In this document: positions 1 to 64,000 of the stretch, in pieces
Layout: each line of letters opens with the position of its first letter
Position numbering within the stretch: the first letter of the stretch is position 1
Assembly: GCA_951799405.1 (NCBI GenBank)
Contig: OX637344.1
Span: 1,798,001 to 1,862,000 of the forward strand
DNA length: 64,000 bases
Reading direction: 5' to 3'
Source of the DNA: Agapetus fuscipes
Lineage: Eukaryota; Arthropoda; Insecta; Trichoptera; Glossosomatidae
Position numbers and translations under genes: made by a program
The notes under the pieces: generated by a model
Told to the model about the DNA's origin: nothing
Seen by the model: the letters and a program-made list of their open reading frames with translations, nothing else
Databases searched by the model: none

Positions 1-860
1 TTTATCTTTTCATTTTGAAAGTAGGAGCGCTAATCATTGTGATACAGATCTGACTTAAAAACTGTAAAAATGAATTTCTTATCTACACAATTAAATCGTA
101 ACGTTTTAAATAATTCATACCAAACAAAGGGTTAATTTTTGATCATCACTATACAGTGAACCATTGTATTCATCACTTGTTTTTATAGAAGTTCAACGAA
201 AAATCGTTAGAAATTTATTAGCGCAGGGATACTCGTCATCACCTTAACCCTCTCGTCGCCTATGGGGTCGGATTATTATGTACTTGTTTTTTTTTGCTTA
301 AATCCAGGTTTTTGTTTTGCTAGAGCAGATGTTGGGAAGGGCATGTGGTCGAGTGGCGAGGAGTTAGTATTGTCTAGCGGAGGGTTGGTGGTTCTAATGA
401 AATAAAATGAATAATTTAATATGGGTGCGTGAACATACATGTCCCACTTTTTCGCATCAAAGGTATTTTTAAGAAAAGGGTTGAATTTTTATCGTATAAT
501 TACAAGAAAGTAAGACATCAATAATCTGTAATTTTTTCTGCATGTTGTTTTTGTTGGTAGTTGTGGCAGAACATCATTACGGCTAATCAGCACATGAAAC
601 AGATCACCGCCTGGCTCTTACAGTCATCAGGCACATGCAACCCGAAGCCCTCCAATAGGGTGGGGCTTGTCTACAGTTTCATTGATAATCTTATGACACA
701 ATACCACTTTTTTAGTGCCACTTTTATCAAAAATCCATAATCTACATTGCAAAGATCACATTTAAGATTTATATTACATGCATTTCCATAAAACACGTAT
801 AATGTTGCGTCTACACATGCCGCATGCCTGTTCGTTAGACTCTCTAGATTTAAGAGACAC
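1..860. other. AT-rich stretch without a recognised gene
   Basis: I see no coding signature, RNA gene or repeat I can assign. The sequence is AT-rich with a few short GC islands near 600-660. Confidence 0.5.
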
Positions 861-869
861 TAGGGGTCT

Positions 870-1125
870 GTAACACTTTTTGTAGTGCCGCAGAGGAGTT
901 TACGAGCTTGGTCGTCGCTACAAAGCGCCAATACTCAAGCAAAACCCAGTTGATGTAAGGCTAGATGGACCTTTTAGTAACCGGTCTTTGGTAAAGGTTT
1001 ATGAATTTTTCAACTCAGCGAAGAGTAAATTTGAAAATATAAATTGTATATTTTTTGTGCTCCGCCGGGATTCGAACCCACAACCTTCCATTTACGAGTT
1101 CGAAGCGTTATCGGTTTGTAGTTTG
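870..1125 (-). repeat. SINE-B copy, tail type 2
   Basis: On the minus strand the tRNA-like B box (GGTTCGAATCCC) lies near 1070, followed by the body with TTCGCTGGGTTG and ACCGGTC motifs. The copy then continues into the CTCTGCGGCACTAC tail that defines subtype B2 (other copies at 23,117 and 63,401). The head is truncated near 1125. Confidence 0.75.
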
Positions 1126-1611
1126 TACAATGAATAATTTTATTGTTTAAAATGTGCAACCCTCTCAACTGACCTACCCCAACATATCTGACGTCACGGG
1201 TTAACAAAATGGCGGAAGGGTTGAAATTAAAAATTCATTTTTTTTGTTTCAGACATCATTAGCCCTCGGGCGGGCAATTAGCATTTTAGACACGGGGTCG
1301 GTGTGCTCATACCAAAGGGTTAAAAGCAACCCCCCAGTCTCTGTACGAAACGGCGCACGCGCGATGAAACTACAATTATCAACCCGGCATAATGATGATG
1401 TGCATTAGAGACTTTTTTCTATGAAGAGAATATATGTAATAAAATAACAAATAATAGAACGTAATAGAAATCAGTTTGACAATAGATACAAAGAGTAGTG
1501 ATTAAACATCGTAATGGTACACTTTGCATCTGTCAACACTTGGAATAAAAAAAATATTTATCAATGAAAAAAAATAGCTAGAATATAATCTATAATCTAA
1601 GTTGCAAAGAT

Positions 1612-1787
1612 ATAATAATATTAGGATGATTTATTTGATGAGCGCTGTTTTTGTGTGTATCACACCACACCTCAAGAGCTCTCTGCGAACTTGGTCGTCG
1701 CTGTAGAAGGCGCCAATTCTCAATCAAGACCCAGTTGCTGTAAGGCTGGATGGACATTTAGTGACCGGTCTTTGGTAAAGGTATAAA
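1612..1787 (-). repeat. SINE-B copy, tail type 1, 5'-truncated
   Basis: Only the 3' half is present: the AATATTAGGATGATTTATTTG end, the GAGCGCTGTTTTTGTGTG tail and the GGTCGTCGCTGTAGAA segment. It stops just after the ACCGGTC motif. Confidence 0.75.
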
Positions 1788-1824
1788 GGTATTGAGAATT
1801 GACCACCTATGTACCTACTTAAAA

Positions 1825-2098
1825 GTCCGGTCGGTAGCTCAGTTGGTAGAATGCTTCATTTCCTTGTCTAGAGCAAGGGTTCGATCCCCACAGAGGGTGA
1901 CAGAAATGATTTCCCGTTTCATTTCAAACCAAAATAAATACCAGCAAGGTTTACTCAGCCTTCACAAGAAATGAGAACTAGCTTCCCCCCCCCCTCCCCC
2001 CCTTGAGAGCTGGGAAACCCCCACTTCAATTGAAAGTGGTTGGTGTGAGGCCGGCCCCCTTCCCGTAAAAATAAAAATATCCCGAAACGCGTAAGAAC
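1825..2098 (+). repeat. SINE-A copy
   Basis: It begins with the tRNA-like head GTCCGGTCGGTAGCTCAG (A box TAGCTCAGTTGG), has a B box GGTTCGATCCCC and then the TTTACTCAGCCTTCACAAG body. A C-rich insertion lies near 1985-2002. The tRNA-like part gives no clear cloverleaf, so it is not a tRNA gene. Confidence 0.75.
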
Positions 2099-2119
2099 TT
2101 ACATTATATGTGAAACCTA

Positions 2120-2225
2120 GTTGCGTTTGCATTTAATGGGAAATCAATGTTGACATCCTTAGTGGGGATCGATCCATCTGCCATTGAACGCAAGCGCTCA
2201 ACCAACTGCGAGCTATCAACCGATC
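2120..2225 (-). repeat. Diverged tRNA-like SINE head
   Basis: Read on the minus strand: GGTTGATAGCTCGCAGTTGG then GGATCGATCCCC and a GATTTCCC segment, matching the order of SINE-A head elements with many changes. Confidence 0.5.
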
Positions 2226-2229
2226 TTGT

Positions 2230-3045
2230 CACATTCTTCCGAAAATGTAGGCTGCTATGTGTACAGAAATAAAATGAAATATTGACCATAACAGAATAAT
2301 AAATTAATATTATTCTGGCATGTTTAAATTTAGACAAGACACGAAAAAAAAAAAGATTTGTGGTGGCATTGTGTTAAGAAGAAAATAATAAATATTTTTT
2401 AATTTATCGCCATCTTGGCGCGTCTTAATTTTAATGCGCTCTTAAAATGAACATTTAAAAATTACAAGTATCTCACCGCGGGTATAATATAGGATGAATA
2501 AATTAACGCGGCCGATGGCGGCAACAAAATAAAACACTAACAACAAAATATACAACGAGATAAATTTAAAGTCGGTTTGGCTGGGGCCTTTGCTGACAAG
2601 TGAGAGATATAATTTTTCTTTTAATTAATTTCAGTTTATTTAACACCAGGGCATTTGCATACGTGTACACAACACCCGAACTGACTCGGTTGATATGAAA
2701 TTTAAAAATATCTTGCACTGACATTGTGAAAAACTTACCTGTAAAATACGCATTGGTGTGTGCAGATGGTTCAAAGCTTTTTATCAAAACAACTATTTGA
2801 AAAATAAAATGTAAGACTTTGAATAAAGAACTGGAGAAATCTGTCTTTATTTCATTGGGCATTAAAAATATGAACTACCCCTTTTATCTAGTATCCAAAA
2901 CATAATTTTTCAAAGTGAGCATAATTTTTTTTTGATTTACATACAAAGTCCCAATTGAAGATGAAAAAAAAATACATGTCTTTACAAACCTTATTTCTAT
3001 GTATCTTATAAATTTTATGAAAGTAATAATTGAAAGTTACATATT
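2230..3045. other. AT-rich stretch without a recognised feature
   Basis: No coding or repeat signature that I can support. Two short GC-richer patches (CGCCATCTTGGCGCG near 2410, GCGGCCGATGGCGGC near 2510) stand out by composition only. Confidence 0.45.
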
Positions 3046-3048
3046 CCT

Positions 3049-3515
3049 TGAATTATAGGTTGATATGAAGCTGCCCACTCATACTTTAAAACATTGCTCA
3101 CTTTGCCAATGTTACTTCTGTTTCAATGTGTCTGTTTGTGGGCATGCATTGAATATAAATTTCAAATTGTAATATATCTTTACAACTTAGATTATAGATT
3201 ATAGACATACAACATGTGAAAATGCATCTCACATATATTTTCTGGCTTGTGGCTGGCTATTCCTTGACTTATAGGTTGGTATGACGCTGACCGCCCATAC
3301 TGTAAAAAAATAATTCACTTTGCCAATGTCACCCCTGTGTCAGGGAAGGTCGGCAAAAGTTGTAGGGCTTATGTTTATTTGAGGTTGGGATTTTATTTGT
3401 AAGTAGGTACACATTCAGCATTTGTAAGCGCGAACTACACGTGTTGGTTTGTGGGCATACATCTGAGAGCTTGAAATGAATATATCCTTGCAACTTAGAT
3501 TATAGATAGTATGTG
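3049..3515 (+). repeat. Two consecutive repeat C copies
   Basis: The first copy (about 3049-3205) is internally deleted. The second (about 3264-3515) has the full order: TCCTTGACTTATAGGTTGG start, CACTTTGCCAATGTCACC, GTTCATTTGAGG-type core (here diverged), AAGCGCGAACT, and the CTTGCAACTTAGATTATAG end. The family occurs nearly thirty times in this window. Confidence 0.75.
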
Positions 3516-3979
3516 AACCCACTGTTGATATTTAATTTTATTTATGGTATTTCTTCAACTGATATTGTAAATTTGTAACAATTACCTACGTGTATTGTAA
3601 TTCTGGAATACACTTGCAAAAATAGGTACCTACTAATTTATTTTCTAAAATTATTTTTTATAAATTAAAAATCACGACAAAGATACGTCGCGTCGGTCAG
3701 AGTATACAATTTTAAATATGGAGCAAAAAAAAGAAATCTCAGAAATTCAAATTAAGAACGCGACGTTCCATGCGCAAACGAAGTGACCCACAGACAAAAA
3801 AACGAAATAAAATAACAACAAATCAAATAAAATCACAACCATTCCAATCGCACCGGCCGCAATGTTCAGCGCTTGGAATGCACCAAAGGGTTCGTTATTC
3901 TCGCATTGTTAACAATTATAATTAAAATGACAGGGTTATTTATGAATATGATGTTATTTTTTTTTAGCAGTTGAGAACG

Positions 3980-4470
3980 ACAGAGTGACAAAACGACACA
4001 TGGCATAATGACAAATGACAGAACGACACATGACAGAACAACACATGACAGAAATCACAATAAGAGTACATCATATGACAAAACCTCACTATGACGAAAC
4101 AACACAGAAAATACACCACACTAAAAAGATGCACGACGTCCATTTTCTCATAATCTCACTTTTTTGTCATGCCGTTTGTGGTGTTTTCTGTTTTTTGATG
4201 TTTTTCCATGTGCCGTTTATGGTATGTGATGTTTTGTCAGTGTGATGTACTTTCCTGTGATGTTTTGTCGTATGATGTACTGTCATGTGTCGTTCTTGTC
4301 AGTCTGTCATGTGTTGTTATTTCATGTGTCCTTATGTCATGTGTCGTAATGTCATGTGTCGTTCTGTCACGTGTCATCTGTCATACTCGTATGTCGTTCT
4401 GTCATGTGTCGTTAATCGTTATCAATGTCGTTCTGTCATGGGTCGTTCTGCTATGTGTTTTTCTGTCATA
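3980..4470. repeat. Palindromic minisatellite
   Basis: The left part (3980-4110) repeats a roughly 15-bp unit like CGACACATGACAGAA. The right part (4180-4470) repeats its reverse complement, TTCTGTCATGTGTCG. The change of orientation near 4140 makes one large imperfect hairpin. Short frames here only reflect the repeat. Confidence 0.8.
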
Positions 4471-4472
4471 GT

Positions 4473-4755
4473 ATAAGGATGAAAAGAGCGCTGTTTATGT
4501 GTGAATCACAAATCAAGAGCCCTCTGCGAGCTTAGTAGTCGCTGTAGAAAGCGCCGATTCTCAAGCAAGACCCAGTTTTTTTTAAGCCTGTATGGACCAT
4601 TGGTGACCGGTCTTTGGTAAAGGTTAATGAATTTTTCAAACCAGCTCAGAGGATATTTGAAAATTTAAATGATAATTTTTTGTGTTCCGCTGGAATTCGA
4701 ACCCACAGCCTTCCATTTACGAGTCCGAAGCGTTATCACTAGCTTACTGACCGGA
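4473..4755 (-). repeat. SINE-B copy inserted into the minisatellite
   Basis: It is a nearly full copy with a type-1 tail (AGCGCTGTTT), the ACCGGTCTTTGGTAAAGG body, and a head ending in CTGACCGG. Minisatellite units continue on both sides (before 4470 and at 4757-4800), so the SINE landed in a pre-existing array. Confidence 0.75.
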
Positions 4756-4799
4756 CATGTGTCGTCCTGTCATGTGTCGTTTTGTCACTGTGTCGTTCT

Positions 4800-5510
4800 A
4801 AAATGGAGCCGTTTTTTTAGTGAGCCCTTACTGTAAAGAAGCATCTCACATTCCAAGCGCGATTTATTCGTGAACAGGTGTCGGGGATGCGATTGGAATG
4901 GTTGCCCGAGGAGTGTTGAAAGTTTTTTTTTGCAAAGCAATAAAGCAACAATAATCAAGGAGAGACTTTTCATACAATAACAAACAATATCGACGATTCA
5001 AAGGAAGTAGGGCATAAGTGAAGTTTTGGTAAAAAATGAGTTATGAATACTATCCTACTTAAAATTTTCCGCTTTTTCTAATGCGCTAACTCCCATAGCT
5101 CTACGATGATTTTTTTGTGTTGTTTATGCCCAAGCAAACAACTGCGTTTTCGAAGTATGCTTTTGGTGTAATCAACAAGATTTTGACATTTTTTGTCCTA
5201 AAGGCGCTTGTGACATAAAAATATCATAAAAATCGTAAAACCACATTAATAGGAATGCCAATAAATGGCTTTATTTTATTTTTATTTTAAAGCTGTTTTG
5301 ATTTTAACGATATGATAAAAAATAAGAAAATTATCCGATTTTTCTGCAATCTCAAACTTTAAACTGCTCTCCTGAACAATTTAGTTTATGTTTCAGTACT
5401 GAGTTATATTTAACCGTCGATATACTTTATTTATTACCTACACTAACATTTTCTGTCTATGCTTCACTTCCGAACATGAATATCAGTATAAATATACGTA
5501 GGTACGGGTA
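4800..5510. other. AT-rich stretch without a recognised gene
   Basis: No coding signature and no assignable repeat until the (ACGCA)n tract at 5514. Confidence 0.45.
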
Positions 5511-5514
5511 CCTA

Positions 5515-5856
5515 CGCAACGCAACGCAACGCAACGCAACTAAGCTACACATATAGTGTAACTTCTTGCCGCGTTATCCCCGAAGGGGTCGCATGTGGCG
5601 AGTTTAACCTATTTATTTTTACAGGTAAGGGGGCCGGCCTTACGCCAACCACTTCAGTTGAAGTGGAGCTTTCCCAGCTCCCGAGAGTGCTGGTACTCAT
5701 TTCTTGTGAAGGCTGAGTAAACCTTGCCGGTATTTTATTTTGGGGTTTGAAATAAACACCGAAACGGGAAATCATTTCTGACACCCTCGGTGGGATTCGA
5801 ACCCGAGCTTTCGGCATGGAATGCAAGCACTCTACCAGCTGAGCTATCGACCGGAC
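5515..5856 (-). repeat. Full-length SINE-A copy with (GTTGC)n tail
   Basis: On the minus strand it runs GTCCGGTCGATAGCTCAGC (A box), GGGTTCGAATCCC (B box), GTGTCAGAAATGATTTCCCG, TTTACTCAGCCTTCACAAG, GGCCGGCCCCCTTACC, GAAGTTACACTATATGTG and AGCTTAGTTGC. It ends in about five GTTGC units. It is close to the copies at 11,405 and 49,358 and defines the family. Confidence 0.85.
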
Positions 5857-6194
5857 CTACAACATACACTTTGAATTTTTCTCTCAATGTTTGCTCACCG
5901 ATCCTATAACGACCCATCCAACATCTACCGTGCGTCATTATAAGAGCTGCAACTTATTGTATACTAGGGGTGTTATGGATATCCGTGATGTCCGTATCCG
6001 TCACCTAAATTATCAGATATCCAGATAAAAAAAAAGGATCTCATACCCGTTACCGTATCCGATGTACAAAAAACATCGCTAAGCTGTACATATAGAGTAA
6101 CTTCTTGGCGAGTGTAACCTATTTATTTTTACACGTTTACCGGTTTCTGAAGACTTCGGATACGAGCGGATTGTAAATGAACCAATTTTTTGTT

Positions 6195-6390
6195 TTCACC
6201 TTGCCAATGTCACACATGTGTCAGGGAAGGTCGGCAAAAGTTGTAGGGTTTATGTTCATTTGAGGTTTGGATTTTATTTGTAAGTACACATTCAGCATTT
6301 GTAAGCGCGAACTACACGTGTTTGTTTGTGGGCTTGCATTTGATATGAGCTTTAAATCTTTGCAATTTAGATTATAGATTATTATTATAT
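6195..6390 (+). repeat. Repeat C copy, 5'-truncated
   Basis: It carries CCTTGCCAATGTCACAC, GGGAAGGTCGGCAAAAG, AAGCGCGAACTACACGTG and ends in TTAGATTATAGATTATTA. A short SINE-A fragment on the minus strand (about 6078-6140) precedes it. Confidence 0.7.
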
Positions 6391-6539
6391 AGTCATAACT
6401 AGTTGTGGGAGTTTTTCAAAATGTCGACTTGTACCTATGTACATATGTTACCAAGTAAGTGAAAGCTATTCCTTAAAAATATGATATTCAAACTAGTCAA
6501 TTATGCGAAATAATTTGATCAGTATCCGTATAAAAACCG

Positions 6540-6800
6540 CATCTAAGCTACACATGTAGTCCAACTTTTTTATCGCGCTCTCTCCAAAGGCTCTCGTGTG
6601 GCGAGTGGGACTTATTTTTTTACAGGTAAGGGAGCCGACATTACCCATTTCTTGCGAGGGCTAAGTAAACTTTACCGGTATATTATTTTTGGATGTAAAA
6701 TAAACACCGAAACGGGAAATCCTTTGTGACGCCCTCGATGGGATTCAAACACGAGCTCTAGGCATGGAATGCAAGCACTCTACCAACTGAGCTGTCGCGA
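6540..6800 (-). repeat. SINE-A copy
   Basis: The minus-strand order is tRNA-like head (CAGCTCAGTTGGTAGAGTG, GTTTGAATCCC), GATTTCCCGTTTCGGTG, then the GTGTAGCTTAG end. It is more diverged than the copy at 5515. Confidence 0.7.
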
Positions 6801-7334
6801 ACACTCTTTCCCAGTTCTCTCTTGACTGAGCTATACACTTAGTGCTCCAACCACCGACGGGCCTACTGCTGTCTCCACTTGATCAGTCCATCCTGTCTTC
6901 TCTTCTTCCTCTCTTCCCTTCCAAGCTGTATCCAATATCCGTATCCGTACCAATATATAAAGTTTCATAACCACAGCATCCCTACTTTGCATACGGTAGG
7001 TAAAATATGATTGCCGTGGTCACGAGGTCACGTCCCGCCTTGGCACCTCCTCGGGACCATAATATGGACCATGGACCACCCGGCACGGCGTGAGAGAGAT
7101 CACCAAACCACTAAAAATGTGATGGCGGGTCAGTTGTGACTGATTAATCATAATATCGCTATAAATCAAATTGTAATTAATTTATTCATCAAATGCTCTA
7201 AGAAAAAATGTACTACAGAAGGCTGCCGTTTTGATTTTTTGTTAAAAGACTTTTTGGTCATAGATAGAGGCAAATCTGCAAAAGCTCTGACTACCTCTAG
7301 CGGAACGGCGACAGAGTAACAGTTACAGATGATG

Positions 7335-7525
7335 ATGATGAGTTGATGATTTCTTTATAGCGCCGTTTCGTGATGTAGTCACTCCAAGGGCGCTTGTGCA
7401 TGTGATGCCAGAAATTTTCTTGTCATCAGTGCATTCAGGAACTTTCCACGATCCTCTATCTCTCTCACATGATGTGGCAGGTGGTTCCAGGCCAGAAGAC
7501 CAGCAACTGCAGATTGATCTATGGC
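7335..7525 (-). pseudogene. CR1/L2-like LINE, 3' end of RT frame
   Basis: The minus strand encodes a remnant with the AWNHLP motif typical of the C-terminus of CR1/L2-type reverse transcriptase frames. A GAAACGGCGCTATAAAG segment and a (CAT)n run follow. Three other copies with the same 3' signature occur at 24.7, 47.0 and 49.1 kb on the plus strand. There is no endonuclease or catalytic RT core. Confidence 0.6.
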
Positions 7526-8078
7526 TTAGCCCTGATTTTTAATAAGCGAAAAATTAATAGTCCATGGATTACAAAATAATTGTAAATATACTGCACATAG
7601 ACAGCCATTTCTTGACGCATTGTTTCCGAAAGGGTTCACATGTAGCGTGTAAAACCTTTTTCATTTTATATATAAGGAGGCTTTCCTTATGCAAACTATT
7701 TGCAGTGAGGGTTTTCCAACTGCTAAGGAGCCAAATAAAAGATAATAAGGACTTTTCTCAAAACTGTGGGGACTGGCACATGCCAGATCTTGCCAGATTA
7801 TTATAATTAGAATATTCGAGTAAATACTCACACAAAATCGAATCAATTCTAGTACAATCATTAAGGCACCTAACACCTATAAACTTCACAGATACTAACA
7901 CAGACAAGATAAAACACACAATGGCACATTCGTAATATTATACTGTAATTGTTTTAATAAGGCGTCTTCAAACCACGTACTGAAACATATATGTACGTTA
8001 CAAATTTGTGTACATTAATTAATTAATTTTGTTGTTTTTAAAACGCTATTAGACTAATATATTGTTTTAATATCTGAC

Positions 8079-8560
8079 CTGTCCGTAGTTCAGTGGTAAC
8101 ACTTCGGACTCTGAATGGGAAGGTTTTGGGTTCGATTCCCGGCGGAGCACACAAAAATATACCATTTATATTTTCAAATTTGCTCTTCGCTGGGTTGAAA
8201 AATTCATAAAACCTTTACCAATGACCGGTCACCAAAGGTCCATCCACCCTTAGAGCAACTGGGTCTTGCTTGAGAATTGGCGCTTTGTAGCGACGACGAT
8301 CAAGCTAGTAAATAGGTTGATAGCTCAATTGGTAGAATGCTTGCATTCCATGCCGAGAGCAAGGGTTCGATCTTAAAGGTTTACTCAGCCTTCACAAGGA
8401 ATGAGAACCAGCCCCTTCGGGAGCTGGGAAACCCCCACTTCAACTGTAAATTGTTGGTGTGAGGCCGGCCCCCTTACCTGTAAAAATAAATAGGTCCCAA
8501 AGCGCCACATGCGACGCCTTCGGGGAAACGCAGGCAAGAAGTTACACTGTATGTGTTTAT
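8079..8560 (+). mobile_element. Heterodimeric SINE: SINE-B joined to SINE-A
   Basis: A complete SINE-B head and body (GTCCGTAGTTCAGTGG, GGGTTCGATTCCCGG, ACCGGTCACCAAAGG, TTTGTAGCGACGACG) runs directly into a SINE-A head (TAGGTTGATAGCTCAATTGG) at about 8310. The SINE-A part lacks about 80 bp between its B box and TTTACTCAGCC. The copies at 21,067 and 16,050 share both the junction and the deletion. Confidence 0.75.
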
Positions 8561-8869
8561 CTGTACAAAACACTTGTAAGACAAAAAAGTAGCGACCCCA
8601 AAAAAGTAGCGTCTCATCCCTTAGCAGAAAAAACCCATGTACGCGGCTTTTGTGGCGAAAATTGCAACGTTTATGTGTCGGGTCTCCCCCCTTAGACCTG
8701 TCGAAACAGATTTGTCTGACCATGTACGTAGTTAGCACCAAATCCCCCATCGGCTTGGGGAGGTTACCACTTAGCAGATTTTTCTTCTTCTTTTTTCGAT
8801 CCAGATTTTTTATAAATGCCATAGAAAATAGAGTACATACCTCGAGGCTAAAATCGGTTCGATGATAGA

Positions 8870-8965
8870 AGATAACGACACATGACATAATGGCACATGT
8901 AACAACGCCACATGACAGAACGACGCATGACATAACGACAAATGACAGAACATCACAATGACGAA
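8870..8965 (+). repeat. Second array of the CGACACATGACA minisatellite
   Basis: Several units of the same 15-16 bp repeat as the array at 3980, in the left-arm orientation, about 4.4 kb away. Confidence 0.7.
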
Positions 8966-8975
8966 AATAATAATA

Positions 8976-9482
8976 GGTATCTAATCTAATCTAATCTTAT
9001 CTAAGTTGCAAAGATATGTTACATTGGAGATTCACATTACATGCATTCTCACAACCAGACACATACAAGTTCGCGCTTGCACATGCCTCATGTGAACCTA
9101 CAACATAAAAACCAAATCTCAAATGGACATACACCCTGCAACTCTTGCCGTCCTTCCCTGAGACAGGGGTGACATTGGCAAAGTGAACCATTTTTACAGC
9201 ATGGGTGGTCAGCCGCATACCAGCCTATATTAGGATGATTTATTTGGTGAGCGCTGTTTTTATGTGTATCACACCTCAAGAGCCCTCTGAAAGCGACGGT
9301 GCATGGTTTTGGGAAAAGGCGGCAGGACTTGCATAGTTTATGTTGATGTGAGGTTGGATTATTCTGTATATACACATGAAGCATGTGTAAGCGCGAATTT
9401 ACAAGTGCCTGCTTGTGGAAATGCATTTAATATGAGCCTTAAATGTCAATATACATTTTCAACTTAGATTATGGATAATAGA
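8976..9482. repeat. Repeat C (-), SINE-B tail (-), repeat C (+)
   Basis: A nearly full minus-strand repeat C lies at 8976-9228 with (TCTAA)n tail units. A minus-strand SINE-B type-1 tail (9229-9300) and a plus-strand, 5'-truncated repeat C (9305-9482) follow. Confidence 0.7.
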
Positions 9483-9484
9483 CG

Positions 9485-9910
9485 CTCAACTTCCGGAGAG
9501 TAGAAATAATTTAAAATTAAGAAAAAATCTTGTGTCTCCTCGAAGAATTCTGACGTCACGCCCTCCGAAAAAGCGTCTTAGGTTTTTTAGATTTCGTTCT
9601 TCCCTTGTCTTCACTTTTTTTCACCCCCACCCCCTCCTGTTCAAGTGAAATCCCCCCTCTATCTAGATTGATCCATCCGTTGTCAATCGCTTACAATTGA
9701 ATGCAATTCTTCAGCGTTTATCTTTTCATACGTGAATCTGAAAGGAATGAAAGTAAAAGTTATATGGAAAATTAAATTGCATTTAATTAAGAAAGATGTT
9801 AATAGGTAAGCGTCCAGCTGGATAACTTTTAAATAAGTGGAAAGATACCTGGACAATATTATTTTTTTAATCGTATTTAATTTTTTTTACCACTTACTTG
9901 GTAAAGTAAG
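9485..9910. other. Stretch without a recognised feature
   Basis: Pyrimidine-rich near 9600-9660, otherwise AT-rich. No gene or assignable repeat seen. Confidence 0.45.
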
Positions 9911-9915
9911 TTTAT

Positions 9916-10203
9916 GACCGGTCTGTAGTCTAGTGGTAGCGCTTCGGACTCGTAAATAGATGGTCGTGGGTTTAAATCCCAGAGGAGCACAACATCATTT
10001 ATATTTTCAAATATGCTCTTCGCTGGGTTGGAAAATTCACAAGCCTTTACCAATAGTTCATCCAGTCATATAGCAACTGGGTCGTACTTGAAAATTGGCG
10101 CTTTTTATAGCGATAACCCAGCTAGTAGACGGCTGTTGATGTGTGATTCAAACAAAAACAGCCCTCACCAGATAAACACCCTAATATTCTTATCATTATT
10201 ACA
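9916..10203 (+). repeat. SINE-B copy, tail type 1
   Basis: Head GACCGGTCTGTAGTCTAGTGG and a degraded B box (GGGTTTAAATCCC) lead into a body with TTCGCTGGGTTGG and a tail of CAGCCCTCACCAGATAAAC followed by TAATATT. A repeat C 3' fragment follows at 10,205-10,275. Confidence 0.75.
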
Positions 10204-10568
10204 CTAACACGTGTCTGTTTTTGGGCATGCATTTAATATGAATTTTTAATGTTAATATATCTTTACAACATAGATTAATTATTAAATGCATGTAAGTCCA
10301 TTTAAAGTAGAATATCAATAAAAATAAATGATTTATCAATAAGATAATATTATGTAGTTATTTAAGAAAAAGGAATTCCGAGTCGCATCGATCTCCATGA
10401 AATGTTGGCCGAGGGCGGACCAGCAAGTCCACGACCTCATTTGCATACTTATTTCATTATACAATTATTACAACCAGATCATCTGCTGGGGGGACGCATG
10501 CGCGCAGTGGGATACCGGCCCATTGTGTGGAGGTGAAGTATTGGAAACTTGCGGCCAAATCAGGTCTA

Positions 10569-10865
10569 GAATAATAATATTTGGATGATATTAATTTGTG
10601 TGCGCTGTTTTTGTGTGGATCACACCTCGAGAGCCCTCTGCGATCTTGATAGTCGCTATAAGAAGCGCAAATTCTCAAGCAAAATCCAGTTACTGTAAGG
10701 CTGGACGGACATTTGGGGACCAGTCTTTGGTAAAGGTACATGAAATTTTCAACCCAGCGAAGAACATATTTGAAAATATAATTGGTATATTATAGGCTAC
10801 GCCGGGATTCGAACCCAAACCTTCCATTTACGAGTCCGAAACGTAACCACTAGACTACGGAATGG
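10569..10865 (-). repeat. SINE-B copy, tail type 1, near full length
   Basis: The minus strand runs from CCATTCCGTAGTCTAGTGG through GGGTTCGAATCCCGGCG and the body to ATCATCCAAATATTATTATT. Confidence 0.8.
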
Positions 10866-10939
10866 TAAAATCCTCCTAATAAGGAAGAAATCTTGTCAAA
10901 ATTTCACAAAATAAAGGTGATGCCTTTGATTGCAAATGT

Positions 10940-11310
10940 AGGTTTATCGCTTTATTTTCAGGGTGGCATATTGTTACCAACATCGATGTATGGAAGTAAA
11001 GCATGGACTACGAATGATAGCGAAATGAGTAAGGTATATTAAATGAAAGTAAAATACTTGAGGAGTATGACAGGAAAAACTCTAAGACATAAAGTTACAT
11101 AAGAATGAATGGATGAAAGGCAAATGCAAGTTGAAAAATAATGTGATGAGATGGTTTTGACATGTAGAAAGAATGAATGATGAAAGACTTGCCAAGACTA
11201 GTGTTTATACAGAGGAAATTTGGAAGAGAAAAGAGGAAAGGGAAGACCGAGAAAAGTATGGCTGAATCAGATTAGTGAAATTGTGAAAGAATGTGATATA
11301 CACAAATAAT
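10940..11310 (+). pseudogene. RTE-like LINE fragment, C-terminal RT region
   Basis: Broken frames spell motifs of the RTE-type C-terminus: YGSKAWTTNDSE, then a region equivalent to RWFGHVERMNDERL, then a basic RGRPRK-like stretch. Frameshifts and internal stops make it non-functional. A parallel fragment at 48,055-48,490 has the same order. Confidence 0.65.
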
Positions 11311-11404
11311 TTCATGACTGTGAAACATCCAGAACTGAGGATAGTGCAGCTGCGCAATATCAAGCCTTCTCTCGTGTGATATTCAACGTCGGGAAGACAT
11401 AAAC

Positions 11405-11738
11405 GCAACGCAAAACGCAACTAAGCTACACATATAGTGTAACTTCTTGCCGCGTTATCCCCGAAGGGGTCACATGTGGCGAGTTGAACCTATTTATTTT
11501 TACAGATAAGGGGGCCGGCCTTACGCCAACCACTTCAGTTGAAGTGGAGGTTTCCCAGCTCCCGAGAGTGCTGGTACTCATTTCTTGTGAAGGCTGAGTA
11601 AACTTTGCCGGTATTTTATTTTGGGGTTTGAAATAAACACCGAAACGGGAAATCATTTCTGACACCCTCGGTGGGATTCGAACCCGAGCTTTCGGCATGG
11701 AATGCAAGCACTCTACCACCTGAGCTATCGACCTGACA
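11405..11738 (-). repeat. SINE-A copy, near full length
   Basis: It differs by only a few bases from the copy at 5515-5856 over the shared part, including head, body and GTTGC tail. By eye it is among the youngest SINE-A copies here. Confidence 0.85.
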
Positions 11739-11744
11739 GGAAAA

Positions 11745-12375
11745 ATATCACTAAATTTTAGAAAATCTAACAGTGGTGAGAAGAAGAATACGACAATGTT
11801 ATGACATCGACGTTAACTTACAAAACACGATTTGGCATACTTGCCATAAAGATGCTCCACAATGACTTTTATATTTACAGTTAGGTACTCTTATAAACTC
11901 ATTGACAAATATAATGTTCAAACCTTTGCTTAATATTATTTAAAGATTACAATCATAATCCATTGTCTGACTGAGTTATTATTCTCGAGTGAACAGAAAA
12001 AAAAACAGATAATTTGCATACGATAACAATAATGAAACCTTTCTAAAAAAAACTCAAATTATTATTTTATGCCATTAACGCCTGACAAAACAAAATGTCA
12101 TTTCTCGACAGAAGATTTGAGATTGTAGATAAAAAATATTATAAATATTCCGTCGGGAATTCTTGGGCCGCACCTCGTTTTTGTTAAATTAAATGATTAA
12201 TCTGTCCAATCACCATTGTTATAAAATGACGCATTAAAAAATAAATCTTATTTTTAAATGGAATAAAACTGTGCAATAATTTAAGACCCAATTGTATTTT
12301 TTTTCAACATTCTTTGTTTACAATAAAAAATAATTTTAAGAAAAATTCCGTAATATATTTATTCAGATTCAGTTT
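11745..12375. other. AT-rich stretch without a recognised feature
   Basis: Low-complexity A/T tracts and no coding or repeat signal that I can support. Confidence 0.45.
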
Positions 12376-12382
12376 ATACATA

Positions 12383-12900
12383 GTCGATCTGTAGTCTTGT
12401 GGTTCACTTTGGCCTCGTGATCAGAAGGTTGAGGGTTCGATTCTCGGCGGAACACAAAAAATATTTAATTTTTCAAATGTGCTCTTCGCTTGGTTGAAAA
12501 ATTAATCTGCCTTTACCAAAAACTGGTCACCATAAGTTCTAAATCTAAGCTGCAAAGATATATATCATTTAAGATTAATAATAAACGCATTCCCACAAGC
12601 AGATGTGTATAAGTTCGCGCAAACACATGCCGCATGTGGACCTACAATATAAAAACCCAATCTCAAATGAATACGAGCCCTGCAACTCTTGCCGACTTTT
12701 AGGAAACAAGGGTGACATAGGCTAAGCGAACCTTTTTTTTACAGTATGGGTGGTCAGTTTCATACCAACCTATAAGTCAAGGAATAAGTTCATCCAGCTT
12801 TATATCAACTGGCGCTTTCTTCAGCGACGTCCAAGCTCGTAGAGTGATCTTGAGGTGTGATTCACGCAAAACAGCGCTCACCTAATAAAACATCCTAATA
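12383..12900 (+). repeat. SINE-B copy split by a nested repeat C
   Basis: The head and body (12,383-12,540) stop at ATAAGTTC. The SINE resumes at 12,787 with ATAAGTTCATCCAGC and ends in AACATCCTAATATTATAAG. The repeated ATAAGTTC is an 8-bp target duplication around the inserted element. Confidence 0.75.
12541..12786 (-). mobile_element. Repeat C copy with target duplication
   Basis: It is a complete minus-strand copy, from TCTAAATCTAAGCTGCAAAG to ACCTATAAGTCAAGGA. The flanking ATAAGTTC duplication shows that repeat C moves as a discrete unit. Its A+T pentamer tail favours retrotransposition. Confidence 0.75.
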
Positions 12901-12904
12901 TTAT

Positions 12905-13538
12905 AAGTATTATTTTAAATTGGCCAATTATTACAGTAGTTACAGTTACAGTTACATTATTATTACTATTAATGTCCACCTCCGATTTGTTAAATTTAAA
13001 ATAGAAAACAATTATACCTTATTGTCTTCGAGCTCAATACCTCTGAACTTTCAAATGGTTATATTTCACCATTGAGCCATCGACCGTTGAAAATTAAATT
13101 ATTTCAAAAGCAATTGAATTTAATCTAGATGTTAAACCTTGTATTCAAATGAGTTGAAAAAACTTTGGACACGGATTCGAACCCAAAATATACAACATTT
13201 CGTTTACACTCAATCTTAGAGTTTTACAACAAATGTACAACGCTCAAGAGAGGCACTGCTTTAGTTATAATACGATTTTTGGTTAATTTTGGTTTCCGAT
13301 TTTTTTTACTTGGGGTAAGGGTCATATTTTGGGACGCTCCTAGTATGGTCATCACGACCGTAGGAAATCTTTACAAGACAATTCCAAACATCAAAAATAA
13401 TAATATAAATCTTTGTTAATTGTTTTTCAAACCTCGTGACCTTTTACGGATCAGTGTGCAGCGTGCTTTACATATCTTAATGCTGGTTCGATGTTTATTT
13501 ATTTCAAGTCATTTATAATATTAGGTGTATCATCTAGA
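12905..13538. other. AT-rich stretch with two tRNA-like scraps
   Basis: The segment near 13,060-13,088 reads on the minus strand as a SINE-A-like CGGTCGATGGCTCAATGG. The one near 13,165 contains a B-box-like GATTCGAACCC. Nothing else recognised. Confidence 0.4.
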
Positions 13539-13540
13539 AA

Positions 13541-13870
13541 GTACGGTCGATAGCTCACTTGGTAGAGTGCTTGCATTCTATGCCGTGAGCTCGGGTTCGA
13601 ATCCCACCGAAGGTGTCAGACATGATTTCCCGTTTCGGTGTTTATTTCAAACTCCAAAATAAAATACCGTCAAGGTTTACTTAGACTTCAAAAGAAAGGA
13701 GTAGGTACCAGCCCCCTTGGGAGCTGGAAAACCACCACTTCAACTGAAGGGGCTGGTGTAAGGCCAGCCCCCTCATAAGGTAAAAATTAATAGGCTCCAC
13801 TAGCCACATGCAAAACCCTTCGGGGATAACGCGGCAAGAAGTTACACTGTGAATGTGTAGATTAATTGCG
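13541..13870 (+). repeat. SINE-A copy, near full length
   Basis: Head ACGGTCGATAGCTCACTTGG and B box GGGTTCGAATCCCACC, then CATGATTTCCCGTTTCGG and a 3' end of GCGGCAAGAAGTTACACTG. Confidence 0.8.
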
Positions 13871-14411
13871 TTATCTTTAAAGGAGCACTAAAGACGCATC
13901 TCTAAAAAATATCTTAACCGTGATCAGAGAGGGCCCTTGAGGTGTGACACACCAAAAAAAACCGTGCTCTTTAATTATGTGTACCTTCAAAATAAATAAT
14001 TCTTGTGTATATAGATAGGATCCTTCATATTATAATTTAATGCTTATAATCTGTAGATATGAATATATTAAAAATTCTCAAGAGTCATATTGCGCCACAA
14101 AAGCAATAAAAGCATATTTCAATGCTGAGTCCAATAAAACATCGATTCTTCCTTGTGATCGATGATTCTGGTCGAAATTAACATAAATCAATAAGAGTTA
14201 TCAATCAATTTTGAGCCTTAAATGTTATTGAAATAAAAACTGTTATCCCGTGATGCCCACACCGATGATGATGGACTTCTTTTTTATCTTTTGTCAGCCA
14301 TCTTGAAAAATAAATAAATTTAAATGGAACGTTCCAAATAAATTGATTAAAGATATCTGGTGTTTATTTTTTGAATTTATAATTTGATTAATGCTTGCGT
14401 ATTTATGTATA

Positions 14412-14683
14412 CTCAACTAAGCTACACATATATTGTAACTACTTGCTGTTTTCTCCCTTAAGGCGAGTTAAACCTATTTATTTTTAAGTTATGGGGGCCG
14501 GCCTTATGCCAACCACTTCAGTTGGAGCTCCCAGCTCCCGAGGGGGCTGGTACTAATTTCTGGTGAAGGCTGAGTAATCATGCCAATATTTTTATTTTGG
14601 ATTTTGAAATACACAACGAAACGGGAAAGCATTCCCAACATCCTCGGTGAGAGCACTCTACAAACTAATCTATCGATTGGACA
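14412..14683 (-). repeat. SINE-A copy
   Basis: A minus-strand copy with a deleted B-box region. The head ends at GTCCAATCGATAGATTAG. It is more diverged than the copies at 5.5 and 11.4 kb. Confidence 0.7.
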
Positions 14684-15159
14684 ATTTTATTATTTATTAA
14701 CAGTAACTTTTTATAAAAAGCATACGTTTATTTTCACAGTTTATTTGAGTTAAATGGGCTTTAAGTTAAACTTTAAATTTTAATATAACTTTGCAACTTA
14801 GATAATAAATTATAGATTAAAGATAGTGTAACGAACAGCAAGCGACAGCAAAGACATCGAAAACCTCACCTTGAGAATGCTTTCCGCTCGTGAAAGCGAA
14901 ACGTCGACAGATAAAAAATCTGCAAATGAAAAATTGCCTTAGGTACTTTAAAAAATAGAAAAAACAAGTTGTAATAAAAATATTGCTGCAACCTGTATTT
15001 TGTGTTTAATTCTGTAATTTCATAAATTTTGCAACATTAGGATGTCCTTTAAAATTGCAAGAATAAACTGCATGCAAATGTTCTTTGTTATCCAGTGGCG
15101 GAACAAATTTACAACACCAATTAGTCGCATTAACATTTATATTGTTGCAAAATTTCCCC

Positions 15160-15385
15160 TTGTACCTACTTGTTTGTCTTATGGCCATCAGATTTCATTT
15201 CAAACGAGCGAAATTTGCATGTGTACTGGAACAATGTGTCTCATAAAAACTGTGATTTTTAAAATACTACAAAAAAACTCTCACATTATCGTGTTTTACG
15301 TTTTTTTAATGTGATTCTTAAGACAATTTCATAGACTGGTCATCTTTGTATCAAATGGTAGATAAGCCAAACAAGCACAGGGGGG
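15160..15385 (+). mobile_element. Element D copy (TIR-flanked MITE)
   Basis: It starts ACTTGTTTGTCTTATGGCC and ends GGTAGATAAGCCAAACAAGC, which are near inverse copies. Internal landmarks shared by all copies are GTGTACTGGA, CACATTATCGTGTTTTACG and GTGATTCTTAAGACAATTTC. There is no coding capacity. Confidence 0.7.
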
Positions 15386-15549
15386 ACGATTTATCGGGAG
15401 GCGCTTACATAATATGATTTCCCGCGCATTTGCATTTTCTTGGGCTTCCTCCTCCCCGCCCTCCCATGCGGCCATTACCGCCAAATATTTCATGCTAATC
15501 GGTACGCCCTATGCTAACTTACCAGTAGCGTAACTTCTCTTAAACATAT

Positions 15550-15796
15550 CGTACGTTTAATAATAAAGAGCAATAACTCAAAAAACATGAATGTTGGGAA
15601 ATCACGTTTGAAGTTCAGACATCCAGTACAACTTGTATGGGATGAAAAAGGCGGCCGATGTTTTATCTTTGTCATATTTGTCCAAATTGAACGGCTGTCG
15701 CATTCTACCTATTCTTCTTGCATTTTTCTTGCGTTTTCTTACAAAATCTCGATTTTCCCAATTTTCGAGTTATTTCTCTTTATTATTAAACGTGCG
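15550..15796. mobile_element. 247-bp non-autonomous relative of the Sola-like transposon
   Basis: It starts CGTACGTTTAATAATAAAG and ends with the inverse TTATTATTAAACGTGCG, flanked by ATAT on both sides (15,546-15,549 and 15,797-15,800). Just inside the left end, CATGAATGTTGGGAAATCACG matches the subterminal DNA inside the right end of the 4.36-kb element at 39,327-43,684 (there ATCATGATTGTTGGG on the minus strand). It has no transposase, so it would have to be mobilised in trans. Confidence 0.75.
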
Positions 15797-16049
15797 ATAT
15801 TTCCACCTTAAGCCTTAAGGTAAGACTGAATAAGTTATTGAAAAGAAACGTGGATTAAACATTTTACTTTGTGTAACTTTTTATAGTAAGTGAACTATGT
15901 AATTATAAGGAAATACTCAGGAAAAAGTTATAACTTACAGGATTTTCACACTTTTTTAGTGTTTTCACTCGTAGAAAATAGGAAATAGGCGCATTTATCT
16001 GAGAAGTCCACGTTAGCTGAATATGCTACTTTTCAGTTTTACTTAAAAA

Positions 16050-16436
16050 AAAACGCAACTAAGCTACACATATAGTGTAACTTCTTGCCTGCTTTATCCC
16101 CGAAGGGGTCGCATGTGGCGCTTCGGGACCTATTTATTTTTACAGGTAAGGGGGCCGGCCTCACACCAACCACTTTCAGTTGAAGTGGGGGTTTCCCAGC
16201 TCCCGGGAGGAAGGGCTGGTTCTCATTTATTGTGAAGGCTGAGTAAACCTTTGAGATCGAACCCTTGCTCTCGGCATGGAATGCAAGCATTCTGCCAATT
16301 GAGCTATCGACCTTTTTACGAGCTTGATCGTCGTCGCTACAAAGCGCCAATTCTCAAACAAAACCCAGTTGCTGTACCTAAGGCTGGATGGACCTTTGGT
16401 GACTGGTCATTGATAAAGGTTTTATGAATTATATAT
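16050..16436 (-). mobile_element. Heterodimeric SINE B-A, minus strand
   Basis: Read on the minus strand, a truncated SINE-B body runs through the GCGACGACGATCAAGCTCG junction into a SINE-A head (AGGTCGATAGCTCAATTGG) at about 16,312. The SINE-A part has the same B-box-to-TTTACTCAGCC deletion as the dimers at 8079 and 21,067. Confidence 0.75.
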
Positions 16437-16504
16437 AATACTTTTCAGGTGTCGAAATGTATTTGTGAAGCTTTGTGATACCCTTTTAGTTTTTACTTTT
16501 ACCT

Positions 16505-16692
16505 TTTTAGTTATTAGTTGCTGTGAGGCTAAATAGACATTTGATGAGTGGCCTTTGGTAGAGATATATGAATATTTCAATACAGCGATGAGCGTATTTG
16601 AAAATATGCATAAATGGTCTGTTTTTTGTGCTCCACGGAGATTCGCACTCATAACGTTCCATTTATGAGTCCGAAGCGTTACCACTAGACAT
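16505..16692 (-). repeat. SINE-B fragment cut by an LTR
   Basis: The body and B-box region are present. The head is interrupted after ATGTCTAGTGG (minus strand) where an LTR-like sequence begins at 16,693. Confidence 0.6.
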
Positions 16693-16945
16693 TGTAACGA
16701 GATGGATTTGTTTGTTTGGTAAAATGGAACATGAGATTTGAATTTGAATGAAAAGGAAAACAAAAGAATGCAGAAAGGAGAGCTTGCCTGGCGTGAGAGC
16801 CACAAGCATGTGAATTTTGTTATAATTAATATTGTGCTGTGGTTTATTGTGTATACATTGTGAAAGGAATAAAAGTAAACATATAAAAAGTGGCTGTTAT
16901 ATTATTAATTGTTTCAATCAGCAGGACAGAGGAAAAACCCTCACA
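16693..16945 (+). mobile_element. Possible 5' LTR of a degraded retrotransposon
   Basis: A 253-bp block begins TGTAACGAG and ends CCTCACA, giving TGT...ACA termini. It contains AATAAAAG and a TATAAAAAG stretch. A priming-site-like sequence lies 3 nt downstream. I find no second LTR copy or gag/pol frame in the window, so this is a truncated remnant at best. Confidence 0.5.
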
Positions 16946-16948
16946 TTT

Positions 16949-16960
16949 TGGCGCCCAACG
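16949..16960 (+). promoter_or_regulatory. Primer-binding site, lysine-tRNA type
   Basis: TGGCGCCCAACG is the classical complement of a lysine tRNA 3' end, used for minus-strand priming by many retroelements. Its place directly after an LTR-like block is what makes the LTR call credible. Confidence 0.55.
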
Positions 16961-17830
16961 TAAAAGAAAAATCTGTAAATGAAATTCCTATGAAGAAAAT
17001 TTTTCCCAAACAAAAACAAATGACAGTCGATTTCAACAAATGACATTGAAAACAATACAATTTATGAAATAATTAAAATTGGACAGATTTATGGTTGTGA
17101 AAGCATCAACACGTTTAAAAGCTATTGAAGGCATCAACTTATACAATTTATAACAAGAAATTGGACCAGAACCAAGGTAGCCATTTGCACAGGCGAGAGC
17201 GGAGGAGACTCCTGGATGCAGCCAAGGTATGAAGAAAAAAATAAAATTGAAGTGGTGAAATTAAGTTACTGCTTTGCATTTCAGAATTAACAAAACCTAG
17301 ATAGATCATAACTTATGGTACAGTCTAACAAAGCGAACCACAATATTCCCAACTCCTTTGCTCATAAGACACATCCTATTAAAACCCAACCCTAGTATAC
17401 TTACACCCTTATTCACAGTCGGAGCTGTGAGAACTCAGAACACTATGCGTTTACTCCGATCATCTGATTTGATGTCGATAGATTTCATCATCCAAATGTA
17501 AAATTATTCTTTTTTTCGATTAAGCTACGAATATAAATCTGAAAATTCAACGTAAGAATCTGTAAACAAATCGTGCGCTTGTAAATGCTTAAAGTAAATT
17601 TGAAATTGAATTAAGTAGAACAATTAATCATCTGTGTTATTTCCTTTCATATGGGTAGCAATATGAAATAAAAGTTCATGCCTCGTAAGAGTACCTACTT
17701 CTTGCTTTAATTTTCTGTCTTTTAAACGCAATTTAAAATTGCTCACACTTAAATATTTCTCACTCCAGTACGTATTTTTAATTAATGACTGATTCATCCT
17801 GTCGACATTTTGGTTGAGGGAATGTTTAAA
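16961..17830. other. Retroelement leader remnant and AT-rich DNA
   Basis: The first 270 bases may be the untranslated leader of the element above, since they are AT-rich and A-rich on the plus strand. Nothing recognisable follows to 17,830. Confidence 0.35.
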
Positions 17831-17834
17831 TTCC

Positions 17835-18272
17835 AAGCCGGCAGTTCTAATTCAATTCCCTGCGAGGGTTTCAGAACTGATGCTTACTTAGTTTTCACAC
17901 GAAATGAGAACCAGCCTCCTCGGGATCTGGATAACATCCTCTAAAAGTTCCACTTACCTCATGCACGCAAACACGGAACTAAGCTGCTCATATAGAGTAA
18001 CATTTTGCCGCGTTATCTCTGAAGGGTTTCGCATGTGGCGAGTGGAAACTATTTATTTTAACAAAAAAGGGGCCGGCCTTACGCCAACCACTTCAGTTGA
18101 AGTGGGGGCTTCGTACTTATTTCTTGTGAACGCTGAGTAAACCTTGTTGGTATTTTATTTTAGGGTTTGAAATCAACATTGAAGCGGGAAATCATTTTTG
18201 ACACCCTCGGTGGGATTCGAACCCGAGTTCACGGTATAGAACGCTTTCTACCAACTGAACTATTGACCGCGA
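17835..18272. repeat. Inverted pair of SINE-A copies
   Basis: A plus-strand, internally deleted SINE-A (17,835-17,960) is followed within about 10 bp by a minus-strand copy (17,966-18,272) whose head reads CGGTCAATAGTTCAGTTGG. Together they can fold back on themselves. Confidence 0.65.
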
Positions 18273-18274
18273 CT

Positions 18275-18735
18275 CTTACAAAAGATACACTATAATATGT
18301 GAAAACGTGCTCTCCATGTCAACGTTTATTTGATACTGAATTCCGAACTTAAATTTGGTTATCTGCAAGAACTAGCTTTTTTTTTATTTAATCCAGCTTA
18401 GCATTACTTATTATAGTGTTGTCTATGAATAGGGGTGTTCTAGTTCTCAGTGAGCTATGATATTATGCAGAGTCGTCCCGGCGAGTCCTCGGACCGGCTT
18501 TCTAGTCAAACACAGTGCGGTAGCAGGAAATTAGTCGGAGGCTATTAGCATAATTGCTATCTGCGCGGCCAGTGGCGTGGAAGGAGACAGGAACTGGGGG
18601 GGGGGCTAGAGAACTTTATGGGGAGGGTGAAATATGTGAAATGAATATGAATGTACAGAAATGAAATGTACAATACTCGTATGAAATAATAATTATTTTG
18701 AATAATGCTCAAAAAAAAAAACAAAAACAATTTTA
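18275..18735. other. Stretch without a recognised feature
   Basis: It includes a GC-richer block at about 18,470-18,600 that is unlike the repeats here and has no frame I can assign. A weak repeat C fragment lies just after, at 18,740-18,850. Confidence 0.4.
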
Positions 18736-18879
18736 GCGTTTGGATTCACTTTTGCCAATTCATTCCGTATTCAGAGAAAGGCGGCTGGAGTAACAAGATT
18801 TGCGTTATTATGAAGTTTAGTTTATCTTGTAAGTACACATGCAGCATGTTTGAGCAGCATTTTTGCATGAAGTACAAAT

Positions 18880-19130
18880 GATTTGCCGTTTCGGTGCTTA
18901 TTTTTAACACCAAAATAAAACATCGGCAAAGTTTTACTCAGCCTTCACAATAAATGAGTACTAGCCCTCTTGAGAGCTGGGAAACCCCCACTTCAACTGA
19001 AGTGGTAGGCGTAAGATCTGCCCCCTTACCTGTAAAATAAAAAGGTTACACTTGCCACATGCAAAACCTTTCGAAGATAACGTGGCAAGAAGTTACACTA
19101 CATATTTAGTTTAGTTTCCTTTTTTGCGTT
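18880..19130 (+). repeat. SINE-A copy, head missing
   Basis: It begins at GATTTGCCGTTTCGGTG and runs to GTGGCAAGAAGTTACACTAC, so it is a 5'-truncated copy. Confidence 0.7.
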
Positions 19131-19134
19131 TTTA

Positions 19135-19795
19135 GGCACAGATTAAATTTAATCTTTGAAGTCAGTCCTGTAACAGAATAAAATAAAGAGTTTTGGTATA
19201 TTTGTAAATGTGTTAAATGAATCCAAGCTCCTGCGCACTGCTGGAAACAGAAAATAGAAAAAAAAATACTTTTAGCTCCTAATCAAAAACAAATACCTTC
19301 ATAAAATTAAAAAATACACAGTAGTAACTTTATTTTTCGGGGAGAGGTGCAAAACGCCACGCCAGAATAGCCTTAACCAAGTTAACAACTCGGAGTTAAC
19401 TCAACTAGGCATTATCTTTATCGAGTTAACTTTTAAGATATAACAGCCTTCGTGGATTAACGCAAAGTTATTTAAGCGGAACCATCCAGAAAGTTAACTA
19501 AACGTGAGGCAGTTCATAGAGCTTGAAAGCCCCCTACGCTTCGGTACGAAAGCTCATTAATGCAGTTTCCGGAGGAGCTTTGTTTCTGAATTTTAATTAA
19601 TGAAATTAAGTTCCTCGCAGCTTTTGTTTTCGAGTTTTTGAGACTTTATTACCTTAATGAAGAAGCTTTACTTTTTTAAAGTACGTTAATTTGAAAGCTC
19701 AAGGAATTGCGAAACAATAAAGATAATTTTAGAAAAAGCTTTTGAAAAAATAGATTTATGAATTTGTATAAAACAGTTTCAAGCAATAAATTGCC
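19135..19795. other. Stretch without a recognised feature
   Basis: A cluster of GTTAAC-containing motifs at 19,375-19,500 is the only visible pattern. Confidence 0.4.
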
Positions 19796-19799
19796 CCCC

Positions 19800-19925
19800 C
19801 TTACTTTTTCTCCTTCTTCCTCAGCCTTTTTCAGTCCACTCCTGGGAGTAGGCCTCCTCCAATCCTCTCCATTCCTGTCTATTCTCTGCCTGCACTTCTC
19901 TTGATGTCGTCTAGCCACCTCAGTT
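19800..19925 (-). pseudogene. LINE C-terminal scrap
   Basis: The minus strand encodes a stretch resembling the WLDDIKRSAG-WxR-DR ending of many RTE/Proto2-like RT frames, broken by frameshifts. A related scrap lies near 31,185, and a similar DRDAWKDMG-like piece lies at 21,580-21,650 (+). Confidence 0.5.
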
Positions 19926-20014
19926 GTTCAACTTTTATTTTATTTCTATTTTAACTGAAATTTGACCTCAACATTAAAAATAATTTAAAAATTATCGATG
20001 ATTTTGTTTATCCA

Positions 20015-20245
20015 TAATCTAAGTTGAAAATACATATAACATTTAAAATTTATATTGAATACATTCCCACAAGCAGACACGAAGAAGTTCGCGCCTACAT
20101 ATACCGCATGTGAACTACAGTATAAAACCCAATCTCAAAGGAACATAAACCCTGCAACTCTTGCCAATCTTCCCTGAAACAGGGGTGATATTGGTAAAGT
20201 GAACCATGTTTTACAGTATTGGTGGTTAGCCTAATACTTACCTAT
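20015..20245 (-). repeat. Repeat C copy
   Basis: It runs from ATAATCTAAGTTG to ACCTATAAGTCAA with the usual core motifs (ATACCGCATGTGAACTAC, TTCCCTGAAACAGGGGTG). Confidence 0.75.
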
Positions 20246-20249
20246 AAGT

Positions 20250-20905
20250 CAAAAAACCCTATCTTGTATTTAAAAAAAAAGTTCATTTGAAGTACATCTG
20301 TACAACTTTTTTTTTTATTCTTTAAAAAATACAATTAAGATTAATTGCACATTTCTTTTAACGCTTTAATTCATCATAAAACCCACCCTTAAGACAGTAA
20401 TAATACGTATCAAATATCTGTTTCGTCATCCCCATAAATCCATTTGACATTTCACCCCTTCATTATTAGATTATCCACCCCCACTGTCCATTCATTAAAC
20501 CATTAACACTGGATTACAAAATCTCTCAGCCTTCAGTTAAATAAACGACGCCGGCTTTTCATTTTTCCGGCCGGGGAGGGTTTTAATTAACTGTACCGGA
20601 AATGCGATCTCGCCGGAAATAGCTAAAGGGTTCTGCACTGCGTACAACTCCAATTTTCGTCACTGCTCGAATTTTTACTCTTTTAATTATTAATATAATC
20701 CTTCATTGGTTTTGTTCTTGAATCTACAGTTAAATATTTTGTTTGTTTAACGATTTTTTTTTCAAAATCGTGTATTTTTTCAATGAAAGAAAATGTATTT
20801 ACAATTTAATTTATATTACACATAACTGTTAACTTATTTTTCATACAGCTTCTCTGATACTCTATACTGTAGAGTTTTTATCATAGCAATCAGCAAAAAA
20901 TCTAA
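20250..20905. other. AT-rich stretch without a recognised feature
   Basis: A short GC-rich inverted motif (CCGGC...GCCGG) near 20,550-20,575 is the only visible structure. Confidence 0.4.
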
Positions 20906-21066
20906 TGCCAAAGTTAGAACTGGAACGTGAGACGGTGGTTTATCATATGAAAGAATCCAGACAAGCTATTGTAAGCTCTCAACCCTTCTCCAGGGTTTTT
21001 ATAAGAAACAGATTTTGCATGAAATATGAAAGCAATAAGGAAGCAAACATATTTTGTGTTTTCGTG

Positions 21067-21562
21067 GCCCGGTCCGTAGTTTAGTGGTAACACTTCGGAC
21101 TCTGAATGGGAAGGTTGTGGGTTCGATTCCCGGCGGAGCACAAAAAATATACTATTTATATTTTTAAATATGCACTTTGCTGGGTTACAAAATTCATTAA
21201 CCTTTACCATTTTCCAGTCACCAATGGTCCATCCAGCCTTACAGCAACTGGGTCTTGCTTAAGAATTGGCGCTTTGTAGCGACGACGACGAACAAGCTCG
21301 TAAAAAGGTAGATAGCTCAATTGGCAGAATGCTTGCATTCCATGCCGAGAGCAAGGGTTCGATCTCAAGGATTACTCAGCCTTCACAAGAAATGAGAACC
21401 AGCCCCCCGGGAGCTAAGAAACCCCCATTTCAACAGAAAGTGGTAGGTGTGAGGCCGGCTCCCTTACCCGTAAAAATAAATAGGTCCCGAAGCGCCACAT
21501 GCGACCCCCTTGGAGATAACGCAGGCAAGAAGTTACACTATATGTGTAGCTTAGTTGCGTTT
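21067..21562 (+). mobile_element. Heterodimeric SINE B-A, plus strand
   Basis: SINE-B head CCGGTCCGTAGTTTAGTGG and its full body pass through GCGACGACGACGAACAAGC into AGGTAGATAGCTCAATTGG (SINE-A head) at about 21,302. The SINE-A part then has the shared internal deletion and ends TTAGTTGCG followed by T residues. By eye it is very similar to the dimer at 8079. Confidence 0.8.
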
Positions 21563-22009
21563 TTTTAGATGCACAAGGCCCAGGATAGAGATGCCTGGAA
21601 AGATATGGGGGAGGTCTATGTTCAGCAGTGGACGAGTATGACTGAGTAAGTGAGAAAGTAAATATTAAAATCGAATCATTAACAAAAAACAAAACTTTAT
21701 TTGTATTCTGATAGTTGTGGAGAGAATGGTATACTAAATACAGAGAAGGAAACAGTGGGTATTATTTATACACCAATAAGTTAAACGTCTAATATTTTAG
21801 CATAATCGTTGTTATACTCGCGGCATAATAGACAGGGTGGGGGTTAATGGGAATACCGGCTGATAGAGGAAATAGAGAGGAAATTAACACGACCCGGTAT
21901 GCATTATGCCGGGATATTAACTGCTCAATACCGGGGGATGGGGAGGGCATAAGTTTCTGGAATGTTCTGCATTTCAAAATAATAATTACCAGAACCGAAT
22001 CAAAAAACT

Positions 22010-22165
22010 TAATGGGTGAGATTGCAAAAGAATGGTACCTGCAGAGTGAGAATAAGAGAAGAGTATGTATTAAGGACGTGATGAATTTTGAAGAGATGAA
22101 AGAGATATGCAAGGACAGAAAAGAGTGGAAACGCATCTGCGGAGGTCGTAGAAAACATTACAGTT
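22010..22165 (+). pseudogene. RTE-like LINE C-terminal fragment
   Basis: An open stretch with NKRRVCIKDVM and KEICKDRKEWKRIC corresponds to the last part of the RTE-type RT frame seen better preserved at 36,977. The upstream sequence (21,790-21,960), with repeated CCGGTAT/ATACCGG motifs, is unassigned. Confidence 0.65.
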
Positions 22166-22284
22166 CAGAGCATTCTATACAACTTAATCTCTTAAAATCT
22201 GAACATCAGATACCTATTCAACTTAGAAACAATTACAAAAGAAATTGAAAATATCGTGCGACTCACCCACGACTACCCAAATCT

Positions 22285-22405
22285 AGAATAAACATACGCC
22301 GTGCAACTTTTTCCGACCTTCCCTGACACAGTTAGTTGAAATGGAAAGGTAACAATTTTTTACAGTATGGGTGGTCGGTGTTATACCAAGCCATAAGTCA
22401 CGGAC
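22285..22405 (-). repeat. Repeat C fragment
   Basis: The 5' half of a minus-strand copy, from AAACATACGCCGTGC to GCCATAAGTCACGGA. Confidence 0.65.
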
Positions 22406-22516
22406 TACAAATAATATTACTTTTCAGTGTTTCGAATACCTATCTATCATTTTTTTCTCGGCAGGCAATCGTCACATATTTATGGGACTATGGTTCTTGA
22501 CAACCAATATCAAAAT

Positions 22517-22612
22517 AATTATTTAAAAAAATTAAATGGAAACAAAGTTTTAATTCACCTATTTAAATAAATGAATTAAAACTTTGTTTCCATTTAATTT
22601 TTTTAAATAATT
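22517..22612. repeat. Perfect 41-bp inverted repeat with 14-nt loop
   Basis: Arms 22,517-22,557 and 22,572-22,612 are exact reverse complements by my reading (core TTAAATGGAAACAAAG and its inverse). The loop is CCTATTTAAATAAA. It has no resemblance to the other families here. Confidence 0.85.
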
Positions 22613-22619
22613 CAAAATG

Positions 22620-23110
22620 GACTTTCAGTGTGTTAATAAATCCACCCTAAAAAATATAATATCAAAATATTTTTTCTCCTCTTACCTAGTATAATATCCC
22701 AGCCGTGTGACGCCACATTTTTATATGGTGTACTATGTGTCGAGTCAATTATTTTTTTAGTACAAAAGACACAATTAAATTTAATCATCATTGTGTGTAT
22801 GTGCGTTTGTAATTGCGTACTGCAGTAACGGCAGTAACAAATAATTACTTGAAATTTGTTTTCTTTACAATATTTGAACACAAAACCTCTGTCGAGTAAT
22901 TATTTTATGCTTTTCACCACAGTATCCTGCCCGGCCAGTCAATTGCCCAAAAAAATACAATCTTCCACGATGATTGCTTCCAAAGCCACTAATTGCCCGC
23001 TTCCCCTAACCGTAAAAATAATCATGTTTTTAATATCGATTCGGCCGTTGAATGTAATGTTTTGTGTTGTGATTATCAGTAAAATAATCGTCTTCTTCTT
23101 CTTCTTCTTA
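22620..23110. other. Stretch without a recognised gene
   Basis: No homology recognised. A TTC/TCT microsatellite lies at 23,090-23,110. Confidence 0.4.
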
Positions 23111-23116
23111 ATCTTT

Positions 23117-23420
23117 GACCGGTCCGTAGCTCAGTGGTAACAGTGGACACTCTGAATGGGAAGGTTGTGGGTTCGAATCCCGGCGGGGCACAAAAAATAT
23201 ACCATTTACATTTTCAAATTTGCTCTTCGCTGGGTTGAAAAATTAATAAACCTTACCAATGACCGGTCAACAAAGGTTCATCCAGCCTTACAGCAACTGG
23301 GCCTTGCTTGAGTATTGGCGCTTTGTAGCGACGACCAAGCTCGTACAACTCTGTGGCACTACAACAAGTGTCACCCTTAGAGTCTCTAGAATCTAGGGAG
23401 TCTCCCGCACAGGATTTATT
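23117..23420 (+). repeat. SINE-B copy, tail type 2, full length
   Basis: Head GACCGGTCCGTAGCTCAGTGG, B box GGGTTCGAATCCCGG and body with TTGAGTATTGGCGC. The tail CTCTGTGGCACTACAACAAG to CCCGCACAGGATTTATT ends A-rich. The same tail occurs at 63,401, 870 and 33,525, all on the minus strand. Confidence 0.8.
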
Positions 23421-23501
23421 AAAAACAAAAAAAATCTTGTTCCTCATTGCTGAGGGTTATGACCCGTGTGGAAGAAACCACTCTTCTCCAGGGCTGGAAG
23501 T

Positions 23502-23650
23502 CTCATCACCACTGTAATTCTTACCTACTGAATAGCGGTAATATTTGTATGAAGACCTGTCAATTCAAGATGGCCGCAATTAAACAGCTGATTAAGTCTT
23601 CATACAAATATTACCGATATTCCGTAGGTAAAAATAACCGCGGTGATGAG
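23502..23650. mobile_element. Foldback element, 55-bp arms
   Basis: Arms 23,502-23,556 and 23,596-23,650 are imperfect inverted repeats (CTCATCACC...GAAGAC and its inverse) around a 39-nt centre with AAGATGGCCGCAATTAAAC. The same centre occurs in the foldback at 45,316. It interrupts LINE-like DNA that continues on both sides. Confidence 0.7.
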
Positions 23651-23699
23651 CGCTCCAACCAATGTGATACCTTCTGCTGTTTTCACTTCTTAGGTACAT

Positions 23700-24330
23700 A
23701 GTGTAGAAGATCTTCCTCTTCCCCTCTTCCCCTCCAAGCCACTGATCACAACTAGTCGTTTCAGGCTATCATCATTGAGATGGTTTGGGCATCTAGAAAG
23801 AATGGCCAATAAACGACTGACAAAAATGACACACAGAGTGCACATAGGAAATGGACCGGTCTGTAGTCCAGTGGCAACACTTCGGACTCGTAAATGGAAG
23901 GTTTTGGATTCGGATCCTGGCGGAGCACAAAAATATACCATTTATATTTCGAATGTGCTCTTCGCTGGGTTGAAAAATTCATAAACCTTTACCAAAGACC
24001 GGTCACTGAAAGGTCCATCCAACCTTACAACAACTGGGTCTTGCTTGAGAATTGGCACTTTCTACAGCGACGACCAAGCTCGCAGAGGGCTCTTGAGGTG
24101 TGATACACACAAAAACAGCGCTCACCAAATAAACCATCCTAATATTATTATTATTATTATTATTATAGGAAATGAAGAAAAGAAATTTCAAATTACTGAA
24201 ACATTATATAGACTGCGAAAAACAAAAGCGTACACAAAGAAAGTGAATGTCGACGAAATTAAAGAAGTGTGCAAGTATAGAACAAAGTACAGACAAATCT
24301 GCGAAGGTTTTGGGCATCCTTAGCAGAATA
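23700..24330 (+). pseudogene. RTE-like LINE fragment split by a SINE
   Basis: Left part (to 23,853) contains LRWFGHLERM. Right part (from 24,175) contains KEVCKYRTKYRQIC. Both belong to the RTE-type C-terminus. They are separated by a complete SINE-B with a 10-bp target duplication (ATAGGAAATG). Confidence 0.7.
23854..24164 (+). mobile_element. Complete SINE-B (tail type 1) with target duplication
   Basis: A 311-bp reference copy: head GACCGGTCTGTAGTCCAG, body, AAACAGCGCTCACCAAATAAA, CATCCTAAT and an (ATT)n tail. ATAGGAAATG flanks it at 23,844-23,853 and 24,165-24,174. A-box and B-box-like blocks at the 5' end would drive RNA polymerase III transcription. Confidence 0.85.
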
Positions 24331-24724
24331 GTGGTTCGATACAAGTACAAGTATGAGGCTGTAGATGTGAGTGCTCGTATTTTCTCCATTTCTCACGGTG
24401 CTATGACTCTTCCATGTATTCAGTACATTAAATAAAGATGTGACATTCAGATGTACACAAGGAGAGGTAATAGGCACGAGTGTGCGTATATATGCATATG
24501 TCACATGACCCAGAAGCTCCCGTATCAACAGGTCCTAAACGTGACATTCATACTGCAACACAAGGAAGTAACAGCTATCTTAAAACAGAGAAAGTAAATA
24601 AACAAAAGAAAATATGAGAACGTCATGAGACTAACAGAAAAATGGGTAGACTTTATAATTACAGGGGTGGAAGACTCGATGACCATCGATAGATCTTACT
24701 GTATCTAATTGAAGTAAGATGAAA

Positions 24725-25010
24725 TAAAATATGGCTGCGTATCTACAGCTGATCCATTTTATATGGAAGAATGATCAGGTTATGCGATCTGTCGACAGTG
24801 CTCTTACCTCTGTCAGTACACAATGCAGAAAAATAAGCACAGTGTTCGGAGACCGCGTTTTCGCCGTTGCGGGACCGTCCACTTGGAACCAGCTGCTTTC
24901 TGAGGTGCGCGTCAAAGAAGGGATCGAGGGCTTTAAGAAGGGAATGAAGACCCACGCCTTTGCAATGACTGTAGTCACGAAACGGCGCTCTTCAAATCAT
25001 CACTGCCATG
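24725..25010 (+). pseudogene. CR1/L2-like LINE 3' end
   Basis: The frame contains FGDRVFAVAGPSTWNQL and FKKGMKTHAF, the usual end of a CR1/L2-type RT frame, followed by GTAGTCACGAAACGGCGC. Only this tail is present. Confidence 0.65.
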
Positions 25011-25174
25011 TTTTATGTCGCCCTATCTTCAATAGACACGGTAAGCTTTACCGACGTTCTCAACAGATGATACGAGTTTGAAGGATGATACGACCTTGAA
25101 GGAAAAGTTGAAAAAGTGACAAATTAAGCTAACATGGGTTTCTCAGATTAATGCACCTTTTCAACAGGCCAAAT

Positions 25175-25290
25175 AAGTTGGTCTTCTTAGATGCTTACAC
25201 CCTCCTTATATCCATCCAGTATGTATGTGTCAGAAGGACCCACAGAACATGGACGCTCATGCAAAGCTTTATGTTTTGTATGCACGACAA
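25175..25290 (+). pseudogene. LINE C-terminal scrap
   Basis: It is the reverse-oriented counterpart of part of the fragment at 62,330-62,525 (shared GAACATGGACGCTCATGCAA-type sequence). It is too short to assign beyond RTE-like. Confidence 0.45.
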
Positions 25291-25596
25291 TACTGTATTG
25301 CATTCTTCTTCATATATCTATTAAAAAAAAAAGTGACATTGAATTAATAGGTTGCAAGGTTGGGGCACGCCTCTGGTCTGCAGATTCGCAGTGATAAATT
25401 CTGCGCATGCGTTGCCAACAATTACGGCGAAGTTCTTTGATATCCCCGCACCGGCTCATTAGTAAGGGGACTAAGCAGAACATAAAGTGAGAGATATGTG
25501 CGCTGAAAATTAGTCATACCAACTTAAAAAGAACCTCAGCAGGACGTGATGGTGTAAAGCTTAAGCAGGGGTACTGAAAGTCAGGGCTTATCCTTA

Positions 25597-25838
25597 GTGC
25601 TTGTCTGTCTTATGTCCATCAGAGGTAAAATCACATGAGTATTAGCAAGTACTGGACCAATGTGCATTATGAAAACGGGAAATTTATATGAAAAATATTT
25701 AACACAACTATCACACATAGTAAGTACTTTACGTTTTATTCTAAGCTCAGTTTGCGTAGAATGCGATTCTCAAGACAATGTCATTTAAAGATCATGTTTG
25801 AATCAAATGGTAGATAAGCCAAACAAGCACTGAGGGAA
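25597..25838 (+). mobile_element. Element D copy
   Basis: TAGTGCTTGTCTGTCTTATG at the left and GATAAGCCAAACAAGCACTG at the right form the inverted termini. All internal landmarks are present. Confidence 0.75.
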
Positions 25839-25871
25839 CGAAGTGTACACTTAAGTATCACACATATTTTT

Positions 25872-26165
25872 AGAACGCCACTAAGCTACAGATTTAGCGC
25901 AACTTCTTGGCGCATTTCCCCCAAAGAAGTCGCATGTGGTTAGTGAAACCTTTCTTTTACACGTAAGGGGTGCGGCCTTACGCCAAACCTTACCCAGTTA
26001 CCAAGGGGGCTGGTTCTCATAGCTATTAAAATAAAGAGTACCAGCCTTCTCGGGAGCTGGAAAACCTCCACTTCAATTGAAATGGTTAATAATAATGATA
26101 AATAATGCCCAAATCATAGGCAAGAAGTATCACTGTATTTGTAGCTTGATTGCGTTGCGTTTTTA
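25872..26165. repeat. Head-to-head SINE-A fragments
   Basis: A decayed minus-strand SINE-A 3' part (25,872-26,030) abuts a plus-strand SINE-A 3' part (26,035-26,165) ending TTGATTGCGTTGCG. Confidence 0.6.
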
Positions 26166-26556
26166 TAATTATTAATGGATTATTTCTAAAAAAAACTATT
26201 CGATAACATCTGTGAAATCATGGTTACAATTGAAATCTTCAATTTCATCTGTGAAAATAAATAGGTCACACACTCCGAAGTTTTAAGAAATTTTTCACCT
26301 TAAAACAGACATATCGAAGTTCAGAATTAAAAGAAGGTTAAGAGGAGCTCACCACGATTATTTTGGACTCCCCGAGCACGATATACCCGGGCCGACACGC
26401 GCAGGCGGCAATAATTGCAGGTAGAGGGTAATTATTGTTTAATTTTACTAATTGCCGTACAGTTCTCCTTTGAAAGCGTGGGGAAAAGTTTGTTAAGACT
26501 CCAATATGTACTATCTATAAACTTATGCACCAAAGTTCTGCGTTCGAAAACGAAAA

Positions 26557-27010
26557 GAAACTAAGCTACACATAGTGTGTAGCTTCGCCAACTAGTGCTC
26601 GTTTGTCTTATCTCTAACAGAGGTAATTTCACATGATAAATGTTTGTATGTGTACTGGACCAATGTGTCATATGAAAAATAGAAATTTATTTAAAAAATA
26701 TTTTTTAAAAGTCCCACATTATCATGTTTTACTTGTTTTTCTTACTCAGATTGTGTGGAATGTGGTTCTTAAGACAATTCCATTTCAAGGTCATGTTTTA
26801 TTTAAATGGTAGATAAGCCAAACAAGCAATGGAGAGACGATTTGCCTTGCCGTGTTGTCTCCGAAGGTATCACATGCGGCGAGCGGAACTTATTTATTTT
26901 TGCAATCAAAGGGACCGTCCTTACGCCAACCACTTCAGTTGTATAGGGGTTTCCCAACTCCCGAAACGACATTTATTTATTTCTTGTGAAGGCTGGCTAA
27001 ACCATGTTTT
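26557..27010 (-). repeat. SINE-A copy split by element D
   Basis: The 3' end lies at 26,557-26,590. The rest resumes at about 26,838 with GCCGTGTTGTCTCCGAAGG and continues to about 27,010. Element D occupies the gap. Confidence 0.65.
26591..26837 (+). mobile_element. Element D inserted in SINE-A
   Basis: TAGTGCTCGTTTGTCTTATC to GATAAGCCAAACAAGCAATG with intact internal landmarks. Being nested shows D was active after this SINE-A copy arrived. Confidence 0.7.
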
Positions 27011-27123
27011 TATATTGAATCCGAAAATGTCAATATATCTTACAAATAACTTCTGTATAGATTTTAAGATTACTGCAAAATTAATCCTTCTTATATACGT
27101 AGGTAGTTCATAATAATTTATAG

Positions 27124-27346
27124 TGGCGAAGGGTGCAATACAACTCGATTCCCATCGGCTTCCCTTTTAAAATGAGGCAATAAAGTAGTTAAAAAATATA
27201 GGCACAAAATAAAAAGATTCATTTAAAGCCAAAGAAACAATACGTATTTTTCCCCATTGAAACCATGCAGTCTACTTTATTATCATTTTTGCCTCATTTT
27301 AAAAGGGAAACCGATGGGAATCGAGTTGTATGGCACCCTTCGCCAC
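27124..27346. mobile_element. MITE with long inverted termini
   Basis: The left arm GTGGCGAAGGGTGCAATAC and the right arm, inverted GTGGCGAAGGGTGCCATAC, match over about 60 bp (including ACTCGATTCCCATCGG and CCCTTTTAAAATGAGGCA). The short centre has no frame. No target duplication was identified. Confidence 0.7.
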
Positions 27347-27349
27347 CGT

Positions 27350-28200
27350 GACACTAGCTATATAATTGTTTTATACTTTGTACTGTATTTTTTTTTAAGT
27401 TTTGTGTAGTCTTTCATTGCACCTCTCTCAAATCAATAACAATTAAAAAAACTTCACGATTCAGTAATAAAAAAAAATACTACCAACAATTAAACATGTT
27501 CACGTAATTTCTTGATTTCAGAGTATAGAAAGCAAGATTCGTGATTTCTTTTAAAGCATCAAAACCCCCACTTTTAGTTTAAACTCAACAAAAAATATCT
27601 AACAACTGATACGCTCACTAGAGACGCTAATTCAATTTTAATACATTTTTTGGTGTACTCTGTGATTGAGTTTAAATTTAATGTTTTTTAGTTGATGTAC
27701 AGAAGAGGTCAGGCTTCCCTAAGGTCATCCAGCTACAGAGGTGACCTCAGCGTTCGAGGGTCATGGAATTCTGACCCGCTTCCAACAATTATCAGAGCCC
27801 GGGGTAATTATTTTGGTATTGGAGCGGTGTTGGAAAAAGGTAAGCAAATTATCAGCAGAGACTTTATTCGTGAAATAAAAACTAAGTTTCCAAAATACTA
27901 TTTTTGTAATTGCAATTTTTAATTCATTTTATTTTGATCTGTAAATGGATACATATCCATGGAAATGAGAATTGAATGAGACAATATGCTTACAAAATAT
28001 AAAGAGTGAAGTGAACGAAAAAAAAGATAAGATTCTTAAATGACGAAAAATTTACTTTTCCTTTAACATCCTTATTTAAGGAGTAAAGGCTTTTAAAGCA
28101 CTTACGTTGTGTTTTCATTGTGATTTGGCTTCATAGATTTTCTTATGATTATTTTTTTTTTATTAATTTATAAGTACACTGATGTAAAAAAATATATAGC
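27350..28200. other. Stretch without a recognised feature
   Basis: Mostly AT-rich. A GC-richer piece at 27,690-27,810 has an open frame of 76 codons with no recognisable motif. Confidence 0.4.
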
Positions 28201-28204
28201 TAGA

Positions 28205-28420
28205 ATAAAAGGTTGGTGTGAGACTTACCAACAATACTGTAAAAAAATGTTCACTTTGCTAATACCCCAGATGTGTTTCAGAGACTTGGATTTTTATTTT
28301 GTAAGTACACGTGTATTATGTGTACCTAAGTGGGAACTTATACGCGTGTCTTTGTGGGCATACATTTAATATGAATTCTAAATTCATGTCTTTATCTTTG
28401 CAACTCAGAATATTAATTAT
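28205..28420 (+). repeat. Repeat C copy, diverged
   Basis: It begins AGGTTGGTGTGAGAC and ends CTTTGCAACTCAGAATATT. Confidence 0.65.
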
Positions 28421-28614
28421 GTTTAATATCTAGAGCCTTTTGACGAAGAAGTAAGATGCATTCAAAAGGAAAATTTTCAATTTAAAAAAACGTTTATTGT
28501 CGTAGGATAACATAACTGCGAAAAGAGTTCGTTTCAACTTGAAAGAATCCAAAAAGAATTGGTCAAGAACTATAAGCTTGCTTCTTTTCTTGCATTTGCT
28601 GATGAACTAATTGT

Positions 28615-28915
28615 CTGTTCGATAGCTTAGTTAGTAGGGTGCGTGCATTCCATGTCGAGGGTTGGGGCTCGAATCTCACCGAGGATGTCAGAAATGATTT
28701 CCCAGTTCGGTGTCTTTTTTAAGCTCATTCAAACCTTAAGTAAAAATATCGGCAAATTTTACTCAGCTTCCACAATTAATGAGTACCAGCCCCCTCGGGA
28801 TCTGGGAAACGCCTTACCCGTAAAAACAAATAGGTTCCACTCACCATACGTGGCTGTTTTGGAGAAAACACTAAAAGAATTGCAGCACTATATGTATAGT
28901 TTCATAGCATTTTTT
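28615..28915 (+). repeat. SINE-A copy, diverged
   Basis: Head TGTTCGATAGCTTAGTTAG and B box GGCTCGAATCTCACC, then CAGAAATGATTTCCCAGTTC and the 3' end CAGCACTATATGTATAG. Confidence 0.65.
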
Positions 28916-29186
28916 TCTATAGTTATAATTTTTCCAGCAAAGTCTTTGAAAATCTAGCAAGCAGTGTGCATAGTTTTATTGAGAGCTCGAACAAAATAAT
29001 ATATATAGAGTATTCTTGAATAAAGTTCCTTAATTGTGTAATTAATACCTGAGTGGGTGAGGGCCTCAGCTGCTTGGAAGAGTTGAAGGCTCCGTGATAT
29101 AGCCGCACGCGTTGCAGGGCATGTGGGAAAGTACTGAGAGGCAGTTGCAGCCTTTCCCGTCCACCACCACTACTTACACATTTTCT

Positions 29187-29432
29187 TAGTGCTTGCTTGT
29201 CCTATCTCCAACAGAGGTAATTTCACATGAGCGATGTTTGTACATATGTGTATTGGACAAATGTGTCTTATGAATGCTGGAAATTGATTTAAAAAAATAT
29301 TTAAAACAACTCACACATTATCGTGCATTTTTTTCTTAGCTCTATTTGGGCAGAATGTGATTCTTAATACGATTTCATTGAAAGGTCAACTTTGAATCAG
29401 ATGTTAGATATGCTAAACGAGCACTGGGACGA
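29187..29432 (+). mobile_element. Element D copy
   Basis: TTAGTGCTTGCTTGTCCTATC at the left and AAACGAGCACTGGGACGACG at the right. The interior is conserved. Confidence 0.7.
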
Positions 29433-29552
29433 CGACATATCAACTGTTTTTTTTTAAATTGAACCGTGTAATGCTGAGAAAATGTTTCAACAAAAGCACC
29501 AAGTCTCTGTTTTAAGCCGCAGTATCAAAGGTCAAAATAGCCATATGTGATG

Positions 29553-30012
29553 ATATAGCCTTGACTTATAGGTTGGTATGCGGCTGACCACCCATGCTGT
29601 AGAAAATGGTTCACTTTTCCAATGTCGCCCCTGTTGCAGGGAAGGTCGGCCAGAGTTGCAGGGTGTATGTTCATTTGAGATTTGGTTTTTATATTGTAGG
29701 TTCACATGCGGCATGCGCAAGCGCGAACTTGTACGTGTCTGCTTGTGAAAGGATGCATGTAATGTGAATCCCCCAATGTTACATATCTTTGCAACTTAGA
29801 TTAGATTAGATCGACAATCTTCGATAGAGGTGTTACCAATGGAATAATGGTTGTATCCACTTTCATTTCCATTTTAGTCTAAACCTCAAATGAACATAAA
29901 TCCAGCAACTTTTGCTGGCCTTCTCTGAAACAGGCGTGACATTAACAAAGATAATATTTTTTTACAGTATGGGTGGTCAGCCTCATACCAACCTTTAAGT
30001 CAAGGAATACAA
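29553..30012. repeat. Inverted pair of repeat C copies
   Basis: A full plus-strand copy (29,553-29,815, ending GCAACTTAGATTAGATTAG) is followed by a truncated minus-strand copy (29,880-30,012). Confidence 0.7.
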
Positions 30013-30014
30013 AA

Positions 30015-30580
30015 CAATACATTAAAATAAAAATGACTACTTTGTTTTTATTTGCATCAGTTTTATTTGTTTAATGCATGACAAATAAAACTCATGTGAA
30101 TGAAAACAAAGTATATATTTTTTATCTATTTAAATGTACATTGTACATACTTTCACAAAATTACTGCCGAAATCTAGATCTTAACATTAATGCAATATTT
30201 AAAATTAGGAATGCGAATTGTTTTCTTTAGATTTGTTCGTAAAAACGTTTGGCCAAAATTTGCATGAAAACCAAAATGGCCACTCCTTTATGCAGAGTCA
30301 TCAAAGTAACTGTGAATCCATGTGAAATGAAGCAACCAGGATGTGGGCACACACGACGATACCAATTAACGGACTACTCGCGGTGAATGCTAAATTGTAT
30401 GAAACGTCATAATTGTGCGCGGTGCTTTTAGTTCTGAAGCGTCACGCGCCGAGTTCCCACGGCGTAGAAGTGTATGGAGAAATTTATTAGATTGAGTCAT
30501 CATTTTCCTACGATCAAAACAACCCCTAGTAACTGTAACTCTGTCGCCATTCCGCTAGGGGTGGCAGAGCTGCCTCCGTT
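30015..30580. other. Stretch without a recognised gene
   Basis: The block at 30,520-30,570 (CTCTGTCGCCATTCCGCTAG) is inversely repeated near 7285-7325, so it belongs to another low-copy repeat. Confidence 0.4.
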
Positions 30581-30587
30581 TCTTCCT

Positions 30588-31045
30588 ATAATAATAATAC
30601 TAGGGTGATTTATTTGGTGAGCGCTGTTTTTGTGTGTATCACACCTCAGAGTCCTCTGCGAGCTTGATCGTCGCTGTAGAAAACGCCAATTCTCAAGCTA
30701 GACCCAGTTGTTGTAAGGTTGGATGGACCTTTCAGTTGCGCAAGCTCATCCTCATACCCGTTCCGTATGTACACTTCCATCCGGGGAAGCCTATCACAGA
30801 GCGCTCATGCAATGCTATATTTTTTTAGCGGCGGAAGACCTTCCCGATGGTCGTGATCCAGTGACCAGTCTTTGGTTAAGGTTTATGATTTTTTTCAACC
30901 CTTTCAAATGGCATATTTTTGTGCTCCGCTGGGATTCGAATCCACAACCTTCGATTTACGAGTCCGAAGTGTAGCCACTGGAGTACGGACCGATCCAACA
31001 AATGCCAACAACAAGCGGTGTACCTGAGCGGTCACCCATCCAGGT
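30588..31045 (-). mobile_element. 5S-SINE-B composite, interrupted
   Basis: On the minus strand, a 42-nt 5S rRNA 3' part (31,004-31,045, TGGATGGGTGACCGCTCAGG) leads through a short linker into a SINE-B head (about 30,994 down) and body, then a type-1 tail ending near 30,588. A foreign insert of about 125 bp (30,737-30,860) splits the body between its GGATGGACCTTTCAGT and TGACCAGTC motifs. Confidence 0.65.
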
Positions 31046-31049
31046 AGCA

Positions 31050-31165
31050 TCCGAAAAATCTGGAAAATCTGAAGCCAGTGAAGTTCAAACAGAAGGGGCG
31101 TTATGTGCCAAAATTTGGACTGACCAAATATAAGCCTTGCTGCTGCATTCTGGACCAACTGCAGT
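31050..31165 (-). pseudogene. CR1/L2-like RT scrap
   Basis: The minus strand reads VQNAAARLIF and HITPLLFELHWL, a standard motif pair in CR1/L2/Jockey-type RT C-termini. It abuts the truncated 5S piece. Confidence 0.65.
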
Positions 31166-31384
31166 CTCTAGAGATGTAGGCGTCCTCCAATCCTCTCCAT
31201 CTCTGTCTATAGGTTGCTGGGTTTCAACAATATCAATTAATAATGAGGTCGGAACATTCAAAATATCCCTGGGCTATTTGACGTCATCCATAGTAAATTC
31301 CCGATAATCAGTACAATTTTGTTACCTAACAGCTTTTTGTAAGTCAACAAACTCACTTTTTAGATATAAGTACTAACAAACTAC

Positions 31385-31505
31385 AAAAAAACTCAAATGA
31401 ACACAAACTCTGCAACTCTTGCCATCATTCCCTGGGCATGTGAAAAGTGATACATTATTTACAGTTTAGGCTGTACGCTTCACACCCACCTAAAAGTCAA
31501 GGAAA
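31385..31505 (-). repeat. Repeat C fragment
   Basis: 5' half of a minus-strand copy ending CTAAAAGTCAAGGAA. Confidence 0.6.
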
Positions 31506-31869
31506 TTATTTTTATTTTTTCGTTGAAACCAGATCTACGCTGATAGCAAAGAAAAAAGAAAATACTCGCTAATTTAATAATGAAGTCATCGTATACGCAC
31601 CAAAATGATATTCATTCTACAAAGCTGTTATCAGGAATCTGTCACGTAAGTCTGTACTTATTACTTGCCCCAAGTATATAAGATATCGTTTAGACTTATC
31701 CAAAGCGTTTACCGAAAAAACTGTTGAACCAAAAACATTGCCTCTTGTGAGTGTATTAGTTGATGTACATTTTTGGTAAAACGCTATTCTTGAGTTTTAT
31801 AGTCCTTCCAGTGCTTGTTTGCCCTTTCTTCCATTTGATTCAAACTCTTCTTGTTAATCTTGTTACTCA

Positions 31870-32051
31870 TAAGAGCCCGTTCCCACTTGTCGGGTGTCGG
31901 ATCCGTATATTAATCGGAGGTTCCAGTGGCAGAATATTATGTATGGAGCTAATCACACTTGTCGAAAATCGATTTTGTCCGAAATGTTCTGCCACTGGAA
32001 CCTCCGATGAATATACGGATCCGACTACCGACAAGTGCGAACGGGCTCTTA
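31870..32051. mobile_element. Foldback element, about 67-bp arms
   Basis: TAAGAGCCCGTTCCCACTTG at 31,870 is mirrored by CAAGTGCGAACGGGCTCTTA ending at 32,051. The arms match through GTCGGATCCGTATATT and GGAGGTTCCAGTGGCAGAA. The centre is about 45 nt without coding capacity. Confidence 0.75.
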
Positions 32052-32059
32052 CTGAGTTT

Positions 32060-32690
32060 TGTGACCCGTGTGGAAGCAAACATTCTTCTCCAATTCCCTC
32101 TAAGCTGCGCTGCTCGCAGCGCTCCAACCACCGAAGAGACAGTTGCTGTCTTCACTTGTTCAGTCCATCATGTAGGGGATCTTCTTCTCCCTCTCTTCTT
32201 CTTCAAGCCACTGATCACAACCAGTCATTCCAGATTATCCTGATTGCCACGGACAACGTGTCCGAAGAATTGAAGAATACGGTGTGTGCGTATATTGCAC
32301 TGCAGAGTGAAGCCATCCAAACGTAGCTTCCAACGAGTGGAGTCGTTGGTACATCTAGCCGTCCATGGGATTCGAAGCATGCGCCTCCAGCACCACATTT
32401 TGAAAGTATCAATTTTTCCATTTTTGGTGCTTTTATGGTCCATGTCTCAGCAGCATAGAGAAAAATAGAGTGTACCAGACTCCTGACAAGCTTAATCTTG
32501 GTGCTGTTACTCACACCCTGGTCTTCCCATATTTGTCCAGCTTAGACATGGCACTTTTGGCAATGGCGATACAACGTATCTCTCCTTGGCAATTTCCTTC
32601 ATTGCTAATTTGAGGTCCAAGGAACTGAAACTCTTTAATGATCTCCAGACCTTGAAGTGAATTTCCAAGGTCACCATTCCTATTCATTAT
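32060..32690 (-). pseudogene. LINE fragment, RT C-terminal half
   Basis: Minus-strand frames give LGNSLQGLEIIKEFQFLGP, EGEIR-like and SAMSKLDKYGKT motifs, then LVRSLVHSIFLYAAETWT, a cysteine/tryptophan motif equivalent to FEMWCWRRML, and GHVVRGNQDNLE. This is the standard order after the catalytic core in RTE-like LINEs. Two or more frameshifts break it. Confidence 0.7.
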
Positions 32691-32948
32691 TCCTTGACTT
32701 ATAGATTGGTGTGAGGCTGACCACCCATGCTGTAAAAAAATGTTCACTTTGACAATGTCACCTCTGTTTCAGGCAAAGTCGGCAAGAGTTACAGGGCTTA
32801 TGTTCATTTGAGATTGGGTTTTTATATTGTAGATCCACATGCGGCATGTGTTAGCGCGAAATTATACATGTCTGGTTGTGGGAATGCTTTTATTATGAAT
32901 CTTAAATGATATATATCTTTGCAGCTTAGATTTAGATTTAGATTAGAG
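32688..32948 (+). repeat. Repeat C copy, near full length
   Basis: TTCCTTGACTTATAGATTGG start, GCGGCATGTGTTAGCGCG core and a tail of three TTTAGA-type units. Confidence 0.75.
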
Positions 32949-32994
32949 CAAACTTTTTTGATCGATCTACAATCATGATCCTAGCTATATTTTA

Positions 32995-33240
32995 GTTGAT
33001 TTCTAGTCCCAGTGCCTTGAAACATGACCTTTCAATGGAATTGCCTTAAGAATCAAATTCTGCACAATCTGAGTTTAGATAAAAACTTAAAACGTGATAA
33101 TGTAAGGATTGTTTTCATTATTTCAAAAATCGATTTCCAGTCTTCAAGCAATACATTGGTTCAGTACCTACACATACAAATATTTCTCATGTGAAATTAC
33201 TTCTGAAGGACATAAGACAAACAAGCGCTAAGGGGACGTT
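32995..33240 (-). mobile_element. Element D copy
   Basis: A minus-strand copy with landmarks GACCTTTCAATGGAATTG, AACGTGATAATG and GAAATTACTTCTGAAGG, ending ACAAACAAGCGCTAAGGGG. Confidence 0.7.
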
Positions 33241-33409
33241 GTGTTATGGATCTACACGTACGTGGTGTGCTGTGACGAGGACATGACTGTGAAAAACGCA
33301 CGTACTGAAAACATGCGAAAAAAATGTATGCGTGAACGTGTTCGCGAACTGACAAACGTGTTCGCTGTGCAAAAAAGGTTAATTGCCAAAAATATTGAAA
33401 ATCTTGAAA

Positions 33410-33620
33410 TGTGCTAATATATACATATCACCACCATTAAGGTTTAACTGAATAAGGGCTGATTCACTGATTTGACAAATCGTGGATAAAACATTTTATC
33501 GGGTGTAACTTATATATTTTTTTAGGAATCCTGTGCGGAGGTTCCACAATTCTTGAAAGTCTTGGGGGTCTATGTCACCCTTGAAGGGTGCTGCAGAGGT
33601 GACGTAAGGAACCTAACAGT
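33410..33620 (-). repeat. Low-copy repeat plus SINE-B2 tail remnant
   Basis: The part at 33,435-33,510 (TGATTCACTGATTTGACAAA) recurs at 57,385-57,440. The part at 33,525-33,600 reads on the minus strand as the type-2 SINE-B tail (CTCTGCAGCACCC to CCGCACAGGATTCC). Confidence 0.55.
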
Positions 33621-33744
33621 ATTAATGGAGAAGATTGTCTCTTTTATTTCATTGTTCTCTTGTTCATGAACGTGCGCGAGCATCGCTCATCGCCGACCAC
33701 GTATCCGTGATAAAACGTAAATGATATTATTTTTAATTGCACCT

Positions 33745-33825
33745 AATGCCTCCATGCGGATTCGAGCCACGCGCCACCAGTCGTTCAACCCAGAGATTAA
33801 CCATGGCCGTAACCGAACATCTAAC
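33745..33825 (-). repeat. Third tRNA-like SINE head
   Basis: The minus strand has GGCTCGAATCCGC, a B-box match, about 45 nt after an A-box-like GGTTAATCTCTGGG. It does not match the SINE-A or SINE-B heads. Confidence 0.4.
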
Positions 33826-34044
33826 TAAATAATTAGAATTATTTTTACTTAACAATGATACCATTCATATTCTCTTAAATTCGTTTTAATCCACATAAGG
33901 ATAAAAAAACTCCTATAGTGCACTTAATGTAATTTATGATATACATGTATATGTAAAGAAGTATGAAAGGAAAGGAAGAAGTGGCGGCTAATCTGCAATG
34001 TTGATTTGTAGGTAATGTTGGCTAATTATATAATAATATATAAT

Positions 34045-34215
34045 TGAATCTATAATCTAAGTTGCAAGTATATATTCATTCAAAGCTCTCAGATGTATGC
34101 CCACAAACAAACACGTGTAGTTCGCGCTAACAAATGCTGATTGTGTACTTACAAATAAAATTCAAACCTCAAATGAACATAAGCCCCACAACTTTTGACG
34201 ACCTTCCCTGAAACA
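34045..34215 (-). repeat. Repeat C fragment
   Basis: TATAATCTAAGTTGCAAG to GACCTTCCCTGAAACA. A short RTE scrap (33,955-34,020, AGAAGTGGCGGCTAATCTGC) precedes it. Confidence 0.65.
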
Positions 34216-34249
34216 ATTCATTTATGCATATTACATTTTTTTGTAAAGG

Positions 34250-34785
34250 GTACAAATCTCTGAAATAGCGAATGAATGGGATATCCAGAGTCATAATAAA
34301 AGGAGGACTTGTATGAAAAAGGTTATGACTCTGGATGAAATGAAAGAAGTATGCAAGGACAGGAAGAAGTGGCGGCTAATCTGCAATGCTGATTTTTAAT
34401 GTTGGTTTATTGGCTTGCTACATTTTTTGCATAAGACATTTCTTTTTTTTTACTTTTTTTGTATAGATTTATTTTTAAGGTTTTGTTGTTTTCTTATACT
34501 TAAATGTTATTTTTTACTCGTATTCCTTGACTTATAGGTTGGTATGAGGCTGACCACCCATACTGTAAAAAATGGTTCACTTTGCCAATGTCACCCCTGT
34601 TTCAGGGAATGTCGGCAAGAGTTGCAGGGCTTATGTTCATTTGAGGTTTGGATTTTATTTGTAAGTACATAATCAGCATTTGTAAGCGCGAACTACACGT
34701 GTTTGTTTGTGGGCATACATCTGAGAGCTTTGAATGAATATATCCTTGCAACTTAGATTATAGATAGATTATAGATTATAGTACC
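34250..34785 (+). mobile_element. RTE LINE 3' end continuous with repeat C
   Basis: The last codons of an RTE-type frame (MKKVMTLDEMKEVCKDRKKW, 34,310-34,375) are followed by a stop, about 130 nt of T-rich untranslated DNA and then a full repeat C (34,525-34,785). The copy at 56,490-56,965 has the same order and similar spacing. Confidence 0.65.
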
Positions 34786-34861
34786 TAGTATTGACTTTTT
34801 TTTGTATAGATTTCTTTTTAAGGTTTTTATATACTTAAACGTTATTTATTATAATATTTGT

Positions 34862-35095
34862 TTTCCTTAACTCATAGGTTAGTATGCGACTGAACACCCA
34901 TGCTGTAGAAAATTGTTGACTATGCCAATGTCAATGTCAATTTTGCAAATTTGAGATTGTTTTTGTTTTTATATTGTAAGTCCACCTGCGGCATGTTTAA
35001 GCGCGAACTCATACGTAGGTACTGCTTGTGAAAATGCACATACTGTGAATCCCCAATGTTGGCCATATCTTTACAACTTAGATTAGATTATATAG
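34862..35095 (+). repeat. Repeat C copy
   Basis: It runs from TTCCTTAACTCATAGGTTAG to ACAACTTAGATTAGATTA. Confidence 0.7.
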
Positions 35096-35256
35096 GTCTC
35101 AAAACAAAGCAAAAGCAAGACACAACACAACACCACGCAGCTAACAGACTGGCTACAAAGGATCAATATATCATTCGTCACATCACCAACACCTTTGCGG
35201 CCCATGGAAAAGGTGGAACTGCCTAGTTGTGCTTACTTCAGCGGTCTATTATATGT

Positions 35257-35508
35257 ATATAATCTATAACCTAAGTTGCAAAAATATATTAACATGTATA
35301 ATTAATATTGAATGCATGACCACAAACTTACACATGAAGTTCACGCTTACAAATGCTGCATGTGTACTTACAAAATAAAATCAAAACCTCAAATTAACAT
35401 TAACCCTGCAACTTTTGCTGACCTTCCCCGGAACAGGGGTAACACTGGCAGAGTGAACCAGATATACAGTACGGGCAGCCAGTTTCATACCAACCTATAA
35501 GTCAAGGA
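35257..35508 (-). repeat. Repeat C copy, near full length
   Basis: It runs from TATAATCTATAACCTAAGTTG to ACCTATAAGTCAAGGAA. Confidence 0.75.
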
Positions 35509-35509
35509 A

Positions 35510-35935
35510 TGAAATTGTGAAAAAACTTGTTTAATTTTCCATGTGGTTCCGCCACTGGACGTCAGATTCCTTTCGGGCGCTCCTCTTCTATACCGCGAAT
35601 GCTAACTAAAGGTAATCCACCGTGTGCTTGCTTGGTGTAGTCTCCCTGTGAGCATACACACTGTGTATACGAGTACATGTAGGTGGGGGTACACGCTTAT
35701 GATGATATTCTTAATCTGCACGCTAACTTCTCATTAAGTCGATAAATATTTAGCCCGCGTAGCCAACACAATGAGTCGTATCAGAGACATCTATTAAATC
35801 TTTACTTAAGCTCGGCCCGGCGCAGTGACGTGGGCATTTTTTTCTCTGTGGTATTTTCTTTTACAGACGAAAAACTCATCGGAACAGTGTTAATTCTGGT
35901 GGTTTATACAAAGGAACATCAAAAAATTCCGGGTG
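35510..35935. other. Stretch without a recognised feature
   Basis: Moderately GC-richer than its surroundings. No frame or repeat assigned. Confidence 0.4.
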
Positions 35936-35939
35936 AAGT

Positions 35940-36078
35940 ACAAAACGAATTTTCCAACCCAGCGAAGAGCAAATTTGAAAATATAAATGGTATATTTTTT
36001 TTATGTTCCTCCGGGATTCGAACCCACAACCTTCCATTCAGAGTCCGAAGTGCTACCACTGAACTACGGACCGGTCAA
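35940..36078 (-). repeat. SINE-B head and first body segment
   Basis: The head TGACCGGTCCGTAGTTCAGTGG and B box GGGTTCGAATCCC are intact. The copy ends after CAACCCAGCGAAGAG, so only the 5' half remains. Confidence 0.7.
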
Positions 36079-36102
36079 GCTCCAATGAAATCCAAAAAAA
36101 AA

Positions 36103-36256
36103 CGAAATTAAGTGTGATCTCTCCAATCAATTAAAAAAATTGGTTGTATATACGTAAACCAGCTGATGTACATCATCTTTCCTGTTCAAATTCCATCATA
36201 TTATTACCCACTCCCGAGAAATATTTAACCGAGGTCCTTACCAGAATTAAACATTA
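36103..36256. repeat. Repeat K, left copy of an inverted pair
   Basis: The 150-bp block with CCTGTTCAAATTCCATCATATT recurs in opposite orientation at 37,705-37,872 at roughly 75-80% identity by eye. Confidence 0.6.
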
Positions 36257-36409
36257 AAATTTGATATGTCCATCAATTTTTTTTTTTAATTTTAAACGAG
36301 AATGCAACAGCATAATTTTGTTATTTTTTTACATGCATAAGATGGTTAAAAGCAATTCATTGCGCCAATTAAAATTTTCTACAAATCACTCCCCCAGTTC
36401 TTGTCTCCC

Positions 36410-36650
36410 GGGAGTATAGACCAATTCTGTCAAACGTGACTTTTTAATGGGTTGTCTTAAAAATCAAATTCTACACAATCTGAGCTATGAAAAAACGTAA
36501 AACTCGATAATGTGAGAGTGGTTTGAAATATAATATTTTTAAATCAATTTACTGTTTTCATAAGACACATTGGTCCAGTACACATGCAAACATTGCTCAT
36601 GTTAAATTAGCTTAATGGTCTATACGGCAAACAAGAACTAAGGCAGCGAA
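36410..36650 (-). mobile_element. Element D copy, diverged
   Basis: Landmarks ATTCTACACAATCTGAGC, CATAAGACACATTGGTCC and GGCAAACAAGAACTAAGG on the plus strand place it on the minus strand. Confidence 0.65.
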
Positions 36651-36974
36651 ATATTGATTGGAGGTTGGTGCAACAGGCTCTTACATACTGCTTTAATTTC
36701 ATCCAAAGTTATAGGTACCAGGTGCATTCAAACTCTACAAAAAAATGAAAATATATTTTTGCACTCTCCTGCACTGAAAAATAAGTTATTTTTTGCATAC
36801 TCAGGCAGCTGACCTGACATCGTGTTAATATTAATCCACGAGATATCCCCTCACCGTTGTTTGCATACCAAATCATTACACTAACAACTCGTCGTCCCAG
36901 TGCTTGTTTGCCTTATCTACCATTTGAATCGAAGGTGACCTTTCAATGAAATTGTCTTAGGGCCTGTTGCTAAA

Positions 36975-37205
36975 AAGTGTATAAAGGAAATGTAATAGGT
37001 AAGCGTGGAAGGGGAAGACCTAGGAAAGAATGGATTGTTAAAATAAGTGAGATTGTGAATGAATGGAATTTACAGAGTGTAAACAAGAGAAGAGAGTGCA
37101 TGAAAAGAGTAATGAAACTAGATGGGATGAAAGAAGTATGCAAGGGCAGAGTCAAGTGGAGGCACTTGTGTGGAGGTACCGGCCACCCCTAGAGGAATGG
37201 CGGCA
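36975..37205 (+). pseudogene. RTE-like LINE C-terminus, best-preserved copy
   Basis: About 71 codons remain open with YKGNVIGKRGRGRPRKEWI, NKRRECMKRVMKLDGMKEVC and a final CGGTGHP. This is the C-terminal end of an RTE-type RT frame, of a kind often misannotated in insects as a craniofacial development protein. The endonuclease and RT core are absent. Confidence 0.7.
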
Positions 37206-37514
37206 GAATACAAGACAAGACAAGCACCTACAAACAATATTTGATTCTAAGTTTAGATACAAGTCTAACGCTACAGACAGCTTTGACCTTTTTTATAGCA
37301 GGCATTAGGATGATTCTTGAAATATTGGGAGTTGGAACATGCGAGATTTTGAGAGAATATTCTATTTACAATATTCGAGCAAATACTCACACAATATGGA
37401 ACAAATATCTACAAGTACAATTATTTTAGCACCTTCACAGTCTTACACAGACACACTCACAGCAACTCACACAGACACACAATTACAGATTCGTAACAAT
37501 ATAAATGTCCATAG

Positions 37515-37690
37515 AGTCTAATCTAATCTAATCTAAGTTGCAAATACATGTAACATTAAATATTTCATTATATGCATTTTCACAAGCAGACACGAATAAG
37601 CTCGCGCTTAAACATGTCGCATGTGGACTTACAATATAAAAATCCGAATTTCAAATGCACATACACCCTGCAACTCTTGCCGACCTCAAA
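37515..37690 (-). repeat. Repeat C fragment
   Basis: TCTAATCTAATCTAATCTAAG tail units, then the core to CTGCAACTCTTGCCGACC. Confidence 0.7.
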
Positions 37691-37704
37691 TACATCAAAT
37701 TCGA

Positions 37705-37872
37705 TTTTTCAATTCTAGTAAGGACCCGTTAAAGATAGTATTTATCGGAAGTGGGTAATAATATGATGGAATTTGAACAGGAAAGATTATGTATGTACCT
37801 ACATCAGCTGACTTACGTATATGCAACCAAATTTTTTATTTGTTGCGAGAAATCACACTTAATTTTGATTTT
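37705..37872. repeat. Repeat K, right copy of an inverted pair
   Basis: Reverse-complement counterpart of 36,103-36,256, sharing GGTAATAATATGATGGAATT. Confidence 0.6.
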
Positions 37873-38007
37873 TGTCTGATTGGAGGTTGGTGCAACAGAG
37901 CTAAACAAAAAATGCAACACTCTAAAATGTGAGAGATAATTTAAATGTTTTTAAAATCCATTTCCAGTTTTGATAGACACATTGGTCCAGTATACATACA
38001 AACAATA

Positions 38008-38205
38008 ACGCAACAAAGCTACACATATAGTGTAACTTCCTGCCGTGTTATCCCGCAGGGTTTCGCATGTGTCGCGTGGAATGGGGGAGATTTTACGCCT
38101 TAACTACTTCAGTGGAAGTCATTTCCCAGCTCTCAAGGAAGCTGGTACTCATTTCTTGTGAACGCTTAGTAAACCATGCCGGTTTGAAACAATCACCGAA
38201 GCTTG
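38008..38205 (-). repeat. SINE-A copy nested in element D
   Basis: It begins ATAACGCAACAAAGCTAC and is truncated in the body near GAAACAATCACCGAAGC. CAAACA on both sides (in ATACAAACA and CTCAAACA) is a possible short target duplication. Confidence 0.6.
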
Positions 38206-38431
38206 CTCAAACATTGCTCATGTGAAATTACCTCTGATGGACGTACGACAAATAATCACTAACGGGACAAAGTACTAGTAACAGTCAGTACTCCCAGTAC
38301 CTACTTATAAATATATGAAAGCAAAAACGCTCCCTAGTTACGCTGCTTAAGTTCCAATACATTTTTAGTTAACATTTAATTCGAGTTTCAATGTGAAACC
38401 TTTTATATGTACTTTGAGTTGGTAGAGTACT

Positions 38432-38673
38432 GTACCCCTAGTACGAGTTGCAAAACTTGAGTAATGTAAAGTTTACGGCAATTATTAAAGAGTGATTCCC
38501 CCCAAAATCTGCCGTTTTTGTTTGTTTGAACTTGATCTTCTTCATCACTGTAACTCTTATGCTAAGACCACAAAGGATAAGAAACAAAAACGGCAGATTT
38601 TGGGAGAAATCGCGCTTTAATATTTTCCGTAAACTTTACTTTTCTCAAGTTTTGCAACTCGTACTAAGGGTAC
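38432..38673. mobile_element. Foldback element, about 93-bp arms
   Basis: GTACCCCTAGTACGAGTTGC at the left is mirrored at the right. The arms match through TGTAAAGTTTACGG-like and CAAAATCTGCCGTTTTTG. The unpaired centre is about 55 nt. Confidence 0.75.
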
Positions 38674-38919
38674 TGGCTAGTTAGAAGGACTATTCACAGA
38701 CGGGGATAAGTGAGAAAGTGATGATTATTGCCGTCAATAAACATAGATTAACTATTGGTATTTCTGGTATTTAAGTCGTGATTTATTTTTATGTGCTTAG
38801 TTAAGGTTTATGAATACATAAATTTTTGGTTTATAATTATTTATGTTTTAAATGGGAATGTGATTGATTTGTTAAATAAAAGAGAACGTAGAAGTTGAAT
38901 GCTTTGTGTATTGACATAA

Positions 38920-39052
38920 ACGCAACTAAGCTACACATATTGTGTAACTTCTTGCCTGCGTTTCCCCGAAGGGGTCACATGTGGCGCTACGGGACCTATT
39001 TATTTTTACAGGTAAGGGGGCCGGCCTCACACCAACCACTTTCAGTTGAAGA
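38920..39052 (-). repeat. SINE-A 3' part
   Basis: It runs from ACGCAACTAAGCTACAC to CCACTTTCAGTTGAAG. The GTGGCGCTACGGGACC variant links it to the SINE-A part of the heterodimers. Confidence 0.7.
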
Positions 39053-39149
39053 TATTGTGAAGATTAATTTTAAATCGAAAATAATAAAATAAAACAAAAA
39101 ATATTTCCTTCAAGTGTTGATTTATTTCCTCGAGCGCTTTTGATGCTAT

Positions 39150-39326
39150 CACATGGTTCACTTTGCCAATGTCACCCCTGTTTCAGGAAAGGTCGGTAAG
39201 AGTTGCAGGGCTTATGTTCATTTGAAATTTTTTATGTTGTAAGTTCACATACAGCATTAGTGAGGGGGGACTTATACGTGTCTGCTAGTGAGAATGCATA
39301 TAATGAGAATCTTCAATGTTACATAT
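39150..39326 (+). repeat. Repeat C, left part, interrupted by a transposon
   Basis: The copy breaks at AATGTTACATAT (39,326) and resumes at 43,685 with ATATCTTAGCAACTTAG. ATAT is therefore duplicated around the inserted element. Confidence 0.8.
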
Positions 39327-39361
39327 CGCACCTTTAATAATAAACCGTAACAACTCAAAAA
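39327..39361 (+). repeat. Left terminal inverted repeat, 35 bp
   Basis: Begins CGCACCTTTAATAATAAACC and ends in an A run. It is an exact inverse of 43,650-43,684. A further AATAATAAAACGCG lies just inside at 39,381. Confidence 0.85.
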
Positions 39362-39983
39362 ATGGGTTTTCTGAGATTTAATAATAAAACGCGTTAACTA
39401 CGAGAAATGAATACGTTGAGTCCAAGAGGCGCTGCATTCAGAGCATTACAAGTGAGATAGAGGATCGACTCTCTCTTTTTGATTAAACCGTTGGTGGCGT
39501 TGGTATTCAAATAACGAATCAGTCAGTGTTATACCGGAAGTGATTGGAGTGGGACGAGTTTTCGGGTGAACCAATTCAAAATAGTGCAATTTAACACTAA
39601 CAAGTAAGGACCTCATATTTATTTATTTTAATAGTAAAGTGTATTTATTTGACTTATTTCTCTTTATTTTTAAAAATAAATCTGGTCATTTTGAGCCATT
39701 TAGATTTAATTCGTTTTATGAATAAAAATGTGGCAGCATTCAAACACTTATTCGATTTGTTGCGTTTTATTTCTAAATAAAGGAGAATTTACTTGGATCA
39801 TTTAAGTTTACATCGATTTATTATGAAAACTTATCCAAAATCTAAGATCAATTATTATTTGATGCAGTTTATGATTTATTTGTTTGCAAAACTTCAATTA
39901 GATATTTAAACTTGTTTTTTTTTGTTTCTCTTTCATTTTAAGCAGGTATCACTTTTAAAAGTTTTAGCCTATAATATTGGAGA

Positions 39984-42900
39984 ATGAAGAGGCTATGGAG
40001 GAGTCAAAAAATTTTGGCCTTGGTCCAACCACCCGAAATGTCTCGGGAGGACGACGTGTTTACGCGTGGAGACGTGGAGGATGCTGGTGACTGTGACAGC
40101 AATAAGGTTAGTATTATACAGTGTTATTCCATAAATAACTTTCTACATAGTAGCTATCAGTCGGACAATATGACCACCATAATCCCTATTCAATAAAATA
40201 TACATTATTGTTTTAGCCACGCGAAGAGGTCTTCAAATACAATGAAAATATAAACCCACGTTGGAATATGGTCGGAAATGAAACTTATCGAGATGATTCT
40301 GAAGTAAGGTCTTATCTAATGCAAATATTTTAGTGAAAGTCATTACTTAACTGTCTAACTTTGTTTTAATTTTTCAGAAACTGAAGGAAAAAGCTAAATT
40401 AAAATCACTGTCTGATTCCCCTCAAAAGTGGCGTGAATTGGAGCTAGGAGCAAGAGATCGTGTAAGTTGTTTTAACATTATCTCACTAAAATATAATAAC
40501 AAAAAATAGTGTTCCATGATTACTTACTTCAATAAAATTTCAGGATCCTCAACTACTAAGTTCAGTTGAAACTGTCAATTTGGTAAGCCAATCACTACAA
40601 GTCACTGGATTAAAAACAAATCTTGTACCAGACTATGACAGTGATGGTTTTTCGTATGAAAATGATGTGGACAATACTAAAGAAATTGAAGAAAAAATAA
40701 CCAAATCAAGACGAATATCTTCTTCTTCGAGTTCATCAAGCTCGTCTTTCTCATCTGATAGCTCAACATCTACAGGACATACTAACGGACACACTCGAGA
40801 GAGCAGCGAACTACAAATTGACTTGGCTTCTTCAATAGCACCCACGGCTCCTGAATTAGAAGAACATGCAACGGAAAAAAACACAATGCAAAACAATGGC
40901 AAATCTGATGTAATTACTTTATGTTTTAAAAATAATTTAAAAAAATCTTTCTTTAACTATAAAATGAACATTTAATTAATAATTGTTTATTTTTTAGACT
41001 TCAACAGCTGAGAGTAGCAAACGAACACGGAGACCTTGTGCAATGAATGTCCCAATCACAACTTCACCTATATTCACTGATGAGAGTGACATAGACGATG
41101 ATATGGACGATCCTACATTCAGCCTTGAAGACAAATTTATTAACACTTATGAACAAAGAAAAACAAATTTTCTATTTCCATCAAACTTGGATTCCTCAAG
41201 CTCTGATAACGATATATCAAACCAGGACATACAAAACAGAGGTCGTAAACGGTTAAGAAATCCTGCGAAATGGAAACAAAATAGAACAAAAAGGATGCGA
41301 AACGAAGGACGAGCTTATGTGTCTATGTCCAAAACTAGCAAACATACTGTTAAGGCCGCTCGTTGCCTCAAGACTCCATGTACCGACAAGTGCAGATTGA
41401 AATGTTCAGAAAAATTCGATACCCAAGGAAGATACAAAATATTTAATCATTTTTGGAAATTGGGGAATTTAGATAAGCAAAGAGCATTCATAAGGAGTTG
41501 CATGGTTGATGTAAAACCCAAATACAAATACACCAATGCTAAAACTCCCAGACGTGCTAATAAAGCTTTCTACTTGACTCTGGATAAAAACAAAACTAGA
41601 GTATGCAAACAATTTTTCAAAAGCACCTTGGACATCACCAACAGAATTATTCACACAGTGGTGACAAAAACAGATGAAATGGGCGACTTGTCGGAAGACA
41701 AACGCGGAAAACATGGTCACAATAAAGTATTGAATTCTGAATTGGTAGCCGACATAAAAAAGCACATCGAATCTATTCCTAGACTAGAATCACACTATAT
41801 TAGAGCTCAAACCACAAGGGAGTATATATGTGGAGATAAGACTATTAAAGATCTCTACAAAGACTTTACAGGGTTGCAAACTCTAAGTAGTAAAGAAGTT
41901 GGCAACTACTTTACCTACTACAAAATTTTTACGGAAGAATTTAATTTACATTTTCACCAGCCGAAAAAAGACCAATGTGACCTGTGCTGTTCTTATGCTT
42001 ATTTATTTGGTGATCAAAAACAACAAATGGAAGAAAAATATCTAAAGCACATTAAAGAAAAAGAATTATCTAGGAAAGAAAAATTGACTGACAGGACTAA
42101 TGCAAGTAAAGACAATAAAGTCGTAATTTACGACTTACAAGCCGTCTTGCAATGCCCCAGAGGAGAATCCTCGGCATTTTATTACAAATCTAAAATAAAT
42201 AGTTTCAATTTAACTGTAACTGAACTCCTAAATAAGGATGACAAACATGCTTACGACAACGTACATTGTTACTTTTGGACAGAGACAGATGCGAAGCGAG
42301 GAGCTATTGAAATTGCATCATGTATATGGCAGTATTTAAAGAGTGTAAGTTGTGAAGAAGGATCTGAAAAAAACATAATTTTTTATTCTGACAACTGTTG
42401 TGGTCAGAATAAAAATAAGTTTATCTCATCTTTATACATGTATGCGGTATACTTATTAAATATTAACAGTATAACGCATAAATTCCTAATTCGAGGCCAC
42501 ACTCAGAACGAAGCCGATAGTGTGCACAGCCTCATAGAAAAAGAGGTAAAAAAAAAATTTAAATCTGGCCCAATATACACCCCAGACCAGTATATTACGC
42601 TAATCAAAAGCGCAAAAAAGAGAAGCCCTCCCATTAATGTCCACGAATTAACTTATAGCTCATTTTTAAACTTCAAAGAGCTGCAGGAGGATTGGGGGTA
42701 TAATTTTAATACCAACACCAAGGGGGAAAGTGTTCACTGGAATGACATTAAACATCTGAAGATTAATAAACAAGATCCGTTCACTTTCTGTTATAAAACA
42801 TCGTACGAGAATGAAGACTATAAAGAAGTGAACGTGAGAAATAAGAGAAAAAAAATGAAACCCCTGTCAGATATTGTGCTTTCAAAAGCATATACTGAGA

Positions 42901-43004
42901 AACAACAACTGATCGCCAATAAACAGAAGGATTTAAAGGAGCTTATTACCAAAGGGTTAATTCCAGAGTATTACTCATCTTTTTACAATTCTATACTCAA
43001 TTAA
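39984..43004 (+). CDS. Spliced transposase of the Sola-like element
   Basis: Five exons, all joined in phase 0: 39,984-40,106, 40,217-40,303, 40,378-40,461, 40,544-40,909 and 40,998-43,004. The introns are GT-AG with T-rich acceptors. The product is about 888 residues. The N-terminal third is acidic with a long Ser run. Cysteine groups (CLKTPCTDKCRLKC; DQCDLCC) look zinc-binding. The catalytic half has VIYDLQ (D about 599), FYSDNCCGQNKN (D about 685) and RGHTQNEADSVHSLIE (D about 727, E about 734), the expected carboxylates of an RNase H-fold DDE/DDD enzyme, and matches proteins I know as DUF7869-type. A possible 5' untranslated intron spans 39,604-39,945. An alternative start is Met 19. All frames are open, so it may be active. 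Confidence 0.75.
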
Positions 43005-43649
43005 TTATATATTTTTTACTTGTACACCTCATCACCTCATCCCATCATGTTATCCCATAGTTATTTAAGAACTTTTTTGTTTTTGTGCAAACCTTGCTAA
43101 CGATGAGGTTATTTCTCTAAAATTATTATTATTATCCTTTTGATTATTTTCAGTAGATTGTAATTTGTATTTTAATTTGAATAAAATTAACTTGTTATAA
43201 TATTATTTTTGTTTTTACCAACATACTACGAAACTAATTGGTCATGATTTATTATTTTTTAATCATAAACTGCATTATAACTTAAAGTCAAAAAAAAAAT
43301 CATTTGATTTTACTAATAAACTGCATTATTTCTAAATGTCAAATATTTCACAGCTTTTTAAAAATAATAAACTGTAATAATAGGTTTTATATCCCATACC
43401 ATTTTAAGTATTTACTTGTATTTTTAATCATAAAGAGATACAAGTCGCTAATGTCATTTTTAAACCATAAAATTTTAAAAACTATAAACAATTTTAACTA
43501 TTTTTATATGCCATTTAAAAGAATATTTTATTGACAATACAATTAATACATTTACATTACATCACAATGCTCAAATTTCATAAATTTCGTTAAAACGTAA
43601 TCGGCGCCAAACTTGCAAAACTTTAAACGCGATTTCCCAACAATCATGA

Positions 43650-43684
43650 TTTTTGAGTTGTTACGGTTTATTATTAAAGGTGCG
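43650..43684 (-). repeat. Right terminal inverted repeat, 35 bp
   Basis: Ends GGTTTATTATTAAAGGTGCG, followed by ATAT. The inner flank (ATCATGATTGTTGGG on the minus strand) is shared with the 247-bp relative at 15,550. Confidence 0.85.
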
Positions 43685-43865
43685 ATATCTTAGCAACTTA
43701 GATTAGATTGGATTAGATGTATCAACAGATGATCCATTTTATATGAAAGTTTAGCAATAATTAAATGAAAATAAAACAGTGTTTCCTTAAAATTGTTTTA
43801 GTCGAAATATGAACTTTCACGCAGTGTGAAAATACATACAAACCTGAATATTCCCCCTTATGATC

Positions 43866-44405
43866 GTTCCGTTATCCAGTGGCAACACTTTGGACTCTTA
43901 AATGGAAGGTTTTAGGTTCGAATCTTGTGCGGAGTACCAAAAATGTACAATTTATATTTTCGAATTTGCTCTTCGCTGGGTTGAAAAAAATTCATAAGCC
44001 TTTACCAAAGACCGGTCGTCAAAAGGTCCATCCAGCCTTTACAGCAACTGAATATTGCATGAGAATTGGCGCTTTGAAGCGACGACTTGACTCGTAAAAA
44101 GTCCGGTGGATATCTCAGTGGGTAGAATGCTTGCTTTTTATGCTGAGAGCAACGGTTCGATTCCAACCAAAGATGTCAGAAATGAGAAGAATTATTTCAA
44201 ACCTAAACACCGGCAAGGTTTACTCATCCTTCATAAGAAATGAGAACCAGCCCCCTTGGAAGCTGGGAAACCCCCATTTCCACTGAAGTGGTTGGTGTAA
44301 GGCGGGCTGTTTTACCCGTAAAAATAAATAGGTCCCGAACCACATACGATCCCTTTGGGGATAACGCAGGCAAGAAGTTACACTATATGTATAGCTTAGT
44401 TGCAT
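43866..44405 (+). mobile_element. Heterodimeric SINE B-A without the internal deletion
   Basis: SINE-B (43,866-44,099) joins SINE-A at GACTCGTAAAAAGTCCGGTGG. Unlike the dimers at 8.1, 16.1 and 21.1 kb, the SINE-A part keeps sequence between B box and TTTACTCA, so this is a second dimer lineage. The 3' end is TTAGTTGCATTTATG. Confidence 0.7.
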
Positions 44406-44796
44406 TTATGTAGGTGTATGAAAGGCCAAAAATATAAATATTTGCAACTTACATTATAAATCACATTATGGTGGGTGGATTTTCAAAAGTACAGAAGTCT
44501 AAAATATGCAAAATTTCAGCGTGCAATAATTTCTCTGCAATTTGAATAATGTTTTGCATATAATAAGGTGTTTTGCCTGTCGTTGATTCATTACCACGCC
44601 ACCCCTGTACGGGTTAGGGGTGGTAAAAGAAAGCCTTTTCACCCCCAAACAAAGCAGGAAACTAAAGCCTGACTAATGTGGGAATTAGACGCGGTCACTA
44701 TATGCAAATTTCCATTTAAAAAAAACAAATTGGAAAAACTACAATGGCACATGAATTGACGAGTTTTTGTTGGTTTTAAAGTATTTTAAGACAATT

Positions 44797-44990
44797 GTTT
44801 CATTGATTTATAGGTTGGTATGAGGATGACCACTCATTTTTTTTTACATGTTCACTTTGCCAATGTAGCCCCTGTTTTAAGCAAGATCGACAAGAGTTGC
44901 AGTTCATTTGAGATTTGGGTGTGTACGTGCTTATGGGTATATGAATCTTAAATGTAATAATATATCTGTGCAACTTTGATTAAAGAATTC
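44797..44990 (+). repeat. Repeat C copy, internally deleted
   Basis: TTGATTTATAGGTTGGTATG to TGTGCAACTTTGATTAAAG. Confidence 0.6.
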
Positions 44991-45107
44991 AGGTGTAATT
45001 AAGAAGGTTGTTTGAAATTCGTTATTTTAGGCAAGCAAACGTCACACATTTATTTAATTATAGTCCTTAGCAAACAACAACAAATTAATGACAATAATAT
45101 TCTTATG

Positions 45108-45620
45108 AGGATAATTTATTTTTTAACACAATCACACCTCAACAGCCCTCTTCGAGCTTCGTCATCGCTATAGAAAGCGTAAATTCTCAAGCAAGACCCA
45201 CTTACTGTAAAATTGGATGGACCTTTGGTGACCGTGCTTTGGTAAAGGTGTATGAATTGTCCAACCCAGCGAAGAGAAATTTTAAATACTGACGGTGCTA
45301 TTCTTAGACATTTTAGTCGTCCGTTAAGCCCACGCTTTGACAAACTAATGATACATTTGTATGAAGACCTGTCAATCCAAGATGGCCGCAAGTGAACTGC
45401 TGATTAGCCTTCATACACATATTACCAAAATTCGGTAGGTAAGAATGACCGTGGTGATGAGACTTCCAGCCCAGGCATCATTAGTTTGTCAAAGCGTGGG
45501 CTCAACCGACGACTAAGAACAAGCCACGTTAGTGATGCTTTTTGTGTTCTGCCGGGAATCAAACTCGGGTCTTTTGGTTTACGAGTTTGTTTGTGTTTAC
45601 CACTAGACTACAGACCGGTC
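45108..45620 (-). repeat. SINE-B copy split by a foldback element
   Basis: The tail and body lie at 45,108-45,300. The head (GACCGGTCTGTAGTCTAGTGG) and B-box region lie at about 45,530-45,620. The foldback element fills the gap. Confidence 0.65.
45316..45514. mobile_element. Foldback element related to the one at 23.5 kb
   Basis: Outer arms of 38 bp (45,316-45,353 and 45,477-45,514, around CCCACGCTTTGACAAACTAA) are near-exact inverses. The inside holds the AAGATGGCCGCAAGTGAAC centre and one arm of the 23.5-kb foldback. Confidence 0.7.
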
Positions 45621-45856
45621 CTTGGTTAGAAATATTATAAGAAACAAAAGTTGTGCCACTTTTTTCTCGATAAAAAAATAATCGAGTCATTAAAATGCGA
45701 ATAATTTTATATGTGGAATCCATAATGACCGTGTCCCCCGCGCAAAATCATTGTTTTCAAAAATTTTAAACATTAAAACGTACGTTGCGAAATTAATGAC
45801 TGCCAAAATTTGGCAATTAATATTCTGTGGAACTGTGTTACTCCCACACACAATTC

Positions 45857-46120
45857 GTCACCCCAGTGCTTGTTTGGCTTACCTACCGTTTAATCAATAG
45901 ATGACCTTTCAAAGAAATTGTCTTAAGAATCACATTCTACACAATCTGAGTCTAAGAAAAAAACGTAAAACATGGTAATGTGAGAGTTGTTTTAAATATA
46001 TTTTTAAAAAATCAATTTCCAGTTTTCATAAGACACATTGGTCCAGTACACATACAAACATTGGTGATGTGAAATTACCTCTGATGGACATACGACAAAT
46101 GTGCACTAAAGAGACGAAAA
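45857..46120 (-). mobile_element. Element D copy, well-preserved termini
   Basis: CGTCACCCCAGTGCTTGTTTGG at the left and AATGTGCACTAAAGAGACG at the right (plus strand). The interior GAAATTACCTCTGATGGACA is conserved. Confidence 0.75.
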
Positions 46121-46174
46121 GCCGTTTCTGTACCCCAAGTATAAAGCTTTACAATCCTGCTTAACTATAACATT

Positions 46175-46690
46175 TTACAATAATGTATGAAAACTAAAAC
46201 ACACACTAGAGGCACTGTTTTAAAATCCATACATTTTTAGTACAACGCTACATTGGAGATTTGGGGAATAGATGACTGGACAATTGTCAAGTATTAAACA
46301 TTACTTTCAATGTCAACCGCAGCGTTTTACCGATCATGTATGGAAACGAAAACATACACTAGAGGCACTATTTGGAATTCCATACATTTTTGGTATTTTT
46401 TTTTTAATTTACACATAAATTTCAATACTTGTGGAATCGATGAATGGGCAATTCTCAAGTATGTAACTTTACTTTCAATGTCAAAAGCAGCGTTTTATAA
46501 ATTATGTATGGAAACGAGAACAAACGCTAGAGGCACTGTTTTGAATTCCATACATTTTTGCTAAAACGCTATATAGTTGAGTTTGAATGTACAATCATCA
46601 TGTATGAAACTTTAAAATTATGTAAGGAAACGAAAACACACGCTAGAGGCACTGTTTTAAATTCCACACATTCTTGGTAGAACGCTAATA
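46175..46690 (+). repeat. Irregular tandem array of repeat E, four units
   Basis: Four units each contain CTAGAGGCACT (at 46,206, 46,359, 46,527 and 46,643), bounded by ATGTATGGAAACG-like and GAATTCCATACAT-like inverse ends and followed by AACGCTA. Spacing is 153, 168 and 116 bp. Single related units lie near 27,600, 38,300, 55,870 and 62,990. Confidence 0.7.
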
Positions 46691-46964
46691 AATAGATGAG
46701 TATAAACGTGATTTTTTTTACTTGGGAACGGATGACTGGACAATAGTCTAGTGCTTGTTTGTATCTGAAATTAGATATTTGCATACATTAGCAATTTGCA
46801 GAACAGAGTTCAAAAGTTGAATATCCTACCGTTGTGTGTTTTTTATTCAAGGAGTATCTCGCAATTGAATGCACTTTACTGTTATATTTTTTGGTCATTT
46901 ATTTTGCAATCGCCTTGGGTGTAGCAGTGACTGTGACTCATTTTACCATTAGGTGCAGGCACCA

Positions 46965-47480
46965 TCTAATCAAATCTAATTTAACTTGCAAAGATATGAA
47001 ACACTAAGAATTCACATTTTATGCATTCTGTCTACTGCTGTCAACAGGATCAAAGAACCAATAAGAGCAAATACATCCAATTTTGCAGACAGGAGCTTTT
47101 GGGTAGCCTAGCCGGGCCAGTTGCCTGGAATAAGCTGCCTGTCGACCTTCGCTCTGACCAGCCCACCATCGCCTTCAGAAGAGGACTTAAGAAAATTCTG
47201 TTTTCGAAGAGTCACGGCGCCCTTGAGATGGTCTGTGATCATTAAACGGCGATACCGGAAATAAATCATGCATTATCATCATCATCACCATTCTCACAAA
47301 CAGACACGTATAAGTTCGCGCTTGCAAATGCAGCATGTGAACCTATAACATAAAAACCTACACTCAAATGAACACACACCCTTGCCGATCTTTCCTGAAA
47401 CAGGGGGGACTTTGGCAAAGTGAACCGTTTTCTAAAGCATGGGTGGTCAGTCGCATACCCATCCTACAAGTCAAGGAACA
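46965..47480 (-). repeat. Repeat C copy split by a LINE 3' end
   Basis: The copy stops at TTTATGCATTCTG (47,030) and resumes at CCATTCTCACAAACAG (47,287). CATTCT is the duplicated target. Confidence 0.7.
47031..47286 (+). pseudogene. CR1/L2-like LINE 3' end with (CAT)n tail
   Basis: An open stretch encodes LAGPVAWNKLPVDLRSDQP and FRRGLKKILF, then a stop, a short untranslated part and (ATC)n. It is a 5'-truncated insertion with a CATTCT duplication and is the best-preserved of the four related 3' ends here. Confidence 0.7.
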
Positions 47481-47642
47481 AACACAACAATTTACATTTT
47501 TAAAATAACAAATAATAATATGTATGTATATTATTGTGTAAGCATTAAAACAAATACAAAATTCTAATTTTGAAACCCTAGTCCTAGCCGCAAACATTAC
47601 AGATCCACCGCCATTTTTTTTTCAGTTCATCCAGAGACATAC

Positions 47643-47895
47643 CATCTAATCTAATCTAAGTTGCAAAGATATGTTACATCGGAGATTCACATTACATGCA
47701 TTCCCACAACCAGACACGTACAAGTTCGCGCTTGCACATGCCTCATGTGGACCTACAACATAAAAACCAAATCTCAAATGGACATACACCCTGCAACTCT
47801 TGCCGTCCTTCCCTGAAACAGGGGTGACATTGGCAAAGTGAACAATTTTTACAGCATGGGTGGTCAGCCGCATACCAACCTATAAGTCAAGGAAC
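47643..47895 (-). repeat. Repeat C copy, near full length
   Basis: ATCTAATCTAATCTAAG to ACCTATAAGTCAAGGAAC. By eye it is very similar to the copy at 8976. A SINE-B type-1 tail (about 47,950-48,035, +) follows. Confidence 0.75.
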
Positions 47896-48054
47896 TGTTT
47901 GTCTACTGGAAAATGTTTTAGATCTCTTGGCGTGATCGGGTCACCAATGATGAGAATTGGCGCTTTCTACAGTGACGAGCTAGCTTGCAGAGGGTTCTTG
48001 AGGTGTGATTCACACAAAAAACAGCGCTCACCAACGTTAACCATGCGATACCAA

Positions 48055-48490
48055 CATAGATCTATGGGAGTGAAGCATGGACTACGAATGACAGCGAAAT
48101 GAGTCAGTTTTGTACAGTGGAAATGAAGCACTTGAGAAGTACTATGACAGGAAAAACTCTAAAGAGATAGAGTTAAGAATGAATGGATGAAATACAATAG
48201 TTGAAAGAGGATGTGAAAATAAAAGTAGGTACAAACGAATGTGATGAGATGGTTTGTACATGTAGAATGGATGATGTTAGACTCACAAAGTGTTAACACA
48301 GAAAAAAATTGGAAGGGCAAAAAGAGGAAACGGAAGACCGAGAAAAGTATGAAATTGTGAAAGAATGGGATATATATACAAAGAGTAAGAGAAGGAAAAA
48401 TATGAAAAAGGTGATGGATATGAATGAATTGAAAGAGGTGTACAAGGATAGAAAAAATGGAGGTAAATCTGCAGGAGGCTCTGGCCACGG
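48055..48490 (+). pseudogene. RTE-like LINE fragment
   Basis: Same order as 10,940-11,310: GSEAWTTNDSE, LRRFGHVE-like, then KEETEDREKYEIVKEWDIY and MNELKEVYKDRKN. Frameshifts break it. Confidence 0.65.
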
Positions 48491-48959
48491 AAATCATTCT
48501 AATATTATTATTACAATTAGCAGTCATAGACAAATCTTAGACTCCAAAGCTTCAATTCCAGAACCTTCTGATGCTCTCGCATTTTTAATGATCTCCACAT
48601 CCGTCAGTGGGTCGTTCACATTGCTCGCGTTGTCCACTTGGAAGTATCATCACGCACCATAGTCCAGACAAAACTCCCGCATCGTGCGATGATCACGGTG
48701 ATTGGTCATCTTGGTTACGCTGTGCGAATTAAATTAGCGACCAAATGGCGCCGGGTCAGCTCTTGATGAAATTTGCGATTTGGCAAAAAAGAAACTGCAC
48801 GTGTACATAGCAACTACTTGTCGCATTGTTAATTTGTGTAAGCTCTCTCATTATCAAAACAATGAAAACGTTTTCATAAATCATTCCTTTGACAGACTGC
48901 CAGCCATCTGTCTCTGTCTGTTGCCATCCTCTTGAGCTGCGAATAGGAAGACACGCCCA

Positions 48960-49300
48960 TGAGCCGCTTCAAATCCTGGAAGTATGAAGTATTTAGGCAG
49001 CATGAGCAAGTGGGAAGACTCTCCGATCTTCAAATTCAAACAAGACTCTCCTCCAGATCCCAAAAAGAGCAATTAGTACAGTCTTTGGAGACCGTGCTTT
49101 TTGCACAGCGGCACCGGTGGCCTGGAACGCGCTGCCCACATATCGGAGGGAGTCCCCGACAGAAGCAGGATTCAGAAGAAGCCTCAAGACATCCATATTT
49201 CGAGGATCATACTATGCCTCTTAGGAGAATAAATCCAATATGTTAAGCACGAAGCGCCTTTGAGGTGACTATAGTCAAGAAAAGGCGCTATAGAAAAATT
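48960..49300 (+). pseudogene. CR1/L2-like LINE 3' end
   Basis: Two frames give FGDR, AAPVAWNALPTY and FRRSLKTSIF. A GACTATAGTCAAGAAAAGGC segment follows, as in the other copies. Confidence 0.65.
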
Positions 49301-49357
49301 GTACATTTCATTTCAACCTAAGATAACTATAATAAGAAACCACCATTGAAATAACAC

Positions 49358-49704
49358 GTACGCAACGCAAACGCAAACGCAACTAAGCTGCACATATAGT
49401 GTAACTTCTTGCCGCGTAATCCCCGAGGGGGTCGCATGTGGCGAGTTGAACCTATTTATTTTTACAGGTGAGGGGGCCAGCCTTACGCTAACCACTTCAG
49501 ATGAAGTGGGGGTTTCCCAGCTCCCGAGAGGGCTGATACTCATTTCTTGTGAAGGCTGAGTAAACCTTGCCGGTATTTTTATTTTGGGGTTTGAAATAAA
49601 CACCGAGACGGGAAATCATTTCTGACACCCTCGCCTCAGCGGGATTCGAACCCGAGCTCACGGCATGGAATGCAATCACTCTACCAACTGAGCTATCGAC
49701 CGGA
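49358..49704 (-). repeat. Full-length SINE-A copy
   Basis: Head GTCCGGTCGATAGCTCAGTTGG and B box GGGTTCGAATCCCGC, with a 3' tail of GTTGC/GTTTGC units. One of the least diverged copies. Confidence 0.85.
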
Positions 49705-49709
49705 CGTAT

Positions 49710-50165
49710 TGTGGTGTAAAATCATAAAAAAATATGCATATTTCTTAATGGTTAAAAACATCCCATAAAGCTGTTTAAACTTGCATATCAAGTGCAATAA
49801 ATGCATGAAAGGAAATTCATTTTTATTTCAATTCAGAATAATATTGTTATCATGAAATTCAAGCGACTCTCGTGTGGTCCCACATGATGCAAATCTTGGT
49901 TTGAATGCATCAGCTTTATAAGAGGAAATAAATGTGGTAGTACTTCAAGAAGATGATGTTTATATACATACTCAGGCGACTAAATAACACATGTTTATTC
50001 AATCCGCGTTGTGATTCATATTTTATAGGTGCCTACTAAATTTTATAAAACATTTCGTCTATTTTGCTGGTGCAATGAAATTTGAAATACGAAGATTTTT
50101 ATTATGCGAAGGCTTTAAATCATTGATGTATGTTTGCTGGCTATTTTTAGTTTATTCAAAAATAT
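49710..50165. other. Stretch without a recognised feature
   Basis: AT-rich, nothing assigned. A SINE-A scrap follows at 50,168-50,248 (minus strand). Confidence 0.4.
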
Positions 50166-50302
50166 TGACGAAACTAAGCTACGCGTATAGTGTAATTTCT
50201 TGTATGCTTGTTATCCCCGAAGATGTCGCATGTGGTGAATCGGGACCAAATAAAAATAATTTATTCAATAAGTGTTTTTAGGCTTTCATGGCCGGCTTCA
50301 GA

Positions 50303-50552
50303 TGATGATGATAATGATGATGATGATGTCTCCATCCTGCCGGGCTTGTAGACCATGTTCAATAATTGTAGGCTGCTTTATTATTATTTTTTTCTTTTTG
50401 TAAGGCTGCTACGTTTCGTCAGTGACGTACGACTGACTTCTTGAGTGAATTGAATTACAAAAAGAAAAAAAAAAGAATAAAGCAGCCTTCATTTATTGAA
50501 CATGGTCTACAAGCCCGGAAGGATGGAGACATCATCATTATCATCATCATCA
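50303..50552. mobile_element. Foldback element, about 100-bp arms, beside the LTR element
   Basis: Arms 50,303-50,402 and 50,455-50,552 match inversely, including a (GAT)n start, GGGCTTGTAGACCATGTTCA and a T-rich end. The loop contains GTCAGTGACGTACGACTGAC. It ends 23 bp before the 5' LTR. Confidence 0.75.
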
Positions 50553-50575
50553 ATTTATTCAATATTTAAATGTAT

Positions 50576-51048
50576 TGTTATGTAAATATAAATATTGAAA
50601 TAAGTATGGGTAGTTATAGTTATAAGAGTCCTCATAGGTATAGGTAGGTAGGATCGATAATTGTGTATAAGTGTAGAATTCTCTAGGCTAAGTAGGTACT
50701 TGTTATAATTATAGGAATACTGTATTGCATTGGTAGGTAGGATTTTGGTTGTGTCTAGGTAGTACGTGAAACATCGAGAAGTAATAATTACTCTGGAACC
50801 GTCTGGCGACTTTAGTTCTGGATCATACTGCTCTGAAGAGTATAAAGGTGCGAATGGCCTGCAGAGCGGGCAGTATCATAGCGACTTACAAACACATCGA
50901 AGCCATCTGATCAGTGAACCGAAACCAAGTAGAATAATCGAGAAAGTAGTGTGAAAATAAATATTGTAACAGTGTAAAATAAATAAGTTTTAAAGGAGAC
51001 CTGTGTATTTTTAATTTGGAAAGACAATTGAACCCTAATTTCGTAACA
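50576..51048 (+). repeat. 5' LTR
   Basis: Starts TGTTATGTAAATATAAATA and ends CCTAATTTCGTAACA. It contains a TATAAAG box at 50,841-50,847 and two AATAAA signals near 50,956 and 50,978, the promoter and polyadenylation signals expected of an LTR. Confidence 0.9.
50841..50847 (+). promoter_or_regulatory. Candidate LTR TATA box
   Basis: TATAAAG about 110 nt upstream of the first AATAAA, a plausible U3/R arrangement. The duplicate lies in the 3' LTR. Confidence 0.45.
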
Positions 51049-51050
51049 AT

Positions 51051-51068
51051 TGGCGTCAGGTGCGGAAT
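51051..51068 (+). promoter_or_regulatory. Primer-binding site of the LTR element
   Basis: TGGCGTCAGGTGCGGAAT begins 2 nt after the LTR. TGG followed by a YGTCAG-like run best resembles the 3' end of a leucine tRNA, though the match is imperfect and another tRNA is possible. Confidence 0.55.
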
Positions 51069-51701
51069 TGTCAAGAAAAATTAAGATCTTCTGTCTAAAA
51101 ATAAATAAAATAAATTAAATAAGTGTTAAAATGAACTTTATTCAAATTGAACTTTGTGTGAACTGACTTTTGTGAAAACAAGTGTTTAAATAAATTTTTG
51201 TTAAAAGAAAAGACGCAAAAAGCAAGTTCAAAAAAAAATTCTGGAACATCCTAAAACATAATGACTATTTTACCGCATTGAGAAAGTCATCAAATTGGAC
51301 CATAGTTTTTTTTATTATTGTGTGTGATTAAAAAAAAATAAAATAAATAAATAAAAATCTTGAAAAATATTACAAAAGAACGTTCCAGATTCATCGAGAA
51401 AAAGTTTTTGAATAGCTGTCCTTCGTTTACAAATGTGTGAATGTACATTAAGTACCTACCTGTGTGTTTGAAAGACTTGAGACGAAATAAATGATTATGT
51501 ACTATCAGACATTATTATGTTAAAAATATTGGTGAATTAAAAATAAATATTAAAAGACAGTACCTACCAATCAGTGTAATCAGAAAAAAAATATTATTTT
51601 TGCTAAAGTACGTATTCAAAACAGCTATATATATAAAACTCAAAACTTGTATTAAATAAATTTGAAAATATTTTTGTTTTGACGTAAATTTTGAAAAAAA
51701 A

Positions 51702-54071
51702 ATGGCAACTAAAGTGAACGTCAAGGACCTCAAAGTCACTGAGCTTAAAAATGAGCTTCTGGAGAGGGACCTGGAGACCTCAGGAGGAAAGGCAGCCTTA
51801 CAAGCACGCCTCATAGAGGCCTTGGAACAATCAGGCGAAGACCCGGCATATTTTGTCATGGCGTCTGGAGGGGACCGCGCCTTGGACGAGCTAAATATCA
51901 GCATCACAAAGTCCATGAAGGAGGAGCTAACCAGCAACCTGACAGGACTGAAGACTGAGATGGCTGACAACGCCAAGACCCTGAAGGAGGACCTGACCGG
52001 GCTGGAGGAGAAGATGGCTGACAACGCCAAGACCCTGCAGGAGAACCTGACGGACCTGAAAGTGGAGATGGCTGAAAACGCCAAGGCCCTGCAGGAAGAC
52101 CTCGCCAACATGAAAGAGAAGATGAACGAGAATCTCACAACCCTGAAGGGAGAAATGGAGGAGAAGATGACAGCCCTGAAGGGGGAAATGGAGACTCGGA
52201 TGTCAAATCTGGAGGTACATCTGCGTGCCGAGCTGGCCGACAAGGGCCAGATGGAGTCCACCAGAATATCCCCCAAAGGCCTTCACGACGAGACCGACCA
52301 GGGATGCTCAACTCCAACCAGGGTCACTAGAGGGGATGACGACCCTTCGCTGTCGAAGCACAACCTTCCGACCTTCGACGGGAAGACGTCGTGGGAGGAG
52401 TATTTGACCCTCTTTGAGACGGCTGCCATGATGGGAGCCTGGAGCCAGCAGAAGAAGGCTTCGGTTCTCAGCCTGTCGCTCCGAGGAGACGCTCTCAGGG
52501 TTCTGCAGGCCATACCCCTGGACAACCGTGGTGACTTTGGGCAGCTGAAGCAGCGCTTGGATATGCGCTATGGCCACAAGTGCCTGGGGCAGCTGTACAA
52601 GTCACAGCTGAACACAAGGGTGCAGAAGCCCAACGAGAGCCTCCAGGAGTTTGAGATGGACATCGTCCACCTAGTACGAGACGCTTACCCGACATTCCTT
52701 GATGACATCTGCGAGAGCTTGGCAGTGGACAAGTTCCTGAACGGATTGAGAGAATGGGAGACGCAGCAAGCAGTGAAGCTGGCTCTTCCGAAGACGATGA
52801 ACGAGGCACTGACCAAAGCGATGGAGTTTGAGGCTGTCAAACAATCGATAAGAAGCCACGTCAGAGTATGCGCGATGAAAGTGCAAGAAACCAAGCCACT
52901 GACGACGGAGGAAATAATAGAAAAAGTGCTGCAGCAACTTGAGCCAACGAGACAGGGGGCGCACTGCTGGACGTGTGGCCAGCAAGGACACCTGAGCGCT
53001 AGGTGCCCAAAGTCTCAAGGACCGGAGAAATTGGAAGACGACCGCAAGGATGTAGAGACCACCATGAAGATGAACAAACGGCTGAGGAAACTGCAAGTTC
53101 AGCTCCAGGATGCCGAGAGAAAGGTCAAAGTCATGGAGACGGAGAACAGGCAGCTGACGAAGAACTTGGCCAGCAGTGAAAGGGTCCGGCGAACAGCGGA
53201 GGCCGAGAGGGACGAGTTGCACGAGACTGTGATGAGCCTGGAGAGACAGAACAAGGGGCTTAGGACTAAGCTCCAGCAGCTGGAGACTGGGCAGGTGCCC
53301 AGGGCAAAGGACACGATTGCCAACCTGGAGTCCAAGATCAGCAACAACAATGAGGCGGGTGCTCGCATGAAGGATAACCACCGGCCAACTCAAAGAGCAA
53401 AGTGGTCAAACAATGACCAGCCCGCCCAGAGAGTACAAAAATGCGTCGCATCCAAAGAAGCGCCCCTGTTTGAGACGTTCTGGAGCAAGGTGCAAGAGGG
53501 ACAGAAGATTCGCCATGGGGTGACCACAGAAGTCCACAAGGACTTATTTGAGGTCACTAGGGACCACACACTGGCATGCAGTGTACCGGAAGATCTAGAT
53601 ATGTCTAGAGGAATCGCACGGGTCTTCCGATACAAATTCGGAGAACCGCAACCCTCGAGCAGCCCGCAAGGAAGAGCTCTGAGACTACCGAAGGGGCGTC
53701 AACAAGCATACTGCCTGGTTGTCCCGGATTCCAGCAACCTGGAAGAGGACTACAAGGCATTGTGGGACGGCCTTGTTGAGCTGCGTGACTACATGTTGGA
53801 GGATCAGCAGGCGCGTCTGGCAATACCGAAGATGGGTGGCGGCCGCGCTAATCGAGACTGGCGGATAATCCGGAGTATGATTGAAGCAGTGTTCTCGGGA
53901 GTCGGCATCAGCGTCATGGTGTGCTGCGAGCAAGCGCAGCCGAGAGCCAGTGGGGAGAAATCCGTGGACTGCCACTTCTTCCTGACCACAGGGTGTCGAC
54001 GTGGATCAGCATGCCCCTACCTACACAGAGTCAAGACTGTTCCGGGACGAAACAGTCTAGGTGGGGGGTAG
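51702..54071 (+). CDS. Gag-like polyprotein: SAP, Gag core, CCHC, macro domain, CCCH
   Basis: 789 residues, start AAAATGG. In order: SAP-type helix-extension-helix at 10-41; coiled coil with 18-residue repeats at about 70-180; Gag capsid-like core from LPTFDG (223) to about 383; zinc knuckle C422-C425-H430-C435; coiled coil at about 440-545; macro domain at about 598-742; CCCH finger C757-C765-C771-H775. The macro part has HKDLFEV (612-618), EDLDMSRGIA, FRYKFG, IPKMGGGR (708-715) and ends VMVCC, the strand order of TARG1/OARD1-like ADP-ribose hydrolases. Aligned from memory, the catalytic Lys and Asp of TARG1 are not conserved, so binding without hydrolysis is plausible. SAP and zinc fingers suggest nucleic-acid binding. 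By eye the frame is much GC-richer than its LTRs. The stop codon touches the 3' LTR. Confidence 0.85.
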   Translation: MATKVNVKDLKVTELKNELLERDLETSGGKAALQARLIEALEQSGEDPAYFVMASGGDRALDELNISITKSMKEELTSNLTGLKTEMADNAKTLKEDLTGLEEKMADNAKTLQENLTDLKVEMAENAKALQEDLANMKEKMNENLTTLKGEMEEKMTALKGEMETRMSNLEVHLRAELADKGQMESTRISPKGLHDETDQGCSTPTRVTRGDDDPSLSKHNLPTFDGKTSWEEYLTLFETAAMMGAWSQQKKASVLSLSLRGDALRVLQAIPLDNRGDFGQLKQRLDMRYGHKCLGQLYKSQLNTRVQKPNESLQEFEMDIVHLVRDAYPTFLDDICESLAVDKFLNGLREWETQQAVKLALPKTMNEALTKAMEFEAVKQSIRSHVRVCAMKVQETKPLTTEEIIEKVLQQLEPTRQGAHCWTCGQQGHLSARCPKSQGPEKLEDDRKDVETTMKMNKRLRKLQVQLQDAERKVKVMETENRQLTKNLASSERVRRTAEAERDELHETVMSLERQNKGLRTKLQQLETGQVPRAKDTIANLESKISNNNEAGARMKDNHRPTQRAKWSNNDQPAQRVQKCVASKEAPLFETFWSKVQEGQKIRHGVTTEVHKDLFEVTRDHTLACSVPEDLDMSRGIARVFRYKFGEPQPSSSPQGRALRLPKGRQQAYCLVVPDSSNLEEDYKALWDGLVELRDYMLEDQQARLAIPKMGGGRANRDWRIIRSMIEAVFSGVGISVMVCCEQAQPRASGEKSVDCHFFLTTGCRRGSACPYLHRVKTVPGRNSLGGG
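51957..52160 (+). repeat. 54-bp tandem repeat inside the gag-like frame
   Basis: Three near-identical units at 51,957-52,010, 52,011-52,064 and 52,065-52,118, plus a decayed fourth. Each encodes 18 residues of the EMADNAKTLKEDLTGLEE type, extending the coiled coil by five turns per unit. Confidence 0.8.
54060..54071 (+). promoter_or_regulatory. Polypurine tract overlapping the stop codon
   Basis: GGTGGGGGGTAG lies directly before the 3' LTR. The G-run codes for the last three glycines, and TAG is both the stop codon and the last three internal bases. The frame therefore fills the element to its last base. Confidence 0.6.
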
Positions 54072-54544
54072 TGTTATGTAAATATAAATATTGAAATAAG
54101 TATGGGTAGTTATAGTTATAAGAGTCCTCATAGGTATAGGTAGGTAGGATCGATAATTGTGTATAAGTGTAGAATTCTCTAGGCTAAGTAGGTACTTGTT
54201 ATAATTATAGGAATACTGTATTGCATTGGTAGGTAGGATTTTGGTTGTGTCTAGGTAGTACGTGAAACATCGAGAAGTAATAATTACTCTGGAACCGTCT
54301 GGCGACTTTAGTTCTGGATCATACTGCTCTGAAGAGTATAAAGGTGCGAATGGCCTGCAGAGCGGGCAGTATCATAGCGACTTACAAACACATCGAAGCC
54401 ATCTGATCAGTGAACCGAAACCAAGTAGAATAATCGAGAAAGTAGTGTGAAAATAAATATTGTAACAGTGTAAAATAAATAAGTTTTAAAGGAGACCTGT
54501 GTATTTTTAATTTGGAAAGACAATTGAACCCTAATTTCGTAACA
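54072..54544 (+). repeat. 3' LTR
   Basis: 473 bp, the same as the 5' LTR in every base I compared, followed by the GTAT duplication. Confidence 0.9.
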
Positions 54545-54660
54545 GTATATAATCAAATATCAATAATCAAAAACTGCCTCGGCTAAGTGACGTCACTCTT
54601 AGCAAATAAAAAAATGGATTCATGATTAACAGGATTTTTCTAGTAAACAGCATAGAAACC

Positions 54661-54910
54661 AGTCCGTGAAGGGTACTAGGCTCGAATCCCGCCAGATAGC
54701 AAAAAAAATACCATTTATGTATTCAAATATGCTCTTCACTCTTTATATACCTTTATCAAAGACCGGTCACCAAAGGTCCATCCAGCCTTCAGCGACTAGG
54801 TCTTGCTTGAGAATTGGCGCTTCTTAGCGACGACCAAGCTCGTAAAAATTCCGGTCGATAGCTCAGTTGGTAGAATGCTTGCATTTCATGCCGAGAGCAA
54901 GGGTTCGATA
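54661..54910 (+). mobile_element. Heterodimeric SINE B-A, truncated after the second B box
   Basis: A degraded SINE-B joins SINE-A at CTCGTAAAAATTCCGGTCG. The SINE-A part stops at GGGTTCGAT, where an A-run belonging to the next, oppositely oriented SINE begins. Confidence 0.65.
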
Positions 54911-54911
54911 A

Positions 54912-55339
54912 AAAAAAAAAATATTAGGATGATTTATTTGGTGAGCGCTGTTTTTGTGTGTATCACACCTCAAGAGCCCTCTGCGAGCTTGGTCGTCGCT
55001 GTAGAAAGCGCCAATTCTCAAGCAAGACCCAGTTGTTGTAAGGTTGGATGGACCTTTCAGTGACCGGTCTTTGGTAAAGGTTTATGAATTTTTCAACTCA
55101 GCGAACAGCACATTTGAAATATAAATGGTATATTTTTTGTGCTCCGCCGGGATCCGAATCCACAACCTTCCATTTACGAGTCCGAAGTGTTGCCACTACG
55201 GACTACGGACCGGTCCAAGATGCCAACGACACGCGGTGTACCTGAGCGGTCACCCATCCAAGTACTGTCCGCGCCCAATGTTGCTTAACTTCGGTGATCT
55301 ATGGGAACCGGTGCTTTCAACATGGCTAACGTCGTTGGC
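54912..55339 (-). mobile_element. 5S rRNA-SINE-B composite, nearly complete
   Basis: On the minus strand a complete 5S-like sequence (55,339-55,222) runs through ATCTTG into SINE-B (GACCGGTCCGTAGTCC...), with full body and type-1 tail ending ATCATCCTAATATT plus a T-run. The same order with a shorter 5S piece occurs at 30,588-31,045, so the joining predates both copies. Confidence 0.7.
55222..55339 (-). rRNA. 5S rRNA-derived sequence, 118 bp
   Basis: Read on the minus strand it starts GCCAACGACGTTAGCC and contains GATCACCGAAGTTAAGCAAC, GGGCGCGG, AGTACTTGGATGGGTGACCG and ends ACCGCGTGTCGTTGGC, the conserved order of eukaryotic 5S rRNA at normal length. It includes the internal promoter region. 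Its position at the 5' end of a SINE makes it a SINE head or retrocopy rather than a member of a 5S array. Confidence 0.75.
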
Positions 55340-55450
55340 CGGCCCCCTTACCTGTAAAAATAAATAGGTTCAACTCGCCACATGTGACCCCTTCGGGGAT
55401 AACGCGGCAAGAAGTTACACTATATGTGTAGCTTAGTTGCGTTTTTTTTG
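55336..55450 (+). repeat. SINE-A 3' part
   Basis: GGCCGGCCCCCTTACCTG to AGCTTAGTTGCG plus T-run. Its 5' edge shares GGC with the 5S end. Confidence 0.75.
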
Positions 55451-55678
55451 CGTAGCGACGACGGAGCTCGTAAAAATTCGGGTCGATAGCTCAGTTGGTA
55501 GAATGCTTGCATTTCATGCCGAGAACAAGGGTTCGATAACCACCGAGGGTGCACACAGCTTTCACAAAAAATAAGAACCAGCCCCCTAGGGTGCTAGGAA
55601 ACCCTCACTTCACCCATAAAAATAAATAGCTCCCAAAGCAAGAAGTTAAACTATATGTGTAGCCTAGTTGTATTTACC
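55450..55678 (+). repeat. Dimer-derived SINE-A with SINE-B junction scrap
   Basis: It starts GCGTAGCGACGACGGAGC (SINE-B 3' body) and enters CGGGTCGATAGCTCAGTTGG, so it is a 5'-truncated B-A dimer. It ends GTGTAGCCTAGTTG. Confidence 0.65.
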
Positions 55679-55957
55679 TCCAAGGGGGCGATAAAGTATT
55701 GACTACGAAAGTACTCGATTTTACCTAACAAGTATACTCGACTCATCAATCAATTATAATCTATTAAAAAAAAAACAAAAATAATAACATATACATATTA
55801 CGATTATGAAAGTCCAGTCCAGTCGTGATTTAGACCAGTCGTTAACTGTAAAACTCTACGTTTCAACTAAAAAATTGAGTTGTACAAAAATAATGTAGGA
55901 AAACTAAATGTTCACGAATGGCGCTGTTTTAATCTATGTAATTTTTCGAAAAAAACG

Positions 55958-57045
55958 TCCCCTTAGTGCTTATTTGTGTTATGTCCATAAGAGGTAATAA
56001 TTTCACATGAGCAATATTCGTATGTGTACCGGACCAATGTGTCTTATGAATACTGGAAATTGATTTTTAAATATTAAAAACGACCCTCACGTTATCATGT
56101 TTAACGTTTTTTTCTTAGCTCAGATTGTGTAGAATGTGATTCTAAAAACAATTCCATTGAAAGGTCATGTTGAAATCAAATGGTAGACAAGCACTGGCGA
56201 CAATGTCTCTTATGAAAACTTGAAATTATTGATTTTTAAAATATTTAAAAACGACCCTCACATTATCGTGTTTAAGATACTTTCTTAGCTTAGATTGTGT
56301 AGAATAATATGATTCTTAAGTCAATTCTATTTCAATAACATTGAAAAGTCATCTTTAAATCAAATGGTAGATAAGCAAAACAAGCACTGGCATGACAATG
56401 TGTCTTATGAAAACTGGAAATTCATTTTAAAAACATAATATTTTTTTACGGTTTTTTTAGCTCAAATTGCGTAGAATGTGATTGTTAAGATAAAATAAAA
56501 GAAGAGCTTGTATGAAGAAGTTTATGACTCTGGAAGAAATGAAAGAAGTATGTAAGGATAGAAAGAAATGGCGGTTGATCTGTAATGTTGGCGGCTAGGG
56601 TTTATTTAAAAGTGAAATTGGTTTTGTGTTTTAGTTTTTTTTGATGTGCATGTATATATTATTACTTATTGATTTGAAAAATGTAATTTGTCATGTATGT
56701 TCCTTGACTTATAGGTTGGTATGCGGCTGACCACCCATACTGTAAAAAATGGTTCACTTTGCCAATGTCACCCCTGTTTCAGGGAAGGACGGCTAGAGTT
56801 GCAGGGCTTATGTTCATTTGAGATTAGGTTTTTATAATGTAGGTCCACATGCGGCATGGGTTAGCGCAAAATTATACATGTCTACTTGTGGGAATGCATT
56901 TAATATAAATCTTTAATTATATATATCCTTGCAGCTTAGATTAGATTAGATAAGATAAGAAGATAATATCACTTAGAGGTCATCTTTAAAAATCAAATTG
57001 TAAATAAGCCAAACAAGAACATACTAGGGGGGGGGGGACGAAACG
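55958..57045 (+). repeat. Tandem element D units, interrupted by an RTE-C insertion
   Basis: A full D start at 55,958 (CGTCCCCTTAGTGCTTATTTG) is followed by repeated 3' parts beginning CAATGTGTCTTATGAA at about 56,034, 56,198 and 56,398. The third unit stops at about 56,490 and resumes at 56,965-57,045 (GATAAGCC-like end and a G-run). Confidence 0.7.
56490..56965 (+). mobile_element. RTE LINE 3' end plus repeat C as one insertion
   Basis: MKKFMTLEEMKEVCKDRKKW and a stop, about 115 nt of untranslated DNA, then a full repeat C (56,699-56,965). The whole block interrupts a D unit, so LINE end and repeat C arrived together. Confidence 0.7.
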
Positions 57046-57473
57046 TTGAATTTGAGTTTGAGGGGATTGATTTATACTTGGTAAGAGTCGTTAAGGAAAT
57101 GTCGTAAAATACGATACACACGGATCGATAACTATAATCCGAGTGGAACATTATGAAGTTATTTAAATCCACGGCTCTTATTGGTCGTAAATAACGAGCG
57201 GAATGACGTCATGATCTTGTAATTATCACCCACGCTGATGGTGACTGTCACACCTGAGAATGTCATTTTTGTACGTACCCGCCTTAATGCGAGGCACCTA
57301 AAAGACGTTAAATTATGTTCCTTGTAGGTTGGTGTGAGGTTGACCACCCATACTGTATAATATCGCCACCTTAAAGGTAAACTGAATAGGTGCTGATTCA
57401 CTGATTTGAGAAATCGTGGGTATAGCATTTTATTGGGAGCAACTTCTGATATTAAGTCAACTAATTACAAGGA

Positions 57474-57688
57474 AATCTATAATCTAAGTTGCAAATATAT
57501 AGTAACATTCAAAACTCATATCAAATGCATGCCCACAAACAGACACGTTTAAGTTCGCGCTTGCAAATTAAAACCAAACCTAAAATGAACATAAACCCTT
57601 CCCTGAAATAGGGGTGGCTTTGGCAAAGTGAACCATTTTTTACAATATGGGTGGTCAGCCTCATACAAACCTATAAGTCAAGGGATGC
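57474..57688 (-). repeat. Repeat C copy, internally deleted
   Basis: AATCTATAATCTAAGTTGC to ACCTATAAGTCAAGGG. A plus-strand scrap lies at 57,310-57,355. Confidence 0.7.
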
Positions 57689-57689
57689 T

Positions 57690-58185
57690 AAAGAAAATAG
57701 AGAAAAGGTGTTTTTATATGAGATACCCATGTTTGCTTAAAATTTAAGAAGAATAAACGGCTATATAGCCTTTTACAACATTGCGATAAATATAAATATG
57801 TAGGTACATAAGTAGGTACTGTATCTATAGGTATAAAACTAATATCTTAAAATATAACACAAATAAATGACACATAAATATTATACAAAGATGTAAATAT
57901 ACGATGGTTATAAAGCAATAGAACTAACAATTTAAAAATAATAACAATAAACTTTAAAAATAATAATGCAAAAACCATAAACCAGTGTAAGCAATTGTTG
58001 TATACAAAAATTGTTGTAATAAACAACAAATCTTCATTATTTGATCAGGGTTGTCACAAACATAATATACTAAATCAGGTGTAAAATTTGCTAAAATTAA
58101 TAGAATAAACAAAAGATCATTTAAAATTTCAAGGATTTTTTTATAAAAAAATTTCATACAATGCAATACAACATACAATTTACAA
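57690..58185. other. AT-rich stretch without a recognised gene
   Basis: It contains several TAGGTAC-type motifs near 57,800. No frame with recognisable motifs. Confidence 0.4.
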
Positions 58186-58189
58186 TGTG

Positions 58190-58310
58190 TTGTGCAAAGA
58201 AAGAAAGAAGATGTGAAACTAAAGGTACAAAAAAAAAAAAATGTGTTGAGATGGCTTGGGCCTGTGGAAAGAATGGATGATGAGAGACCGACAAAATGCG
58301 GATACCTACA
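58190..58310 (+). pseudogene. RTE-like LINE scrap at the LINE insertion point
   Basis: It encodes LRWLGPVERMDDERPTK, the RTE-type C-terminal motif, and ends where the poly(A) of the minus-strand LINE begins. Confidence 0.6.
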
Positions 58311-61188
58311 TACTATTTTTTTTTTTTTTAAATGTATAGAATCCCGTGGAGAAAATATCAACCTCCAGCTTGTTCGCCTCCCTGGGCAGTCGCTGAAAAG
58401 GCGAGTAATACTGGTAGTTCACGGCACAGTCTGCCACATCAAAAGTATCCACGTTACGCGTGTTCCTTATTGGGACACGGAAATTAATTTTTGATAGGAG
58501 TTGGGGCGCGTCGGTCAAGCCATTAATGAGTTTGTATAGAAAAACCATGTCAGCAGCACTTCTCCGAGCCGAGAGCGGTGCAAGTTTATACGATTCTCGG
58601 AGTTGGTTATAATTGATATCCGAGATGGGTATTCCGAGTTTGAAGTTGATAAAGCGAAGTAGTTTGTTTTGTACCTTTTCTATACTACGTATATGTACCT
58701 GGTAGTGAGGAGACCACAACACGGAGTTATACTCCAGCAATGGCCTCACCAAACTTGTAAAAATATAAATAAAGGTGTGCACGTTATAAAATTTTTCACA
58801 CAGTCGTAAGGAAAATCCTAATGTTCTGAGTGCCCTACCCACAGTTGCCTTTATGTGTGGTACAAATGTTAATCCCGCGTCCAACAATACTCCCAAATCT
58901 TTGATTTGCGCAACCGACATAAGCTGTGTACCATCAATCGAGTAAGGGTACACCGTGGGATTCTTAATTTTGTGGAAACGCATTACTTGACATTTTTCTA
59001 TGTTTAAAGTTAAATCATTCTTCACACACCAGTCATAAAGCACGTCAATATTTCTTTGTAATATCTCGCAGTCACCAATACAGTTAACCACTCTGTAAAT
59101 TTTCAAGTCATCAGCAAACATGACAAATCTCACCCCGTCAAACCCGCTCAGGAGATCATTGACAAATATATTAAACAAAATGGGTCCGAGATGTGAGCCC
59201 TGCGGCACACCGCTCTTCGCCAAAAAAGGAGATGAAACAACGCCCGACACACAAACCCTAAGTTCCCTTTCAGCAAGATAGCTCGAAAACCACGCAAGGA
59301 GTGCACCATCAATACCAAGAGAAAGAAGCTTTGCCAACAATATTGTATGGGAGACGCGGTCAAACGCCTTGGAGTAGTCTGTATATACACAGTCCGTCTG
59401 ACTCCTGGTAACAAAAGCATCCATGATATCACAATGAAATTCCAAAAGGTTTGTCAAGGTCGATCGGTTTTGCATAAAACCATGCTGTTGGTCCGATATA
59501 ACGAGTGCTAAGTCACTCTTAATCTTACTGAGAAGAATACATTCGAACAACTTCGGTATGCAGGATTGTATACATATTGGGCGATAGCTAGTGACATCAG
59601 ATTTATCTCCCTTTTTGAAAATTGGAATAATGTTGCTAGATTTCCAAGCTGTTGGAAAAATTCCCGATTCAATAGATTTATTAAATATTTTTTGTAAAAT
59701 CCAACACATAACATTTGAACAATTCTTAATAAAAACAGGCGGCAGTTGATCAGGACCTGCAGATTTATTAGTATCCAGCGAATCAATACCACGCTGCACG
59801 TCCGACACGGAAAATATCACACGCGCGATATGAACTCGATCAGTCAGCGGGAGCGCCGGAGTGTTGACACCCATGAGAACGTCCTCGTAGATTGACAGGA
59901 AATATTTTCTAAATAAGTCCACTACATCACTCACGCTATTGGCAGACCTGTCATTGAAATACATTATTTTCGGGTAATCGCTATGATCGTCTTTTAAAGA
60001 TTTGGCAAGTTTATACAAATTCACGGAGGTTCCTGGTAACTGACTCTCTATGTTTCTATAAAATTCACGTTTTAGCGCTGCTGAAAGCACCTGGCACTCC
60101 TTTCTTACCCTACTGAATGCTTCGTAGTCACTGGGGTCCCCAGTTGCCTTATACTGGGCATGCAATCTTTTTTTCAAACTAATCTTATCAACAAGTTCGC
60201 GTGTGAACCATTTGGGGTAGTTCCCCCATGGTGGCCGTTTGATAGGCACAAAATCGTGAACGGAACTATTTATAACGTTGTAAAATTGTGACACAATTTC
60301 ATTTACGTCGGTATTTGTATCAAGGAAAGACCAATCAACCTCATTAAGATGGTTATTTATGACGTCGTAGTCACAAGTTTTGAAGTTTTTTGTAATTCTT
60401 TTCGGCAAGGACTCCCTTTCATAATTCACAATAAAATCTATCTCTAATGGGGGGTGATGGGCATCAGCCGGCAGGATGATCTCCGCGGCTGTGGAAACAT
60501 TAAGACCATCAATATCTGTAAATATTAAGTCCAGTAATCGGTTTAAACTGTTACGTACCAGATTACACTGAACCAAACCAAGGAACGAGGACATGTTTTT
60601 AATTTCGGCGGTACACTCATCGTCTATCACCGCATTGGCCTCACACTCACACCATTTGGCACCCGGCAAATTGTAGTCCCCAGCAACCAAGATTTTAGCG
60701 TCTGGATATTTAAAACGGATTCTTTCCATATCTTTACAATGATTGGAGTAGGATTCAGAGTCTGAACCTGGCGGAATATATACGCAAGCCACAATTAAAA
60801 TTCCAATCGGGAGAATGATTTTAACAAATATTTGCTCCAATGAAGTGTTCAGACATTTTATTATACAGGACCTGAACCTTTTGGCAACGCAGATCATAAC
60901 ACCTCCTCCCCTGGACTTGCCACTATCTTTACGATCACGATCTCTCCTATACACACAGTAACGGTCAAAACCAAGCTCTCCGTCACGCACACCTTCATTC
61001 AACCAGGTTTCTGTAAAAAACAATATATCATATGAAGTTAAAGATGCACTAATAGATAATTCAGATAGTTTTGTGTTTACTCCACGGACGTTCTGATAGT
61101 AGGCAGTTGCGCCGATTCTCCTGGTAAGTTTTTTCGGAGCTTTACAATCTTTGGAATTGAATCGAAAAATTTCACCGTCAGCTCCTCC
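58306..61188 (-). CDS. LINE ORF2: endonuclease and reverse transcriptase
   Basis: 960 open codons. The first ATG-less segment overlaps ORF1 in the -1 frame. APE-type endonuclease motifs come first: YYQNVRG (about 61,101 down), FFTETW, GDYNLPG and ADAHHPPLEID. Reverse transcriptase follows: YRPICIQSCIPKLFE, DYSKAFDRVSH (59,359-59,379), SGVPQGSHLGPILFN and FADDLKIY (the two catalytic Asp codons at 59,107-59,112), then LNIEKC and the usual C-terminal region. Family membership is the Jockey/CR1 superfamily; I cannot fix the clade. No in-frame ATG precedes the endonuclease, so it is probably expressed by frameshifting or re-initiation. The last residues (KKKKNSM) and the stop codon come from poly(A) and flanking DNA. 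Confidence 0.8.
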   Translation of the reverse strand, partial: GGADGEIFRFNSKDCKAPKKLTRRIGATAYYQNVRGVNTKLSELSISASLTSYDILFFTETWLNEGVRDGELGFDRYCVYRRDRDRKDSGKSRGGGVMICVAKRFRSCIIKCLNTSLEQIFVKIILPIGILIVACVYIPPGSDSESYSNHCKDMERIRFKYPDAKILVAGDYNLPGAKWCECEANAVIDDECTAEIKNMSSFLGLVQCNLVRNSLNRLLDLIFTDIDGLNVSTAAEIILPADAHHPPLEIDFIVNYERESLPKRITKNFKTCDYDVINNHLNEVDWSFLDTNTDVNEIVSQFYNVINSSVHDFVPIKRPPWGNYPKWFTRELVDKISLKKRLHAQYKATGDPSDYEAFSRVRKECQVLSAALKREFYRNIESQLPGTSVNLYKLAKSLKDDHSDYPKIMYFNDRSANSVSDVVDLFRKYFLSIYEDVLMGVNTPALPLTDRVHIARVIFSVSDVQRGIDSLDTNKSAGPDQLPPVFIKNCSNVMCWILQKIFNKSIESGIFPTAWKSSNIIPIFKKGDKSDVTSYRPICIQSCIPKLFECILLSKIKSDLALVISDQQHGFMQNRSTLTNLLEFHCDIMDAFVTRSQTDCVYTDYSKAFDRVSHTILLAKLLSLGIDGALLAWFSSYLAERELRVCVSGVVSSPFLAKSGVPQGSHLGPILFNIFVNDLLSGFDGVRFVMFADDLKIYRVVNCIGDCEILQRNIDVLYDWCVKNDLTLNIEKCQVMRFHKIKNPTVYPYSIDGTQLMSVAQIKDLGVLLDAGLTFVPHIKATVGRALRTLGFSLRLCEKFYNVHTFIYIFTSLVRPLLEYNSVLWSPHYQVHIRSIEKVQNKLLRFINFKLGIPISDINYNQLRESYKLAPLSARRSAADMVFLYKLINGLTDAPQLLSKINFRVPIRNTRNVDTFDVADCAVNYQYYSPFQRLPREANKLEVDIFSTGFYTFKKKKNSM

Positions 61189-61823
61189 TCACCAGCCATT
61201 CGCCTCTCCTCGACTTCATTCCATAGACCCCGTAGATGTTCCCTCTGTGAGACAGTCAGATCAGCTTTAGCTCGCACACCATCGCCAAGAAGCCTATTAT
61301 TACGCAGCACATATCTGGCCTCCGAAGAATCAGCAAAGGAAACTTTAACAGGCCTTACTTTGTCAGCCGCCACTCTTCCAACTCTGGATACCTTGATACA
61401 ATCCGTTTTGACTTCATCGAACTTACTGACGATATTCATGACAGTGTTGCGGTCATCATTCAGTCGCTGCACCTGGGTAGTGGCCGCGCTTTCTGGAATA
61501 TTCATCAACATTACATTCTTAGATTTTTCACGTCGTTCCTCGAGTTCGCTAATCGCATCAAAGATAGAATTATGCTTTGAGTCCTCCGACTCGCCCATTG
61601 AAATGGGCTTACTCTTGAATGTCTGCAATTCCCCTTCCATTTTGCCGGTTAAAACTCCAATCAGGGACATCGTTCTTGCCAGTCCCGCCGTCGTGGGTAG
61701 CAATTTAGAAGTCAACTCCTTAACTGCCTTCACTGCAGAATTATTGCCATTTATTAGCGCCAGTTGCATGGTATTCAAAAGGTTTGATGCCTCCGTTATT
61801 AGTTGAACAACGTTTGATTCCAT
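61077..61823 (-). CDS. LINE ORF1: nucleic-acid-binding protein
   Basis: 248 residues. The N-terminal half is helical and likely a coiled coil, ending in ISELEERREKSK. The middle (about 98-175) has NVMLMNIPES, VSRVGR and RPVKVSFADSSEARYVL. This resembles the RRM-like plus C-terminal domain of L1-type ORF1 proteins, and the region with LTVSQREHLRGLWNEVEERR fits the C-terminal domain. It would coat the LINE RNA. It overlaps ORF2 by 112 nt and ends TAA at 61,077. Confidence 0.7.
   Translation of the reverse strand: MESNVVQLITEASNLLNTMQLALINGNNSAVKAVKELTSKLLPTTAGLARTMSLIGVLTGKMEGELQTFKSKPISMGESEDSKHNSIFDAISELEERREKSKNVMLMNIPESAATTQVQRLNDDRNTVMNIVSKFDEVKTDCIKVSRVGRVAADKVRPVKVSFADSSEARYVLRNNRLLGDGVRAKADLTVSQREHLRGLWNEVEERRMAGEEELTVKFFDSIPKIVKLRKNLPGESAQLPTIRTSVE
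61128..61134 (-). promoter_or_regulatory. Candidate -1 frameshift heptamer
   Basis: On the minus strand ORF1 reads CGA AAA AAC, so A AAA AAC stands in the zero frame as a canonical slippery heptamer. A -1 slip enters the ORF2 frame just before the endonuclease start. ORF1 would otherwise stop 51 nt later. Confidence 0.6.
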
Positions 61824-61844
61824 TGTTAAAAATCGTTGGACAAG

Positions 61845-62325
61845 AGGAAAAAAAAGAAGTTGTAATTATAATATATATTTTTTTTCTCACGGGTTATTTA
61901 AGTTTTATATTATTTAAGTATAATATTATTGTTTTATGTCACAGGTACAATTTATTTGATTATTGTGTTTATTTTTATTTATCCCAATTGCAGTGACAGC
62001 CCTGCTACAAAGTATTCAGCAATAATATAAGCAATTATGTTTATTGGCTGCAATTTATTGGACAGATTTGCAAAAATAGTCCTTATTGATATTACAAGCG
62101 ATGAAACATTTATTTTTAATTTGAAAAAAAAACACATAAGCAGCAGTCAGAGAGAACCGCGAACAATTTGTGATAAAAAATTGAGTTAGCTTTACACTGT
62201 AAACACCAATACACTTCACGCAATTCAGTTATTACAGATATTTATAATTATTTATTAGCAAGCAAAAATTTGGAGTGCACTACTTATGATATTATGATAT
62301 TAATCAAACATATTCAGTTCAATTC
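61845..62325. other. AT-rich stretch without a recognised feature
   Basis: Nothing beyond A/T tracts. It may include part of the LINE 5' untranslated region. Confidence 0.4.
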
Positions 62326-62329
62326 AAAA

Positions 62330-62525
62330 TATATCTTTGCATGAGCGTCCATGTGCTGTGGGTCCTTTTGACACATACATACAGGACAGGTATGAGGAGG
62401 GTTTTGAGCATACTGCGCCATTTTGGGTCCGTCATCTCAACCATCTTTTCCAGTCTCTGATGGTCCATGCGCTGGATGTGATCCAGCCAATGCAATCTGC
62501 TGTCTTTTATTGACCGGACCACATC
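62330..62525 (-). pseudogene. RTE-like LINE C-terminal scrap
   Basis: The minus strand encodes SRLHWLDHIQRMDHQRLEK, the WxGHxxRM-type motif of LINE C-termini, then decays. Confidence 0.6.
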
Positions 62526-62529
62526 TACA

Positions 62530-63370
62530 TCACGGTTCGTGTCGTTTGTACTTTCTAATAACTAGTCTACAGTAATAACAATTTGACAATAAAGTGTGTT
62601 TTATTTCCGTAAATTTGAATGTTACAAAATATTTATGTTAAATCTAACAGACCATCATAAAATCAAGAAATATTTAAATTAAACCTTTTGTAATTTATAT
62701 GTCCGAGTGTGGTATGGAATGACCACCGACCAAGTTATGAAAGTTTACTTACACAAAAACAAAAGCGGCAATCTATATTCATTTAAAAAATAAAATACAA
62801 ATACAGTTTTGATAAGAAAACGATTCTCTATATTTCTATACATTTAACTTAGTTTTTAAAATAAACCTAGTTTGCCGTATTTGGTTTTGTATGACTCGAT
62901 TAATACTGTCAATATGGACGAGCGTATAAAAAAAATAACAAACAAACAAACAAACGAACGAGAGTCCAGTTAAACTAAAAAATAGAGTGTACAAAAAAAA
63001 TGTACGAAAACTGAAATAGCAATTCTAGTGGGTGTATGAGTTTTCATATATTTCTGAGGTTGAAATTATACGTATTTTTTCATACTTGGGGGGTACGTCT
63101 CGTGCCACACACGCATCGAACCCAACACCTTCTTGTTCATAAATTAAAACTTAGATCACCTCGGCCGGCGACCGGATGGCTGCTTGTAAAACCGACCCTT
63201 CATCATGTCAGCTACGAAAAAAAAAACAACTTTAATTATGAACAAATTTGTGTAAGATAATTTTACAACGATAAAATCTAGTTAAGCTTTAGTTCAGAAT
63301 TCAGATGATTTGAATATAGATGCCTAATAAAAATATATTGAAATTAATTTTTGATCAAGTTTTCCTGCGA
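62530..63370. other. AT-rich stretch without a recognised gene
   Basis: A single repeat E unit lies near 62,985-63,055. An (AAAC)n run lies at 62,938-62,960. Confidence 0.4.
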
Positions 63371-63373
63371 ATG

Positions 63374-63925
63374 AGTATTCCTTGACTCATAGGCTGGTAT
63401 CTTTTTTTTAAGAAATTCTGTGCGGTAGAATCCCTATATTTCAATGGCACTTGTTGTAGTGGCGCAGAGGTGTTGTTTACCATCTTGGTCGTCGCTACAA
63501 AGCTCCAATACTCAAGCAAGACTCAGTTCCTGTAAGGCTGGATGGACATTTAGTGATCGGTCTTTGGTAAAGGTTTCATAAATTTTTCAACCCAGCAAAG
63601 AGCATATTTGAAAATATAAATTGTATATTTTTGGTACTCCGCCAAGATTCGAACCTAAAACCTTCCATTTAAGAGTCCAATGTGTTGCCACTGGACTATG
63701 GACCGGTCAAAACTGGTATGAGGCTGACCAGCCAAATTGTGAAAAATGGTAAGAGTTGCAGGGCTTACGTTCATTTGAGATTTAGTTTTTTATTTGGTCC
63801 ACATCGGCTTGCGTAAGTTTGAACTTATCCCAATAATAAAAATATACGTGTCTATTTATGGGATTGCATTTAATAGGAATCTTAAAATGTACTAAATCTT
63901 TGCAACTCAGATTATTAATATTATT
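63374..63925 (+). repeat. Repeat C copy split by SINE-B
   Basis: The start TTCCTTGACTCATAGGCTGG (to 63,400) is separated from the rest (63,713-63,925) by a SINE-B. CTGGTAT is duplicated at both sides. Confidence 0.75.
63401..63712 (-). mobile_element. Complete SINE-B (tail type 2) with target duplication
   Basis: About 312 bp on the minus strand: head GACCGGTCCATAGTCCAG, body with TTGAGTATTGGAGC, tail CTCTGCGCCACTACAACAAG to CCGCACAGAATTTC, then an A-run. CTGGTAT flanks it (63,394-63,400 and 63,713-63,719). Confidence 0.8.
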
Positions 63926-64000
63926 ATTATAATAAATCTCTGATGTTCAGGAGCATGATTGTTACCAAATTATTCAACGTTTGAGCGAATAAATAAATAA

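Follow-up and report, generated by a model that had tools for sequence, protein, structure and literature searches.

A Gag-only LTR retrotransposon of Agapetus fuscipes as a derivative of a Ty3/Gypsy family with a TARG1-type macro domain in Pol

Analysis of a 64,000-nucleotide stretch of the Agapetus fuscipes genome (the window) identified an LTR element that encodes a macro domain and no enzymes, and that is almost certainly a non-autonomous derivative of an element carrying this domain in Pol. In the derivative, ~3.6 kb of the enzyme region of a 7.3-kb Ty3/Gypsy element has been swapped for a fragment of host myosin, and this replacement brought Gag and the Pol tail into one frame. What is new is the macro domain in Pol. 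The best explanation overall, which we hold with moderate confidence, is an internal-replacement derivative of a Pol-macro Ty3/Gypsy family whose tail would act as an accessory reader on the integrase.

The window copy lies on the forward strand between two GTAT target-site duplications (50572..50575, by direct reading, and 54545..54548), and its 5' LTR (50576..51048; 473 bp, TGTTATG...CGTAACA) and 3' LTR (54072..54544) are identical at 473/473 bp, as a preliminary description made from the sequence alone had noticed. Just inside the 5' LTR is a primer-binding-site-like TGGCGTCAGGTGCGG (51051..51065) with the same sequence in the full-length relative L062, and before the 3' LTR is a polypurine-tract-like AGGTGGGGGGTAG (54059..54071), the same in the related locus L061, inside which the stop codon of the coding frame falls. 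That frame, 789 aa long (51702..54071), is the single protein of the preliminary description and runs from Gag through the myosin fragment to the Pol tail; Pfam and the frame list showed no protease, reverse transcriptase, RNase H or integrase in the window copy.

Along the frame, in the order SAP, coiled coil, Gag core, CCHC, macro and CCCH, we located a SAP domain (51720..51827; PF02037, E 1.8e-8), tandem repeats with units of 54 nt and 33 nt that code for coiled coil (51936..52193), a Gag capsid core of approximate limits (52329..52946) and a CCHC zinc knuckle (52965..53012; PF00098, E 1.6e-3, slightly below cut-off). The Pfam profile PF03732 (Retrotrans_gag) had no match in the window copy's own frame; it did match in L062 (E 2.5e-6), where the knuckle also scored better (PF00098, E 1.7e-5). 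The proposed SAP-Gag-CCHC architecture is upheld. The Pol-derived tail (53413..54071) consists of a linker, a TARG1-type macro domain (53526..53921) and a CCCH zinc finger of the form C-x7-C-x5-C-x3-H (53958..54026; PF00642, E 1.1e-3, slightly below cut-off), and shares 99.7% identity across 659 bp with the terminal part of Pol in L061.

An autonomous partner with pol, which the preliminary description had proposed to look for, was found in the same genome as a 1422-aa Pol frame. Pfam analysis of L061 Pol detected gag-asp_proteas (1.3e-11), RVT_1 (4.3e-38), RNase H, Integrase_H2C2 (1.2e-18), rve and Integrase_p58_C (4.5e-13); the macro tail follows these, in the order protease-RT-RNaseH-integrase-macro-CCCH. 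The full-length copy G000:C33 spans 7299 bp by coordinates, with an ATAT duplication and LTRs that do not differ across 472 compared bases; sampling of this class covered one 5' end and five tails. Compared with the full-length relative, the window copy is 94.5% similar in its LTRs, 92% in its 5' UTR and 86% in gag. Genome-wide pattern searches allowing up to 3 mismatches found 663 sites with the integrase tail and 224 with the derivative junction, with 0 matches for the reversed-pattern controls, and among scored matches 107/150 integrase tails lay in 1422-aa frames and 135/150 macro matches in frames of 700-850 aa. A pol frame is thus routine in the family that had been read as an independent Gag-only one, and the supposed capture of the macro domain by Gag is replaced by a secondary fusion through enzyme loss, macro and CCCH already being the Pol C-terminus.

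Both LTRs were complete within the locus in 22 of the 30 fetched copies, and 21 of these 22 had perfect 4-bp duplications, the exception being L009. In six copies a 44-bp tandem duplication opens the LTRs, and the target duplications agree once the boundary includes it.

The repeated coiled coil of the preliminary description is present, but the second one (~residues 460-531) had gone unrecognised as a fragment of host myosin II mRNA. This segment (53081..53294) matched exons of the myosin gene G000:C13 by blastn (82% over 101 bp, 85% over 34 bp and 81% over 62 bp), and Pfam Myosin_tail_1 scored E 3.8e-9, slightly below cut-off. It comprises parts of three exons and spans one exon-exon junction at which the intron is missing; homology to the host gene and the absent intron point to a spliced myosin II transcript, which the derivative very probably captured as mRNA. 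The C13 exon is nearest in PDB to non-muscle and smooth myosin II, and a muscle-myosin origin was rejected because the DNA matches went to the C13 gene. The portion of the C9 gene that was searched (L073) gave no blastn match to the second coiled coil at E 1e-3 and tblastn matches of at best 25% identity. A piece of host cytoskeletal mRNA thus joins Gag to the Pol tail without breaking the frame, in an element successful enough to occupy 224 sites.

The two classes also exchange sequence, as indicated by two loci. L061 resembles full-length copies until the end of integrase and then continues with ~140 bp of derivative-type linker, and the L062 gag core differs by 1.3% from that of derivative L026, compared with a median of 6.7% among 30 derivatives. 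The common LTRs, primer-binding site, polypurine tract and target site, together with the recombinant, suggest that the derivative is probably mobilised in trans by full-length enzymes. Within the derivative family, Gag core pN/pS was 0.144 (27 intact copies), a value to which exchange with full-length gags could contribute. The tail showed little sign of selection among sequences too alike to measure it: for the macro domain pS was 0.010 and pN/pS 0.27 (single-copy changes N6/S4), and for the CCCH finger and end pN/pS was 1.75 (N5/S1). Dating from macro divergence within the family was dropped, since the 3' half is homogenised.

That the macro segment of the window copy has a macro fold is close to certain. 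A phmmer comparison to PDB returned TARG1-type domains (E 7e-10), upholding the TARG1-like domain first suggested, and Foldseek, proposed earlier as a check, matched models of modest confidence to the TARG1 fold (E 6.6e-9); TARG1/OARD1 (C6orf130) is closest in both solved structure and sequence. Macro domains also occur in RNA viruses, as solved examples among the PDB matches attest, and the VIA list concerns the macro part alone and rules out no other family. A DarG profile of NCBIfam matched weakly (E 2e-4), well short of its cut-off. Against the protein database, residues 560-789 yielded 0/384 candidates at E 0.001, with candidate lengths tracking the whole protein, and the macro piece alone (161 aa) found one relative among 33 candidates, P0002, which comes from a 996-bp ENA contig.

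The catalytic pair of TARG1 comprises Lys84 and Asp125. Their equivalents are P and A in the window family and R and A in a second family of the same genome (family B), which shares the integrase-macro-CCCH tail; because both residues are replaced, the TARG1 mechanism is unavailable in the copies read from these two families. A K84A mutant of TARG1 does not rescue, according to PMC8501950; text on K84 or D125 was looked for and absent in PMC7237415, PMC7139919 and PMC8003356.

The same integrase-macro-CCCH tail was found in three beetle species, and two further families have a TARG1-like macro directly before integrase. One of these, family A, places it between RNase H and integrase and retains both Lys and Asp. 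The pair is likewise retained in 7/7 aligned outside relatives (four beetle sequences from three species, and three contigs) and in a TARG1-like genomic exon of this genome, and is lost in both of its tail families. Family B and the window macro share 51% of residues, with dN 0.44 and dS 2.5, near saturation. The CCCH motif is retained in most aligned relatives, P0012 being without it. A Pfam Macro search of the genome (8 matches, 9 candidates scored) recovered TARG1-like exons, family A and other macro genes, the window family being missing from these, and the family B macro, run against viral_contigs, gave 7 pattern matches and 0 relatives. In a macro tree of 13 sequences, family A groups with the TARG1-like exon (support 0.86), apart from most tail macros and with P0004 as neighbour (0.85); given a short domain and long branches, one or two captures are both compatible with this tree.

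Taken together, these findings suggest a young Ty3/Gypsy family whose Pol ends, behind integrase, in a TARG1-type macro domain and CCCH finger. The replacement of enzymes by myosin is evident from anatomy, and its presumed route is a template switch while reverse transcription was under way. The derivative can make a Gag-coiled-coil-macro-CCCH protein, and the enzymes of the full-length element probably copy it in trans. The tail would be an accessory module on the integrase, in the place of the chromodomain of chromoviruses. Its ancestor could have both bound and removed ADP-ribose, and the two tail families of this genome, with the pair gone, most likely only bind it, which would anchor the integration complex, or the particle, at chromatin or nucleic acid bearing ADP-ribose. 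Judged from fold, position and the lost pair, this reader or tether function is possible though below even, and loss of the Lys84/Asp125 equivalents could equally mark a decaying domain. A wider scenario is more tentative still: TARG1-like macros would have been recruited into insect Ty3/Gypsy Pol at two places, one eraser-turned-reader lineage would guide integration towards chromatin that is ADP-ribosylated (damage- or PARP-marked), and the derivative would have placed the reader on Gag.

Alternatively, and less probably, the tail may strip host-placed ADP-ribose from element cDNA or proteins as counter-defence, through an enzyme active now or until recently. TARG1 takes ADP-ribose off glutamate/aspartate and off thymidine in DNA (PMC8501950), and the retained pair of family A and the seven outside relatives is consistent with such a role. 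Against it, the replacements of K by P or R and of D by A deprive the window-family and family B copies that were read of the TARG1 mechanism. Somewhat more doubtful is a functionless remnant, its dead pocket a spacer or RNA-binding surface, or retained through overlap of the Pol 3' end with the polypurine tract. The lost pair, zinc-finger scores slightly below cut-off, the stop codon within the tract and the lack of measurable constraint inside the derivative family all fit a remnant, whereas families B and D share half of their tail residues despite near-saturated silent sites, and in both the MSRG and GGG loops are conserved, as is the CCCH motif. An independent Gag-only element whose Gag took the domain directly from a host gene fits the enzyme-free window copy and is otherwise highly improbable, given the 99.7% match with the terminal part of a 1422-aa Pol frame, the similarity of LTRs, 5' UTR and gag to the full-length relative, the 663 integrase-tail sites and the integrase-macro order in beetles.

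Non-autonomous LTR elements of the Gag-only kind, among them TR-GAG, a name used in plant papers, consist of LTRs and one Gag frame with no enzymes. The derivative fits this type in its Gag frame and in LTRs related to an autonomous partner, and differs in that its Gag continues, without a break in frame, into a host myosin fragment and a Pol-derived tail. Unlike TARG1/OARD1, the domain is here fused to integrase or Gag, and the window family is without catalytic Lys and Asp. As far as the literature matches listed show, the macro segment is not a domain already on record as routine for Gag or Pol, and no report of a macro domain built into Ty3/Gypsy Pol was among them. Fish Epsilon-like endogenous retroviruses, LTR retroelements too, have ORFs with a macro domain (Basta et al. 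2009, as cited by PMC4977317); theirs are described as additional frames in vertebrate retroviruses, whereas ours is a Pol tail in insect Ty3/Gypsy. Host sequence within LTR elements is also seen in crocodilian ERVs with captured KIT-ligand or nectin3 sequence, for which PMC4299795 states that capture usually comes at the expense of the element's own genes, and in maize Bs1 (PMC7264820), but here the captured piece links Gag in frame to the Pol tail. Retrotransposon use of ADP-ribose marks, for defence evasion or integration-site choice, becomes testable because natural domain pairs exist, with catalytic residues present (beetle, family A) or lost (window family, family B). Chromoviruses are Ty3/Gypsy elements whose integrase carries a C-terminal chromodomain (PMC3605345), and the present Pol likewise carries a chromatin-type module behind integrase. 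The module here is macro plus CCCH, no chromodomain being detected in four L061 Pol pieces (Pfam, E 0.01) or the window tail (E 10); if the reader interpretation is true, the macro tail would be the counterpart of the chromodomain for integration targeting.

The LTR element of the preliminary description, with SAP, coiled coil, Gag, CCHC, macro domain and CCCH finger in a single reading frame, was present in the sequence in every part. The element (50576-54544, + strand) has LTRs identical over 473 bases and GTAT at both flanks, and its single frame (51702-54071) encodes 789 residues. Pfam detected SAP at 1.8e-8. Three further matches fell just below their cut-offs: CCHC at 1.6e-3, CCCH at 1.1e-3 and a coiled coil resembling a myosin tail at 3.8e-9. 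Just upstream, at 50306-50552, lies an inverted repeat whose two 98-nt arms are 93% complementary, with 51 nt between them. Elsewhere in the window are a 668-aa frame with DUF7869 (40998-43004, + strand; Pfam E 1.2e-11), possibly another mobile-element protein, and a LINE-like pair (58306-61865, - strand) made up of a 960-aa frame that encodes reverse transcriptase (E 3.7e-31) and one of 262 aa with no Pfam match.

Searching the Agapetus fuscipes genome (618 Mb in 148 contigs) showed that the macro domain is repeated: the 150 copies scored among 1055 candidates were all 98-99% identical and stop-free, and one, on contig C33, lay within a 1422-aa frame. This full-length copy measures 7299 bp, with an ATAT duplication and LTRs without difference over the 472 bases compared. 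Its gag frame is 458 aa counted from the ATG, and Pol follows downstream in the -1 frame by coordinates, running through aspartic protease, RT, RNase H, integrase zinc finger, core and p58 C-terminal domain into a macro and CCCH tail as in the window copy. A search with the integrase end placed 107 of 150 scored matches (from 1061 candidates) in frames of exactly 1422 aa, and whole-genome pattern counts, allowing up to 3 mismatches, gave 663 integrase tails and 224 derivative junctions; the reversed control patterns matched nowhere. Thus, the macro domain is part of Pol, and the window copy is a derivative that has lost the enzymes. Four of the 150 scored matches had Pol frames of 1834-1861 aa, longer than the standard 1422, which would fit Gag and Pol sharing one frame in these copies (C5:10653372, C1:24370214, C2:12625913 and C2:23018913).

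Between CCHC and the Pol tail, the window element encodes a coiled coil of ~130 residues whose DNA aligns with three exons of a myosin II heavy-chain gene of the host (C13:6.39-6.41 Mb), with identities of 82% (101 bp), 85% (34 bp) and 81% (62 bp). The closest PDB match of the C13 exon is non-muscle myosin-10, followed by smooth-muscle myosin-11 and myosin-9. The element reads straight through one exon-exon boundary that in the host gene is interrupted by an intron longer than 600 bp, flanked by a GT donor and an AG acceptor. Sequence comparison thus indicates that the in-frame linker from Gag to the Pol tail is a shortened fragment of spliced myosin mRNA.

Derivative copies are young, and parts have been exchanged between derivative and full-length copies. 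Among the 30 derivatives fetched, 27 have an uninterrupted frame of over 740 aa that starts with MATK and reaches the usual end; the others are L027 and L029 (shorter) and L030 (open but with a different start, and excluded). LTR pairs were identical in 13 of the 22 copies with both LTRs complete and differed by one or two substitutions in 9; all but one of these 22 (L009) had perfect 4-bp duplications, every one NTAN (GTAT and ATAT 8 each, ATAC 2, GTAG, ATAG and TTAT 1 each). Across the 27 frames silent divergence declines along the sequence: Gag core 0.150, myosin part 0.037, macro domain 0.010, end piece 0.002. The pN/pS ratios are 0.144 (Gag core), 0.49 (SAP and coiled-coil part) and 0.46 (myosin part); those of the macro domain (0.27) and end piece (1.75) both rest on very few changes. 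In the full-length C33 copy, the Pol piece (L061) has an integrase end of the ordinary full-length type followed by ~140 bp of derivative-type linker, and the gag core differs by 1.3% from that of derivative L026, against a median of 6.7% among derivatives. This mixture fits full-length and derivative RNAs having been copied within the same particles, which supports, but does not prove, mobilisation of the derivative in trans. Derivative and full-length copies alike include some whose LTR starts with a 44-bp tandem duplication at its 5' end (L008, L017, L022, L028, L029, L030 and L061/L062).

A protein search with the integrase end plus macro domain gave 21 matches at E <=0.001 among 408 candidates, including proteins named for the beetles Molorchus minor, Exocentrus adspersus and Callosobruchus maculatus and three further contig-derived matches (P0003, P0004 and P0012). 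All 12 that were read have an integrase end and then at least a partial macro domain, which is incomplete in P0016 and P0017; P0016 lacks the Asp-bearing stretch. Seven (P0003 to P0007, P0011 and P0012) entered the residue comparison and tree, leaving out P0016 and the apparent near copies of P0007 (P0009, P0010, P0013 and P0017). Pfam on four of these proteins found the integrase p58 C-terminal domain in all four and, below cut-off, Macro in three and the CCCH finger in four. The Molorchus minor gene models P0010, P0013 and P0017 join Gag, some with protease, to the integrase tail and macro domain without RT; they reflect either annotation errors or further derivatives with internal deletions of a similar kind.

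Within the A. fuscipes genome, a family A macro query gave 98 matches among 150 scored: 9 of family A, 54 of family B (assigned by identity and position), 9 of family C, 3 TARG1-like exons and 23 weaker matches, the majority of which resemble the window family in range and frame length. Families A and C are further Gypsy families with a TARG1-like macro domain. Reading a single copy each of families A, B and C revealed two arrangements: macro and CCCH behind the integrase, or macro ahead of the integrase. Family B (L076) has the window layout; family A (L063, C1:26556500-26558700) runs RNase H, macro, integrase, with frames broken in the copy read; and family C (L077, C31:9651900-9652250), read at the macro end only, has an integrase zinc finger directly after (4.3e-21). 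The TARG1-like exon, taken for the host gene, occurs in three similar places (L064, L065 and L066, on C52 and twice on C31), and one of these contigs may be a haplotype duplicate. Stronger Pfam Macro matches at C7:18649444-18651198 and C8:5951517 (E 3e-11 and 2e-10) are probably host macro genes.

The catalytic Lys84 of TARG1, a macro protein that removes ADP-ribose, has Asp125 as its partner. One report states that TARG1 activity depends on Lys84 (PMC8501950). Alignment shows Lys and Asp conserved in family A, in the TARG1-like genomic exon and in the seven other tails; these positions are replaced by Arg and Ala in family B and by Pro and Ala in the window family. Because these two tail families group together in the macro tree (support 0.99), the simplest reading is that the catalytic pair was lost on their common stem.

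A literature search, with subscription journals and preprints mostly outside its scope, yielded, among the matches listed, no paper describing a macro domain within the Pol of Ty3/Gypsy elements. In GenBank/UniRef, beetle copies are labelled, for example, Macro domain-containing or C3H1-type protein; such sequences are public, though as far as we have seen undiscussed in the literature. Fish endogenous retroviruses with macro domains are mentioned in PMC4977317. The anatomy is established from sequence. For its function we tentatively propose, at short of an even chance, that the tail is a reader or holder. We take it to be an accessory to the integration complex, whose ancestral catalytic form could have cleared cDNA, chromatin or capsid proteins of ADP-ribose; in A. 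fuscipes the tail would more likely read ADP-ribose and, with the CCCH finger, hold nucleic acid or marked chromatin. In the derivative this module sits on Gag. Rival views take the tail as an eraser, removing ADP-ribose, or as a remnant. A known system offers a positional parallel: chromoviruses have a chromodomain where the Pol of the window family carries its macro and CCCH tail.
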